Shown: positions 1-64,000 of the stretch, piece by piece
Layout: the number at the start of each line of letters is the position of its first letter
How positions within the stretch are numbered: position 1 is the stretch's first letter
Notes under the pieces: generated by a model
The model's input: only the letters and a program-made list of their open reading frames with translations
Told to the model about the DNA's origin: nothing
Database searches by the model: none
Source: Daphnia pulex
Lineage: Eukaryota > Arthropoda > Branchiopoda > Diplostraca > Daphniidae
NCBI RefSeq assembly: GCF_021134715.1
Contig: NC_060024.1
Location: forward strand, 1,736,001-1,800,000
Direction: 5' to 3'
Length of the DNA: 64,000 bases
Translations under genes and position numbers: made by a program

Positions 1-25
1 CGACGGCCGACTTTTGTGTCTTGCA

Positions 26-152
26 GTCGACATAGCCCTTGTCAGCTTTTCCTGGAAGATACTGTACCAGCATGCAACATTTACTATCTATCCATTACTA
101 TGATCGAAAAGGAAAGAAGATTTCCGCACAAGCTAATTGAAACTCTTCACTG
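26..152 (+). other. possible internal exon of an unidentified gene
   Basis: An open stretch lies between an acceptor-like TTGCAG at 21-26 and a donor-like TG|GTGAGT at about 152. It translates to about 42 residues, including the segment ITMIEKERRFPHKLIETLHW, with no stop. I do not recognise the product. No partner exon is visible downstream, so this could be the edge of a gene or transposase that begins left of the window, or chance. Confidence 0.25.
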
Positions 153-1020
153 GTGAGTAGTTTTTTAAGTAAAAACAGTACTACCTAGTCAAGAAAAAAT
201 TACACGGTAGATTCAACCCGAACAGAAAATTTGCACGTAGCGCCACCTGAAGATACCTTTTTTCATTACCTCGGAGAAAAAACGGACAAGAGCGGAACCA
301 AAGGATCCGTCTTCGTCGGCTTCTCATGTTTGACCAACAGGAATTACGACTTGGATAATAGTCCAAGAACCTGGAGGTCGAAGGACTCAAACAGGCACAA
401 TGGGCTGAAACAAGTGAACCAGGACTAAAACTTCTTGAAGTCATCCTAATGACATCATTCTGTCTTCTAAAACAACCTGATCTCTTTCTGATGTCATCTT
501 TCTGAAGACTTTTAAAGTAATCTTCGTGACAAAACTTTGACCTTTTCATGACACTCATATTCATCTTTGAGATTCTTTTGATTAAGGTTTTAGGTTGCTT
601 GTAGATTTTGATGTATCCGTAAAAGAATGCTGAAATACTAAAACAAATGATAAACAAGGTTTAAACTTGGACATGGAGTAAGAACAAAGGAGTAAACAAG
701 TACTAAACTAAGAACGATCTTACTCCTTTGTTCTTACTCCATGATCTTTGAAAACATATGCCCGAATCTGCTTCTACACGCTGCGTTGCCAGATAAAACT
801 GCTATTTAAAACAGACCCTGAAGAGCACTATAGGCCGAACGCCTTCATAAATCGGGACATCGATAATAAGTATTGAAAAAAATATTCCGAATGTGGGACA
901 GTCGCTCGGTCGAATGCTGGGAGAAAATGGTGGGATTTCTAAAAGTAAAAGCATTTATTCACTGCTATAGGGTCGTTTATGACTGCGCTGAAAGAGGCGT
1001 TAAACTTATAACAGACTTAA
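153..1020. other. non-coding stretch with one perfect inverted repeat
   Basis: AT-rich DNA in which I see no convincing gene. The open frames of both strands between 181 and 657 show no family resemblance and no exon structure. The one structured element is the hairpin at 673-742, listed separately. Confidence 0.6.
673..742. repeat. 23-bp perfect inverted repeat, 24-bp spacer
   Basis: The arm 673-695 (begins ATGGAGTAAG, ends GGAGTAA) is the exact reverse complement of 720-742. The 24-bp spacer would form the loop. It could be the remnant of a small fold-back transposon or a transcribed hairpin. No coding context is seen. Confidence 0.8.
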
Positions 1021-1049
1021 AGGATGTATAGAAATATGTACAGTATGTA

Positions 1050-2056
1050 TATCAGCCCACTTGACGACATTGTCTCCCTGTTTGAGGTGCTGCACCATTA
1101 CTTTGTGGATGGTATCCAACTTTACAAAAGATTTCGCATCTTGGCCGACGGTTCTGCTCAGCGTGCCGCTTTTTCGGCCTGCCTGACTGTGTTAAGTACA
1201 CAAACTCATGGATGATTAGAAACAAACTCCAGCTGAACGCCAGTAAGACGGAAGTACTCATTGCTTCCTCTGCCCGCTCCAGAAAATCCAAACCGGTACC
1301 GTCGCCCCTGGACATCTGTGACGAGCCGATCACTCCCTCTCCGTTTGTGAAAAACTTGGGCGTGATTGTCGACTCCCATTTGAACATGGAGCGTCAGGTG
1401 AACACCGCTTGACGAAATGCGTACTATCATCTTCGTCGCATTTCGCGAATTCGAAAATTTCTGGACGCAGCCGCCTGTAGCCAGCTTTTTTGTGCCCTCG
1501 TCATTCCTCATCTTGACTATGGAAACTCCCTGCTCAATTGCCTTCCGGATTACCTGCTTGACAAACTACAACTAGTGCAGAATGCAGCTGTTCGTCTGGT
1601 TACTCAGGCTAGGAAGCGTGAGCACATTACGAGCAAGCGGAGAAGTCTTCATTGGCTCCCGATTCGTCAGCGAGTGATGTACAAAATTGCTGTCTTGGCT
1701 TATTAGTGTGTCAATGATACTGCCCCATCGTATCTATGTAAACTTGTATCCCCAAGGTCTGTTAATCGTCGCCTCAGGAATAATAGTGAGATCTCACTTG
1801 ATCTGGGGGTTCCGGTGAAGCTACCGGGGGCGTACGGTCTCGCAGTTTCACTTACGCAGCGCCCCAGATTTGTAACAGCCTCCATATCGATCTAAATGTC
1901 TCCCTCCATCGAGAACTTCCGAGCCGGACTGAAGACCCATCTATTTAAACTTCCCTACCTCGACTGATGATTGTAATCCCTGCCTCTGATCAGCGCTTTT
2001 GAGCATAATTAATTGGAAAAGGCGCTTTATAAATACAAACTAGTATTATTATTACA
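1050..2056 (+). mobile_element. L2/CR1-like non-LTR retrotransposon, 3' fragment
   Basis: This is the C-terminal part of a LINE reverse transcriptase plus its 3' tail. Visible family features are the catalytic motif-C region, reading YFVDGIQLY where YADDTQLY is usual, so the first aspartate is lost; the NKLQLNASKTE block; a CALVIPHLDYGNSLL-like block; a SLHWLPIRQRVMYKIAVL block; and a terminal THLFKLPYLD. The non-coding tail with GGCGCTTTATAAATAC followed by ATTATTATTA is typical of L2-clade elements. The frame is broken at least three times (for example TGA near 1410, TAG near 1703, TAA near 1893), so it is a dead 5'-truncated copy. A homologous L2-like scrap was co-amplified with the tRNA array further along. 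Confidence 0.85.
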
Positions 2057-3205
2057 GCAACAAAAATTCCTCCCCCCCATGTGATTGAAGCTCACCGCAG
2101 TAGCTTTAACTCATATCATAAGCCTCATTTACAAAATATTTAAATTTTTAAAACGTATTTATTTTCCCGGTATATATGAATCTCAACAGAACTAAATAAA
2201 ATTTGGTACACTCTTTAATAAGATGCTGTAGAATATATATCCAAGAGGCCGTAAAAAATATTTAAGGGAAGTCCCGTTCTTAAATAATTAATGAGAAAAA
2301 TCAGGGAAAAACAGCGATCATTTTTTCCTGCTATCCCTAAATATCGGAATATATTTTTTTTATAACCCTTTCACACCCCATCCCAGAAGGCCGAGTTGAA
2401 AATCGAAAAAAAAACATAAAATGGGACACTCTAGTCTCCCTCTAGCTACACCCGTCGTCAAATTTGAAAAAGTCTTTTTTCGTATTCCTTCTCATTGCTA
2501 GATGGCGTAGAACGTTGTTGTGGTCTTTTCATATCCTACAAAAATATGACGAGCCGTTTGGCTCACTACCCCTGGCTGACTTTGAAATACCACGGTGCCA
2601 CCTAGTGAGCGTATGTGTAACTACCTGTATAGGGGTCGCTCCTACACCAGCCACCGTGTAGTGTACTAGATGGCGTGGTGTAGTGTGGTGTAGTGTAGTG
2701 AAACCGTTTTTTTTTATTTTCTGACTCCTAATACAGTGTAGTGTATGGCGTAGTGTAGTGTAGCATATTGTAGTGAAACCGTTTTTTTTAATTTTCTGAC
2801 TCCTGATATAGTGTAGTGTAGTGTATGGTGTAGTGTAGTATAGTATAGTATAGTGAAAACGGGTCTTTCTACAAATTTTTCCTTCCCGCGATATAGTGTA
2901 GTGTAGTGTAGCGTAGTATAGTTACATAGGAACTTCAGCTCTCTGACTAAAAGTATATTTTAATTCGGATCGTATGGGGAATTTACACTTTTAGATTTAT
3001 TTCTTGAAATGGTTATTGGTAACTGAGGACATAGTCCCTAATTTTAAGATAACACTCGATAGAATTCTTCCAGGAAATATCCATCTGGCGAACAAATCTT
3101 TCCAGGGCAAGCGCTCGCTTTCATTCTAACGGACAGATGATTCGGGGAATGACAATGCCTGCATCGTCGTCAACCTGAATCTTTTCTAAATCAATTTTCT
3201 TCCAG
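2057..3205. other. non-coding stretch left of the integrase relic
   Basis: Apart from the pentamer array I see no gene here. The region 2060-2460 is AT-rich with homopolymer runs. The open frame at 2464-2661 has no recognisable motif and partly overlaps the repeat. Confidence 0.55.
2640..2935. repeat. (TAGTG)n-type microsatellite array
   Basis: Imperfect tandem TAGTG/TAGTA pentamers occur in four blocks, separated by a repeated spacer with a T-run followed by a TTTTCTGACTCCT motif. The spacer also repeats, so the larger period of about 90 bp looks like a higher-order unit. A short reverse-complement piece (CTACGCCACGCTATACTACG) reappears at about 3635-3655, on the other side of the tail of the integrase relic. 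Confidence 0.85.
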
Positions 3206-3299
3206 TTTTTGTTTAATAATTATAAAATTGGAAATAAGACGATCGGTATAATCGGTACGATCGGTATATAATATATCGGTATATAATTAGGTTTATAGT

Positions 3300-4660
3300 T
3301 AAGGAGATGAGCTGACTCACCTGACGAAGTTCGGTGAAATTGAGTTGATTTCGTTCCGCATATAATGCCAACTGCATGAGTCCCTGTTCCCAGACCCATT
3401 TTGGACATTTGTGCTTCAAACTACGGTGCTTATGCAAATCCCATGAGTTCCGGAATGTTTTAACTGATTTTTTAATGAGTGGCTTGAAAACCAAATGAAG
3501 ACAATAAATACCCACTTCACTTAATGATTTAAAATTCATGCTTTTTCCATGTCCCTAAAAAGAAAAAATGGTAAAAGCTCATTCACTTAGACGAGGCTAC
3601 AGCTTTTTAGCTTATTCGGAAAACAGTGTTTACTACGCCACGCTATACTACGCTACGATAACTAAAAGTCAGGAAAAGAAAGCACCATGGGGAAAAAGGA
3701 AAATTCATTTTTTAAATTACGAAATGAATTATTTTAAAAATTAGTTTAATTTACCCAAAACACTTACTTGAATCGTTTGTGATATATTCCAGTACAGCGC
3801 TCGCGCACATCAACCATAAACGTTCAACACGGGTACGGTTGTTAACTGACCTTCCAGCGATTACAGAAGATCTATTGCACTCACGTTTCATTAACATGTA
3901 CTTAACTGCTCCAATATTTTCTTTCCCTTTGTCGATCCTATTGCCAGCGACAACTTTTATTTCTAATGTCTACTTATTAAATTTATATGCAATACCGTAT
4001 TCTGGAAGGCAACCCTAATCGGTAGACTCCTTGACGAAATAAATGTAAAACTATAGACGCTCTGTTATTGTCAGACATTCCAAGGAAAAATATGCGACGA
4101 GAAAAACCGTCAATAGCACCGTGAACTACAAATCTCCATCTTTGACATTTCAAGATAAATGCACACAAGTTGATGAAATCAATACGTAGAAGAAAAAGAA
4201 AATAGAGATCGGAACAAGATAATAGCATTAATATTTGTTACCTAACTAGCTTATGATAACCGTCCATGTTGACGACTGAAAGTGGAGAACGGCAATAATA
4301 ATCTCGTCTAAAAATTCTTCTAAATTTTCTTTGCTTCGGGGGACAATTTCTCTCATAATTTTTCGGATTCTCGACCTCTGCACTTCGTGGCCGATTGCTT
4401 TTAGCTGTGAGTCTACCGTGATTTCTCCTACAAAGCATGCAAGGAAATTAGCGGCATCGAGAGATCAACCACTCAATAACATACCACATTCGTGACCAGC
4501 TGATAAAAGAATTTCCACATGTTGTTTTAATTCCGCATCTTTAAGTTTGCTAAATTCGACTTCTCTCAAACTAATACCATATTTACGCAATCTTCGTTTA
4601 ATGGTAGCCATACTTAACCCAAAATGCAAGGCCATTTGTTGTAATCCCCAACTATTTTCT
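3300..4660 (-). pseudogene. rve-type integrase/transposase-like gene, degenerate
   Basis: Read on the minus strand, pieces follow in the order expected for the eukaryotic rve integrase-core proteins common in aquatic invertebrates. They are a helix-turn-helix-like segment (ATIKRRLRKYGISLREVEF, near 4600-4500); a linker ending VNMDGYHKLVR, where family members have WH(I/L)DG(N/Y)HKL(I/V)R (4300-4238); the core opening WRFVVHGAIDGFSRR with NNRAS and YRLGLPSRIR (4150-3985); a KGKENI...AGRSVNN.TRVERLW block (3935-3800); and a C-terminal FRNSWDLHKHRSL...CPKWVWEQGL block (3470-3370). The frame changes between pieces and stops occur around 3960-3990, so the gene is broken. The exact element class is not resolved. 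Confidence 0.7.
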
Positions 4661-5214
4661 TTTTAAGTTAAAATTTAATAATTAAAAAATATGAACTGGT
4701 AATTACATCAAATTACGTACTAGCGAAGTCTCACGTGACATTGTCTGTGGAACGATGGTCCTCCGAAAACCAACCATCTTGCTTATCCTTTCACTGGTAA
4801 GTGAAATGTAAAATGAAAAATCAAACTCCCAACCTCTTATCGTCACCTTTTTTTTCCGTCCCATACTCACAGTACGACATCGCTTCAAATGACCAAAAAG
4901 GCCAAGTGGGCTCTCATTGCTAATTTGGAAATTGCAGTGCACGTCTCACTAACCAGTCTTCAAACGCGTGAACTGCTGGACAGTGGTTTGTTTCTCAGTA
5001 ATTTTCAATTTTTCCGGAGCATCACTACGAAATTCGTGTAGATATCGCCCAAAAAGCCGAAAAACCAAATTAATTTTTTTTCGTTGAAATAATTTTATTT
5101 GTTTCCGACTTTGTGTATAATTAAAAATTTGTATTGGGCAAGAGATGTGTATTCGAAGCCTTTTGTTTCAAACTTTTTTCTATTTTTTATTATTGATGTT
5201 TTTTTCTTCGTGGC
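4661..5214. other. intergenic DNA, nothing recognised
   Basis: The minus-strand frame at 4703-4942 contains CNFQISNESPLGLFGHLKRC, which could pass for a zinc-binding segment. It has no partner exons and I do not call it a gene. Confidence 0.4.
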
Positions 5215-5254
5215 GTTTACTTTAGAAGTAGATGTAGATAGTCTTGAGGAAGAA

Positions 5255-6530
5255 ATGGCTAAAATTGATGAATTTAATGTCAACAAGCCAAAGAAAAAAA
5301 AGTCGAAGAAAAGCTCTAACTCTAAGTCCTCCTCGACGAAATCAAAGTCAGAGAACGTGTCGTCATCGTCGTCGTCTGTGAGTAATCATATTTGTCTTCG
5401 TTATTAATTTGTGACGTTCTTTGTAGGATTTTGACCAGAGTAGCAGTGATGACGAGGTTGAATATCTTGCAGAAGTGAAAGGTGTAAAAAAGAAGGAATG
5501 AAGAATAAGATTGTGGTTAAGGAGGAGAAAATGGACAAAGATTCCTAAGCTGAAGTTGGCGGAATGTCGGATCAGTCGGAAAAGGTTGAAAAATTGGAAA
5601 ATCCTAAAAAAAGTGTCAACAAGCAGGATACGTTAAGTGAAGACAAAAAGATGAAATAAAAAAAGGCTAAAGAAGATGACGAAGAAAAACAAAAACGACG
5701 AACTCGCAAATGTAAGGAAACGCCTCCGGGAACACCCCAGAAGAAAGAAAAAGTAGAATCGAAAGACCAAGAATCGATGAAACCGGAACGTGAAAGACGC
5801 CGTAAGAGGCATGTTACTTCTTCTGAGTCCTCTAGTTCCGAGCTCTCTTGTTCGTCGATTTCATCTCCCATCAAAGTCGAATCTTCACGATGCAAGTCGG
5901 GTAGAAACGGTAGTACAGCCATCAAAGTAGGCACTGTAACAAGAAAACAAGCCAGGCCTCACTGAAAAAGAGATAAAAGTTCTTCTTCATCTAGCAGTAG
6001 TCAATCCGCGTCCCTTCGTTCATCTTCTAAATCACGAAAAAGTAGCCAGAAAAAGAAGCAAAATTCGAACCATTCGCGGTCCCGATCCAGTTCGCCCGGC
6101 TTGTCTTACTTACTTCAAGACAAAGAAAGACACGATAAAAAGAAGGTAAAAATAAAGCTGCTGCTTTTCTAGCACCTTGTGGTTTCAAGAAAAACCGAAT
6201 TGGCGAAGGTAATGTGTAATTCATGAAGTGAGTTGATTGCCTTCGGAAAAATAACTAAAGTTAAATTTTTTAGGGAAAATGGATACTCCGGAGAAGAAAA
6301 GGGAGACCGTTCGAAAGTTTTTTTGTCTTCCCATTGCAAGACAAAAGCATGTACCAGCTAGAAGAGAATGGGAGCCTCTGAAATATTATGGCATCGGTCT
6401 TAAGGATATTTCTTTTCCCAAGAAGGCCACTGGAGAAGACATGCAGCGATTGATGTACAGGTATCGAATTCATAGCTCGTTAATAATTAATGGTATTTTG
6501 TCAAATATTGCTATGTGATTCAGCAACTTC
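5255..6530 (+). pseudogene. lysine/serine-rich nuclear-type protein, 5' part, degenerate
   Basis: A chain of exon-like pieces with GT-AG borders starts at ATG 5255 (MAKIDEFNVNKPKKKKSKK). The donor TCT|GTGAGT is at 5377/5378 and the next piece opens DFDQSSSDDEVEYL after a TTTGTAG acceptor near 5428. A long Lys/Glu/Ser-rich stretch follows, including GTPQKKEKVESKDQES, SSESSSSELSCSS and an RS-like SRSRSSSPGLSYL near 6090. The piece at 6279 begins MDTPEKKRETVRKFFCLP. At least three in-frame stops (near 5548, 5658 and 5964) and one frame change (near 5498) interrupt the low-complexity part. The composition suggests a nuclear or chromatin protein. No domain is identifiable. Confidence 0.45.
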
Positions 6531-6531
6531 C

Positions 6532-6600
6532 CTCCCTTGAAATCTACTGGAGCCTATGCGTATTTTGATGTAGTTTCTCGCGATAAAAGCCTGGAGTTAA
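6532..6600 (+). pseudogene. exon piece abutting the fold-back element
   Basis: After a TTCAG acceptor the sequence reads NFPPLKSTGAYAYFDVVSR and continues to about DKSLEL, where the fold-back element begins at 6602. The reading direction matches the preceding Lys/Ser-rich pieces and the Cys-containing piece beyond the element, so I treat all as one gene that the element interrupts or whose intron it occupies. Confidence 0.4.
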
Positions 6601-6888
6601 CCCAGCTAGCAGAGTATATTTCCCAAATATTGCTAAAATATTATATTCCTACAATTGAGATGTTGGTAAAATAATTTTTTTAATATTTTTCCAATATATT
6701 TTTGCACCCAAATTTGTTGGCTTACAATATTTTTTCAACTTGATTTACTTATTTCACTTTTATTGGTGAAATAACAGTATTACTAATTTTAAAATTTTGA
6801 CGGAAATCTGGTTGTTGTGTTTATGGTTATATAGTCCAGCGTGGAATATTTATTCATCTTCAATTTGTTATTAGACAAGTTCTTGATT

Positions 6889-6975
6889 TTGGCCTTGAGT
6901 GGGTTTGATCCATCACACCTTGAGTCACCAATCCAATGCTATAACCACTACACCAAGATCGGTATTACAAATAAT
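6889..6975 (-). repeat. tRNA-like (SINE head) module
   Basis: On the minus strand the sequence has an A-box-like TGGTGTAGTGGTTATAGC and a B-box-like GGATCAAACCC about 35 bp downstream, the spacing of a tRNA-derived promoter. A sister module lies in the opposite orientation at 7803-7872 within the same fold-back element. The anticodon region does not fold convincingly, so I do not call a functional tRNA. Confidence 0.5.
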
Positions 6976-7802
6976 TTTCGACTTGATGCAATAAAAGTTT
7001 TTAACTTCTAGAAGCCACGTAAACAAGGGTTAAGAGGGGATTCCCTATAGGGGTTTGTCCCAACAGGCAATAGACAGATGCAGAGGATCTCGCCAAGGAT
7101 GTCCCTATGGCCAAAAAATGGATAAGTCTAGTCCCGTAATGGTAAAATATTGTTTTCCGAGAAGATTCTTCGGTCGATAACCCACATATTGGTATAATAT
7201 TAGATTATTACTTTGCTGCGTCAAGGTGGCTGTTAAATTGTTTTGTGGTTTTCCCAATGAATGGCTATTATGAAAGATGAATAAATCAATATTACTTTTT
7301 GTTATTTTCCCAATAACGGACCATTAAAAAAATAATAAATCCTTTTTTTTATGAAAAAGCTATAGTCTTTTACATTTAACATGCGTTCAAAATCCTAAAT
7401 GTTTTATATCGTATTCAATTCGTTAGTTCTGCATACAATTGCCTAACTGAACAATCCAATTGTCTTAAAATCCATATCTTGCACAAGTCTCGATCAACTA
7501 ACTTACGTACTTCGAATTTAAAACTCTACCTTCACGCTAACGTGATATAATTTATCTTAAACGTTAAGGAGATGAAATGTTAAAACTGCTATTATTATAT
7601 ATCCATATAGGTAATTCTATGGAGGTTGGTTCAAACCCACTTGCAGCAAACAAATGACTTATGAAACAAATAGTCTCAATTATCATAAATTCCTACACTG
7701 ATGTAAATTAAATCGATTTTGCTCACTCTGGGCTATAACCATGACAATGTGTAAGTATGCACTATCCATTCGGTCACATCGGGACTTTATTTTTATCACC
7801 GT

Positions 7803-7872
7803 TTCTGGTGTAGTGGTAATAGTGTTGGATTGGTGACACAAAGGACGATGGTTCAAACCCACTCTCGGCTTA
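7803..7872 (+). repeat. tRNA-like (SINE head) module
   Basis: It has an A-box-like TGGTGTAGTGGTAATAGTG and a B-box-like GGTTCAAACCC. It is closely similar to the reverse complement of 6889-6975 and to the head of the SINE near 15957. It probably derives from a SINE inserted in, or part of, the surrounding fold-back element. Confidence 0.5.
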
Positions 7873-8179
7873 AAAGGCAGCAGCTATCCAATCATTTAGG
7901 ATTTTGAACATGTGGTAAATGTCAAAAGACTATAGCTTTATCATAGAAAACGATGTAATCATTATTTAATGATCCGTTATTGGGAAAATTAAAAAAAATT
8001 ATAATAATTTATTCATCTTTGATAATAGTCATTTATTGGTAAAATAACAAAAAAATTTAACAGCCACCTTGTCGCAACAAAGTAATAATATAATATTATA
8101 CCAATATGTGGGTTATTGATCGAAGAATATTGTCGGAAAAAAATATTTTACCAATAAAGACATGCTAGCTGGGAACCGT

Positions 8180-8475
8180 TGGAATGACAGCGAGTGCCAA
8201 TTAAGAACGATTTGGGGCTTAAGCGAGCGACTGATGGAATGCCACACATACTCTGCCAAGTCTGTGACACTCCCATTTTAGGTTGTGAGTTCCCAGGGCA
8301 TATGGAGAATCAAGACCAGTAAGTTTTGCAAGACAGATCATTATTAAAAATGCCCGTGAACTAACTTTGATTATTCTTCAGGGAAGGTGACATCAACTAC
8401 CAAAAACCCTTTGATCCATACACCAGCACAAAAGTTTACACGAAGAAGAGGGATGGAGCAAACAACGACCCCTAA
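8180..8475 (+). pseudogene. Lys/Ser-rich gene, 3' part with Cys cluster
   Basis: The stretch after the element reads RVPIKNDLGLKRATDGMPHI and continues LCQVCDTPILGCEFPGHMEN up to a donor at CAG|GTAAGT-like 8319. After a TTCAG acceptor near 8382 it reads EGDINYQKPFDPYTSTKVYT and stops with TAA at about 8473. The CxxC...C...H pattern could bind zinc. It most likely completes the gene whose 5' exons lie at 5255-6600. A TGA precedes the first segment, so either a splice acceptor lies at ACAG|CGAG or the frame is broken. Confidence 0.4.
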
Positions 8476-9268
8476 ACAATTAAATTTGTGTTAGAAAAAT
8501 GTGGCGTTATACCTGCCTCAGCCAAGTGATAAAGAACGATAAAACAAACTGCTGTCACCAATTCAATTTCCTTGGAATAATTGTTCAGTGTTTACATTCA
8601 ACAATAAAGAAGCAATGTTGACGAGTACTTATTAGCCTATCAATTTTGCTAGCTAGTTTGGATATATAGAAAGATTTTGACTTATCTCACAGAAATGCAA
8701 TAAAATGCAATGCGCATTTTCCCACGAGCTGGCCAACATACCTAGCTTCTAAGTTTAGCAGGTCGGCATGCCTTATGCTTGAAAATATAGTTTATTTCTT
8801 TTAAAATCTTGATTTGAATGTGATTCAGATTCAGTTCTACAATATATGTCTGAAAAGAATTGTAAACTGCATGTGGCCTTTCATGAATTTCATGATGAGC
8901 GTTCAAGCGTCCTGGTATCATTTTGCTGTGTGTATTTGCTATCTGAACGGTCAGGCATCAGCGCAGACATACTCATTACGATTCAGTTTCAGAAGGTATG
9001 GTCCTTAATTTTTGTTCGAAGGAAGAATTTTAGTTCGCTGTATCCTTAGGCAACTAAGATAAAAGGACGGAAAAAAGTGAAACAAATCCCAAAATTCCCA
9101 CAGTGCTTTGACTCTGCAGTGGTTTGCTTCCCCTTCCTCTTTACATACACTCCCACTTCATTTGTTCTCGAATGTTCAACCTCTAGTAGCCAGTAATTCG
9201 CATCGCTTCACTTCGACTCGATTCTCCAACTGAAGTGGACGTTAGGCTATTTATTGTCAGCATCAAAA
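8476..9268. other. intergenic DNA, no gene recognised
   Basis: A polyadenylation-type AATAAA occurs at about 8603-8608, plausibly the 3' end of the preceding gene. Overlapping open frames at 8814-9049 have no family signature. Confidence 0.4.
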
Positions 9269-10386
9269 TGGTGAACACAAGAAAAGCTGTTAAGCGACTT
9301 TCGGAAACGAAGGGGAGCGTGGTTGAAAAAAAAACTTTAAACAGACTAGCAAGAAAGCTGTGGAAAAAAGTTACAGGAAGAAAAAATGAAAACAAAGGTT
9401 TTGGAAGATGAAGTTATGTTGCTGAAAGCTAAAGAAGAAAAATTCATAGCTGAAAAGAAGCGGGTAGAGAAAATGAATGAAGAGATTAAGGTGTTGAAAG
9501 AACAACTGCTGGAAAAAGAACAGAAACAGGTCAGTGAAGAGAAGAAAAAAAAGAACGTAAGTGTGTTTTAATTTTCAAATCTTTCCAATTTTTTCACAAT
9601 TCCACGATCAAGATCAAGAACAGTCGTGTAACCTGGCAATGTTTTTGTTTTTAAAAGGAAACAGACGGTGAAAAGAAGCAAGGTGGAAATTGTTCAAAAG
9701 TAACGGAAAGTGATGAAGAAGACAGCTCATCTGATAAAGAAACCGAGAATGTAAGTACCGGAATCCACCTTTAGTTTGCATCATTCAATTTAAACCTACT
9801 TATTTGTACTGGTGATGCAGGATACGGATACCGATTCGAGTGATTTCAACTTAGATAAAGATGTCTTAACGTCCCACAAGGAAAAAAGCATTTGATGAAA
9901 TAACCAGCGTAGAGAAGGAATTAGCTCTTCAGAAGACAGAAAACCCTAACAAAGAGCCAGTGATCCAACGGGTTTACACCATCAAAAAATTTGTGTATGA
10001 CAACATGGAGGCTGGCTTTTCTTATGAATATCGTGCAACAACCAAAATGACAAGCCGAAATGCTACACGAGGAGATAATGTTAGGAAGACAATGAAGTCC
10101 TTAGACCTTGAACATATCATAAGTAAGTAACAAAGAATACAAAAAAAGTAATTGGATAATTAATCAACTGTATTTTCACTTTACAGATCTTACGAAGAAG
10201 GTGTGGAAAAATTTACTTGGTTGGTCTCTAATTCAAATCGAGATTGCAAGTCGCACTGCTATCCGAGTGAAATTCAATAGTAAGAAAAGACATGTAAGCT
10301 GGAATGATATGGATGATGGAAGGCTGGAAGTCATGAGAATATGTTTTGTTTTTTGTTCAGTTTGTAGTAACGACATGTTATTTTGA
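9269..10386 (+). pseudogene. coiled-coil Lys/Glu-rich hypothetical gene, frame-broken
   Basis: The start is ATG 9269 (MVNTRKAVKRLSETKGSVVE). After a frame change near 9385 the next segment is a clear heptad-rich coiled coil (VLEDEVMLLKAKEEKFIAEK and onward to 9555), ending at AAC|GTAAGT. Further exon pieces follow: an acidic ETDGEKKQGGN piece at about 9660-9750; DTDTDSSDFNLDKDV near 9823; a piece with EPVIQRVYTIKKFVYDNMEA at 9900-10120; and NLTKKVWKNLLGWSLIQIEI from about 10187, ending TGA 10384. Stops near 9895 separate two of them. The gene resembles the neighbouring Lys/Ser-rich relic in composition. No known domain is seen. Confidence 0.4.
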
Positions 10387-10389
10387 ACT

Positions 10390-11084
10390 GTCTCAACTTA
10401 TTTGAAATACACAATTCCCAAAGTGAAAGTCGCCAAATTTCCTAAATTAATGAATTCTTCAAAATAATGAAGCTTTTCTTTGTATTACTGATGAAATACT
10501 GCAGTGGAAAATGAACGGTTCAAAGATATAAACTTAACAAAATTAATTGGTGCGATACGTCTACTAGCCACGGCCTCGCAACAGACTTCGAAGTCCAGCT
10601 TTTTGATAAACTAAAAAATCTTTACACTGTAGCCTAGCCTACTATTTGATACATTACGGACTTACAGCGAAGAAAAATCGAATAGCAAAAATTTGATCAG
10701 AAATTAATCATAGTTCTGTACAGTATCGACTGATAAGTTAATAGTTAACGGCTGCCTTAGGGTGTTCCGTTTTACAGAAATTTTTGAATTTTGATGACGC
10801 TCTTCTATTTTGGGGTGTTCATAGCAATAAAAAAAATTTTTAAAAAAAATGGCGACGATCAAATAAAAATTAGACCCCTCAGCGGGAAAAAACGTGAAAA
10901 AGCGTGAAAAAACGCATTTAAATTCTATATCTCATTATACCGATACAATTTTTATAGTGCTCATCAATAATATAAATTAACAATATATTTTCTACTGATA
11001 TAAAAAATTTGATGAAGATTAAGCTTATAATATTAAGAAAGATTCAAACTTTTTAACGTTACAAGTTTTTAACTCGACATCAGC
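10390..11084. other. AT-rich intergenic stretch, no gene seen
   Basis: I see only AT-rich sequence with homopolymer runs up to the start of the Gypsy relic. Confidence 0.6.
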
Positions 11085-11486
11085 GTGATGGTGAGTCATG
11101 TGAAACCTTCTTCTTTTGAACTTCAGTCACTGATGGCTACTTGTGAATACGACGCGCAACGTGACTCTATCCCACATAACCAAATCTTCATTGGCGTGGC
11201 CGACAACACAGCGCGTGAAAAGTTGTTGTTTGATCCCCAGCTTACTCTGGCAAAAGCCATTGTCATTTTACGTGCTTGTGAAACATCTTCGTGGATCACT
11301 AAACGGATGAAAGGAAGGTGCTCGGCTGTTTGTAAGCAGTGTTCTAAGTGTGACAAGTTTAATCATCGTAACTCTGAAAACGTCGCTAGTATCGAAGAGT
11401 ATGTGATCAATTCGTTGAGTGTCAACAGCACTCACAGTGGAGTGTTGACTTGCTCATTTCTGGTTATTCGTTGCAATTCAAAGTAG
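11085..11486 (+). pseudogene. Gypsy (Mag-like) gag C-terminal relic
   Basis: The 133-residue frame contains the gag signature of Mag/K02A2.6-type Gypsy elements: LMATCEYDAQRDSIPHNQIF, then ADNTAREKLLFDPQLTLAKA, then RACE. It ends with one degenerate zinc knuckle (CSKCDKFNH). It is truncated at the N-terminus. It lies directly upstream of matching pol pieces in the same orientation. Confidence 0.75.
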
Positions 11487-13746
11487 AAACTTGAGCATCC
11501 TTGACGTCATTTCGTTGTCTTGGTACAGCAAATTCGGACACAAAAAGAAGCTTTTGCCTGGTCCTAGATTTCGCACCTACAATGGTCAGCCCTTGCATGT
11601 ACTGGGTGGATGTTTAGGTATCTTCCCAACTGAAAACGGTTTAAGGTTCGCGTAATCGTGATCAAGGAAGTCAAATTGTCCCTATACTGGGGCTGCCCAG
11701 TTGTTGTGAATTTTCACGTGACAAAGAAACATGTCAATGAACTCTTTGTTTACTCGTCGTCGCCCAGCTTACCCAGCATCGCAAAATTGCCCATTGAGTA
11801 GGAAATCAAACTGAAAGACAATTATGTGCCTGTTGTGCGTCCTCCCCACCAAATACCGGTCCAAGAATCGTGATTCAGTGAAAAAGAAGTTGGACGACAC
11901 GGAAAAGCTAAATTTGATATGCAAAGATACTGAACTGACAGCATGGGTGAACCCAATGCTGGCTTTAAAAAAACGGGTGGTAACTTAAGTAACTGTCTAG
12001 ACCCGTTGGATCTAAATAAAGTGATAAAGCGCCAAAACTCTCCGGTGCCTAGGGCACAAGAGTTGTTTGCCTGAATCGGAAAGGGGAAGTTGTTTTCCAT
12101 GATCGACGCGACGTCGGCTTTCTGCAAGTTCCTCTCTCGGAAGTATCCAGTTTTTTTTTACGACCTTCACTACTCCATTTTGTCAGAATTGTTATCTTTT
12201 TTCCCGCTCGGTATTTTCTCAGCGACGAAAGATAATCAGCAATTGGTGTTGCAGTGGTTTGGAGACCTTAGTAGTAGTGAGATCTACTTTGAAGATTTCT
12301 TCGTTTGGGGTGAAACACAAGAAGATCATGAAGAACGGTTGAATGAAGTGTTTGAAAGATAAGTGTAAGTCAATTTTAAGTTGAATGCCGTAAGTGTAAA
12401 TTTTTACAGTCAGAACTGGATCGGACACATTATCTTCCACCAACAATTGAATCCGGATCCCGATAAAATTGAAGCCATTCGTGCGTTTCAAAAGCCTAAT
12501 TCGAAGGAAGATCTCCAGCGACTGTTGGGTGTGTTCAATTACTTATCCAAGTTTTGTCAGCATTTGTCGTCTGCAACCAAACCGTTGCGAGATCTGCTCA
12601 AACGTGATGTTGAGTAGGTCTGGGACGCATTAAGCACGAAAAATGTTAGCCCATCAAGGCTCCCACCCTAAAGCTTTTTGATCCGGCTGCTCCATTGACT
12701 GTGTCAGTGGATGCGTCTTTTTTTGGCTTTGGGGCAGTCTTGCTGCAAGATGGCCAGCCAGTTGAGTTTGCGTCAAAAAATTTACCGAGACCCAGCGCAC
12801 GTATGCACAACGTGAAAAGGAGCAGCTAGCGATACAGTTTGGAATGCAGAATTTCCATCATTGTGTGCACGGGAGTCAAGTTTTAGTTTAAACCGACCAC
12901 AAGCCCCTCGTTGGTCAGGTTGACAAGCCCATTGACCCATGCACTCCTCGAATTCAGCGAATGTGACTCCAGCTCCAAGTGTACAGCTATCAGTTGTGTT
13001 ACAAGCCAGGTAAAGAGATGTAACTTACGGACACCTTAAGCAGAACTTTGAAACCGCACAATAATCCGGCTCAACAGTACCATCAGACGGAAATTCTGGA
13101 CTGCAGTTTGGCAGAGAATTTTGCGTGTTTTACCACCAACAGCAGTTTACCCATGTCACGTAGAGCACGTTTTACCCCGAGTCCAACAGTTTCGTTTAGC
13201 GTGCCGTTCAGACCGCCAAGAATTAATTTGTAAAAGCCATTGAGATTGGCCGCTCTCTTCAAGCCGCGGTCCAAGCTATTCACTCCACTACCATTTGCGG
13301 TGGCCTTCCGCCTTCATCCGTGCTGCTCCAGTCTCGTAATTTGCGGGGAAGTCTGCCGTTTGTTCCAGCAGCAATCAAGCATCAGGATATCAACAGTTGA
13401 GAAGTAGGGAAACTTTTGAAACGTCGACGGGATACAATGCTACTTCATCAGTCCTCCGCTGTTCCCAACAGCTATCCAGTTTTGATAGTTCAACAACGTT
13501 TCGTGTTTGCATCGGTAAAAAAGGATCCCTGGTGTATTGAAGACATGTATCAACAGCCGGATCCCTATTTCGTCAGCACCATTGATGGGAGGGAATTCCG
13601 CCAGAATCGCAGTGCGATCAACATTTGCCATGGACAGCGAAAAGTCCCAGCAGCAACTGCTCCTGCAGCGACACCAGTGGTCCCCGCAGCGACTATAAGC
13701 AGCAGAACACTTGCTTCGTTCGTTTTAACGTCCCTCTCCCTGTCTA
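11487..13746 (+). pseudogene. Gypsy (Mag-like) pol relic: RT, RNase H, integrase tail
   Basis: Pieces in pol order are a palm start LFSMIDATSAF (12092); YFEDFFVWGETQEDHEERL (12265-12345), the family's YxDD box with the first Asp replaced by Glu; the connection segment AIRAFQKPNSKEDLQRLLGV (12470-12560); and RNase H with VDASFFGFGAVLLQDGQPVE (12705-12765). An RNase H end and linker follow (12900-13080), then an integrase C-terminal segment WCIEDMYQQPDPYFVSTIDG (13525-13585). The integrase catalytic core is missing between about 13080 and 13250. Many frame changes and stops make it a dead copy. No LTRs were found. A Harbinger element begins at 13747. Confidence 0.8.
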
Positions 13747-14099
13747 GGGTCGTATCAAGTAACTAAGATCTCAGCTTGGATCACTGATCTACAGGGAGTT
13801 TTTACAGCCAAGCAGACGAAGTTATTATAAAAGCGGAAATATGAAATGCTGCAAATTGTTTTCAAATATAAATACATAGAATGCAACTATAAATATAAAA
13901 GTATAAATAAAGAAGAAGTTACATTTTTTTAGAAATATTTCATTACGGAAAATGGAAAGAATAATATATATATATCAGCTATCGATATAGTTTTTGATTA
14001 TTTAAGATAATGTTTCTTATAACGCTATTAAGAAAAAAGAGAGAGAGAAAAAGGATAGAAGGACATTTTTGGCCGAGAGGGAAGGGTTTGGAACGTTAA

Positions 14100-14937
14100 A
14101 GCCCACCAAGAAACCAAAAAATTACGCGCGTATTTTAAGAATTTGCTTGGCTATGAAAGGGTAAGGTAAGATAAATCCTGCGCAGGGCTTTAACATAGGA
14201 AAAGGTTTAGTTGAATTTCTACATTAGTGAAGAGAAGACGTGTTGGCTTAGAAACAGGCATAGCGGAATTAATTGCGGAAGAGAAGGTTGTAGTTAAATT
14301 TATCTTTCCCTGTGGCGGAATTAGTTTTATTAAAGTGTCAGAGCAAGAAAAATGGCGATTTGATGCAGGTAATTCGAATAGATTAAACTAAAAAAATAAG
14401 AAATAAACATATTTTGGTGTGCAATTGGTTCACAGATCCAGATTTTAAAAAGAAGATTGCGGATGCTGTCTACAATCAGTTTTTGAAACAAAAAGAACAA
14501 TCAAACGTTCAAGAACAATTGCGGACGGAAGAAGAAAATAGAATACTAGATGGGCATGTTGGTAAGTTATTTATAATTTTAAAATAGGCTAATAGTTACT
14601 CAGTAATGTAGTGTGTATTCCGTTTGCGACGTAATGTAACATTTTCGATGGCATAATATATGTAAAATATTTTTTTTTAATAGAGCAAGAAGAAAATTCT
14701 GAGATGGATAATGAAGGACCAGGCACTAGTCGTCAGCAACGCGTACGATCTCTAGGCCATTCCCTGTTGCTGTTATCGACGGCAATATTCGTGTGTTGCC
14801 AAAAGAAGCTGTTATAAAGACAGGAGGCAAAAGAAAAGCTACCTTGCCATCTCTCCGTATGCCTGCCGTTAAGGAAAGGCTTGTTATTGATTCACCCGCA
14901 TCTACATCGACATCCCACGTTAACAAGCTAGGTAATA
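14100..14937 (+). pseudogene. Harbinger accessory (second) ORF, spliced, with a frame break
   Basis: Three exon-like pieces with GT-AG borders are visible. One has IAELIAEEKVVVKFIFPCGG ending near 14368 at CAG|GTAATT. The next has PDFKKKIADAVYNQFLKQKE (14437-14561). The last has EMDNEGPGTSRQQRVRS and, after a one-base shift near 14755, VLPKEAVIKTGGKRKATLPS. The pieces lie convergent to the transposase ORF within the same inverted repeats, as the second gene of two-gene Harbinger elements does. No Myb-type DNA-binding motif could be confirmed. Confidence 0.45.
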
Positions 14938-15162
14938 ATTACAGACAATTAGTTTGGACGATCAATTAATTAAATTTATTTTTTGCAGGCGACGTAAATG
15001 ACGGAAAAGACTAGCTTAAGTAGCTAAGCTTAAGCTTTAAGCTAAGTTACGTGATGAGTAATTTTGTTTCAGGAGGTACACACGAAGCAATACCACAAAT
15101 ATTCAAAAATGGGGAGATCTTCCATACCAACCTCTAAGGATTTCCAACCCAAAAAATCTAAG

Positions 15163-15462
15163 TCAAACCTTCATCTTTTCAAAATTTAACAAGTAGTGGC
15201 CTACCTGAAAACTCATTCTAGACATTCTAAAATGTTTGTAGAAATATGGATCCGAATACCCAGTAACCGTCCTTTCGATATAGTCTTCAATCCCAGTGAA
15301 TTGACTTGTACCATCTCGCCTTGAATTTAAAATGTCTTGTTCAGCAATAAGAGGTTGGCTGAACTCGTGATAAATAACATCACATTCATCAATATTCTGT
15401 TGTATCACTTCACTTATGACCGTAGCAATTGTCAATATGCGTTGCTGTTCAGAAAGCGCCAT
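15163..15462 (-). CDS. Harbinger transposase N-terminal fragment
   Basis: The 99-residue frame starts MALSEQQRILTIATVISEVI and contains YIERTVTGYSDPYFYKHFRM followed by SRMSFQ. Harbinger nucleases typically show the (V)PGYSD...F..HFRMSR.(T/S)F.. block just before the DDE domain. The catalytic part is absent, since the frame ends at 15163 and no DDE block follows. The copy is therefore defective or non-autonomous. Confidence 0.65.
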   Translation of the reverse strand: MALSEQQRILTIATVISEVIQQNIDECDVIYHEFSQPLIAEQDILNSRRDGTSQFTGIEDYIERTVTGYSDPYFYKHFRMSRMSFQVGHYLLNFEKMKV

Positions 15463-15609
15463 ATTTCAACAACAAAAAGAGTTTCAATATGAAAGCTGGC
15501 TGCTAGACGATGTATGTATCGATTTAAATAACTGAACAGAAGAGAGAAAATTTATCAAGTTGTGATCCAAGCTGAGTTGCGCTGAGATCTTAGCTACTTG
15601 ATACGACCC

Positions 15610-15870
15610 TTTTAGCCCCGTTCACAATTTCCGTTCGCGCCCCTTTAGTGGTGTCTGTGCCCAACAAATCAACAAGAAACGTTTTGGCACCCATCTCTTC
15701 TTTGCTTCCGGCTAGACCCCCCGCATCTGCGTCTGCTGGGCCAAAAAGTCAAGCCGTATCTACAGGCGTCATTAGAGAGTGGCCTTCCTGCTCACGCTCG
15801 AGCGCAAGGTTGGCCGCGAAGAACAGACGGAGTGTTTTGCAAATTCCAGCCAGGTCTAAAGCAAGTGATC
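15610..15870 (+). pseudogene. probable continuation of the Gypsy pol C-terminus
   Basis: The frame 15648-15870 is Pro/Ala/Ser-rich and ends RSSARLAAKNRRSVLQIPAR, resembling the basic tail (RxSxRxAAKxR) of Mag-type Gypsy polyproteins. It lies immediately right of the Harbinger insertion and in the same orientation as the relic on its left. I infer it is the displaced tail. Confidence 0.45.
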
Positions 15871-15956
15871 AGTCTTGCCACGAGCGGAACAACGTTTGTG
15901 CGGCACACCTCCCACGCTCAAACTTTTGTTTTATCTGTGAACGTGTTAAAGGGGAT

Positions 15957-16245
15957 GCGGGGTGTAGTGGATTAGAGCGTCAACGCTTTGGAAATCAGGC
16001 AATGAGGCTCTGGTTTCGAACCCCAGCTGAACCCGTGATAAAACTGTAGCAGTCGCGCCGTGAAAAAGGCAGCACAGAATAACATAGGATCCTTGATTGC
16101 TTTCAAGGATATGACGTTAAACATACGGTGATGTGTTTAATCACATCTTTCAAATTGGAAACTAAAACAGTGTCATTAGATCGAATTAGATTCTGCGATA
16201 GTGCGCTATATAAATTGTTACAATACAATACAATGCAATGCAATA
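15957..16245 (+). mobile_element. tRNA-derived SINE
   Basis: The head has an A-box-like GGTGTAGTGGATTAGAGCG and a B-box GGTTTCGAACCCC with tRNA spacing. A non-tRNA body follows, ending GTGCGCTATATAAATTG, which resembles an L2-type LINE tail, and then tandem ACAAT/GCAAT pentamers to AATAAAG. Sharing a 3' end with a LINE is the usual way SINEs are mobilised. The L2-like element at 1050-2056 has a comparable GCGCTTTATAAATAC tail. Confidence 0.75.
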
Positions 16246-17965
16246 AAGATGACTTGTAATCCACACCCTTCTTCTCCCTGGATTCCCACCTAGCCTCCAG
16301 CTAGATCTATGAGATATTGTTTAGCTCCACTGAATGTAGGTATGCTAGGTGATTTTCCTAGAGTCGCTCCTTTCCTTTGAGGTTTAGCTTTTCATGGGTC
16401 TACATCTGTCAGTGTGTGTTCTCTCAAATTGTAAGGTATGTCCTTTATAAACGAATGTCTGTCTTGCTTAAACATATACCTTGCTATGTGCACAATAAAG
16501 CTTTTGGTGACTCTGAGAGTGTCATATACTTCAATAGAATGCTCAATCTTCCGCTCAAACGATCAGCTAATCAGCACGACCATGCTCTCCCCCTCTCTAC
16601 CATGCTGACTACAACCCTCTTTTGCCCAAAATGCCTAAAGGGGAAAGACGAAAAGGGTGATTTGGATGAAGGTCATCTGAAAATTGGTCACAAATTAAGG
16701 ACAAACATGCTGGTAATGGATGGTCAGGGCCCACGTATTTTGAAATTCAGCATGTTATATTGAATATGTTATAGGAAGTAGTATTCGAGATAAGAGATTA
16801 AACCTTCCAGACCAAGGCCTTGACCTCGAACCTATCACCACGAATAATTCTGATATTTGGGGCATTTTTTCCTGAAATTTTTATTTCGAATTAAGTTTTT
16901 TACCAAATTTTAAATAGATGTTTTACAATAGCAATGTTGTTTTCCTGTGTTTTATTCTTCAGTAAGAAATATAGATTTCACCTTTTTGTCATAGTTTAGG
17001 CGTGTGACTTATGGTGAAATGATGTGTTGGAAACTACAATAGTATTTTTTAAGTATAAAAAATTCGAATGTAAAGAAAACAAGAGATAATGTGAATTGCA
17101 TTTTGAATGTCCCACCTCCAGCAACAAACATGTCAGTATGCATTATTGGAACTTTTTTTGCCATTGACAAATTTTAAATTTGTCATGTTTGTGTAGCAAT
17201 GGAATACGTGGATCTTTTCAAAAGAAGTCACAGACAAGAAATAAAAGAGCATTTGCAAATAATTAAAAAAGCTGTTCGCAGTGTGCATGGCTGTATGCAT
17301 GGAATGCACCAATTCACGAAGTAATATTCCTTCTCTTGGACTTGCCTGCTAACTATAATTGCATCTATTTATGTACTTTAAAACACTAAATGGCTTTTTA
17401 GGGTTGTGCATTCTTACGAAATTATACCATCGTAAGAAGAAAATTCAGTTTATTATATAGGTTTATGTTTAAACTTGCTTGCTCGCTTTCTCTCATTTGA
17501 GAAAAATCACCCATAAATGGAAGAGGATAGAATTCAGATTTCTTATGGACTTTGATAAATTTATTGTCACGCTTCTTCGATAAACAGGATCATACTTTCT
17601 CCGAACAAAAACAGCAATGATGAAGAAGATGGTGACGAAGAAGAGAATTTTAAAGACGATAACTGTTATAAAGAAAAAAGACAAGAAAACAAAAATGGAA
17701 AATTGATCCTGCTGAGGGTTCTCAGGAACTCAGAGTTAAGCACTATTGGACAAAGAAAGAATAAGAAAATCTATTTAATTAAAATTAGAGTATATAAATT
17801 TTGATCTATTGACAAATATTTATTTTAGATTTTTTGTCTTTGGAAACGCCCAGTTCATAAAAATATGAGGAATCCCATGTCATTTATTTATAATATCATG
17901 ATATCTTTAAAAGTGTATTATTTTGAATTTCTTTTGATAATTATTATCACTAGATTGTCTGTAAA
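16246..17965. other. intergenic stretch, no gene recognised
   Basis: The 128-codon frame at 16377-16763 has no motif and no exon borders, so I leave it out. The rest is AT-rich. Confidence 0.55.
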
Positions 17966-17971
17966 TTACTG

Positions 17972-18017
17972 GCAGTTGGGGCTGAGTGGTTAAGGCGATA
18001 GACTTGAAATCTCTTCC
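17972..18017 (+). pseudogene. tRNA-Ser(TGA) 5' half, truncated
   Basis: The sequence matches the intact Ser-TGA gene of the array through the acceptor, D-arm and anticodon arm (AGACTTGAAATCT). After CTTCCT it switches directly to the spacer that normally lies about 290 bp further on, upstream of tRNA-Lys (ATGGTGAAAGAATG). The variable and T arms are therefore deleted. Confidence 0.85.
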
Positions 18018-18159
18018 TATATGGTGAAAGAATGTGTACCCATTTTGTTTACGAAGAATAGTAAAACGTCCGTACTTCCGTCCGTAAAAGATCTATATTG
18101 CTTAAATCGTAAAATTTTAAATGAACCGCAACGGAAAACTATTCAAAATTAATTAACGG

Positions 18160-18230
18160 GCCCGGTTGGCTCAGACTGGAGCACGGGACTTTTAATCCTG
18201 AGATCAAGGGTTCAAGTCCCTTATCGGGCG
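18160..18230 (+). tRNA. tRNA-Lys, anticodon TTT (variant of the array's Lys-CTT; probably pseudo)
   Basis: The acceptor pairs GCCCGGT with ATCGGGC and the T-arm AAGGG-TTCAAGT-CCCTT is perfect. The loop CTTTTAA gives anticodon TTT, whereas the two sister copies at 25081 and 27565 have CTCTTAA (CTT). The D-loop is 2 nt shorter (CAGACTGGAGC) and lacks the GG pair arrangement of the sisters. It lies in the partial array unit left of the DIRS element. Confidence 0.65.
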
Positions 18231-18284
18231 GCTGTTGATTTGATTTTAGTTAGTATTGGTCGTTTTTCATCATTATTTATCAAG

Positions 18285-18678
18285 TTAATGTCGTTTGAAA
18301 TTATTCACCATGGGATTGTTATAAGCAGAATTCATAAATGTGCATAGACAACACGAGTTTTCAGAGTGTTTCTCTATGTTCCTTGGATATAGGGAAAGTG
18401 CGAACCAAAAGGAAGTACATTCGGATATAGACCGTGGAACATACACAAATAATGAAGTGAGAGAGTGAGAAAGAGTATCCCTCATTGTGAGAGTCTAACG
18501 CCTTGTTAAATGCAACTAATTGCAATAGTAAATCTATGTCCACTTACAGAACTGGAAATCTGAAAATAGAGTTTGTAGTTAGGATTATTTAAAAATGTTG
18601 TTCAAGAGTGAGACGATGTCCACAGACGGTAATCGCTGTATGGTTATATCTTTTAGGGAAAAGCGTTGTAATATAACG
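18285..18678. repeat. array spacer following tRNA-Lys, copy 0
   Basis: Nearly identical sequence follows tRNA-Lys at 25208-25603 and, with an insertion, at 27692-28454. The minus strand carries the same 66-codon frame in all copies. Because the whole unit is duplicated, this proves nothing about coding. The copy stops at 18678, where the DIRS element starts. Confidence 0.8.
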
Positions 18679-18702
18679 ATTGCTTTCAAAGAAGTGAGAC
18701 CT

Positions 18703-18795
18703 TAACCATACAGTGTTGACACTTTGTATTCAGCCGCTCTAACGCAAAACAAAACAAAAGAAAGACGATCGAGGCCCCTTCGGCGCTACCGCCCC
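18703..18795 (+). repeat. DIRS left inverted terminal repeat
   Basis: It runs from CTTAACCATAC through GTTGACACTTTGTATTCAGC to the GAGGCCCCTTCG...CTACCGCC block. It is the near-exact reverse complement of 23224-23317. Confidence 0.9.
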
Positions 18796-18965
18796 TTTGA
18801 TACTTTAGACCTTTTCGTCGAAAAATAAAATAGATTCTTCTTCTTAAAAAAATGGGCATCCGCGACCGGCCGATTAATTGTTGCGGGAACCGTGGTGACC
18901 ACGTCCTCTGAAAAGAAAAGAACAAGAAAAACAATTTAGTTCGGAGTGGGAGGGTGGGAAACCTT

Positions 18966-19080
18966 AACTATGGTTAAGGTCTCACTTCTTTGAAAGCAAT
19001 CTCAATTGCTCTTCGGTCGCTACGCGACCTCGAGCAATTTTCCAATTGCATACAAATTGCTCGACCTTAACCATACAGTG
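18966..19080. repeat. DIRS internal complementary region (ICR)
   Basis: The bases 18972-19000 (GGTTAAGGTCTCACTTC...GAAAGCAAT) are the reverse complement of the outermost left end 18679-18707. The bases 19043-19058 (CAATTGCATACAAATT) are the reverse complement of the outermost right end 23325-23340. Between them is a short palindrome GGTCGCTACGCGACC. DIRS elements use such a region as template to complete their termini. Confidence 0.85.
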
Positions 19081-19083
19081 ATT

Positions 19084-20154
19084 TTAAAGCACATTTCCAT
19101 TAGCTTCACCAGCGAGAATGACCTCTCCAAATGAATCCTTATTTTTTGGGCGGTTGTATTGTTTAGAAAATACACTCTCGGATGCCCAACTACCAGTCTT
19201 CAAAATTGAATCAATCGAAAGGCCGGCGCTCACGGCTTTCGAAGCCGATGCCCCACGCGTAGAGTGGGCAGAATAAGTAGTTGTGTCGACCCCCGCCTCT
19301 GAAAGTAAGAGCCTTATCCAGCGCCCAATCGTAGATGCGCCGATAGGCGGATGGGGAGACCTAAGACCTAAAATCAAGCTGGAATTTGTTGATTCTTTTC
19401 TAAATTCGCTCGTTACGAAAATGTAACGTTCCAAACATGAGACCGGACAATTTTGAAGCGACGAACCAAGGCGATTTAAGGAAACAACCTGCAGGGAGCC
19501 TTTACGCTGTGACTTCCTTAGTCGACTCAGAGCAAATTTCACAACCGGCCCGGAAAAGACGATCGATTTAAAATCGATGGCCGCGATCTCCGACACTCTG
19601 AAAAGAGTCAAGGCGAGAAGCATTACTAATTTAGATGATAAGTTTTTGAACGATAGGGAGGTGTCTGGACCGAGACCTTCCAGATAAGATAGCACCGAGC
19701 CTATATCCCAGAAAGAGTTGTATCTGGGTTTCGGAGGGTTAGAATTAAAAATGCCTAGCCTAAGTTTAATAACCAAAGGATGTTTACCCACGTCATAACC
19801 TTCGATCTTGTCAAGCGTAGCCGAGAGCATAGATCGAGAAACATTAATCGACCTATAAGCCTTACCCTCTTCGTGTAATTCGGAAAGAAAATCGAGGACG
19901 ACGGTTAGAGAAGCAGACACGGGATTTTGATTCCGTTGAGCGCACCAACCGAGCCAACCGTTCCATGAGCTGTGGTAGCAAGCTGATGTGGCCTCACGGT
20001 TACTTTCCACGAGCAGCTGGACCACTCGTTCCGAAAAGCCGCTGTCTTTGAAGCGTCTCCGGACAATATCCAAACGGCTAACAGGAAGGATCCTCGTTCC
20101 AGAAGAGGGTGAGGGTTGCCCAATGGGTCCGAGAGCAATGCTATCTCCGGACAA
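19084..20154 (-). CDS. DIRS tyrosine recombinase
   Basis: About 356 codons. The catalytic set of a tyrosine recombinase is visible: the first Arg in LALTLFRVSEIAAIDF, the H-x-x-R box in YSAHSTRGASASKAVSAG, a Trp in KTGSWASES, and the nucleophile Tyr in FSKQYNRP near the C-terminus. DIRS recombinases typically have this HSTRG context. No ATG opens the frame: it begins with TTG just after the stop of the RNase H frame and stays open further upstream, so translation probably depends on overlap or reinitiation. Its job would be to integrate a circular double-stranded DNA copy. Confidence 0.9.
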   Translation of the reverse strand: MSGDSIALGPIGQPSPSSGTRILPVSRLDIVRRRFKDSGFSERVVQLLVESNREATSACYHSSWNGWLGWCAQRNQNPVSASLTVVLDFLSELHEEGKAYRSINVSRSMLSATLDKIEGYDVGKHPLVIKLRLGIFNSNPPKPRYNSFWDIGSVLSYLEGLGPDTSLSFKNLSSKLVMLLALTLFRVSEIAAIDFKSIVFSGPVVKFALSRLRKSQRKGSLQVVSLNRLGSSLQNCPVSCLERYIFVTSEFRKESTNSSLILGLRSPHPPIGASTIGRWIRLLLSEAGVDTTTYSAHSTRGASASKAVSAGLSIDSILKTGSWASESVFSKQYNRPKNKDSFGEVILAGEANGNVL

Positions 20155-20155
20155 A

Positions 20156-20870
20156 TTATTCGGGGGACTGCAAGGCTAGCTTCATGATGGTCGGCCACCA
20201 CGGTTGCGCTTGCCAAACCGGTGCCACCAGAATAAGTTCGGCCTCTTCTTTCATGATCTTTGTCAGACATCTGGCGATCATATTGAACGGGGGAAATGCG
20301 TATCCCCTCCGGTTGGTCCAGCTCAGGGAAAAAGCGTCGACTGCCATTGCTTCCGGCTGAGGCTTCCAGCTGACAAACCGGTCCAATTGTCGATTCCATG
20401 TCGAGGCAAATAAGTCTATCTCTGGCTCCCAGAGGGCCAGAATCCGCTGGAACGTCGATTCCTGGAATTTCCAATCGCTGGATTCGTTCCTCATTCTCGA
20501 TTGCTGATCTGCAAGAACATTCAGAACCCCGGGTAGGTGTATTGCTTCGATTGAAAGTTTGCGCTTCTCGCACCAATCGACAATGTCCGCCGAGATGGCG
20601 CTGAGAGCTGGAGATCTGGTTCCTCCTGACTTATTAATATAATGCACCGCCGTAAAATTGTCTAACATAAGGCGGACTTATAGGTTAGAGACTTGACTGG
20701 TAAAGCATTTTAAACCATTAAGAGCCGCCAAAAGTTCCAACTCATTAATGTGCCTGTTTTAATCACCAAGAGTCCACGGACCTCTTGATGAAACCTCATT
20801 CATTACTGCCCCCCAACCTGAAAGCGACGCGTCCGAAAATATTGTGAGATCGGGGTCTGTTGCCGACATC
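20156..20870 (-). pseudogene. DIRS RNase H and methyltransferase-like domains, broken
   Basis: The long frame 20668-20156 holds the RNase H end (DNFTAVHYINKSGG, then AIHLPGVLNVLADQQSR). The DIRS-specific region follows, with EIDLFASTWNRQLDRFVSW and YAFPPFNMIARCLTKIM, then LVAPVWQAQPWWP. The upstream RNase H start (TIFSDASLSGWGAVMNE, about 20850-20795) is in the same frame but is cut off by two stops (near 20760 and 20672). A one-base frame change around 20963, in a G/C run, separates it from the RT frame. This copy therefore cannot make a full polyprotein. Confidence 0.85.
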
Positions 20871-20879
20871 GGTCTGCCG

Positions 20880-23180
20880 TTAGACTCTCTCACGTTGGCT
20901 ATCCACCAAGTCAGATTCTGTTTCAATTTTCTTGTCCAAAATGATAGTTGAATTAAGCGAGCCCCCTAATTGTTTACAACCTTCAATGTATTGCGCTTGG
21001 AGGTCCCTATAGTGTGATTGGGCGAATGGAATTGCTTTGATCGCCCAGGCAAGATTACCCAAAATTTTGGCAATCTCTCTTAAGGAAACTGAAACCCGTT
21101 CTAAGGCTTTCCCACAAAGATCAATAATCTCTACAATTTTTTCGGGACGGAGAGAAAGAGAAAGAGACTTCGAGTCTATAATCAATCCTAGGTACTCAAT
21201 GAATTGCTCAGGTGTGCCCACTGATTTTTCTAGATTTATGAGAAAACCACACTTTTCCAAAATGGACACCGCAAATAAATAATCTCTCCCTGCTCCTTCC
21301 GCGTTTGAATTTAATATGAGAATATCGTCAAGATAAATTATTAAACGAAGGCCCTGTCTCCTTAAAAAATTTACGATAGGTTTCAAAATTTTGGTGAAAA
21401 TCCAAGGGGCAGAGGAAAGACCGAAGGCTAGGCATCGAAATTGATACAAAACGCCCCCCCCCCCCCAAAGTATCCTAAAGAATTTCCTATCCTCCGGGTG
21501 GACGGGAACGGTGAGATAGGCGTCCTTCAAATCGATTTTAACAAAAAAATCATTTCGGTGGATCAATTCTTGCAGCGAGCTAATGCCCTCCATTTTGAAA
21601 TGTTCCGGTCTAACAAATTTATTTAAGGATTTCAAGTTTACAATAGGGCGAAATCCGCCCGAACGTTTAGGTATAACAAAAAGACCGCTTATGAACCCCT
21701 CTGTAGACGTGGCGATCTGTTCAATAGCGCCCTTCTCTAATAAAATTTTTACTTCCCTGTCACAAATCTCTGACTGAATTTTTCCCATCTTCATATTACG
21801 GCCTGCGACTGTTTGAAAAGGCGGGCTAATAAAATCAATTTTTACCCCCTCCTTTACGCTCGATAAGATCCACGGTTCTTTAGATAGCGACTTCCAAAAT
21901 TCAACATAATGACATAGCTTGGCGCCCACTATGACCGAATCCAAAATAACTAAAGGAACAGATAAGTCTGACACATACCGATTGTTGTTGAAGGTGTTGT
22001 TTCTAGCTGCTCCACCTCTGTTGAAACCGCCGTTGTTGAAACTTCCACCGTAATGCCCGCCACGGCTGCTACCGTTGCGTTGAAAACCATTCGGCGCTCC
22101 TCTAGCGACGCTGCCGCTTCCGTGTCCTCGAGACGATGAAGGGGCACTGCCACGGCCGACGATCCTAAGTTGTTGGTCGTCCCTGGCCTCTTTCACCATT
22201 CCTTTGATGAAGGTCCTTCCAAATAGCGACCCGCATTGGCGAGTCTTGAAACGGCTTGGTTCAGACAGAAGCGACACAAATTTCGGGTCTGAAATCTTCA
22301 AAAGATTCTCCCGTCGGCTAGCCGTGATGCCGTGGAAGGTATGGCCCCATAAGCGCAACGCAGTATCAACCGCATTGGCCATAGGCGACCCTCCGAATTC
22401 TTCTCTCTCGGACATCTTCTCCCGTAAAAAGAGGAGTGGACGGGTCACATCCAGAACTTTGTACTGCTCTGCTTTGAGAGATTTCTCGTTCGCTTCCGCC
22501 TTGGACAGTTCTGGGCCTTTGATGTTAGGATCCTTGAAGCGACGGGCCATTGAGCTATCGAGATGGGGACATTTCAACTCAAAAGAAGAATTAATGAAAT
22601 TAGGATTTAAACTTTCCCGAAGCTGCTTCGCTTCCGTTGATTTCAGCGACGAAGTCATCCTGCCTCTAAATTCCCTCATGTTCTTGTGGCACACCGAGAA
22701 ATTTGTTAGTGGCGCAGGAGACGGGCTTCGAGCATGCGGAGTACGGCTGCGATCGCGGTTCTCTCGTTCTCTGCTCCGACGATCGGCTGGACGCTGGTCT
22801 CGATCACGTTGTCGAGCTTCTTCATCGCGTTGCCGAGCCTCTTCATAACGATGGCGGACCTCTTTTTCAAGCTGTCGAGCCTCCTCATCACGTTGCCGAG
22901 TTTCTTCTTCACGTGCCTGGCTACGACGTTCCCTGGGCTGAGCCTCACGCTGCAGAACCATTTCTTCACGAGCCGGGCTGACACGTGGTGTCTGACTTCG
23001 CCGATCATTGCCTAAAGCTGCCTGGGCATCGCCGGTAACCTGTCTCTGCCTATCATCGCGATTTTCCTGCCGACGATAGCCGGATGACGATGATGCACGA
23101 CGATTCTCCTGAACACGACTTCGCCTGGAATCCGCACTACTTGAACTAGAACTTGAACTGCTAGAGCTTGGGCTCGACAT
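20880..23180 (-). CDS. DIRS gag plus reverse transcriptase in one frame
   Basis: 766 codons from ATG 23180. The N-terminus is a Ser run and then a highly charged Arg/Glu/Gln stretch (residues about 15-155) that looks coiled or disordered. A gag body follows (about 160-330), then an RGG/Gly/Asn-rich segment (about 340-400, for example SSRGGHYGGSFNNGGFNRGG) that could bind RNA. The RT core runs from about 480: GAIEQIATSTEGF, FRPIVNLKSLNKF, FFVKIDLKDAYLTVPVHPED, CLAFGLSSAPWIF, and the catalytic box LIIYLDDILIL. A run of 13 C at 21454-21466 gives WGGGGV. Gag and RT being uninterrupted in one frame is notable. Confidence 0.85.
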   Translation of the reverse strand: MSSPSSSSSSSSSSSADSRRSRVQENRRASSSSGYRRQENRDDRQRQVTGDAQAALGNDRRSQTPRVSPAREEMVLQREAQPRERRSQAREEETRQRDEEARQLEKEVRHRYEEARQRDEEARQRDRDQRPADRRSRERENRDRSRTPHARSPSPAPLTNFSVCHKNMREFRGRMTSSLKSTEAKQLRESLNPNFINSSFELKCPHLDSSMARRFKDPNIKGPELSKAEANEKSLKAEQYKVLDVTRPLLFLREKMSEREEFGGSPMANAVDTALRLWGHTFHGITASRRENLLKISDPKFVSLLSEPSRFKTRQCGSLFGRTFIKGMVKEARDDQQLRIVGRGSAPSSSRGHGSGSVARGAPNGFQRNGSSRGGHYGGSFNNGGFNRGGAARNNTFNNNRYVSDLSVPLVILDSVIVGAKLCHYVEFWKSLSKEPWILSSVKEGVKIDFISPPFQTVAGRNMKMGKIQSEICDREVKILLEKGAIEQIATSTEGFISGLFVIPKRSGGFRPIVNLKSLNKFVRPEHFKMEGISSLQELIHRNDFFVKIDLKDAYLTVPVHPEDRKFFRILWGGGGVLYQFRCLAFGLSSAPWIFTKILKPIVNFLRRQGLRLIIYLDDILILNSNAEGAGRDYLFAVSILEKCGFLINLEKSVGTPEQFIEYLGLIIDSKSLSLSLRPEKIVEIIDLCGKALERVSVSLREIAKILGNLAWAIKAIPFAQSHYRDLQAQYIEGCKQLGGSLNSTIILDKKIETESDLVDSQRERV

Positions 23181-23223
23181 GACTGCGTTGTGTTAGAGCC
23201 GAAAAGAGTCTGAAGTATCGAGG

Positions 23224-23317
23224 AGGCGGTAGCAACGAAGGGGCCTCGATCGTCTTTCTTTTGTTTTGTTTTGCGTTAGAGCGGCTGAATACAAAGTGTC
23301 AACATTGTATGGTTAAT
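23224..23317 (-). repeat. DIRS right inverted terminal repeat
   Basis: This is the reverse complement of 18703-18795 with only a few differences (for example CGTTGC in place of CGGCGC). Confidence 0.9.
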
Positions 23318-23350
23318 GCCGAGGAATTTGTATGCAATTGCTGAAAAAGC

Positions 23351-23735
23351 ATGCTTAAAATTGGTAACCTTTGCCAGCGACAATTACTTGGCAGCGCAAC
23401 TTATTCTGCTGTTTTACAGGTGAACTCTGACTCTCTCATACTCCTCTGCCGTCTTCACTGGTTCCCGGAGCAACAACGCGCTGACTTCAAGACGCTGGTC
23501 ATGATGGTAAGGTGCATTCTCGGCACCGTGTACTTGTTGTCTCTCATCTACTTTCAGAAACTATCTAAACTTGGCCTACGATTACAGACCTCGACTTCGA
23601 TGAACCTGACTGTTCTTACCACTCGAACGAACCACTGTGGAGAGCATGCCTTATCCAGAGTCATCCCGGTGCTTGGTTGATCTTGTCTTGACTTGTCTTG
23701 TCCAAGGCCATCACATATATTAAAGACCTAAAGAC
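23351..23735 (+). mobile_element. L2-like LINE RT scrap, unit 1
   Basis: The translation LCRLHWFPEQQRADFKTLVM resembles the (L)HWLPV..R..FK.L.. block near the end of L2/CR1 reverse transcriptases. The following HCGEHALSRVIPVLG and a terminal ILKT resemble GERAFS..P.LWN and the 3' end. It recurs in all three units, so it was trapped before the array expanded. Confidence 0.65.
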
Positions 23736-23871
23736 CTTTCGTTCTTCTCACACTCTGTACTCCCCTACTGATTTTAAACTTGCTGTTCTCCCCAAAAATG
23801 ACCAGAAATCACTTCTAGCTCCACTTGATCAAATTTTGTGTCTTTACATTCATTAATTAAATGCAACAAAA

Positions 23872-23953
23872 CGCAAATAGTAGGATTCGAACCTACGCTC
23901 CAAGATAGAAACTGATTTCGAGTCAATCGCCTTATCCACTCGGCCATATCTGC
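23872..23953 (-). tRNA. tRNA-Ser(CGA), unit 1
   Basis: 82 nt with discriminator. The acceptor is GCAGATA/TATTTGC with one G-U pair. It has a long variable arm and the anticodon CGA in GACTCGAAATC. The T-arm GTAGG-TTCGAAT-CCTAC is perfect. Confidence 0.9.
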
Positions 23954-24033
23954 TTCAACCTCTTTAGAAAAAAAAATTTGGAAATTATCAGTACCTTTTA
24001 ACAGTGAAAAATATTTAATGAAACGATGACAGT

Positions 24034-24106
24034 GGCCCGTAAGACGATCGAACTCATGACCTCCGCGTTATTAGCACGGCGCTCTAACCAACTGAGCTAA
24101 CAGGCC
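24034..24106 (-). tRNA. tRNA-Ile(AAT), unit 1
   Basis: 73 nt. The anticodon loop GTGCTAATAACGC gives AAT. A- and B-box positions are normal. The T-stem has two mismatches (ATGAG/GTCTT), one more than the unit 2 copy, so this copy may be weakened. Confidence 0.8.
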
Positions 24107-24369
24107 TCTGATTGCAAAGTTTTTTTTAAATAAAATATTCTAATTCATTATGAGTCAGATATAATCTGTCTATCTTTAGAGAGAATGATTTAAGTTATCT
24201 ACCAAGCAACGCTAAATCAGCTGCCTATTTCTTCACTGTGAAAGCAATGCAAATCAGTGACATTCATTGAGTGTTCCAGACAGATTTGTAATTTTATTGA
24301 TATGACATGATTCCCCATCGTTTATGGTAAACTACTACTAATGAACTAATAATTACGTCATATGTTTTA

Positions 24370-24452
24370 AATCGTGGCGGGACTCGAGCCCGCAATTTTC
24401 GGATAACTACTCTCATAGAAGTCCGACGCCTTATCTATTAGGCCACACGACC
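24370..24452 (-). tRNA. tRNA-Arg(TCT) with a short intron, unit 1
   Basis: The acceptor pairs GGTCGTG with CACGATT (two G-U pairs). The anticodon TCT lies in CGGACTTCTA and the extra bases TGAGAGTAGTTAT follow before CCGA, fitting a 13-14-nt intron one base after the anticodon. The T-arm GCGGG-CTCGAGT-CCCGC is perfect. Confidence 0.85.
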
Positions 24453-24574
24453 TACACATGAATAAAGTGCTAGGATTTTGCATTTCTCATTTTACCTGCT
24501 CTTCGGCAAGGTAAAAACGAAATTTACGTAAACAAAAATAATTATTATGACAAGATTCTATCTAAAAATTAGTG

Positions 24575-24656
24575 GTAGTTGTGGCCGAGTGGTTAAGGCC
24601 ATAGACCTGAAATCTATTCGTCTCCGAGGGCGTAGGTTCGAACCCTACCAACTGCG
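24575..24656 (+). tRNA. tRNA-Ser(TGA), unit 1, U33 replaced by C
   Basis: 82 nt with a serine-type long variable arm. The anticodon loop reads CCTGAAA rather than CTTGAAA, so the nearly invariant U33 before anticodon TGA is C. The acceptor has one G-U pair. This copy may not be translation-competent. Confidence 0.75.
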
Positions 24657-24766
24657 TTGATTGCTTTATGTTACAAAAGCTAGTATTTCCTATTGGAACA
24701 ACTCATTTTCAATCGATTAATAATATTTCATATTAACACATGATTTAAAAAAATATGAACTGTATA

Positions 24767-24824
24767 GTCATGGGTATCTTAGGTCCCGGGATCCAGCTCG
24801 GAACCGGGTTTCGGGAGCCATGAC
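24767..24824. other. conserved structured spacer segment, unit 1
   Basis: GTCATGG (24767-24773) pairs perfectly with CCATGAC (24818-24824), enclosing a GC-rich interior with CCCGGG and CCGGG blocks in otherwise AT-rich DNA. An identical copy lies at 27251-27308. It is not a recognisable tRNA. Identity between units reflects duplication and is not proof of function. Confidence 0.5.
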
Positions 24825-25080
24825 CTGTCACTTGGCTTTTCCAGAAAGGTGTCTATTTTTCAGAAGCCAGAGCCAAAATGCATTATGGCGGTCTTTAAGT
24901 GTAGTTTACAATGTAGTCAATGTATTCAGAGAAAAATTATATGGTGAAAGAATGTGTACCCATTTTGTTTACAAAGAATAGAAAAACGTCCGTACTTCCG
25001 TCCGTAAAAGATCTATATTGCTTGAATCGTAAAATTTTAAATGAACCGCAACGGAAAACCATTTCAAATTTTATTAACAG

Positions 25081-25153
25081 GCCCGGTTAGCTCAGACGGT
25101 AGAGCGCGGGACTCTTAATCCTGAGGTCAAGTGTTCAAGGCCCTTATCGGGCG
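25081..25153 (+). tRNA. tRNA-Lys(CTT), unit 1, T-stem mismatch
   Basis: The acceptor is GCCCGGT/ATCGGGC and the anticodon is CTT in GACTCTTAATC. The T-stem AAGTG/CCCTT has one mismatch that the unit 2 copy (AAGGG/CCCTT) lacks. Confidence 0.8.
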
Positions 25154-25635
25154 GCTGTTGATTTGATTTTAGTTAGTATTGGTCGTTTTTCATCATTATT
25201 TATCAAGTTAATGTCGTTTGAAATCATTCACCATGGGATTGTTATAAGCAGAATTCATAAATGTGCATAGACAAAACGAGTTTTCAGAGTGTTTCTCTAT
25301 GTTCCTTGGATATAGGGAAAGTGCGAACCAAAAGGAAGTACATTCGGATATATACCGTGGAACATACACAAATAATGAAGTGAGAGAGTGAGAAAGAGTA
25401 TCCCTCATTGTGAGAGTCTAACGCCTTGTTAAATGCAACTAATTGCAATAGTAAGTCTATGTCCACTTACAGAACTGGAAATCTGGAAATAGAGTTTGTA
25501 GTTAAGATTATTTTAAAAATGTTGTTCAAGAGTGAGACGATGTCCACAGACGGTAATCGCTGTATGGTTATATCTTTTAGGGAAAAGCGTTGCAATATAA
25601 CGTAGTTGTTTGAATATGAGAATCGGCATCTAATA

Positions 25636-25708
25636 GCCTTTGTGGCCTAATGGATAAGGCACCGGCCTCCTAAGCCGGGGATTGCGAGTTCGAGTCTCGC
25701 CAGAGGTA
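25636..25708 (+). tRNA. tRNA-Arg(CCT), unit 1
   Basis: 73 nt. The anticodon is CCT in GGCCTCCTAAGCC, the D-arm is normal, and the T-arm GCGAG-TTCGAGT-CTCGC is perfect. It is identical to the unit 2 copy. Confidence 0.92.
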
Positions 25709-25831
25709 GCGAGAAAACGAACCTGTCATTAAAGTAAATTGTCGTTAAAATTGCAATTACTTGTTTTTCGTTTTACTGATTTAAAGCAAAAATTTTCATC
25801 TGTCCCAGTGTTGGGAAATTGCTGAAATAGC

Positions 25832-26215
25832 ATGCTTAAAATTGGTAACCTTTGCCAGCGACAATTACTTGGCAGCGCAACTTATTCTGCTGTTTTACAG
25901 GTGAACTCTGACTCTCTCCTACTCCTCTGCCGTCTTCACTGGTTCCTGGAGCAACAACGCGCTGACTTCAAGACGCTGGTCATGATGGTAAGGTGCATTC
26001 TCGGCACCGTGTACTTGTTGTCTCTCATCTACTTTCAGAAACTATCTAAACTTGGCCTACGATTACAGACCTCGACTTCGATGAACCTGACTGTTCTTAC
26101 CACTCGAACGAACCACTGTGGAGAGCATGCCTTATCCAGAGTCATCCCGGTGCTTGGTTGATCTTGTCTTGACTTGTCTTGTCCAAGGCCATCACATATA
26201 TTAAAGACCTAAAGA
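25832..26215 (+). mobile_element. L2-like LINE RT scrap, unit 2
   Basis: Same as the scrap at 23351 with two amino-acid differences (LLLLCRLHWFLEQQ in place of LILLCRLHWFPEQQ). Confidence 0.65.
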
Positions 26216-26352
26216 CCTTTCGTTCTTCTCACACTCTGTACTCCCCTACTGATTTTAAACTTGCTTTTCTCCCCAAAAATGACCAGAAATCACTTCTAGC
26301 TCCACTTGATCAAATTTTGTGTCTTTACATTCATTAATTAAATGCAACAAAA

Positions 26353-26434
26353 CGCAGATAGTAGGATTCGAACCTACGCTCCAAGATGGAAACTGATTTC
26401 GAGTCAGTCGCCTTATCCACTCGGCCATATCTGC
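26353..26434 (-). tRNA. tRNA-Ser(CGA), unit 2
   Basis: 82 nt. The acceptor GCAGATA/TATCTGC is fully paired. Anticodon CGA, with a perfect T-arm. Confidence 0.92.
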
Positions 26435-26514
26435 TTCAACCTCTTTAGAAAAAAAAATTTTGAAATTATCAGTACCTTTTAACAGTGAAAAATATTTAAT
26501 GAAACGATGACAGT

Positions 26515-26587
26515 GGCCCGTAAGAGGATCGAACTCATGACCTCCGCGTTATTAGCACGGCGCTCTAACCAACTAAGCTAACAGGCC
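26515..26587 (-). tRNA. tRNA-Ile(AAT), unit 2
   Basis: 73 nt. Anticodon AAT. The T-stem has a single T-T mismatch. Better preserved than the unit 1 copy. Confidence 0.88.
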
Positions 26588-26850
26588 TCTGATTACAAAG
26601 TTTTTTTTAAATAAAATATTTTAATTCATCATGAGTCAGATATAATCTGTCTATCTTTAGAGAGAATGATTTAAGTTATCTACCAAGCAACGCTAAATCA
26701 GCTGCCTATTTCTTCACTGTGAAAGCAATGCAAATCAGTGACATTCATTGAGTGTTCCAGACAGATTTGTAATTTTATTGATATGACATGATTCCCCATC
26801 GTTTATGGTAAACTACTACTAATGAACTAATAATTACGTCATATGTTTTA

Positions 26851-26933
26851 AATCGTGGCGGGACTCGAGCCCGCAATTTTCGGATAACTACTCTCATAGA
26901 AGTCCGACGCCTTATCTATTAGGCCACACGACC
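26851..26933 (-). tRNA. tRNA-Arg(TCT) with a short intron, unit 2
   Basis: Identical in all visible features to the unit 1 gene: acceptor GGTCGTG/CACGATT, anticodon TCT, and a 13-14-nt intron immediately 3' of the anticodon loop base 37. Confidence 0.87.
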
Positions 26934-27055
26934 TACACATGAATAAAGTGCTAGGATTTTGCATTTCTCATTTTACCTGCTCTTCGGCAAGGTAAAAACG
27001 AAATTTAGGTAAACAAAAATAATTATTATGACAAGATTCTATCTAAAAATTAGGG

Positions 27056-27137
27056 GCAGTTGTGGCCGAGTGGTTAAGGCGATAGACTTGAAATCTATTC
27101 CTCTCCGGGGGCGTAAGTTCGAACCCTACCAACTGCG
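27056..27137 (+). tRNA. tRNA-Ser(TGA), unit 2
   Basis: 82 nt. The acceptor GCAGTTG/CAACTGC is perfect and the anticodon loop CTTGAAA is canonical (TGA). The T-stem GTAAG/CCTAC has one mismatch. This copy retains U33, unlike unit 1. Confidence 0.87.
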
Positions 27138-27250
27138 TTGATTGCTATATGTTACAAAAGCTAGTATTTCCTATTGGAACAACTCATTTTCAATCGATTA
27201 CTAATATCTCATATTAACACATGATTTTAAAAAAATATATGAACTGTATA

Positions 27251-27308
27251 GTCATGGGTATCTTAGGTCCCGGGATCCAGCTCGGAACCGGGTTTCGGGA
27301 GCCATGAC
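27251..27308. other. conserved structured spacer segment, unit 2
   Basis: Second copy of the GTCATGG...CCATGAC segment found at 24767-24824. No difference is visible between the two. Confidence 0.5.
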
Positions 27309-27564
27309 CTGTCACTTGGCTTTTCCAGAAAGGTGTCTATTTTTCAGAAGCCAGAGCCAAAATGCATTATGGCGGTCTTTAAGTGTAGTTTACAATGTAG
27401 TCAATGTATTCAGAGAAAAATTATATGGTGAAAGAATGTGTACCCATTTTGTTTACAAAGAATAGAAAAACGTCCGTACTTCCGTCCGTAAAAGATCTAT
27501 ATTGCTTGAATCGTAAAATTTTAAATGAACCGCAACGGAAAACCATTTCAAATTTTATTAACAG

Positions 27565-27637
27565 GCCCGGTTAGCTCAGACGGTAGAGCGCGGGACTCTT
27601 AATCCTGAGGTCAAGGGTTCAAGTCCCTTATCGGGCG
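27565..27637 (+). tRNA. tRNA-Lys(CTT), unit 2
   Basis: 73 nt. The acceptor GCCCGGT/ATCGGGC, anticodon CTT and T-arm AAGGG-TTCAAGT-CCCTT are all canonical. The best-preserved Lys copy in the window. Confidence 0.93.
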
Positions 27638-27943
27638 GCTGTAGATTTGATTTTACTTAGTATTGGTCGTTTTTCATCATTATTTATCAAGTTAATGTCG
27701 TTTGAAATCATTCACCATGGGATTGTTATAAGCAGAATTCATAAATGTGCATAGACAAAACGAGTTTTCAGAGTGTTTCTCTATGTTCCTTGGATATAGG
27801 GAAAGTGCGAACCAAAAGGAAGTACATTCGGATATAGACCGTGGAACATACACAAATAATGAAGTGAGAGAGTGAGAAAGAGTATCCCTCATTGTGAGAG
27901 TCTAACGCCTTGTTAAATGCAACTAATTGCAATAGTAAATCTA

Positions 27944-28309
27944 CGAGTAACCTGAGCCCCGTTGAAATCCGGGGAACTTTGGTCTAGCGTAAAGTCGGAC
28001 TCTTTTGCTATTTGCTTTTCTGTAGCTTAATCATCTGCCCGTTAAAGATTTTATGGTGGGAAATCTGCCCAGTCAGTAGATTTCGTCATCACGGCAATGC
28101 TATAGACATCTGGTGGTGATGCTGGTTGTTGCGTCATATTGCGTCATCACGGTCATCACGGTCGGTACCGTCATCACGACATCTGGTGGTGATTTGTTTG
28201 GGCATGCTTGGGCATGTTCCATTTTGGGGGAGGAGCCTGTGTTGACACATTATCCGTGACAGACACAGGCTCCTCCCCCAAAAGCTTGTTCTTTTATAAT
28301 ATATATGGA
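27944..28309. mobile_element. 366-bp insertion with a strong terminal hairpin
   Basis: Comparison with unit 1 shows exact insertion between ...AATCTA and TGTCCACTT, that is, between A and T. The insert begins CGAGTAACCTGAGCC and ends AATATATATGGA. It contains repeated GTCATCACGG motifs and, near its right end, a 21-bp perfect hairpin (28222-28242 with 28263-28283, arm TTTTGGGGGAGGAGCCTGTG). A-T target choice with a 3' hairpin recalls Helitrons, but the canonical TC start and CTRR end are absent. The class is unresolved. Confidence 0.7.
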
Positions 28310-28485
28310 TGTCCACTTACAGAACTGGAAATCTGGAAATAGAGTTTGTAGTTAAGATTATTTTAAAAATGTTGTTCAAGAGTGAGACGATGTCCACAGA
28401 CGGTAATCGCTGTATGGTTATATCTTTTAGGGAAAAGCGTTGCAATATAACGTAGTTGTTTGAATATGAGATTCGGCATCGAAAA

Positions 28486-28558
28486 GCCTTTGTGGCCTAA
28501 TGGATAAGGCACCGGCCTCCTAAGCCGGGGATTGCGAGTTCGAGTCTCGCCAGAGGTA
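28486..28558 (+). tRNA. tRNA-Arg(CCT), unit 2
   Basis: 73 nt, identical to the unit 1 copy, with all stems paired. Confidence 0.92.
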
Positions 28559-28693
28559 GCGAGAAAACGAACCTGTCATTAAAGTAAATTGTCGTTAAAA
28601 TTGCAATTACTTGTTTTTCGTTTTACTGATTTAAAGCAAAAATTTTCATCTGTCCCAGTGTTCGGAAATTGCTGAAATAGCATGCTTCAAAAT

Positions 28694-29075
28694 TGGTAAC
28701 CTTTGCCAGCGACAATTACTTGGCAGCGCAACTTATTCTGCTGTTTTACAGGTGAACTCTGACTCTCTCCTACTCCTCTGCCGTCTTCACTGGTTCCCGG
28801 AGCAACAACGCGCTGACTTCAAGACGCTGGTCATGATGGTAAGGTGCATTCTCGGCACCGTGTACTTGTTGTCTCTCATCTACTTTCAGAAACTATCTAA
28901 ACTTGGCCTACGATTACAGACCTCGACTTCGATGAACCTGACTGTTCTTACCACTCGAACGAACCACTGTGGAGAGCATGCCTTATCCAGAGTCATCCCG
29001 GTGCTTGGTTGGTCTTGTCTTGACTTGTCTTGTCCAAGGCCATCACATATATTAAAGACCTAAAGACCTTTCGTT
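28694..29075 (+). mobile_element. L2-like LINE RT scrap, unit 3
   Basis: Same scrap as in units 1 and 2. Here the stop after PVLG is replaced, so the frame continues GWSCLDLSCPRPSHILKT. Confidence 0.65.
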
Positions 29076-29203
29076 CTTCTCACACTCTGTACTCCCCTAC
29101 TGATTTTAAACTTGCTGTTCTCCCCAAAAATGACCAGAAATCACTTCTAGCTCCACTTGATCAAATTTTGTGTCTTTACATTCATTAATTAAATGCAACA
29201 AAA

Positions 29204-29285
29204 CGCAGATAGTAGGATTCGAACCTACGCTCCAAGATGGTAACTGATTTCGAGTCAGTCGCCTTAACCACTCGGCCATATCTGC
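29204..29285 (-). tRNA. tRNA-Ser(CGA), unit 3
   Basis: 82 nt. Perfect acceptor and T-arm, anticodon CGA. The D-arm reads GAGTGGTTAAGGCG, where units 1 and 2 have GAGTGGATAAGGCG. Confidence 0.92.
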
Positions 29286-29368
29286 TTCAACCTCTTTAGA
29301 AAAAAAAATTGGAAATTATCAGTACCTTTTAACAGTGAAAAATATTTAATGAAACTATGACAGTGCAT

Positions 29369-29426
29369 GGCCCGTAAGAGGATCGAACTCATGACCTCCG
29401 CGTTATTAGCACGGCGCTAACAGGCC
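29369..29426 (-). pseudogene. tRNA-Ile(AAT) with D-arm deletion, unit 3
   Basis: 58 nt instead of 73. Exactly 15 nt covering most of the D-arm and A-box is missing. In the intact copy the lost piece is bordered by GCT on both sides, so one GCT remains. Without the A-box it should not be transcribed normally. Confidence 0.88.
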
Positions 29427-29692
29427 TCAGCTTGCAAAGTTTTTTTAAATAAAATATTTTAATTCATCATGAGTCAGATATAATCTGTCTATCTTTAGAG
29501 AGAATGATTTAAGTTATCTACCAAGCAACGCTAAATCAGCTGCCTATTTCAATCTTCACTGTGAAAGCAATGCAAATCAGTGACATTCATTGAGTGTTCC
29601 AGACAGATTTGTAATTTTATTGATATGACATGATTCCCCATCGTTTATGGTAAACTACTACTAATGAACTAATAATTAGGTCATATGTTTTT

Positions 29693-29775
29693 AATCGTGG
29701 CGGGATTCGAACCCGTAATTTTCGGATAACTGCTTTTATAGAAGACCGACGCCTTATCCCTTAGACTACACAACC
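29693..29775 (-). tRNA. tRNA-Arg(TCT) with a short intron, unit 3, diverged
   Basis: The acceptor GGTTGTG/CACGATT still pairs with G-U pairs. Anticodon TCT. The intron differs from the other copies (TAAAAGCAGTTAT). The T-stem has one mismatch (ACGGG/CCCGC). Function is possible but uncertain. Confidence 0.7.
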
Positions 29776-30621
29776 TACACACGAAGAAAGTGCTAGGATT
29801 TTGCATTTCTCATTTTATCTGCTCTTCGGCAAGTTTAAGGTTTTCATTTGAGACCATTAGTACCTTCCGTCGTCAAAACTTTTAATTTTAGAAGTTATTA
29901 TGGACATTAGTACCTCTGTCGTAAGTACTTTTCATTGATTACATTACTATTAAGATTATTTATTTCATTATTATTTATGTTATGTTAGTATGGAAAGTCG
30001 TGTTTGCCAATTTTTTTTTCATAATGAACATGATTTTTGTCAATGCTGCTTCCTGGCCTTCACTTTACACCGGGGGACATACTGTAGGCCCTTTCAAATA
30101 GTCTAGTGGCCGGCAATATGAAGCCGTAGGTGCAGAGAACTCGTATGCTTCGGCTGTCATCCGCCAGGAACGCGAGGAAGAGTGATAAAAAATGGCGACT
30201 AGGCTGGGTGGGAAACTTGTCAAAATTACACTTTACTAGATTTGGAATAACTCGGCCAATCTAATCCAGAATTTAAATTCCTTTTGGATTCGTAATGAAT
30301 GAGGGATGGCCGAGCAAACTTTTGGGAGAATTTGTTTTGGTTTAAAGGTTAGCATTTACCCAAAAACCGATACCAAAGACCCCCCCCCCCCAAAAAAAAA
30401 AAAAAAAAATGTTAAAATTTGAAAAAACCCAGACTTTACCATTAAATATCTCCCGAACGGCAGGGAATATTTAAATTCTGCAATAACAGGTGAATTCGGA
30501 GTAGAAAACTGCATATGCCTGAATTATTTCAGATTTTTAAGTCCCATAGCGGAATGGGAAAAAAGGGGGGTCCATGGATTTGGTGCGCTTGAGTGGTGGA
30601 TTGCTTGTTTAAAAAGTAAAA

Positions 30622-30830
30622 TGATTGAAATTCGCCTTTTTTTTAATTTTACGCCAAAAAAATCAAATCAAATATATTTTTTATTACTTATTTTTGTTTA
30701 TTCTATCTTAATGAATTTTCAAATTCATTTGTAATATTTAAAATTCATATTTAATATTTTAAATAGAATAAACAAAAATAAGTTATAAAAAATACATTTG
30801 ATTTGATTTTTTTGGCGCTAATTTCAATCA
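30622..30830. mobile_element. fold-back MITE, about 209 bp
   Basis: The outer arms GATTGAAATT...GGCGCTAATTTCAATC and long inner arms (CGCCAAAAAAATCAAATCAA from 30652 against the reverse complement of 30764-30817) pair over about 55 bp with few mismatches. The loop is AT-rich. There is no coding capacity. Confidence 0.75.
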
Positions 30831-31101
30831 AAAAATAAACATATAAAAAATTGCCTAATCTAGATCAATTAGGTATTTAAGGACAGGGAATGGAATAAAG
30901 CTTAAATCTAATCAATTTCTGGAAACATTGATTGATAATTTTATATGATTAAGAACGAAAACCCCTATTTTTTGCTATACCCCCGAGAGGCGAGGGGCCT
31001 ACTAATCTAGTGAACCTGGCGGGGAATCTTGGGACCCTTTACTGAACACCCGCCGTTTCTTCCAAGAGACTGGGATAGCGCGAGAGTGTCTGGAGAGTGT
31101 A

Positions 31102-31310
31102 CAGTATCCTACAAAAAAATCCGAACACAGCTCTTTTTCTAAAGCCCAGTTCAATGTATATTTTTTGTTTTTAACTTTGAAGACTTCATATTACATGTAG
31201 AATTAATTGGTTTACAAAGTTCATTTATTAGAATTAAGAAAAAAAATGCCAAAGTATTTTTTTTAAATAAAAAAGAGACCAAGGTGTTCGGATTTTTTTG
31301 TAGGATACTG
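31102..31310. mobile_element. Tc1/mariner-type MITE, 209 bp
   Basis: The perfect 28-bp terminal inverted repeats begin CAGTATCCTACAAAAAAATC, and a TA dinucleotide lies on each side (31100-31101 and 31311-31312), the Tc1/mariner target. The interior is AT-rich and non-coding. Confidence 0.88.
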
Positions 31311-31597
31311 TACCTTTCCTATTATATCGTGGTGATATCATGCTATTTTAATATTTTTGTTATGGAAAAGAAATCGCAAATATTCCTTCAGGTACCTTGC
31401 TAATAACGCAGGTCGCTCACTATTTTACATATGTTTTTCTTAAATAAAAGCTTTGCTCATAAAAATTAAAAATTTTTGTAATTTTTTACCCTATGCATCT
31501 TATTTAAAGTTTTAAACCCAATCCTATTAAAGTTAGTTCTGGATTCAGAAAGGCTACCAATAGGGAAATAGCCGTCGCCAGATGGGGTTTTAACACT

Positions 31598-31633
31598 GAC
31601 AGGGCAATAGCCATAGAGGGCTATTGCCCTGTC
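31598..31633. other. 15-bp perfect hairpin with 6-nt loop
   Basis: GACAGGGCAATAGCC pairs with GGCTATTGCCCTGTC around the loop ATAGAG. GGCAATAG is repeated two more times within the next 80 bp. It lies about 330 bp upstream of the ATAD1 start. Function unknown. Confidence 0.6.
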
Positions 31634-31958
31634 GGACCGGCATGGCAATAGATTTCACGGTAATAGACTGTGGGGTCCGTAAAAGCAGACGGAAAAGTCG
31701 TGGCAATAGACTCAACCCTGTAAAAAATATTTTCTGCTCCATCTCTTGTTGAATTTCAGAGATGGCATTACTCATTACCTAGCAAGTAGCAACCTTTTTC
31801 CCGGAATTCGTCTGCTGTTAAGATATCGTTCGACCGGTTCGACATTCTGTTCTGATTGCAATCTGTGTTGTATTACTGTAATCAACATCGTGGCCAGTGC
31901 CCCTAGTGTATAAAAAGATAATAATTAGTAGTTATTGTTTTATGCATTTGAAGTTAAT

Positions 31959-33937
31959 ATGAATGAAGAAACTAAACTTACTCTTCTATTACGGGTTGCA
32001 TTAGCCACTGCGTTTACGTGTGTTGCTGTGAAATGGATGGTTGATCAATTAGATCCAACCAGGGATAAAAAAAACAAAGCAAAACAACAAGCACAAGCAC
32101 TTATGACTAAATTGAGAATAAAAACCAATATACAGGTAAATAGTATTGTGAGTCAAAAATTCATGTTTACAATCTATGGTACACTCATTTATACCATCAT
32201 CCTTCATTTAATAAATGTTGATGCAGCAAAATAAAAATTCTGTTCTAGTTGATTTGATAAATATTAAATACTTCATTTTTTGATAGTTGGGAAACTAACA
32301 AGGAAGTTCCTGCTCTTCGTCTGTAGGCTATAAGCACTTAGTAGCCTATTAGTTTGTAATGGTGAAGAAAACTGAAACAAGCAATAATTGGAAATTTTAT
32401 ATTGAGTGCTTTTATAATGGTTCAATGTTGAATATTTTCATTTCATTTTTCTCACCATTCTCTATTTTACATAGTTGACAGAGTATGAACTTGCAATTGC
32501 AAGTAATTTGGTTGACCCTGAAAGCATTCCTGTATCTTGGAAAGATGTTGCTGGGCTAGACAGTGTGTTACAGGAACTTCATGACAATCTTATTTTGCCA
32601 ATCAAAAGCAAAAAGCATTTCCCAAGCCAACTCCTTCAACCACCTAAAGGTTAACAGTTCTAGCTTATTGGTTTTAATGGCTCTTCATATTACAGTTATT
32701 TATTCAAATTTCAATACAGGCATACTCTTGCATGGGCCACCAGGCTGTGGGAAAACTATGGTAGGATATAACTCAGATTTGAAAAGTCACTTAATTATTC
32801 TTTTAAACTCTTTGTGGTTGTGTATTATTCATTTTGTGTTCTTGATTGAAAGGTGGCCAAAGCTACCGCTAAAGAAGCAGGAATGCGATTCATAAACCTC
32901 GATGCTTCGACATTAACTGACAAAGTATTATAATAGATATGAATCATAAAACACAATATCATTTACTAAATTAATTTACCTCATCAATTATCAAGTGGTA
33001 TGGTGAGAGTCAGAAATTAGCAACAGCCGTTTTTTCCTTGGCAGTGAAAATTCAACCTTGCATCATATTTATCGACGAAATTGATTCCCTTCTTCGTTCA
33101 AGGTAATTTAACAGTCAAATATTATGCTGTAAAAATAAGTTACAGCCTCCTATTCGATTGTCTCACTACCCCAAAGGGATACTCATGATCATGAAGCTAC
33201 GGCTATGGTGAAGGCTCTTTTCATGTCTCATTGGGTATGAAAATTTTCCTTATGGAAACGAGTGTACGTAATGGCACTGAAACAATTTAATCGGTTTTTT
33301 TATTAATGTACAGGATGGCCTAGCAACAGACAGTTCAAAAAGTAGCGTAGGTTAGTAGGGCGTTTAAATTAAACAATAACAAAAGATTGTCATTTTTTAT
33401 TTGCCATCGAGGATAGTTGTGCTGGGCGCAACCAACCGACCTCAGGACGTGGATAAAGCAATTTTGCGTCGAATGCCATCATCTTTCTACATCGGACTTC
33501 CAGTTAGTAGTTTCTTAAATCAACTTAAATAAGCAGAAACAAATAATGAAACTTTTTCTTCATTGCAATTTAAGGGTATGGAACAACGCCGGCAAGTTGT
33601 GCTCACGATCTTAAAGGATGAACGTGTGGCATCAGGTCTTATCAAAATGTTTGGGGAAAAAATGTAACCAAGTACTAAATATCAATTATTCATAGATGTT
33701 GATTTGGAAACCCTGGCTAGGCTTACGGAAGGATTTTCAGGATCCGATCTTAGAGAGCTATGCAGAACTGCTGCTGTCTATGGAATGCGCGACAGTTTGA
33801 AAAGCACGAAATCGACAGATGACACAACAATGGCCGAAGAAATCACAATGGAAAATTTTTCGCAAGCGCTTGCAAAAATGCGTGATTCTAAACTACATTG
33901 TGGAACTTTGCCCTTGTCTCGTATTGATTTAGATTAA
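31959..33937 (+). CDS. ATAD1: ATAD1/Msp1 AAA ATPase (10 exons, 351 aa)
   Basis: Outer-mitochondrial-membrane AAA ATPase that extracts mislocalised tail-anchored proteins. Exons: 31959-32135, 32475-32649, 32720-32760, 32853-32924, 32996-33102, 33177-33234, 33314-33350, 33417-33502, 33575-33635, 33696-33937. All borders are GT-AG and phases join without a stop. The N-terminus has a hydrophobic anchor ([17 protein letters not shown]). The linker motif [20 protein letters not shown] comes next, then Walker A GPPGCGKT, pore-loop region KWYGESQK, Walker [14 protein letters not shown], sensor and arginine-finger region [18 protein letters not shown], and a C-terminal [16 protein letters not shown]. 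Length is close to vertebrate ATAD1 (about 361). The ATG at 31959 directly precedes the anchor. The gene looks intact. Confidence 0.93.
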
Positions 33938-34285
33938 CCGTCAAAACAAAGTGATGAAAATAAAGTTTGACGCTAGTTTACCTGTTAAGGTTTTTTTTTA
34001 GAAATGTTATTCGTCAACAGTGTTGCCTCATCACATGCAAGAAATCCAAGCTATTTGACAAGTTGTATTGCTTGACTTGTATTGTCCAATATATAATCGA
34101 TACAATGTACATGCGCTGGAAAGAAAACAGCCCCAAGTATAAAAACCCGGTATAACAAATCACACCCTACAATTTTACATAAAAGTACAGAGGAAGAATA
34201 AGGTCGACGAAGAGGTATAACAATGTCAACATCGGTAAAAAACCGAAAAGGCTGCCAGTCACAAGTTGCGATTTGTACAAATAAT
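33938..34285. other. convergent 3' regions of ATAD1 and DLG5
   Basis: The two genes converge with 348 bp between stop codons. An AATAAAG at about 33959 probably serves ATAD1 polyadenylation. The open frames across this stretch are UTR shadows. Confidence 0.6.
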
Positions 34286-37200
34286 TCACCAGATTGATCC
34301 ACGAGGCACCCAAAGAATTTTAGTTTGCTCCTAAATGAATACAGTAGATCCAATTAAGTTAACAAGGAAGCAAAACATTTCATTAAAATTTAAAAATAAA
34401 GAAAAAAAAAAGAATAGTAAATTTTAATATAACAAACCTGATCGACTACAGCAGATACTTGCGTACACAAACACGCTAGATTTCCACCTGCTGGTATAAC
34501 CGCTGCGAAATAGGAATAAAAATTCGTTAATCAAAAGAGGAAGACAGTGAAGATGTAAGAATCAAATAACTTGAAACCTGAAGCAGCGAAAACTTAATTT
34601 TTCAATAAAATTTCAAAAAGTAAATTTACCAGAAATGAGATGACGATGCTCAGCTTCTACTTTGATGACGTGCTCATACATTTCCTTGGCAGCTTTAGCC
34701 GCCGTTTTGTCGGAAGGCAGACGTGTGTCTTTAACCTCGCGAACATGCTTGACTGACTTAAATTTCAAGAGAATTATAATGGGAAAGCAGCGTCGGTTGT
34801 GCAGGCGCGATACAGCATTTAGCGAAACGTCCAACACGCCGTGCAAGTTTTTCTCGCCCACATCTTGCACAGCAGATACTGTAATGCACTCATAGTGAGT
34901 TCCTTTTCGTCGGTACTCGACAAAAATATTTTCATCAAGGTTTTTCTCCATATAAGACTCCGGATAAGGCATCAATTCAGGCATTACCCGAACGAACTTT
35001 CGGGGAAATTCTTGGACCAGCTTGTCCACGACATAGTCCGACAACGGACCAACTATTATAACAGGACGAATTTCTTTGCAATCATAGCGCTCAACTTGAG
35101 CGTACGAAACAGGGCGAGGAGGAATAGTATCCTATTTGTCAGAATTAAAAATATTATTGGAATGGATTTACATAGATACAACTCTGCGTCCTCTTTATTA
35201 CCTGGACGTAGATGGAAGAGAGGCCTAATCCCTCAGAGGATCCCAGTTGTAAACTTGCATCCGAAAAACTTGCAATCTCTTTTGAATCTCGAGATGAGCT
35301 GCGTGTGTGCTTCCTCCTTCTGAAAAAACTGCGCCGTGCTGATGTCGATGAACGTCGCGATTCGTGATCGAGATCAGCCAAACTCGAGCGCTGTAGTAGT
35401 TCTTCTTCGATTTTATATTTAGACGGAATGACACCGCAACGAACTTTACGACCTTCGTTGTCAACAAGCCATGCTCTCCACAAACCTGGAAAAAGAAGGG
35501 TTGTTAATCAAAGGAGTTGCAACGGTACACCGAGCGAGAAAACGACGTTTGTAAGACGTGAAATGAAATAAGTTTTCAATTGAAAGACGAAAATGCAGCA
35601 AATGAATTTACCTGGAACACCGTTGAACATGGTGTTGTCAATATGGAGAATATCATCACGGCGGAAGCCAAGTTCCATTTGCTCGTGATTCTCAAACGCC
35701 ATCTTATCAAACTGAGCTCGAACGTAGAAACTATCGCCGGGTTGTTCGGCGATTTCCCGATATCGTTCCATGTCATGTTGAACAATTAGTGTCACCTTTT
35801 CTGTTGGTTTCGCCAATTCGTATGCCGCTTGCTCAGCAGTAGAATCTCGGAGGTTGACGCCGTTGAATTCGAGGATTCGATCGCCACAGCGCAAACCAGC
35901 CTGAAGGAAAAGTTCCAGCACAAATGATTTCATTTCTCAGATACTAATGCTTCCAAGTTCAACCTACTTTAAAAGCGGGCGAGTCATTCTGAACGGCGTG
36001 AATGAAGATTCCCACGGCGTTTCCGCCGACCAAACTGATGCCGAGGCTATGAGCTTTCTTCATCTCGAGGTACATAAGACGCGGCTCACGATCTCGGTCG
36101 CGACATTTGCTGCTGTTTTCGTCGACTACAGGACTGGTGGTGGTCATTGAAGTTGGTCTTTTCAACGTGGCCAGCGCATGGTGACGCGTAAGAGTGCCGT
36201 GAATCGAAGGAGGTCGAACTACCGAAGAACGAGATTCACTTCCCCGATCGATCATTCTGAAAATTTGATTTAAAAAATAATGATATAAAATAACCACTAA
36301 AAATGAATGACACAATGTTAATTATTATACCGATCAAATTGTAAAGTATTTCTTAAGGTGGCTGCCCCCGGATCGAGAATGTCGGCTTTAGAACTGCTTC
36401 CGTTACCACTGTTATTGCTATGGTCTCGCGAATGGCGAGGGGAGTTGCATGGTGTCGGTGATCCCGAGCGCGACTTTGATCGCTGGTGCGATCCTTCGCC
36501 ATTGCCATCGCATTCACTGCTGGAACTGGTCATTGAAGGAGGGCCCATCAAATTCATGCCGTTCATTTCTTGTAGCTCCTGATATTTCGTAGGATTGTAC
36601 TGGACCAACATCGTTATCGAATCTCCGCACTGATGAAGGACGCATGCTGCAAGTTGGTATGTAGCGCTACGCATGTTGATACCACAGACTTCTAGAAGTT
36701 GATCGCCAACCTGCAATCCAACCTGGGCAGCTAAACTCGACTGATGCACCGACGAAACGAAGACCCCACCCGAATTGCGGCAAAAAATTTGAATGCCCAG
36801 CGGTTCAGAAGATTTTTCAATATATACCCTAATGAAATAAAAGATCAAATAAAAAATGTTGTTAAATAGATAACATGTAAGGATTACAACAGAGATGTAT
36901 GACGTACCTTCGTAGCTCATCAGGTGCTGGTTTAAATTTTGATCCGGACCCGGTGGTCCATGAATACTCATCAATTGACGACCTGCTTCCTACACCAGTA
37001 CCTGGTCGTCCTGGACTAAGAATTTCGACATGAAAATTGGGCATCGGACTTCCATGTTCGGATAGACGTTCGACGCTGCTCGTCGATATTCTTCCAATGC
37101 TGTTTCTGCTGGTCACACTCGGGTTGGACGGAATTCTTATTCTGGCTGGTTCTTTCTTCACGGTGCCAAGGCCATCGGTGTAAGGGAATTGCACGTACTC

Positions 37201-40200
37201 CGTATGGCTACTTCGATTTGATTCGTATCCAAAAGGGACAGGGACCGACGAATGATTGTGGCTATGCTTGTGCGTCCTTGAATAAGCTGAATCTATGGAT
37301 GGTGATTGAGCGTGAGCGTGACTATATGATTTGTTTGAAAGAAGATTGTGTGGTCCTCCTAAAGGGAAGTCGTACGGGTTCTCCGTTGACGGGCGAGGCA
37401 GCGGAGGCGGCGAGGAGTAACGCGGCGGAGACAAGTTGTGGGGATGGTTATGCATATGGCTAACATGAGGCGACACTTTATATTTTAAGGAAGAATGTAA
37501 GGCTGTCGGATAGAGTTGAGATTGTATACGCAGGTGCGTGGGTAGCGCTGTAGGTAAGGCAGCATGGACGTGAATGGGGCCACCGCCCGACAAACCACCA
37601 CCCGCAACTGTGGTGAGGGTCTGTGTGGTTGAAGAGGCAGCCAATTGGCCACCTCGACACATTTCGGCATCGCCGTCATTTTTGCAAGTTGTTCCACAAC
37701 TAGTGTTTCCTTTTTTCTTCAAGTATCTACCCAAATCTTCCTTGCCCAAATTTCCAGATTGCACAGAAAGATCTATGCTTCCGTCAGAGGGCGGATCCAC
37801 TGTTTCCATGCTGGCGCGATCTCCGTAGGCTCTGTAGTCTCCGTTAGGAGCTGCTTGGCTATAAACAATGACAACAGAAATTATATTAGCACACAGTCAC
37901 TATTGTCTCTCCTAAAAATGTCTAACGACATAGAGATTAGTCTCGTAGCTCACCCGGAATCTTTGTCATCGTCCGTTGTGTCATCAACTGCCACCTCATC
38001 CTTAGAGGCTTTCGAGGCGTCGATAAAAACTGAAAGCGGCAGCCTGGCTCGTGGGTATTTGTAACTATGAAATAAAGTGTTGGCCCCTTCCAAATATTCT
38101 CCTGAAATGAATGGAGAACCAGCACGACATCGAGGCCAAGTCCCGCCATTGCACATTCTTGTGTCATCTCGTTTGCATTCAGATTTGGAATTTCCCATAA
38201 CACGCTTTCTCCTGCACAATGTAACCAAACCTGAACCAATTTCCGATTTCTTCTATAGATTACAAAAAAAGAAATAGGAATAAGGTAATTTAAAATCTGT
38301 TGAAAACTGTTTCAAAAAAGAAATTAATCGCAATCCTACTTTATGTGATCCCGAACATGAGGAGGCATCATTGCTGGTAATGGTAAGAGGATTATAATGG
38401 TCGATAACGTCCTCTAAAATAGCGATGGCAGCTGCCTCACGGTCTGTTGCACTAGCAGTCGGACTATTTGAAGTGGTGCTAGTTGAACGTTTCCCATCAT
38501 CCGTGTGATGATTATTTTTTTCTTTGCTATGAGGCCTTCGGGTGCGACCCAGTGTCTCACGGAACATGTCCCAGACAACTAGTCCTGCTGAAGCTATAGA
38601 ACCAGCACTGGATACATTACTGGGAGCATTCGACGATAATGAAGACCCCTTCGAATGTTTGCTCCCTTGGTGTCTTCGAGCGATGGAAAAATGACCGTTC
38701 CCCTTGCCTTGGACATCCACCTGGCCTTCTTCTTCAGTTATGTTGTGGGCACTCGAGTTGCTGCTCGGGGATCCCAGAGAAGGCAATGAAACAGGAAACA
38801 CGGTGGAAGAGAGCGATCCTCGTGCAACTGTAATTGTAGGACCATCATTCTGGCTGAAACTCTCGTCTAAAATTCTGCATACCTGTTCAAAAAACAAACA
38901 ATATTTCTTAAATTTGAAAGTGTGACAATGAAAATAAAATTACCTCAATAAAACTAGTCATAGAGTCCAAAATTCTGCCATTAATACTGCATAAGCGATC
39001 ACCGGCCTTAAGTGTACTTTCTCGGGCAGCAATGCTTCCAGGGGTAACGGATCGTATGTAAATTCCATTTTCCAATGTCAATCCGTGAGACACACCACAA
39101 CCCAAGGGTAACTTTACTGAGTACAATCCCTGGTATAAGCATCTTCTACGCTTTACAGTCAGGGAAACGGGCATTTTGGTGGATCGGAGCAAGTTCAAAA
39201 CTGAATCCGAATCTGCGGCAGTGCAGCTCAGCGTACCAACTTTGAGGAGGCAATCATTTATCTTCAATTTGCCATCAGCTGGGCCTCCCCGCGCAATAGA
39301 CACGACGTAGAGGCCGTAGTCATTGTTGTAAACGGGACGACATTTCCCGCCCGCCAACGAAAAGCCAAAATCCATTAAACAGTTTGACCAATCAAGTTCA
39401 ATTTCCACGGTTTCGGTGTCGCCATCCGAGAAATCAGTTCCTAAGGCGGAATCATAGCTGTGATTAAGTGGAGCACGGCTCTCTTTTTCCTTCTCTTTCT
39501 CCTTTTCTAGTTGAAGGTCCCCAAGTTTGTCTTTCAGCTCTAGGAGAAACAATTGATAATACGACGTCATTATTTGAGACTGCAAAACCGTTAAAAGAAT
39601 TTACGAATCAAATTTACCTTTCAGTTCTTTAGAAGTCTCATTCCTCTGACGTTTGACGTCATCGGAATCACGAAGGGCTTCGGCCAAATCAGAAACGGCT
39701 CGATCTCTTTCTCGCCTCAATCGATCACATAATGTGCGTATGGATTCCCTTTCAAGAACAATTTTATCACGTTCCCCAAAGGCCCAATCCCGGCGTTGTT
39801 TTGATACTTCAGCTTCTTGGAGTGCTTCTGCAAACTCCGTCTGGATTTTTTCAATTTGTTTTTTTAGTTGTTCAACTTCTTGTTCGCCGCTGTCAACTAG
39901 ATATAGTTCTCCTCTTCCACTTTTGGGTGTTTCAGTGCGATCTTTGCGAATTTGTTCACCACTCAAACATCCATTTCCGATTCCAAAGCGATTCTTCCGT
40001 TCTTGATCATCTAGCAACAGGTTTTCATTCCATTGTGGTTCTTGGTATTCCCCACATCTTTCTCGCATGTGATGCAACTCCTACGAAAAAATATCAATAT
40101 ATATATTAATAGATATGGCAAGAAATAGGTGACCAGATATTTGAAAAACTGACCTTTAACGCATTGTCACGATCCTCCAAAGCGGATTTAATTTCTCTCC

Positions 40201-41646
40201 GCAACGACTCTACTTCATAGAGCAACATTTTCTTTTCATCGTGAATCTCGTTGCTCTTGATTTCTAATGTCTTTAACTTCTTGTTTGATTGCAGCAAATC
40301 ATCCTGCAGTTTTTCGATTTCTTTATGAACTGAATCTCTCTCGCGCATGACAAGCGAATATTCCTCCATTGCAGCATTCCGTTCTTCAGTTAGTCTCTTT
40401 AAATCTTTACTACTCTTCATTCTGGAAGCCATTCCTTTATTTATCTCTTCTTCATGTTGAAGTTGAATCTTAGTTAAATAGTCCATGTAGGTGTTTCTTT
40501 CGCGGATTGCAATGTCCCACTGCATAATGGCATGAGTGCACTGCGACTTCAGAACATTTCTCTCACGTACTGCAGCATTACGTTCTTGAATTGATTCTTC
40601 ATATTGCTTCTTTAACCGAGTCATTTCCTCTTGGGCAAGTTCTAATTTGCTTACAGCAGCTGAATGAGAGGCCACAAGATCAGCGTATCTTTTTCGCAAG
40701 GAATCATGCTCATCTAAGATTATAACATGCAAATAAAATTGTTACTAGATTATTCATTCTTAAAGATAATTATCACAACTAGTAATTCCAAAGAATTGAA
40801 TTTAACAACATTTAGGCATTAATTTTGAAATACATGAAAAGGCCAATTTACCTTTAATAGCTTCACATTTGCGCAATGTGTTAACATAAAGTTGATTAAG
40901 TGTTTCATTTGTCCCATTTCCTTTTATCACAGCTTCCTGTTGCTGCCTTCTCAAATCATTTATCTCTTTCCGATCTTCTTCTCTAGCTTGGCTAAGGCTG
41001 TGAACTTCTTGTTCTAAACGCTGCTTTCCAGTTAACACGTCCCCATATTTCGACCGTAGTGTATGCATCTCCTGGGTAGTAGAATCTAGCTTTGACAAAA
41101 CTGATCTATGTTGTCCACGGTAGTACTCAGATTCTTGGACAGCTTTTTCACATCTATCATGCTGTCTCTTAAGAGATTGCAATTCACTCATTGCTGCCTC
41201 ACATTGTCTCTGTAGAGCATCATAATCTCGTACTGAAGATAATTGTTGTGGATAGGTAGAGCGAGTTAATGTCCCTATGAATTAACATGAAAAATGTATA
41301 AAAAATGTAGCAAGGAAACAATTCAAAACATTACCAGAGGAGGAAAAATTGTAAGATGATGAAATAGAAGAAGCAGGGATATGATGTTGAATCTTTGTTA
41401 ATTCCTTTTTTAATAAATCTCTATCATGGGTCACTAACTGCTAATAAAAGATTTTGTTAGCATGTAAAAACAAAAATTATAATGTGTGGTTTAAACCTTA
41501 AGCTCCGCTTTAAGAAGAGCAAGATTGCTTTGTTGAAGATCATAATCAGGCCCCATGCCAATAGTAGATGAATTTTCACAAAGAATTTGATTCATTGCTA
41601 GTGAAAGGTCATTTCCACCAACAATAGATTCATCTGTATTCTCCAT
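34286..41646 (-). CDS. DLG5: DLG5 MAGUK scaffold (16 coding exons, 2,020 aa)
   Basis: Membrane-associated guanylate-kinase scaffold of cell junctions and polarity. Coding exons, in transcript order: 41646-41497, 41440-41335, 41274-40852, 40713-40154, 40080-39618, 39539-38944, 38882-38340, 38252-37954, 37858-36908, 36828-36331, 36256-35968, 35900-35612, 35485-35202, 35131-34630, 34502-34438, 34330-34286. All phases agree and no stop interrupts. The N-terminal half is long coiled coil (exons 3-6). Exon 7 carries two PDZ domains (DFGFSLAGGKCRP; LPLGCGVSHGLTLENGIYIR). PDZ3 is in exon 11 (SEPLGIQIFCRNSGGVFVSS) and PDZ4 in exons 12-13 (SLGISLVGGNAVGIF). SH3 starts at LWRAWLVDNEGRK and the guanylate-kinase domain at RPVIIVGPLSDYV. 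The end EQTKILWVPRG parallels vertebrate DLG5. The ATG at 41646 directly follows a TTGCAG acceptor, so a 5'UTR exon lies upstream. Vertebrate DLG5 is about 1,919 aa. Confidence 0.93.
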
Positions 41647-43410
41647 CTGCAAATTAGTATCAACACAAAAATATATAAATGAGCAATTCATAAAGGACTG
41701 GATAAGAAAAGTTGTCCGATACATGTATATGTACATCTTTTGCTTCAACATTGAAACTTTTTCAATTTCTGAATGGTTTTTTTTTACATACATTTATTAT
41801 TTTAGTCTCAATCATACAACTAACTAATGGTAGGTATATTCAGCTGTGATAAATAGATGCTGTTTTACAAAAGAAATACACCCAAAATTTTGGGTGCAAT
41901 GGGCAGCAAGACCTTTTCACTACTTTCTCAACAGAACAAATAGTTAAACTTCTTACCTTTTTTAATGGTAGAATTGTTCTTGATTACAACATTAGCACAG
42001 AAAAAATGTCCCACATATTTAGAAAACTTTCCATCTTTTTGCATTACATTCACATGAACCGATTAAATAAGAAAAAAAAACAAAAAAAACACTATATCTT
42101 CAATTGCCACGGAGAACCATAATCTATAAACTTGTTGTTGACTCTTAAATGAGTCTTTAATCAGCTTTAATTATGCTGCTGCCTGATGTTGAGTGTTGAC
42201 TGAGTGACTGTTCGCCCCAAACACACCAAAAGGCAAAAGCCCAATCTCCAAAGTCCAAACCTGAAACCTCTGGTGGTGATAATGGACGTCAGTCCCAACT
42301 CCCAAGTCCCAACCTCCAACGTCTTGCGGTACGCGATACCCGCGCCACCGCTCAACATCGTCTGCTGAAATAAAAAAAATATGTCAGGCCGTCACCTGTG
42401 TTTTCAAATGTTTTGTTTTGTTATAACTTATAACAAACGGAACACCATATTAATGTGATCATCTGCCAATAAGGCAGTGCTTCGAGGTAAAGTAAATTTC
42501 CACGAGAACTTTCTTTTTGGTCAAAGATGAATCCGCTGACGTATTGTTTATCGTTATTATGACCACACTTTTGCGGTCTGTTTCCGTAAATTCCGTCGTT
42601 ATCAACAAAGAGTTGTTTCTGAATAAACCTCGTCTGAAACTAATACCTCATACCATGTATGCTCTATCGGCTGTATCTACTAATCTGTAATCTTAGAATA
42701 CATGAAAGATTCAAAAAACAAATTCATGTTCACAAATCACATTCGATAAAGTTTTCGTTTAGTAGCTATAGATGCGGCTAGGTGCAATTAGTAAGCTACT
42801 GGAATATCAATTTGGCGAAGGTGTAATATGCCAGCAGCTTCTCTACACGGAAGATGATTAAAAAATATGAACACGCGACAAGTTCAGTTTTCGATGACTA
42901 TTAGCGAGGGTCTGGCGCGCGTAACTAAAACCGTAAATTCCATAATTTTTTCCTTGTGCTATGTTTACAGACGTGCAGTATAGTATATTCACACGCAAAG
43001 ATTTATTCCGAATTCTTTATTTTCTTAGGAAATTGAGAGAAGGAGTAGCCATAATGCAATGCTGCACAAACACAATCATTACAATTATAAAACAAACGGG
43101 GATTTTTTTTCTTTATTCCCATCGACATCTCTAAATTCTACGTATGGAAATTAATATAGAAAGTGAGCAAATGTTGGTGTCTTCTTGAGCCTACTTAATA
43201 CAAACAGAGCAAAGATAGGGTTGGTCTTCAGTGTATTCACCCTTCTTTATTTTCACACATCTAAATAGGGAAAAAATAGAGAATTTGCTATTAAAATTAA
43301 TGAACGTATAAATATTATTAAGAACTATAACCTAAAATGAAACCATCTATCGCAGATGTCGCACCCCACCCAGTCTTGATTAGGCTATTTTCAAAAAGGT
43401 TTAAGAAGTT
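41647..43410. other. upstream region of DLG5, non-coding
   Basis: It must contain the DLG5 5'UTR exon(s) and promoter, since the coding ATG sits right after a splice acceptor. I cannot place them. The minus-strand frame 42167-42358 has no motif. 42370-43400 is AT-rich with no recognisable gene. Confidence 0.5.
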
Positions 43411-43413
43411 ACT

Positions 43414-43860
43414 TCATTTATAAAAAGTAAACCGCTTAATAAAAATTACTACCTTAGAACACAGTTGGAAATCGCATAAACCAATATTATATTCTTCTTC
43501 GGTTCTTGTCTTTATCGAGCGCTTACTCTTGGTCACGAAAGGCTTCTTGGACAGCTCGGTATCTTTTTTTTTTGAGAAAGATGAGTGGGCCACACTGGCC
43601 ACACTTTCAGCAACGGTGGTTGGAACAACCGGTAAAATATTTTTTTTTAGCAGCACCAGCCTTTTTTCCTGCATTGGAATCACATGAAGCCGGGGAAATC
43701 TTCCTCCCAGCCGCTGGAAGGGGGGCACTTGCAGTTACAGAAACCTTTCCATTAGCAATACATCGGTTAATCAGCGTTCGTTGAACGACACGAAGATGAA
43801 TAAGGAGCAATCCCGCCAAGAGTTGCAGCTCGTCGTTTCACAAGCCTTGATGCTCTTCAT
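43414..43860 (-). other. coding-like stretch, unidentified
   Basis: The minus-strand frame 43728-43414 contains a basic segment (KKPFVTKSKRSIKTRTEEEY). Overlapping frames at 43607-43819 also stay open. The composition suggests a nuclear protein piece, but no exon structure or family is recognised. Confidence 0.25.
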
Positions 43861-44520
43861 CCGCCTCATTTACTCGCCATCGGTTAGTTAACTTGAATTT
43901 CCCTCTAGTAAATTGTAGCCTATTAATATGTATAATTTCATTTTACTATCCTATATTACTTTAAAGGCGCTACGTAAATGCAAAGGCTTCCAGTTGGAGT
44001 CACTATCACGAGATAATTTATCAGACATTTTCTCCCGCAAGGTGAAAATGATTTCGTTTTCAGTTCTTTACATTTTGTGACGAGTTGTTCTTATATAATA
44101 TACGAATAGGGAGGTATTCAATTGGAAGAGCTGTATCGCAGTCTGATGATCATTTCGGCTCATTTGCATGTCATGATTCTCGATGTTCATCATTCGACCA
44201 CTCTATGTCCGACTGAAAGCTTGGCCAAAATTCAAATCCTGCGGCAGTGAGACAACAATTTCATCCATTTGATATAACGACATGATGGGGTTGAATTGAT
44301 TTCCTTTTTTGTAAATTGACGGGTACATTGGAAACGACCATGTGTCTCATATTACAATCTGCCATTGTGACTGAAAAATACCAACATTTGAATTATTTCA
44401 CGGCTACTTGGAATGTCCTTCAGCAGTCGTACGTGCACTGTTATTACGCCTGCTCTGCTCCGCAAGGTATAGTTACATCTTTTCCAGCTATTTCCTCAAT
44501 TGAATATATCTGATGAGATT
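43830..44520 (+). other. plus-strand coding-like pieces, unidentified
   Basis: Successive open pieces with plausible GT-AG borders read LQLVVSQALMLFIRLIYSPS, then ALRKCKGFQLESLSRDNLSD, then EELYRSLMIISAHLHVMILD (from about 44126), then TGTLETTMCLILQSAIVTEK (from about 44318). They could be exons of one helical protein. I do not recognise it and cannot show a continuous frame. Confidence 0.3.
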
Positions 44521-44699
44521 GACGTTGAGATTCAACTCAATTCTGACAGGGAACTCCAGAGCTGTCTGGTGTTACGCAATGCGTGCAAAATATTTAAATT
44601 CATAAAAAGACACTTTCAGCGCACAAGGAAGGCGTCGTTCACCAGCAAGGTGGAATGATGATTAGCTGATTTAAAATTGAAACTTTCCAGTGGGGAATT

Positions 44700-45435
44700 G
44701 TTGACCCTTACTCTTATTACTTTTCTTTAGACTCTATTTAACCGATTCGTGATCATTCCATTTCCATTCTCCACATCATATTCCTTGAGTGAATTTTTGG
44801 ACGGATTTTTAAAATCTCAAAAGCAATTTTTCACATGCCAATATTATTTGTATTGTTTTCACATATTAGTTTTCGTGAATTATTTGTACGCACTGCGGAT
44901 GTCTGTCTGTTTAGTAGTTTTCGTTTGTTGCTGCATTTATCCGAGACCGAGCACTTAGCAGTTGGCACTTTTAGTGATCTCAAATCTATTCCAGTTGAAT
45001 TCCGAATTGTTTTCTGTTGTGTCCCTCAAGGATTCTATCTTCATTTGCAGGGGTCAAATTACAGCCCATTTTTCTGTAAGAGTTTAATTCTTTTGTGAGA
45101 CGATCTTATTTCGAAGAATAACAAATATTATTGATTTCAGATGAGAAAGGCAGAAAGGGAGAGGTCACCCTGTTATGCCCTTGTAATACCTTCGACAATT
45201 ACATTTTTCGTCATTCGCCAGCTGAAACTTCTATTTTCTCGCTCTTCGCTCATTCTCTGGTAAATCCAATTGATTTGCTTCTTGCTTGTTTCAATGAACA
45301 ACATGTTGTGTAATCAGCATATTACGTTTTTATTTTCTACATGATTTTTTTTTGGATCTATTTTTCTGTGTTTTTCTCTAAAACATGACGCCATCTCGAC
45401 GTTCCTCACACATCATCAGATTGGAGGACAGACGC
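44700..45435 (+). other. degenerate stretch with a motif repeated near 61.9 kb
   Basis: The bases 44988-45022 (AATCTATTCCAGTTGAATTC...TTTTCTGT) are nearly identical to 61903-61937. Both translate to SIP(V/I)EFR(I/V)VFC. Open frames around it (44749-45313) show no domain. Probably fragments of an undescribed repeat or gene family. Confidence 0.3.
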
Positions 45436-45439
45436 TGAA

Positions 45440-45839
45440 AATTTCGGGATGACTACCCTTCCCGATTTTTCCAAGATTCCTTTCCTTAACGCTGGCCATA
45501 TTAATGCGGTCTTCCAGATACGTCTACCTGAAGTTCTGGACTGACAACTCGATCGCTACTTGATCGCCATCAGACAAGAAGAGAGACGCTACCGGTCTTG
45601 TTTGCTTGGCGATCGCCCTTCAGCTGATTGAGAATCGAGACAAATTGCCCGGACTTTCCATCCGGGCGGACTCACCTGATCAACCGCAATTTAATGTTCC
45701 AGCTGTAGGAAATGCCCCGGAGATCACTGTCGAATTCAATGCGTCCGCATTTGAAGAAATTCCAGCAACTTAAGGTGTAGCCCGGAAGCATTTCTATTCC
45801 TCGGTCTTACAAATCTATCCTGTCGCCTGGAAGTGGATC
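45440..45839 (+). pseudogene. degenerate 5' part of the orphan ORF at 45840
   Basis: The strings MTTLPDFSKIPFLNAGHINA in one frame, then LAIALQLIENRDKLPGLSIR and APEITVEFNASAFEEIPAT in another, lead towards the open frame that starts at 45840. A TGA near 45541 and a TAA near 45771 interrupt them. They look like the decayed N-terminal half of the same intronless protein. Confidence 0.35.
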
Positions 45840-46388
45840 GTGCAGCTGACAGCTTGCTGTCAAGTTCATTTTCTGAAGGACACGGATGTGGCTAATTACT
45901 TCAACCAGTTTCCAGATTTCAAGAAGATCATTTCGTTCAACGGCCATGAAGTGGATAGGAACGCTGTTTATCGATACATCAAATTTACTGCGCCAGGAAT
46001 CAAATGGCCGAAATCACAAAAACTTGTGGCTAACGACGAAATTCGTTCCACCTTCCTGAGCGATTCTTCCTTTGTTAAACAGCGAACGACCTTTTCGGCC
46101 ACGGCTGGACTTTGCCGACAACTTATCGATGGGCTCGGGTGTCACGTCGGCCAGTTCGAAATCGACGCAGAAATGATTGAGGCTGTTGATCAATCGTTGA
46201 TCAACTACTGGGACAAGAGTTGTAATAATGAGAGAATTCCGGATAAACTCAGAGCTATGGCAGCTGCTTACGCTCAGTTTCGCGGAAGGGACTACGGGAA
46301 CTGGATACAAGGAAAGAGGGCCTTATCTCGGACCCTTCCTGTATATGTCGATATCTGGAAAGACATGTTCCGAAGATTGTTAAAATGA
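45840..46388 (+). CDS. orphan intronless ORF, 182 aa, possibly of viral origin
   Basis: I do not recognise the product. It is mixed alpha-helical, without signal peptide or membrane segment. It has a Trp- and Tyr-containing C-terminus (YAQFRGRDYGNW, then LPVYVDIWKDMFRRLLK). No introns interrupt it, and a decayed upstream extension (45440-45839) suggests an original length near 320 aa. Size and the absence of introns would fit an RNA-virus nucleoprotein or coat-type endogenous element, but this is only a suggestion. It could equally be a lineage-specific gene. The nominal start lacks a convincing ATG, since the frame is open upstream. Confidence 0.4.
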   Translation: MQLTACCQVHFLKDTDVANYFNQFPDFKKIISFNGHEVDRNAVYRYIKFTAPGIKWPKSQKLVANDEIRSTFLSDSSFVKQRTTFSATAGLCRQLIDGLGCHVGQFEIDAEMIEAVDQSLINYWDKSCNNERIPDKLRAMAAAYAQFRGRDYGNWIQGKRALSRTLPVYVDIWKDMFRRLLK

Positions 46389-46742
46389 AATGTGGTCATT
46401 GTTGATTTACGTCGGGAGCTCTTGGTCTTTTAATTTTCTCAACAGTTCCTCAATCCTCACTGAAGATGCAAAGCATTATCTGAATAAAGTGAATAGATTG
46501 TAGATCATTTCATGATAATCCCAATAAAAATGCATACTTCAGTTCAAAATTTTTTCTTTAGTGATTTATGAATTGTGTCAAATATATTCTAGTTATTTTC
46601 AGTTAAACTCTTCGAGGTTAACCCAAGATTTCAAATTTCAAAGTTCTACGTAACTCAACTACGCTCACTAGATGGCCTATTGTTTATAATCGATTTTCGT
46701 TTGTGAAAAACAGCTGTGTAAAGTGCCACAGAACGCACAAAA
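46389..46742. other. intergenic stretch upstream of the fax pseudogene
   Basis: AT-rich, with an AATAAA-type signal near 46480 and 46525 that could belong to the orphan ORF. No gene seen. Confidence 0.5.
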
Positions 46743-46940
46743 ATGAAGCACGCTGCTATCGAATGTCTGTCTTCATTCAAAAATTCGTTGTCATTAAATC
46801 GCAGCAAACATTTACTCATTCTTGGCACTGGAATTGCTGGACTGTATCTTGTTGGACAAATCTACGTCTCTTACAAGAAAGCCCAACGCAGGTGAGCCAT
46901 CTATTGTATCACATTGAAAACCTTCTAAAACTCGACGGTC

Positions 46941-47227
46941 TGTTGGAAATGGAACTCTTGTTGGCGGTGTCGACCGTTCAACTTCCAAGATTGAGATAAG
47001 AGATGACACCTTTGTTGTTGCTAGTTCGTCCTTATATTTCACACTGCCGTATAATACAGCATTTTGGTATTTCAATAGTTGGTTTAGGGTTGAGTAGGGT
47101 AGGGAACAATAGATTGAATGGGAAGAGAGGGTAAAATTGGGGCCCTCTGTTGAGGTCCCTACAAATTACACAGAATTAACAATAGCAATAATGTCGATCA
47201 CTGTTGGGATGCAATAAATTCCCAACA
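46941..47227 (-). repeat. 3' LTR (287 bp)
   Basis: Left copy of the LTR pair. No difference from 50821-51107 is seen. TG...CA ends are present in the element's orientation. Confidence 0.93.
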
Positions 47228-47362
47228 CACTCCCCAGTAGAGCCCGTTCAATTGGCTCGACATCCTGATCGACTTGATATCCGTTGGATTGGAGATCTGA
47301 AAATGCGGTTGAAGATGGATGGCCTGGATTAAGAGGAGCTGTTTCGTTGACTGGCTACGGAT

Positions 47363-49354
47363 TCAGTTAATTGTCCATTCCATTTGATTCCGATTGAGAG
47401 TTGGCTGACTCTTTGGAAGTTTGCCACCAGGATCCCATACCGATTGGTGTGTGTTGGAATCTTCTTCAATGTCCTTTAACACAAGAATATTTTTTAGTAG
47501 ATGTGAAACGATTTTGTTTGGTACCTGGGTTAACGAATAAGAGAACAGCAACTGGTTGATGAGATGTTCTTCTATACTTGGTAACCTTGAGATGCGTTTA
47601 GGAGCTGGTTTTACTGGCTCCAAGCGCTTCCGTTTCATTGAGTTTTGTTGATTGGCCAATTCCGGAAGAATTGCTGCTTGACTGCACGGCGATCTGAACT
47701 TCGGAATGATTTCTTGGTTGCTTTCTACGTTTGTTGAATTGACAAATGCAGCGGCTTCTTGAGGATTTTCTTTCGAAGCTTCCTGGATTTCTGGCGACGA
47801 TGATAAATTTCCAGAAGAAGAGAAGTTGGTTTGTTTAAGTTGACTCGGAAAAGAGTTAAGTGTTTCCAGCGATGCAGCTGGCCTTCCCGAGGGGAAAAAA
47901 AGAAAGGTAGGAATATCCTTTTCTTTGGAGCCGGCTGGCGGAATCCTAATAATTGAATCTTTAGTTTTTAGACAATTGAATGTGTCAGGAACTTCTGCTT
48001 GATAAGTAGGAGTTTCTTGATGACTAAGAGAGTGAGGAGCTTCTGCCGGATTGGCTGGAGCTTTTTGAAGATTGAGAGTACCAGGAGCTTCTGCCGGAGT
48101 AGCTGGAGCTTCTAGAATAATGAGAGGACGAGGAGCTTCTGCCGGAGTAGCTGGAGCTTCTTGAATAATGAGTGTGCAAGCAGTTTTTTCGTTGCTAGAG
48201 GAGCTCAAGAGATTTTTGGACTCCACTGCATCTACACCATCTAAGTTTGCAAATTTGAGGTTAGTTGCTTTCAGCTCGTCTTCAAACCTTTTTTCGTCTT
48301 TGTTTCCACTGGATTTGACCGGAATATCTGAGATTGATAGCCCTTTTTTTGGTCGTTGTTGGAGACTGGCTGTTCCAGGCTCCTTTTCCATCGGGACTTC
48401 TTTTGACTGGGCTGATTTGACGTTTTGGTCGCTGTAGCAACTTTTCGCGTTCGATGATGGGATTTTTTCTGCTCCTTCCAGATTTGCTGAGTTTTCTAAC
48501 TTTGAAACAAAGGAATTATTTTCTTTTATTTCGTTCCTTTCAAACCTTTTTTTGTCGGGATATCCGTCTGGCCCATCCGGAGAATCCGAGAGTGAGTCTC
48601 CTTTTTTCGGTGGGTGAGGGAGACTGGCCGTTCCAGTCTCTTTTTCTTCCGTCTGGATATTTTCTTTTGACTGGTATGAAGGGGTGTTTTGAAAACTACA
48701 GCTTGTTGTCGTAAGCGACGACACTTCTAGTGGAGTTGGGTTTGGCACTAATACTGCTGCAAATTGAGATGTTGAGAGGGTTTTGAGAATTGACTCTATT
48801 ACTGGATTTGTTTGAGAAGCTGGCTCCTGAGAAGCTGTTGGTGATAAGTTGACATCTCCTGGAGCGACGGGCACTGAAAAGGCTGTTGAGATGGCTGCGA
48901 TCACCTGACTGATTATGTCCCGATTGAGTTGTGCTTGGGTTGCTGCCTGGTTTGCTGCCTGGGTTGCTGCCTGATGTTGGAGAATTTGGAGCATTCTTTC
49001 TCTGTCCTTCTCCCATTCTTCGTCATCTGCTTCCTTTTCGAGTTTGTCTAACCATTCTCTTCGTTTTTTCTTTAAGATGTGAATTTTGGCGACAATAACA
49101 TCGTCCATTGTTTGGTACATGGTGTCGATGTCTGCATTGATCTCTTCTTGGTCTTCGCCTTCTTTGTACATTTCAGCCTGGACCCTTTTTGAGAATATCT
49201 CATAAGTTTTGTAGAATCCATCTAGCTTTTTTTCTAATTTTTCGACTTCGATAAACGCTTCCAACGTCATTTCTGTTGATTTGTACGTTTCGACGAGGTT
49301 AATGATACGGGTGATATGCTTTTTAATTAAAGTTCTTGCGTAATTTGGAGCCAT
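47363..49354 (-). CDS. BEL/Pao-like gag protein, 663 aa
   Basis: The single long frame starts MAPNYARTLIKKHITRIINL, followed by a coiled-coil region (about residues 20-130, with EVEKLEKKLDGFYKTYEIFS and KKKRREWLDKLEKEADDEEW), the style of BEL/Pao gag N-termini. A low-complexity middle follows, with QAATQAANQAATQ and imperfect tandem repeats (IILEAPATPAEAPxxL, about residues 390-450). Then comes a Ser/Pro/Asn-rich tail. I see no CCHC zinc knuckle and no protease motif. The intact frame agrees with the recent insertion date. Confidence 0.75.
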   Translation of the reverse strand: MAPNYARTLIKKHITRIINLVETYKSTEMTLEAFIEVEKLEKKLDGFYKTYEIFSKRVQAEMYKEGEDQEEINADIDTMYQTMDDVIVAKIHILKKKRREWLDKLEKEADDEEWEKDRERMLQILQHQAATQAANQAATQAQLNRDIISQVIAAISTAFSVPVAPGDVNLSPTASQEPASQTNPVIESILKTLSTSQFAAVLVPNPTPLEVSSLTTTSCSFQNTPSYQSKENIQTEEKETGTASLPHPPKKGDSLSDSPDGPDGYPDKKRFERNEIKENNSFVSKLENSANLEGAEKIPSSNAKSCYSDQNVKSAQSKEVPMEKEPGTASLQQRPKKGLSISDIPVKSSGNKDEKRFEDELKATNLKFANLDGVDAVESKNLLSSSSNEKTACTLIIQEAPATPAEAPRPLIILEAPATPAEAPGTLNLQKAPANPAEAPHSLSHQETPTYQAEVPDTFNCLKTKDSIIRIPPAGSKEKDIPTFLFFPSGRPAASLETLNSFPSQLKQTNFSSSGNLSSSPEIQEASKENPQEAAAFVNSTNVESNQEIIPKFRSPCSQAAILPELANQQNSMKRKRLEPVKPAPKRISRLPSIEEHLINQLLFSYSLTQVPNKIVSHLLKNILVLKDIEEDSNTHQSVWDPGGKLPKSQPTLNRNQMEWTIN

Positions 49355-49839
49355 TGTGAGTTGGAGGTGGCTCCTAAGGAGCTGCTGAGAGTACGAAAAG
49401 AAGATAATTAGTTTAAATTAATGTTTTGATTAAGTTGATTAGCCTTTTTGTTTGTTGTTCTGCTCGGTCTTCGGAGATTCGTGGTGCCGAATTAAATTCT
49501 GCTGTCTTTTCCACTTTCTTTGAATTCCTTTATGTGAAGATATCTGCAAAAACTGAATGATTTTGGAGCTAGGGTAATTTTCTAGCTCCTTACAATCCCA
49601 CAAACGGCATAATAACAATTTTTAGGAAAGAGAATTTAAAGAGTTTTTGCCGCAAGACGGCGGTTTCTAATTCCCAATTTTGTGCTCAGAGGGCGCTTTG
49701 TGCCTTCTCAGAAAAAGAGAAAGATTTCCCTTTAAGCAAACAAAAAATGCAAGAGCGTAAGAGCGCGAGATTTGTTTCGAAATGGCGGAAGGCCTTTGTA
49801 AATAGAGAGAGAGAAAAAAAATTCAAGTTTTAATCACCC

Positions 49840-50430
49840 TAAGGCGCACACGAGGCGAACGCGTTGAAAGGGTAGAGAATTTTCCCGCGTTTTTTCCAGT
49901 TTAAAGGGGAAACCGGCCTAGCCCCCCAAAAAAGAGAATATTTTTCTGTCGTATTTAGAGAGATCGTTGTGCCTTCTGAGACAGAGAGAGATTTACCCAA
50001 ATGATTGAATAACAAACAATGCAAATTAATTCAAAAAATGAGAGAGATTTGTTTTCGGGAAATGGTCTAAGGCCATAGCAAAGAGAGCGATAATTTATTT
50101 AAGTCTTTTCACCCTGGGGCTCACACGAGGCGAACTCATTGAAGGGTTAGAGAAGTTCCCGCGTTTTCCCAATCTAAGAGGTAGGGAAGCAAGCCCCCCC
50201 AAAAAAAAATTCTTGAAAGGAAAGAGATTCCCGCGTTATCCCATTTTTAAAGAACGGGCAGTGAACCCAATCAGCTGAGATTCGTTTTTACAATGCCGGG
50301 AGGCGTATCAAGAGATAGAGAGGGAATTTAACCTAAGGCTCACACGAGGTGAACACGTTAAAGAGGTAGGGAAGTTCCCAAGTTTGCCCAATCTTAGATA
50401 TTGGAAAGCAATATCCCCCCAAAAAAAAAA
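49840..50430 (-). repeat. three diverged repeats in the LTR element leader
   Basis: A block with CACACGAGGCGAAC, then TTGAAAGGGTAGAGAA, then TTCCCGCGTTT and a C-run/A-run recurs at about 49850-49935, 50110-50205 and 50338-50425. It lies between the primer-binding site and gag (minus orientation). Such leader repeats could serve packaging. That is inference. Confidence 0.7.
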
Positions 50431-50802
50431 AATTTGTTGAAAGGGAAGAGAGAATAATCAACTTAGGCGATGATAATTTACGTGACAAAAAAAGAAATCC
50501 CCCTTCAAAAATGATTTAGGAATCCTATTTTAATTTTAAGAAACTTTGAGGAAATATTTTAGCTTTAATTCAAGAGAGAGAAGAAAAATAATTTACTGTT
50601 TAGAGGGATCTATTTGCTTACTAGACCCCTGAGAACAAGTTAAACTCAGAGAGAGAGAAAAAGATTCTAATAAATGACTGACCTGCCATAATTAAACACA
50701 ATTTTCTTTGATAAATGGCGGCAATGATTAAGCAAAAGGAGATAACGAGAGAAAGATTTGAGTGTGATAGAGCGAAACTAACTTAACACTGGTTGGAGAA
50801 AA

Positions 50803-50820
50803 CTCCGGTTCGAAGGACCA
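50803..50820 (-). other. candidate primer-binding site of the LTR element
   Basis: Immediately inside the 5' LTR. On the element strand it starts TGGTCC, as needed to pair with a tRNA CCA end. I could not match the rest to a specific tRNA. Confidence 0.55.
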
Positions 50821-51107
50821 TGTTGGAAATGGAACTCTTGTTGGCGGTGTCGACCGTTCAACTTCCAAGATTGAGATAAGAGATGACACCTTTGTTGTTG
50901 CTAGTTCGTCCTTATATTTCACACTGCCGTATAATACAGCATTTTGGTATTTCAATAGTTGGTTTAGGGTTGAGTAGGGTAGGGAACAATAGATTGAATG
51001 GGAAGAGAGGGTAAAATTGGGGCCCTCTGTTGAGGTCCCTACAAATTACACAGAATTAACAATAGCAATAATGTCGATCACTGTTGGGATGCAATAAATT
51101 CCCAACA
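50821..51107 (-). repeat. 5' LTR (287 bp)
   Basis: Right copy of the LTR pair. No difference from 46941-47227 is seen. Followed by the target duplication CGGTC. Confidence 0.93.
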
Positions 51108-52258
51108 CGGTCGACGGACATTTGCAGTTTTATTATTTTTACAGGAAGAAATGGGCTTCTGTGGAGAAGAATATGGTTATCCTTCATCAGTTTGAACGGG
51201 GAAAATTCACGCCCAATGTTTCTCCGTAGCCCCCTGAAGTTGGAGACATACCTGAGAATGACTGGCATTCCTAATGAGGTGAAATAGTTGATCTTTCTCT
51301 TAAATATTTAATATATTGACTTGAATTGTGGCACGATAGAATAAATTTGAGGAACCAATGGGTCTCAAAGGTAAAACTCCATGGATCACACTTAATGGTG
51401 ACAAGATTGCTGACTCACAGCTGTGCATGGAGCTGTTGGCCAGAAAGTTCCACAAAGATTGCAGTTCTCACTTGTCACCCAAAGAGCAAGCCATAGTGAG
51501 GTCATTCCACATTATGGCTGAGGAGCATCTCTATTAGTAAGTTCATGTGTAGTGTTATGAGTTTTACTCGAGATGATTGAAATCAAGTTTTATTTAGGGG
51601 TTTGCTTCTGTGGTGCTGGGTGTACACCAAACGAAGGACCCTCTGGCAAGTTCCAGTTCAAACAACACTGATTTAGCTTCAGTATTTCAGTAATAACTTG
51701 TTTAACACAGGTTCAATGCAACCTTCCTAAAAGTCTCAGCCTGATATGTTGCCTTTAGTTGTCAAGAAATTGAAAGGCCAAGCTCAAGGGCAAGGAATAG
51801 GAATGGGTCTGCACACTGAAGCCGAAGTCATTGAAATGAGCGTTAAGGACTTGCGAGCCATCTCCAATTTCCTTGGTAAATTTTTATTTTCTTGTTGTTT
51901 TTCTTTCTTAAAAGTTCTTTCAATTTCCCGAAAAGGTACCAAACAATTTCTGATGGGTGACAAAGCAATTGAAGCAAATTGTGCCGTCTATGGAATTCTC
52001 AGCCAGTTGCTGTGAAACTGCCCAGTCTCCCCATTTGAATGTTTCCTTTCTATATATCTAAACGATCTCCCTTGCAAAATATGAAATAGTACTTGTCGGT
52101 GTAGTAAGTAAAAGTCTGAGATTATGTTAATACTTTCCTTTTATATATATTTATTTCCTGATCATGCGCTTGCATTTGTCTACCGTAAAGTAGAACTTAT
52201 CACTTAAGTAAGAAGCTGTGTGGTAGTTAAGTATAATTCTTTTCTATAAACGTTTGGT

Positions 52259-52274
52259 GGCCCTGAAAAGGGCC
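52259..52274 (-). terminator. histone 3' stem-loop of H2B
   Basis: On the minus strand it reads GGCCCTTTTCAGGGCC followed by ACCA, the canonical replication-dependent histone mRNA stem-loop, 27 bp after the H2B stop codon. Confidence 0.95.
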
Positions 52275-52301
52275 GTTTTGAAAGAGAACACCGGAGACAA
52301 T

Positions 52302-52673
52302 TTACTTGGTGCTGGTGTACTTGGTCACTGCCTTGGTGCCTTCAGACACGGCGTGCTTGGCCAACTCACCGGGCAAGAGCAGACGGACGGCCGTCTGGAT
52401 TTCCCGGCTAGTGATGGTCGAACGCTTGTTGTAGTGGGCAAGACGGGACGACTCTCCAGCGATGCGCTCGAAAATGTCGTTGACGAAGCTGTTCATGATG
52501 GTCATGGCTTTGGAGGAGATGCCAGTGTCGGGGTGGACCTGCTTCAACACTTTGAAGATGTAAATGGCGTAGCTCTCCTTCCTCTTGCGCTTCTTCTTCT
52601 CGTCTCCTTTGGCAATATTCTTCTGGGCTTGGCCGGCCTTCTTCGCAGTTTTCCCGCTTACTTTAGGGGGCAT
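52302..52673 (-). CDS. histone H2B, 123 aa, intact
   Basis: Replication-dependent core histone. The frame starts [20 protein letters not shown] and contains the full histone fold ([60 protein letters not shown]). It ends AVTKYTSTK, the usual length for arthropod H2B. No intron and a canonical 3' stem-loop. Only 27 bp of native sequence lies between its ATG and the target duplication of a 7.75-kb transposable element, so the usual divergent H2A/H2B promoter has been displaced. Whether it is still transcribed is open. Confidence 0.95.
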
Positions 52674-52700
52674 TCTAGGACTTGGGTAAATCTGATCTGA

Positions 52701-52708
52701 GAAAGTAA
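52701..52708 (+). repeat. 8-bp target duplication, left copy
   Basis: GAAAGTAA, matching 60463-60470 exactly, directly outside the GGCAT terminus. Confidence 0.88.
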
Positions 52709-53143
52709 GGCATAGCGACACTAGAACGTATTACCACTAGAACTTTAAGAATCCGACACTAGAACGCGACACTAGAACTACAAATTTTTTAACGCGTCAC
52801 TAGAACGCGGCACTAGAACTTCAAGATTTTAGGGCCGACACTAGAACTTATCAACCCCGACACTAGAACGCGACGCTAGAACGGCGACACTAGAACGGCA
52901 ACAGGGCCGACACTAGAACGGCGACATTAGAACGCGACGCCAGAACGGCGACACTAGAACGCGACACTAGAACGGCGACACTAGAACGGCGACACTAGAA
53001 CGGCAGCCGGGCCGACACTAGAACGGCAGTCGGGCCGACACTAGAACGGCGACACTAGAACGGCGACGCTAGAACGGCAGTAATTTCAGGGCCGACACTA
53101 GAACGGCGATAATATTAACGGCGTCACTAGAAAAACGTCACCC
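52709..53143 (+). repeat. left inverted repeat (435 bp) of minisatellite GACACTAGAACGGC
   Basis: About 25 copies of a 12-16-bp unit, GACACTAGAACGGC with variants (GTCACTAG, GACGCTAG, GACATTAG), are mixed with short spacers such as AGGGCC. It ends AGAAAAACGTCACCC. It is the reverse complement of 59996-60462 apart from a few units and scattered changes. Confidence 0.93.
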
Positions 53144-54110
53144 GTAAGAAAAATAGGGCATGTTAGATAGGGCATGTTATAGAGTACGGGAGTAAAACAA
53201 CGCCCTTAGATTCCAGCAAAACACCTTATTTAAATCTAATTCTAGGTGCATACATATACAAAAGAAACCAAACAACAGTCTAGCAAGTATATAAATGGGA
53301 ATAGAAACTGTTTTTATTAAACCAATTCCAGCCAACTAACTAATACGAATTCTTGGGCAGCTGTCATGACTTAACACCACAATTGAGCAACAATTAGCAG
53401 AGGAGAATTGACACTTTGCCGGCTTCGTGAGAAATCGGAATTGTCCGTCTGCGACTTGGACAGTTGGACGAACTGCCAAGCCGTGAGCTTCAGCACGACA
53501 TTTATCCAGTGAGGAGTGTTGTCGATGGGATTAAGGGCGACCCGAGTCGGCCAAAGTGGCTGGTTCTACTGTGTCGGTCGGACGGCGGCATTGTGCAAGG
53601 CGCAGGATGGAGTCCGTAAATTTGGATTGGCGGAACGGCCGACTTAAAAGGTTACGTAAGGGTTACTTCTGAAAAGGTTTTTCAGGTCACTCAGGTGAAG
53701 CGGGTCGAATCATTGGAGAATAATGTTTCCTCGATCGTCAGACAACAAGTGCCAACTCGTTCGTCGAATGTCCTTTCATAGCATAACGAAAGTATAAATG
53801 GATTGTAGTATACTGTCTTCAAAGCCTTGTACAAAGGCACATGCGTCGCATAAACATCACATAGTTCTTGGAATGTATTCCGAGGATTCCATGAAATATA
53901 ACGGCAAAAAACGAAAATACGTTTCTCTAACGTGATATGCCTAAAAAAAAGAAACCCACTGATGATCAAGCTCAGTACAATCTCATACCGAGTCTGGATG
54001 AAACGTCGACTTGGTCTTACGGCCATCTGTTTTTATTCCAACACTATTCACACACAATGGTTGATTTGCCCCCTGAATAAGTGATCACCTCGACTGCGTC
54101 AAGATGTCAA
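53144..54110. other. element interior, unidentified; two coding-like stretches
   Basis: At about 53426-53612 a plus frame stays open and reads QLDELPSRELQHDIYPVRSV then DPSRPKWLVLLCRSDG. The minus frame 54026-53691 (MAVRPSRRFIQTRYEIVLSL, then FQELCDVYATHVPLYKALKT) is 111 codons with a hydrophobic start. Neither is recognised. They may be further captured gene pieces or remnants of the element's own gene. Confidence 0.35.
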
Positions 54111-54359
54111 CTAGTGATTGAACAATTTTGTGACTGTCATTCTGTCCGAAAAAGCCATCGAACTATTTGAGTGTGTGTTTGGTGGTGGTGTTGGAAAGGA
54201 GAAAAGAATTGTGTGTGTGTGTCGCGCTTACGCCCTACAGCCTAAAGAACGTAAGAAATATGGCAGAAATGGAACTTGCGATCGCAAATTCTATCGCATC
54301 GATCCTGTTACATCGTCGAGCTATCACCCAATGCCTGATATGCAGTTCCTCATGGCTTT

Positions 54360-56662
54360 TCATTAAAAGAAAAATTTATCCAATTGGGTTCCCAGTTGAC
54401 TGTTTCTGCGGAGCGCAGGACTCGTCTAGAGTGACGCCTATCCCTTTGCGCCACCGTCGTCGTCTTTGTGGCCGTCGGATTGGCTATCGCCATGGCCGCT
54501 TTCATCTACCGAGGCCAGCAAAACGACCCCTCAAAAGGTTCGGCTATTTTTCCAATTCTCAATTTTTTGGTTATTAAATTATTATTTTTTTGATGAGATT
54601 GATCTGTTTATAAACCCCAATATCCCCATTGCCATCTTGAAATAGTGTTCGATAGTGAAACTCTTGCCATGGTCTCGTCCTCTGCCGCAGCCTTTACCGT
54701 CAGCAGTCACAAAGTTCTCGATTTGGACAAGGCCACCAAATCCGACGCCGATCCTTCGGCCAAAAGCGCCAACGGCGACGTTTGCAACACTTCCGGCTGC
54801 GTCCTGGCAGGTACAAATTAACTTGTCCCATCTACTTTCCTTGTGAAAATCAAGTAATTTGAATTCTCGATAGCGGCCGAGATCCTGAAAAATATGGACA
54901 AGACGGTGAATCCTTGCGAGGATTTCTACTCGTTCGCTTGCGGCGGATTCGAAACGAGGAACGTGATTCCGGACGACCAGTCGAGCGTGACGACTTTCAG
55001 TTTGATTAGCGACGAAGTGACGGAGCAGCTGCGGTCGCTCATCGAGAGGCCCACCAAAGAAACGGACGCTGCTGAGCCGTTCAAGCTGATCAAGAAAGTA
55101 CGTATTTAAAACCATCTCTTTCTTCTTTGATGTGCCGGCCTGGATGGATAAATAATTCCGTTTTGAATCGCAGCTCTTCCAGTCGTGTTTGAACAATAAG
55201 ACCCGGGCGGAGGAGGTGGGCCTGGCGCCGCTCAAGGAGGTCCTTGACCAGTTTGGCGGCTGGCCGGTCGTCGTTGGCGACAGCTGGGGCGACGACGATT
55301 TACAAGTTCCGTCTGGCCGGCTACTCGATCGACTACTTTGTCGACTTTTCCGTCACGACCGACCTGAAGAACTCGACTTCGCGTATTATTGACGTAAATA
55401 ATTTCGCCCCTATTGCCATCATTTCACCTCGTCAGAAATATTGAATGGTTGATGATTCGCTTATTATTTCGTTGGGACAGTTGGATCAAGCCACTCTGGG
55501 ACTGAGCCGGGAATATCTGATCAAAGGTCTCGGAGACAAGGACGTCAAAGCTTACCTCGATTATCAAGTCGGTTTAGCCAACTTCTGGGAGCGATAAGGA
55601 TAAGGATACCGCAACCAAGCAACAGACGGAAGCGCTGGAATTTGAAATCAAGCATGCCAATGTAATTCTTCTATTTCAAAGCCTCTTTTCTCCCTTTTCT
55701 CCCTCTAAGCTGTGTACGTAGTAAAATAAAATGGCGGGATCATTAATTTTGATTGCTATACCCTTCCCGACCGAAAATAAAAACAGATCAATTTGCCGAG
55801 GGTGGAGCGCCGTGATGCCAACAAACTTTACAATCCCATGACTATTAAAGAATTGAGCCTCAAATTACCCGAAATCCCTTGGCTGGTCTTACATGAACAC
55901 GATCCTGGCCCCGCATCACGTCCTGACGGAAAACGAGCGCGTCGTTGTCGATGTGCCCGACTATTTCCCCAAGCTGGTTGATTTGCTGGCCAAAACTCCT
56001 GAGAGGGTACAACATCCATCATCATCCAGCGTTTTTCACGAGGTTTTTCATTAACAACACAACATTTTGATTTGATTTTCTCAAGGACTTTGGTCAATTA
56101 TTAGATGTGGCGCGTTTCCTCGGCGTCTGTCGGCTACTTGAACGAAGCTGCTAGAAATCTGCAGCTGAAATATTCCGCCGTCTTGACCTGCACAACTGAA
56201 CGAAAACCCCACTGGGAGGAGTGCACTTACCTCGTGTCCGGCAGGTAACCAAATCTTCCTCCTCATCCCAAAAGAAACTCGTTAATTCAAAACTTGTCTT
56301 TTATTTTATTTTTCTTTATATTTGCATATCCCTCTTTGTGTGTTTGTTGTCTGGCACAGAGCCAAAAAATCAAAAGGCAAAATGTAAGATGAAGAAGACA
56401 CGCCCATTTTTATTTGATTCCGCCACATTTTGTCCTTTGCTCTTTTCTCTGTTTGTTTATTTCTTGTTGACTAACCCGGACTAAACTCGTGTCCTCTTTT
56501 TATTTTTCGTTTACAGTTTTGGCAATGCCGTTGGCGCCATGTACGTCCGCGAATATTTTGAAGAGGCGGCGCCAATCGATGAACGAGATGGTCAAAAATA
56601 TCCGCAGCGTTTTCTCGGAAATAATCGACGAACTCGAGTGGATGGACAATGAAACCCGTAAA
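54360..56662 (+). pseudogene. neprilysin-like (M13 metallopeptidase) fragment, N-terminal part
   Basis: Exon-like pieces follow in neprilysin order. A type-II membrane anchor (VVVFVAVGLAIAMAAFIYRG, about 54455-54515) is preceded by a TGA (near 54430). Then come ANGDVCNTSGCVLA (to 54811); EILKNMDKTVNPCEDFYSFA with CGGFETRNVIP (54874-55097); LFQSCLNNKTRAEEVGLAPL (from 55174); LDQATLGLSREYLIKGLGDK (about 55481-55597); RRDANKLYNPMTIKELSLKL (about 55788); VVVDVPDYFPKLVDLLAKTP (about 55943); MWRVSSASVGYLNEA (from 56105); and FGNAVGAMYVREYFEEAA (from 56516). Several frame changes (near 55290, 55885, 56570) and a TAA after NFWER break it. The zinc-binding HExxH part is absent, because the fragment stops at WMDNETRK, where POLRMT sequence begins. 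Confidence 0.85.
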
Positions 56663-58260
56663 CCTTTGGGTGCTGACGGTTTCAACTGGTTAAAACTGCA
56701 TGTGATATATTTGACTGGTACGAAGAAAAGGGAGCCGATTAGTGAACGTCATGCCTATGCCGAGAAAATAATGCCGGAAATTCTCGACTCAGCTGATAAT
56801 CCTTTAACGGTTAGACTTGCCAAGATTTATTATCATTTATTTTTTTTTAACTGTTGAAACTTTAACAACAATACAGGGAAGACAATGGTGGGTCAATTCA
56901 GATGAACCGTGGCAAACCTTAGCAGCTTGTATGGAAGTCGCAAATGCATTAAGATGTCCAGAAGGACCGGAAGCTTATGTTTGTCACTTACCTATCCATC
57001 AAGACGGATCGTGTAATGGATTACAACATTATGCAGCTTTAGGGCGAGATACAGTTGGAGCCGAAAGCGTCAATTTAACACCGACTGATAGACCACAAGA
57101 CGTTTACAGCAACGTGGCCAATCTATAGTACACAATACTTTCGATTGTTTGCTTTTTACATAGAGAATTAATTTTTTGTTTTGTTTTTTAAATATAGGTT
57201 GAAAGGGAACGTTCCAAAGATGCTGCGAATAATGTTGAAATTGCTCAACTTCTTGCTGGACTGATTAATCGAAAGATCATCAAGCAAACAGTAATGACGA
57301 CAGTATACGGTGTCACGCGGTAATACGGTGCCCGATTACAAATTGCCAAACAGCTTAAAGGTACATAATTTTTGTGGTGTACAGTACACGATTCTGATAT
57401 TTTTGGGTAAATTACTAACTTCATTGGCTTCTGCCTAAACAGAACTACCGAATCTAACACCTGAACAAGTTCAAGTTGAATCTGTTTATTTAGCTGACAA
57501 AACATTTCAAAGTTTACAAGGTTTACGTCGGCTAAAGATATTCAAGACTGGTTTACTGAAAGTGCTAAATTGATTTCAACCGTCGCCGGAGAAAGTGTCG
57601 AATGGATCACTCCGATTGGGTTACCAGCTGTGCAGTCGTACAACAATAATCCTTACGAAGCAATGTAAATTGGGTATTTTTTTTTTATCATTCCCAGAAA
57701 TTCTAATAGTTTATGTTGACAGTCGACCGAATGCGATTAAACAACGCAACGCATTCCCACCAAACTTTATTCACTCCTCGGACTCGAGCCACATGATGCT
57801 AACGGCGCTCTATTGCCAACGAAAAGGCATCACTGTTGCGTCCATTCACGATTGTTTCTGGACTCACCCTTGCACTGTGGCAGAAATGAATAAGGTGATA
57901 TTTAAAAAACCTTGAATTCCAGATTTGTTGTTTATTCATCTTTCCCCTGTATTTTTTTTTTTTTAAATTTCAGATCTGCCGACAACAATTCGTCTCTCTC
58001 CACTCTCAGCCTATTTTGGAAGATCTTTCAAAGTTTTTGGTCTCACAGTTTGCCGTCCGAGCGAGGTATTTAATAATAGATTTGCTATATTGCTCACACT
58101 TCAGTTGTTAAATTTATATTTTTTTTAAGTGGTGCCGATGCTGACGATGACACGCCCAAAGGACTTGCAAGACACAGATTGAATCAAATTATAAGTGAAG
58201 TGCCTAGACGCGGTATGTTTGATTTGCGCCTTGTTCTCGACTCGGTCTACTTCTTTTCCT
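56663..58260 (+). pseudogene. mitochondrial RNA polymerase (POLRMT) 3' fragment
   Basis: The C-terminal third of the phage-type mitochondrial RNA polymerase is retained with introns. Visible pieces: PLGADGFNWLKLHVIYLTGT, LPIHQDGSCNGLQHYAALGR, the KQTVMTTVYGVTR region of the O-helix-like motif, SAKLISTVAGESVEWITPIG, FPPNFIHSSDSSHMM, the catalytic box HDCFWTH, ILEDLSKFL, and the true end MFDLRLVLDSVYFFS followed by TAA. Lesions are a TAA directly after VYGVTR (about 57322), a frame change before FTSAKD (about 57520), and an altered splice site after SNVANL. The N-terminal two thirds are absent. The start fuses in frame to the neprilysin piece. Confidence 0.88.
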
Positions 58261-58264
58261 AAAC

Positions 58265-58745
58265 TATAAAGGATTAATCGGACGTGTTCGTTGGACAAAA
58301 AGTAACAACAGTTAGGATGGTTGTAAAATCTGTGCATTCGTATAATTAGTATTGTCTAGTCTTTTCCACAATAAACCCGACGTGGTAGTTCCTAATTTTT
58401 TCATTGTTTATAAGGAGATAATCAACAAGATAAACATCAATCGCCTACACACGATAATCTATTGTTAATTTTCATCAAGGAAGACCCGCCATTTAATGAA
58501 AGACAGACGATGAAAGAGAATCTGGTAGTTCCACGATATGAAACCAACAGGAAATAATTCTCGTCCCAATTCATTTTTTTTAAATACGCATTAATTTTGC
58601 TGAACGAGACTGCACTAGTAACGAAACGATTGCAAATTTTCCGTCGTTTGGAGGAAAAAAGGAAAAAAAATATGAGGAGTTACCGCTATGAATTGAGAAA
58701 AGCATATAGAGAAACTTTGACGAAGAGAAAAATAATATTGCGAGA
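58265..58745. other. element interior between two captured fragments
   Basis: It includes an AATAAA-type signal near 58370 after the POLRMT stop, in keeping with capture of a POLRMT 3' end. No other gene is seen. Confidence 0.5.
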
Positions 58746-58748
58746 CTA

Positions 58749-59750
58749 GTGGATAACACTAGGTCTTCCTTCTTCCTCATTGATGGATTGGTCTTCATTA
58801 ACCCCTAAAAGTGGCTCCGAGTCCGATCCGCGGCGGCACTTGCAAATCGAAGCGTTGATAATGTTATTGTACAAGCCCATGCCCATCACAAGCAAAGCAA
58901 ATCCAATAATCTGTAATAAAAGCGTCACATTAATTAGATTTTTCTTTACAAAGTTTTGATTAGTATTTAATCGGTAAAAAAAATTTATATATGATTCATA
59001 CCTGAGGCCAATAAAATTGTTGCCATTGAAGAGATAGACTTACGCTCCAAATAACAAGCGTTCGTACCGAATCCAGAACCATACGAGTGGTCGCTGACAA
59101 TTCCTTTGTGACGCTGACACCAGCGAAATAAAAAAATGCGATACTTATCACAGTACCTAGAAAGAAATGACAATGAGGGATTGAAGGCTGAAAAACAATA
59201 GAAAATAAATACCTGACATGGCGAGAATAATCATTGGGTTATTACGCATTTGGATGAAACCATCCAGAGCATCTTCAAGGAGCATACGAGGATTAGAGCT
59301 AAATGGAGGTCCCACACGAAGGAAATACATAGGAATAAGCAAGAGGGACAGGGTTACAAAACCAAAATTACCCTCCCAGCCGACGGCCTGCAACAATGGC
59401 ACATTGTGTTTGGTAACAAATTTCTCTTCCCATACCATTTGGCTGGCTGTAACGATTTGCGCCATAACAATCAGCAGATCACCAGTGATAATGCTGTTGA
59501 TTGAGTTGTTGCTGCTACCAGAGCCAAAGATGAAATCGGAAGAGCCCACCACACTCAGACCCATGATGACGGTTAACATTCCAAGCCATTCATGCGCTTT
59601 TAAAAGCCTCCCTAGGAAAGCTGTGGACAAAAGTCCAGTGAAAATAATGATTGCTTCCGGAATCGAGTTTAATGGGCGCCGAAGTATCTCGGATATTTTC
59701 TCAACTATGCTATAAAGCAATTCTACAGAAGACCATTTACTGAGAAACAA
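58749..59750 (-). CDS. SLC35F6 C-terminal fragment, 5'-truncated but frame-intact
   Basis: SLC35F6 is a multi-pass transporter-like protein of the drug/metabolite transporter clan. Three exons: 59750-59214 (AIIIFTGLLSTAFLGRLLKA, GDLLIVMAQIVTASQMVWEE, then KFVTKHNVPLLQAVGWEGNF), about 59157-59003 (IAFFYFAGVSVTKELSATTR, then MVLDSVRTLVIW) and about 58912-58749 (IIGFALLVMGMGLYNNII, acidic tail, then PSVIH and stop). These match the C-terminal half of vertebrate SLC35F6. The N-terminal half is missing: upstream of about 59690 the similarity fades and the element's inverted repeat follows at 59996. No stop or frameshift is visible in what remains. Confidence 0.85.
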
Positions 59751-59754
59751 TTCT

Positions 59755-59995
59755 GCACAATCGAAACTTCTTTTTCATTCTATTTTATTAATCCTGTTAC
59801 TTTGCCCAACAAAAACGATGATGTGTAATGATGTAGGCCTAAATACAATCAAAAGAGTAAAAAAAAAACTGTTGATGTTACTTAATCCACATTCAAGAAA
59901 GATGATTTTTTTTGTTTTTATTTCATCCGATCTTGGATTCTTTTTGTAAATTTCCCTCTATTTATATTAACAACCGATCGCAACATCCTCTTTTA
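59755..59995. other. short gap between SLC35F6 fragment and right inverted repeat
   Basis: AT-rich sequence with no recognisable exon of the missing SLC35F6 5' half. Confidence 0.5.
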
Positions 59996-60462
59996 GGGTG
60001 ACGTTTTTCTAGTGACGCCGTTAATATTATCGCCGTTCTAGTGTCGGCCCTGAAATTACTGCCGTTCTAGCGTCGCCGTTCTAGTGTCGCCGTTCTAGTG
60101 TCGGCCCGACTGCCGTTCTAGTGTCGGCCCGGCTGCCGTTCTAGTGTCGGCCTGGCTGCCGTTCTAGTGTCGGCCCGGCTGCCGTTCTAGTGTCGCCGTT
60201 CTAGTGTCGCGTTCTAGTGTCGCCGTTCTGGCGTCGCGTTCTAATGTCGCCGTTCTAGTGTCGGCCCTGTTGCCGTTCTAGTGTCGCCGTTCTAGCGTCG
60301 CGTTCTAGTGTCGGGGTTGATAAGTTCTAGTGTCGGCCCTAAAATCTTGAAGTTCTAGTGCCGCGTTCTAGTGACGCGTTAAAAAATTTGTAGTTCTAGT
60401 GTCGCGTTCTAGTGTCGGATTCTTAAAGTTCTAGTGGTAATACGTTCTAGTGTCTACATGCC
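59996..60462 (-). repeat. right inverted repeat (467 bp) of the fold-back element
   Basis: Reverse complement of 52709-53143 with about two additional minisatellite units (GGCCTGGCTGCC and GGCCCGGCTGCC spacers). The outer end GTGTCTACATGCC mirrors GGCATAGCGACAC of the left end with three mismatches. Confidence 0.93.
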
Positions 60463-60470
60463 GAAAGTAA
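60463..60470 (+). repeat. 8-bp target duplication, right copy
   Basis: GAAAGTAA, matching 52701-52708. Confidence 0.88.
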
Positions 60471-60795
60471 CGAGCGTCACTTCAAATTTCGTTTTTACAT
60501 TGAAGCTGGCTACCATCAGGTAGTGAGGTCCCCACCAGCCAATGTAAAAACGAAGCTTCAACGTCTCCAGAGACTTGCGTACGTAAAAAATAGTTTACAT
60601 GGGGGCGGAGCTAGTGACACAAAAAGGGGAGAGTGAAAGAAAGGCGGGGTAAGTAAAAATTTACTGTTTGGCTACCAAAATTGTGTGTATTCTGAATCCG
60701 ACATCAAGCCCCTATATAAACCCCGATTTTTCATTCTACGGTCATCACTCGTTTCTTGATTTAAAGAACCGTGTTAACGTACTCTCAACTTCATC
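60471..60795 (+). promoter_or_regulatory. H2A promoter (half of the former H2A/H2B shared promoter)
   Basis: TATATAAA at 60713-60720 lies about 75 bp upstream of the former H2A start. A CCAAT sequence is at 60537-60541 within an inverted repeat (CGTTTTTACATTG at about 60491 against CAATGTAAAAACG at about 60539). The region would have served both divergent histone genes before the transposon separated them. Confidence 0.65.
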
Positions 60796-61163
60796 TTGTC
60801 CGGCCGTGGTAAAGGAGGCAAAGTAGCGTTCCAGCAGGGCCGGACTTCAATTCCCCGTCGGTCGTATCCATCGAATGCTGCGCAAGGGCTCGTACGCTGA
60901 ACTCGTCGGTGCCGGCGCGCCCCAGTTTACTCGGCCGCCGTCATGGAGTACTCGGCCGCTGAAGTCCTCGAGTTGGCCGGTAACGCCGCCCGTGACTACA
61001 AGAAACCCCGTATCATCCCTCGTCACATGCAATTATTGGCCATCCGCAACGACGAAGAGTTGAACAAACTTCTCCCGGTGTTACAATTGCCCAGGGTGAT
61101 GTTTTGCCCAACATCCAGGCCGTTCTCTTGCCCAAGAAGACCGACAAACCTGCCAAGGCTTAA
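60796..61163 (+). pseudogene. histone H2A pseudogene
   Basis: It follows the H2A sequence throughout ([79 protein letters not shown], then TAA). Lesions: the start codon is TTG; several N-terminal codons are deleted with a TAG at 60823-60825; the frame changes around GAGAP (near 60920); an extra base falls near LLAI; and a base is missing near KLLPG (about 61077). It keeps a TATA box upstream and a histone stem-loop downstream, so it may still be transcribed without making H2A. Confidence 0.93.
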
Positions 61164-61198
61164 ATTTTTCTTTCGTCCCTCTCGTCTTTTAAACAAAC

Positions 61199-61214
61199 GG
61201 CCCTTTTAAGGGCC
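61199..61214 (+). terminator. histone 3' stem-loop of the H2A pseudogene, loop variant
   Basis: GGCCCTTTTAAGGGCC followed by ACCA. The stem is intact. The loop is TTTA in place of the usual TTTC. Confidence 0.88.
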
Positions 61215-64000
61215 ACCAAACTATTTTGAAAAAAAGGAATTTGCTGTGCTACATTTCAGTTTGCTACAGGGAGGCTCCTAAATACTAGAGCCAAAATTTT
61301 TTTTATATTTATTTGTATTTAAAATTTTAGATCATATCGGGTCATATCTCATAGTAACTACTAACTAGTCACTGGGAATTTAATGTTGATTTTTAATAAG
61401 AAAATAATTTTTTTTATCGCATAATGGTCTGCAATTTGGGGCCCGGAAATGACGTGTCAAATTCTCATTTTAGGCGAGACCCAAAAATGGTCTGCAATTT
61501 GGGGCTACACCCTTGTTATTATTCTTATTGGGGGAAAAAAAGGCTCAAAGAGCCGGAGATAGATTTTTATTTTTTTCCAAAAATGTGTATTTGATCCAGT
61601 AGGAAGGGGTTCGCTGTTGGGGTTCTTTACTATATACACATAGCCGGAATGATCTATTAAAATTGATGTGAATCAATCCATAGAAACAACAACAACCAAC
61701 AACATAAGGGGTATATATATAAAAGCCTCCAATCTATAATCCAATACAGGTCTAATATATTCTCCTATTTTTTCGTTTTAAATTTTTAATGTTAACTAAT
61801 TTAATTGTTTATTGTCATGAAATAGTCAGTTTTGTTAATTTTTAACTGTTCTTACATGATGTTTGATGCTGCATTTACTTATGGCATTTAGCACTTTTCT
61901 GAAGCAATCTATTCCAATTGAATTCCGAGTTGTTTTCTGTTCCCTAACTCTTCTGATATCGTCGTTTGCAGCGGTCGATTTACATGCTGCTGCGCATACT
62001 CATTATCTTTGGTCGAAGAAATATGTCGACACATATTTGGATGTGTTGAACACGCGCAGTCGTAGAACTATAGTTCTACGACTGGGCTAGCTGTGCTATA
62101 GCTGCTGGATATGGTGTGTCACTATGCCATTACGACAATCTGGAGCACGTGTTTTCCTATATACACTCGCCGGAATTCCGTTTTTCTTTTTCTTTTTTTT
62201 GGCTGGCCAGGATAAAATAATAACGACACGCCCGGCCCCTCGTCTATACATAGGGGTGTGATTATCTCTCTCGTGTTTTTCCTAGACTATACACTATACT
62301 ATAGATATCTATCATATCTTTTGGCTGGTACACTAGTTATAATAGACCACAGCAGCAGCCAAAACGTCAAATAGTTATGTACTAACTAGTGTACGTATAG
62401 ACTCCTGGCCCATTTGAAATTCAAAATTTTTTGAAATGAAATAAATAAAAATCAGGTGACGGATCTATACTGGCACGTATAGTTTTGGCATATACAAACC
62501 CAGAAATGTTTTTGTTTTTGTCTATAAATAATAAAATACAGTCGTCGTTGTTGTTGTACACATTTAAGATATAAGTTTTCTCTTTTTTTCTGATTGGCTG
62601 GCTGACTGTTTTCTTGGCCGTCGTCGTTGTCGCCCAGGGAATAGCGTCGTCGTCGTGCGAGAGGGCGTGAAATTCCCTGGAGATGTTCCGACACGATCAG
62701 ACCGATGTATCTTTCTATGGAGAGCTGTGTTTCCTATCCTATCCTGTGTATATATCCTAGACTCGTCAGCGTGTTTCGTGAACGCTGCGAAAAAACATAT
62801 CGCAAAGCCAAAACAGCAGCAATAGCCCCCAGCAGCAGCAGCTTATACATGTTCTCCAAAAGTCTATCCCAAGTGTATTTTCTTCTTATCTATTTCCACC
62901 CTTTTTCTTATTTATTTATTTTTTTGTCTCTTTCCCATATAATAGAAATCAGATTGTTTTTTTCCCTTTTCATAGACAATCTATAAAATATACTATGTAA
63001 ACCGACTCCTGCTGTATATAGAGTCACCAAAAACTGAGTTTATAATACCGATTTTGATGACATCTAATCATTTGGCGATGCTGTGTTGGACTGTGCTGGG
63101 GTATTAATTTCAGATTTATTTGTCTGTATGATTCGAGCCGAATAGAAGAAGTCGACTGAACTGCTAGAGCTGTCTCTTATAGAGATGCTCAACTCCTGCC
63201 ACCTAAAGATACGAGTGAGATTAACGACGTTGTTATGTCCGCGTGCTCTGTGTGCTGTGCTATATGCTAGCGCTATGTATATAAATAAATAAGTCAAAGA
63301 CGATACGTGTCCGCTTGCGTGTGTGTGTGTACAGAGAGAAGGCGACGAGAGAAAAAGAGATGCTCCTGCTTGGATAGAGGGGGGAGATATATATTAGACG
63401 GAGGATTATTCTTAGCACCACACAGCATCAGTATAGAGAGACGAAGAGTAACTTTTTTCTTCGGTCGGGGGCGCAGCAGCTAGCATATACTCGGCTCCAT
63501 ATAACAGGGCAGACACTTAGGACTCTTGTCTGTCAGCGCCGTCTCCTCCATTCTTCATTCTATTACTCTTTTGGCAGTTGGCTGGGTTGTTGGGCTGTTG
63601 GCCTGGTGTGTCTTTTTCCATCTTTTCCCCTTTAGGCTTTATTAGCTCCCAACGGGGGACTAGATGAGAGACCCCCGTCTGTCTATAGATATATTTACTA
63701 GAGAGAGAGAGAGAGATGCATATAATATAAATATCTAACTCTCGCGCGCCCCCATTCATCTGTATACGATTTGCTAATGGAATGAACGACATGGAAGAAC
63801 AAGAACGGTGTCAAACAGCGTCACAGACCGTTCTCTCCGCGGCCCCGGCGCATTTCCCAAACTGTTGCGCGCCAGCGTCTCATATAACAGCAGCACAAAT
63901 TTAGATGCGTGTAAATGCTTACGGGCACTGATTTATATTGCCAGGGGAATGTCTCTCTCTCCTTTTGGGCTGATGGCTGATGGTCAGCCAGCCAGGGGGG
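61215..64000. other. right-hand intergenic region, no gene identified
   Basis: I see no convincing gene. Contents include a repeat of the 44.99-kb motif at 61903-61937, a perfect 28-bp palindrome at 62057-62084, pyrimidine- and microsatellite-rich stretches (GT, GA, CAG), and a GC-rich tract near 63830-63870 that could be promoter-like. Open frames at 61863-62090, 62452-62694, 62705-62986 and 63517-63792 have no family signature. Confidence 0.5.
62057..62084. repeat. perfect 28-bp palindrome without spacer
   Basis: CAGTCGTAGAACTA is followed immediately by TAGTTCTACGACTG, its exact reverse complement. No gene context. Confidence 0.85.

Follow-up and report, generated by a model that had tools for sequence, protein, structure and literature searches.

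What is the 7.75-kb block that separates an H2A gene from an H2B gene in Daphnia pulex? We examined it within a 64,000-nucleotide stretch of DNA (contig NC_060024.1, positions 1,736,001 to 1,800,000), which we refer to as the window. The block (52709-60462) is a complete non-autonomous foldback transposon. It begins with a terminal inverted repeat of 435 bp (52709-53143, plus strand), which has an AGCG-type end, GGCATAGCG, and is built of 13-14-bp minisatellite units. It closes with a terminal inverted repeat of 467 bp (59996-60462, minus strand), which has a GTAG-type end, GGCATGTAG when read inward. Their complementary arms are 99% and 100%, and beyond the first 9 bases the two repeats align with no mismatches in 426 bases (32 gap columns). 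The left repeat holds 22 copies of the repeat core and the right repeat holds 23; in the left repeat, 17 of the 21 spacings between cores are 13-14 or 22-23 bp. Directly outside the repeats lie the two copies of the target-site duplication GAAAGTAA (52701-52708 and 60463-60470, with no strand assigned), the left one 28 bp upstream of the start codon of H2B (52673, minus strand). An earlier reading of the sequence alone (the sequence-only reading) had described both the near-identical repeats and the perfect 8-bp duplication, and both descriptions held. Long inverted repeats packed with short tandem repeats are what defines a foldback element, whereas Helitrons have neither target duplications nor terminal inverted repeats; the window element has both.

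The ends of this element recur across the genome, a point that the sequence-only reading had proposed to check. A search of 133 Mb with a 19-base pattern of the ends yielded 35 exact matches. The same pattern written backwards has 3, even if up to one mismatch is allowed, so a chance origin of the end pattern is excluded. (Four exact matches to the 14 bases of the AGCG end, at C10:8716180, C10:9368934, C3:1750783, and C9:4242690 [L029-L032], were set aside as chance; no repeat array follows the match, and they are missing from the 19-base list.) Two of the 35 exact ends (C8:7160056 and 7162159) belong to tandemly duplicated copies of the L017 flank (L044), and three were left unread (C7:3810729, C8:463510, and C8:11348597). 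Ends of this kind bound 12 elements that we could delimit completely: the one in the window, three near-full copies of it, and eight others. Every one of the 12 pairs an AGCG-type end with a GTAG- or ATAG-type end. Loci whose second end was absent from the fetched DNA were not counted as complete (L012, L013, L014, L015, L021, L022/L023, L026, and L028). For one complete element, L016, an inverted match of only about 72 bp was detected.

Could the block be an ordinary segmental duplication that happens to end in minisatellites, with no transposon involved? Four window-type copies were found in the genome, and those on chromosomes C8, C9, and C10 share the same end motifs as their limits, have different flanks, and are bounded by their own 8-bp duplications (GAAAGTAA, CTCGCGTA, and GTAACATG, respectively). 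The two copies on C10, arranged head to tail with a single base of difference between them, do fit a segmental duplication. But the different flanks and separate duplications refute this explanation, as do the empty sites described below, and we give it next to no weight. The C10 dimer (C10:6611317-6626696) has a 10-bp linker and a single target duplication around both copies, an arrangement that would also be in keeping with a circular or dimeric intermediate. The window and C9 copies occupy different sites and have different duplications; aligned over 6,850 bp, their interiors show 10 mismatches, with a further 8 gap columns, which argues for recent movement. When the elements are drawn so that the AGCG end is on the left, the two C10 interiors run opposite to those of the window and C9 copies, and those of L020 and L024 run opposite to those of L018, L019, L025, and L027. 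Between copies, the interior can face either way with respect to the two distinct ends.

To look at the site before insertion, we used paralogs. The right flank of the window element is similar to 21 other places in the genome, and we aligned three of these: L041 on C3, and L042 and L043 on C10. All three read GAAAGTAACGA across the joint, a single occurrence in each, so that these paralogous H2A-H2B spacers hold GAAAGTAA once, as the sequence-only reading had predicted for an empty site, and they serve as such. L042 and L043 are alike and together amount to little more than one witness; L041 has a length difference of 8 bases, 4 bases to the right of GAAAGTAA. The H2A gene beside the element has TTG in place of ATG, plus an internal stop.

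Most of the interior is host DNA, in at least six segments (given here from left to right, all on the plus strand). The first (53167-53441) is like an unnamed locus at C11:812725-813014 (L037), with 8.1% mismatch in the longest aligned piece (249 columns). The second (53464-53644) is like a teneurin NHL exon at C12:8664785-8664965 (L039; 9.7% mismatch), and the third (53981-54222) is like another unnamed locus, C12:2208632-2208876 (L035; 3.7%). The fourth (54410-56658) is from an M13 (neprilysin-like) peptidase gene, with its introns kept; its parent is C11:431539-433812 (L034; 4.2%), and there are frame changes relative to the open stretches of that parent. The fifth (56660-59650) is a single segment that includes the 3' parts of POLRMT (plus strand) and of the convergent gene SLC35F6 (minus strand); these are adjacent in the parent at C2:540993-543969 (L033; 2.7%), and introns are again retained. 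The sixth (59651-59919) is a C-terminal fragment of INTS2 that is common to L014, C10:7399762-7400040 (L036), and C11:804014-804224 (L038), with 8.9% mismatch; its name is from a Pfam match to the adjoining open reading frame in L014. The identified parents are thus on chromosomes C2, C11, and C12.

Pfam detects M13, RNA polymerase, and SLC35F domains inside the window element. The polymerase is of the single-subunit type and hence is POLRMT; the name SLC35F6 for the SLC35F gene is that of the sequence-only reading. The sequence-only reading had listed these as three gene fragments. The domains are there, but POLRMT and SLC35F6 came as one segment, and the list missed teneurin, INTS2, and two further pieces. 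It had also noted that the order neprilysin-POLRMT-SLC35F6 at a non-repeat locus in related species would count against a transposon. Among 20 matches in this genome, the order was seen only in copies of the element, because the M13 parent is on C11. The parents that it wanted placed are those given above, and its broader claim, a foldback transposon with captured pieces of host genes, is supported. Two other elements, L016 and L017, contain fragments of Argonaute and guanylate cyclase genes. As in Pack-TIRs and Pack-MULEs, host sequence with identified parental loci is found in the window type, L017, and L016, and this was not found for the L018 group.

Could the segments instead be nested insertions of other transposons, with ends of their own, rather than captures of the repair type? 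Nested insertion does occur in this family, as L020 contains a 2.2-kb stretch that is present at many places in the genome, and the unnamed pieces (L035 and L037) could be repeats. However, once the copies of the element are set aside, the genome contains one match to the C2 segment, and for the M13 segment one long match and a 65-bp match on C8; both segments keep introns. At the M13/C2 and C2/INTS2 junctions, the two pieces adjoin directly, sharing 0-1 bp, and there is no duplication. We consider nested insertion to be very improbable.

The segments differ in how far they have diverged. The outermost are the most different from their parents (8-10% mismatch) and the C2 segment is the least, which suggests successive inward capture, with newer pieces placed inside older ones. 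Mismatch also depends on the constraint at the parent, so the layering suggests an order and gives no date. L014 aligns to INTS2 over 953 bp, while the window copy has only the part outside 59650, the position at which the C2 segment ends; on this alignment, L014 is a possible pre-capture relative. Across four coding stretches of the C2 segment, the window and C10 copies differ by 6, 3, and 3 changes at codon positions 1, 2, and 3, so element-to-element changes show no third-position excess, and the C10 copy has a 5-base deletion within the SLC35F stretch. The same stretches differ from the parent by 7, 4, and 11 changes, which is as expected with a constrained parent and alone is no evidence of neutral decay in the element.

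Which transposase moves these elements? We searched for an autonomous copy, as the sequence-only reading had urged, and no intact transposase with family ends was found among the ends that were read. There is a broken MULE transposase relic at L012:6965-7679, 1.7-2.5 kb inside a GTAG-type end, in four collinear pieces. It matches PF10551 loci with E-values down to 7e-19, which are flattering given that the pieces were joined by hand and the frames chosen for resemblance; single pieces give E = 0.003-0.02. Its Pfam score is 24.4 bits, below the cut-off of 27.6, and it lacks the N-terminal part. The second end was not found in 9.4 kb at L012, and the relic may be a nested fragment. A shorter MULE piece in L023 (E = 6e-13) lies 7.7 kb inside an AGCG-type end, far from it. 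When coordinates were compared by eye, none of the 55 PF10551 matches fell inside a complete element. FLYWCH, the finger of Tm1-A, has three matches in the genome (20 candidates scored); none is near a family end, and they did not point to an autonomous copy. The MULE loci L045-L048 and nearer relatives of the relic (L049-L051) have no long inverted repeats within about 2 kb of flank on each side, and when the relic was used in a protein search, none of the 63 candidates reached E = 0.001. We view the relic as supporting mobilization in trans by a Mutator (Phantom/Tm1-like) transposase.

The target duplications bear on the same question. With the C10 pair counted once, the 12 elements represent 11 insertions, of which eight have target duplications (8 bp at seven and 9 bp at one, L019) and three do not (L016, L017, and L018); the lengths fall within the 8-11 bp or so of MULEs. 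Target duplications of 8 bp are usual in hAT, P, and Merlin elements. An origin in one of those superfamilies (Merlin, hAT, or P/Galileo-like), with the relic at L012 an unrelated nested fragment, fits the usual length, and it gains from the relic being at one locus that lacks a second end and from the example of Galileo, a P element with foldback ends (available text of PMC3169594). Against it are the 9-bp duplication, the long repeat-filled ends of two distinct types, which match the MULE Tm1, and the fact that the only transposase remnant recognized near a family end is a MULE. The sequence-only reading had offered hAT, P, Merlin, or a MULE variant; the relic's matches favor the last, and we consider the others unlikely. 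We put the probability at roughly 85% that this is a non-autonomous cut-and-paste Mutator (MULE) DNA transposon of the foldback type, with an architecture close to that of nematode Tm1.

As described in the available text of PMC3169594, Tm1 of root-knot nematodes is a Mutator/Phantom foldback whose ends consist mostly of 14-bp units and differ in their motifs; it makes duplications of 8-10 bp, and most copies are non-autonomous. The Daphnia elements are alike in these respects, with tandem units of about 14 bp and different end motifs in all 12 complete elements. The Meloidogyne hapla unit, CGTTTCAGTATCGC, matches the Daphnia unit, CGTTCTAGTGTCGC, at 11 of 14 positions ungapped (reached by 225 of 100,000 shuffles) and the M. 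incognita unit at 10 of 14 (reached by 888 of 100,000), which we report as resemblance and not as homology. Tm1 has a MULE transposase, for which the candidate trace in Daphnia is the broken relic. There are differences as well. The ends of Tm1 differ in the outermost 7 bp, whereas those in Daphnia differ at positions 6-9, inside a common GG[C/G]AT; and the same portion of that paper describes no captured multi-gene mosaic. The ends of the window element lack the Tm1 motifs A1, A2, and D at the equivalent positions, so the element, although it works in the manner of Tm1, is not assigned to it. Rehavkus, which has a PHD-finger transposase, shares MULE kinship, tandem repeats in inverted ends, and arthropod hosts in the available parts of PMC10218199 and PMC6446971, and it makes 9-bp duplications (8-9 bp in Daphnia), but in Tribolium it has a 164-bp repeat unit. 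For gene capture, the closest case in the available text of PMC8277862 is Ssk-FB4/FB4 of Drosophila melanogaster, a foldback that has captured a host gene and exists in several copies, each with its own duplication, as well as in a tandem duplicate; its transposase is not known. That element carries one gene, is polymorphic in populations, and has 9-10-bp duplications, whereas a single Daphnia reference genome holds three different packs, with captured DNA in mosaics from several loci. The animal 'pack-foldback' proposed earlier does combine both traits here, but it has this precedent. Animal Pack-TIRs, like plant Pack-MULEs, have gene pieces from other loci between inverted repeats, multiplied by transposition; FB4 apart, they are given no minisatellite ends in the same text, which reports no Pack-MULE in a survey of 100 animal reference genomes and names one in animals, a Drosophila family. 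In searches of one open-licence library, the only paper with both 'Daphnia pulex' and 'foldback' concerns nematode genomes, judged by title and abstract, and the available text of a 2026 paper on arthropod MULEs (PMC13359780) does not mention crustacea, Branchiopoda, Phantom, or tandem.

How might such an element be built? A MULE transposase made elsewhere would bind the reiterated 14-bp units and move the element in trans, and recombination between the inverted repeats would flip the interior. Breaks or stalled forks in the interior may be repaired by copying unrelated loci, and because introns are kept, capture would be at the level of DNA. Newer captures would come to lie inside older ones, and the enlarged element would then transpose. 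The captured pieces are most likely passive cargo. We hold it to be an even bet that a Mutator/Phantom-like foldback lineage in Daphnia is a habitual collector of genes: that stretches of 0.2-3 kb are copied from unrelated genes to the middle of the element, that older ones are pushed outwards, that the interior flips between the two distinct ends, and that the product multiplies, leaving in each element a layered record of capture.

That inverted-repeat transposons capture genes is well known from plants. In animals, such capture is thinly documented, as far as the available text of PMC8277862 goes. Here, pieces of Argonaute, guanylate cyclase, teneurin, INTS2, and POLRMT genes have been copied around within an animal genome. 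Because this one genome offers three different packs together with the loci from which they were taken, as well as L014 as a possible pre-capture relative and empty sites among the paralogs, the order and mechanism of capture can be tested. The habitual collector, if true, would be a crustacean counterpart of the Pack-MULEs of plants.

The element at window positions 52709-60462 is real and has transposed. Its inverted repeats, the repeat-unit arrays that make them up, and the flanking duplication GAAAGTAA are all as the sequence-only reading stated, and the main point of that reading, a fold-back transposon with host gene pieces, was correct. An empty site with one copy of the duplicated sequence had also been anticipated between H2A and H2B. 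We used a script to join both flanks of the element with a single GAAAGTAA and aligned the product to 3 of the 21 similar places in the genome (133 Mb in 13 contigs, the window being C8:1736001-1800000). In all three aligned spacers, L041 on contig C3 and L042 and L043 on C10, GAAAGTAACGA occurs once. These empty sites are paralogous, not orthologous, and L042 and L043 are so similar that together they amount to little more than a single witness. The L041 spacer is 8 bases longer to the right of GAAAGTAA: at a distance of 4 bases from the insertion point of the window element, CGAG is followed by an additional GAAACGAG, which is either an old footprint or a locally repeated sequence. The window element inserted 28 bp upstream of the start of an intact H2B ORF. 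In the adjoining H2A (window 60796-61170), TTG replaces ATG and there is an in-frame internal stop, and the H2B of L041 is frameshifted; both belong to decayed histone pairs. Separate GTGTAGTGTA minisatellite arrays at window 2656-2929 are, by eye, dissimilar to the element ends.

The ends are present elsewhere in the genome, as a transposon would require according to the earlier reading. A whole-genome search with a 492-bp end found three further near-full copies (C9:8866856-8874675, C10:6611317-6619001, and C10:6619012-6626696), and a 19-base end pattern has 35 exact matches genome-wide (the backwards control gave 3, even with up to one mismatch allowed). Among the fetched loci we delimited 12 complete elements of 3.0 to 7.8 kb: the window copy, the C9 copy, the two C10 copies, L016, L017, L018, L019, L020, L024, L025, and L027. 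Each of the 12 pairs one AGCG-type end with one GTAG-type end (ATAG in L017). If the C10 pair is counted as a single insertion, because the duplication flanks the pair as a unit, then 8 of 11 insertions have target duplications (the window copy, C9, L019, L020, L024, L025, L027, and the C10 pair). These are 8 bp long, except for 9 bp in L019; L016, L017, and L018 have no flanking duplication.

Between the window and C9 interiors there are 10 mismatches over 6,850 aligned bp and 8 gap columns; between the window and C10 interiors there are 84 mismatches and several larger gaps. Within a copy, the two repeats have identical aligned bases in the window element, where their alignment contains 32 gap columns, and in C9, where it contains no gap; in C10 there are 4 differences in 473. 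The two C10 copies are one base apart over their whole length. They lie head to tail (C10:6611317-6626696; L010 and L011), each of 7685 bp, with a 10-bp linker, ATGAAATGAA, and one 8-bp duplication, GTAACATG, encloses both. The pair seems to be a dimer that inserted as a unit.

We dissected the interior of the window copy by genome search and local alignment. From left to right, the captured segments are window 53167-53441, which comes from around C11:812.7 kb (8.1% mismatch); 53464-53644, from a C12 teneurin exon (9.7%; Pfam TEN_NHL, PDB teneurin-m); 53981-54222, from C12:2.2 Mb (3.7%); 54410-56658, from a C11 gene for an M13 peptidase (4.2%); 56660-59650, from C2:540993-543969 (2.7%); and 59651-59919, the end of INTS2 (8.9% to a C10 locus), a name taken from the Pfam match of the adjoining ORF in L014. 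There is also a weak match to C5 at about 53692-53772 (83%), and no parent was found by these searches for 54223-54409 and shorter gaps. The M13 peptidase, POLRMT, and SLC35F6 fragments reported earlier are present, but the count of three was too low, as teneurin, INTS2, and further pieces are also there. Because POLRMT and its convergent neighbor SLC35F6 occur together in the C2 segment, that segment is one capture. Introns are retained in the captured segments, so copying was at the DNA level. Two C11 places that match the two outermost segments, 804014-804224 (INTS2) and 812725-813014, are 8.5 kb apart.

Mismatch to the parent is highest in the outermost segments and lowest in the C2 segment. 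L014 (on C5, with one end known) aligns with INTS2 over 953 bp, and the window copy keeps only the portion outside position 59650, the end of the C2 segment. Most simply, INTS2 was already in the element when the C2 piece was added. Both partners are known for two junctions, and in each they have 0-1 bp in common. Over four coding stretches of the C2 segment, the window and C10 copies differ by 6, 3, and 3 changes at codon positions 1, 2, and 3, small numbers that give no sign of coding constraint between element copies; changes from the parent number 7, 4, and 11, and the C10 copy has a 5-base deletion in these stretches.

Two other elements carry host gene pieces. In L017 (5.77 kb), a 2.7-kb stretch that contains guanylate cyclase and kinase-homology pieces resembles C2:11404801-11407492 (87%; another copy on C2 is just as similar), and a stretch of 1.6 kb resembles C7:11835618-11837182 (78%). 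In L016 (3.69 kb), 2.3 kb resembles C6:5186217-5188505 (86%) and includes an Argonaute PIWI-domain fragment with its introns (L016:1160-3480, C11:5735159-5737479), which might be a source of small RNAs against Argonaute. A further piece is common to L016, L017, and C6:6798391-6798855 (85-87%). The remaining six elements (L018, L019, L020, L024, L025, and L027) make up a second group. With a 2.2-kb nested repeat in L020 left out, the interior of these elements yielded 61 candidate matches; the 40 that were scored fall on copies from the group itself and on two other places (C12:6958578-6959893 and C5:4588930-4590002), so captured genes are not evident in this group. In L026 (C5:3066400-3076300), the same 383-aa ORF occurs twice, in direct repeats spaced about 5.56 kb from each other.

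We compared orientations with the AGCG-type end of every element at left. The C9 interior is oriented as in the window copy, but those of both C10 copies run the opposite way. Within the second group, L019, L025, and L027 share the orientation of L018, and L020 and L024 are inverted. In L014 the AGCG-type end adjoins INTS2; C10 shares this arrangement and the window copy does not. Hence an exchange between the ends, either of the interior or of a few terminal bases, has taken place more than once, probably by recombination between the inverted repeats.

By eye, no complete element contains any of the 55 places with the MULE transposase domain PF10551. L012 has a GTAG-type end (the 1.4 kb up to this end is common to L013 at 93%) and, 1.7-2.5 kb inside it, a broken MULE transposase (L012:6965-7679). 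Its four pieces are collinear with MULE ORFs of the same genome, with E values of 0.003-0.02 for single pieces. Joined in frames picked for resemblance to those ORFs, they show 39-52% identity to PF10551 places on C1, C3, and C2 (E down to 7e-19) and score 24.4 bits against the Pfam cut-off of 27.6. A shorter MULE piece lies in L023, 7.7 kb inside an AGCG-type end. The element probably belongs to the MULE superfamily. The source of the mobilizing transposase was not found in the loci read (3 of the 35 exact ends lie outside them); a MULE transposase from elsewhere would mobilize the element in trans.

Tm1 of nematodes, which has a Phantom MULE transposase, resembles the Daphnia element in unit length, two distinct ends, and duplication size (PMC3169594). 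The M. hapla Tm1 unit matches the unit of the window element at 11 of 14 positions (reached by 225 of 100,000 shuffles) and the M. incognita unit at 10 of 14 (888 of 100,000), whereas the Tm1 motifs A1, A2, and D do not stand at the corresponding positions of the element's ends. The "pack-foldback" proposed earlier does combine both traits, but it has a precedent: Ssk-FB4 of Drosophila is a foldback with a host gene (PMC8277862). The same paper reports that its survey of animal reference genomes identified no Pack-MULE (PMC8277862). Relative to these precedents, the additions are a layered mosaic drawn from several loci, the presence of three different packs within a single genome, and a crustacean host.
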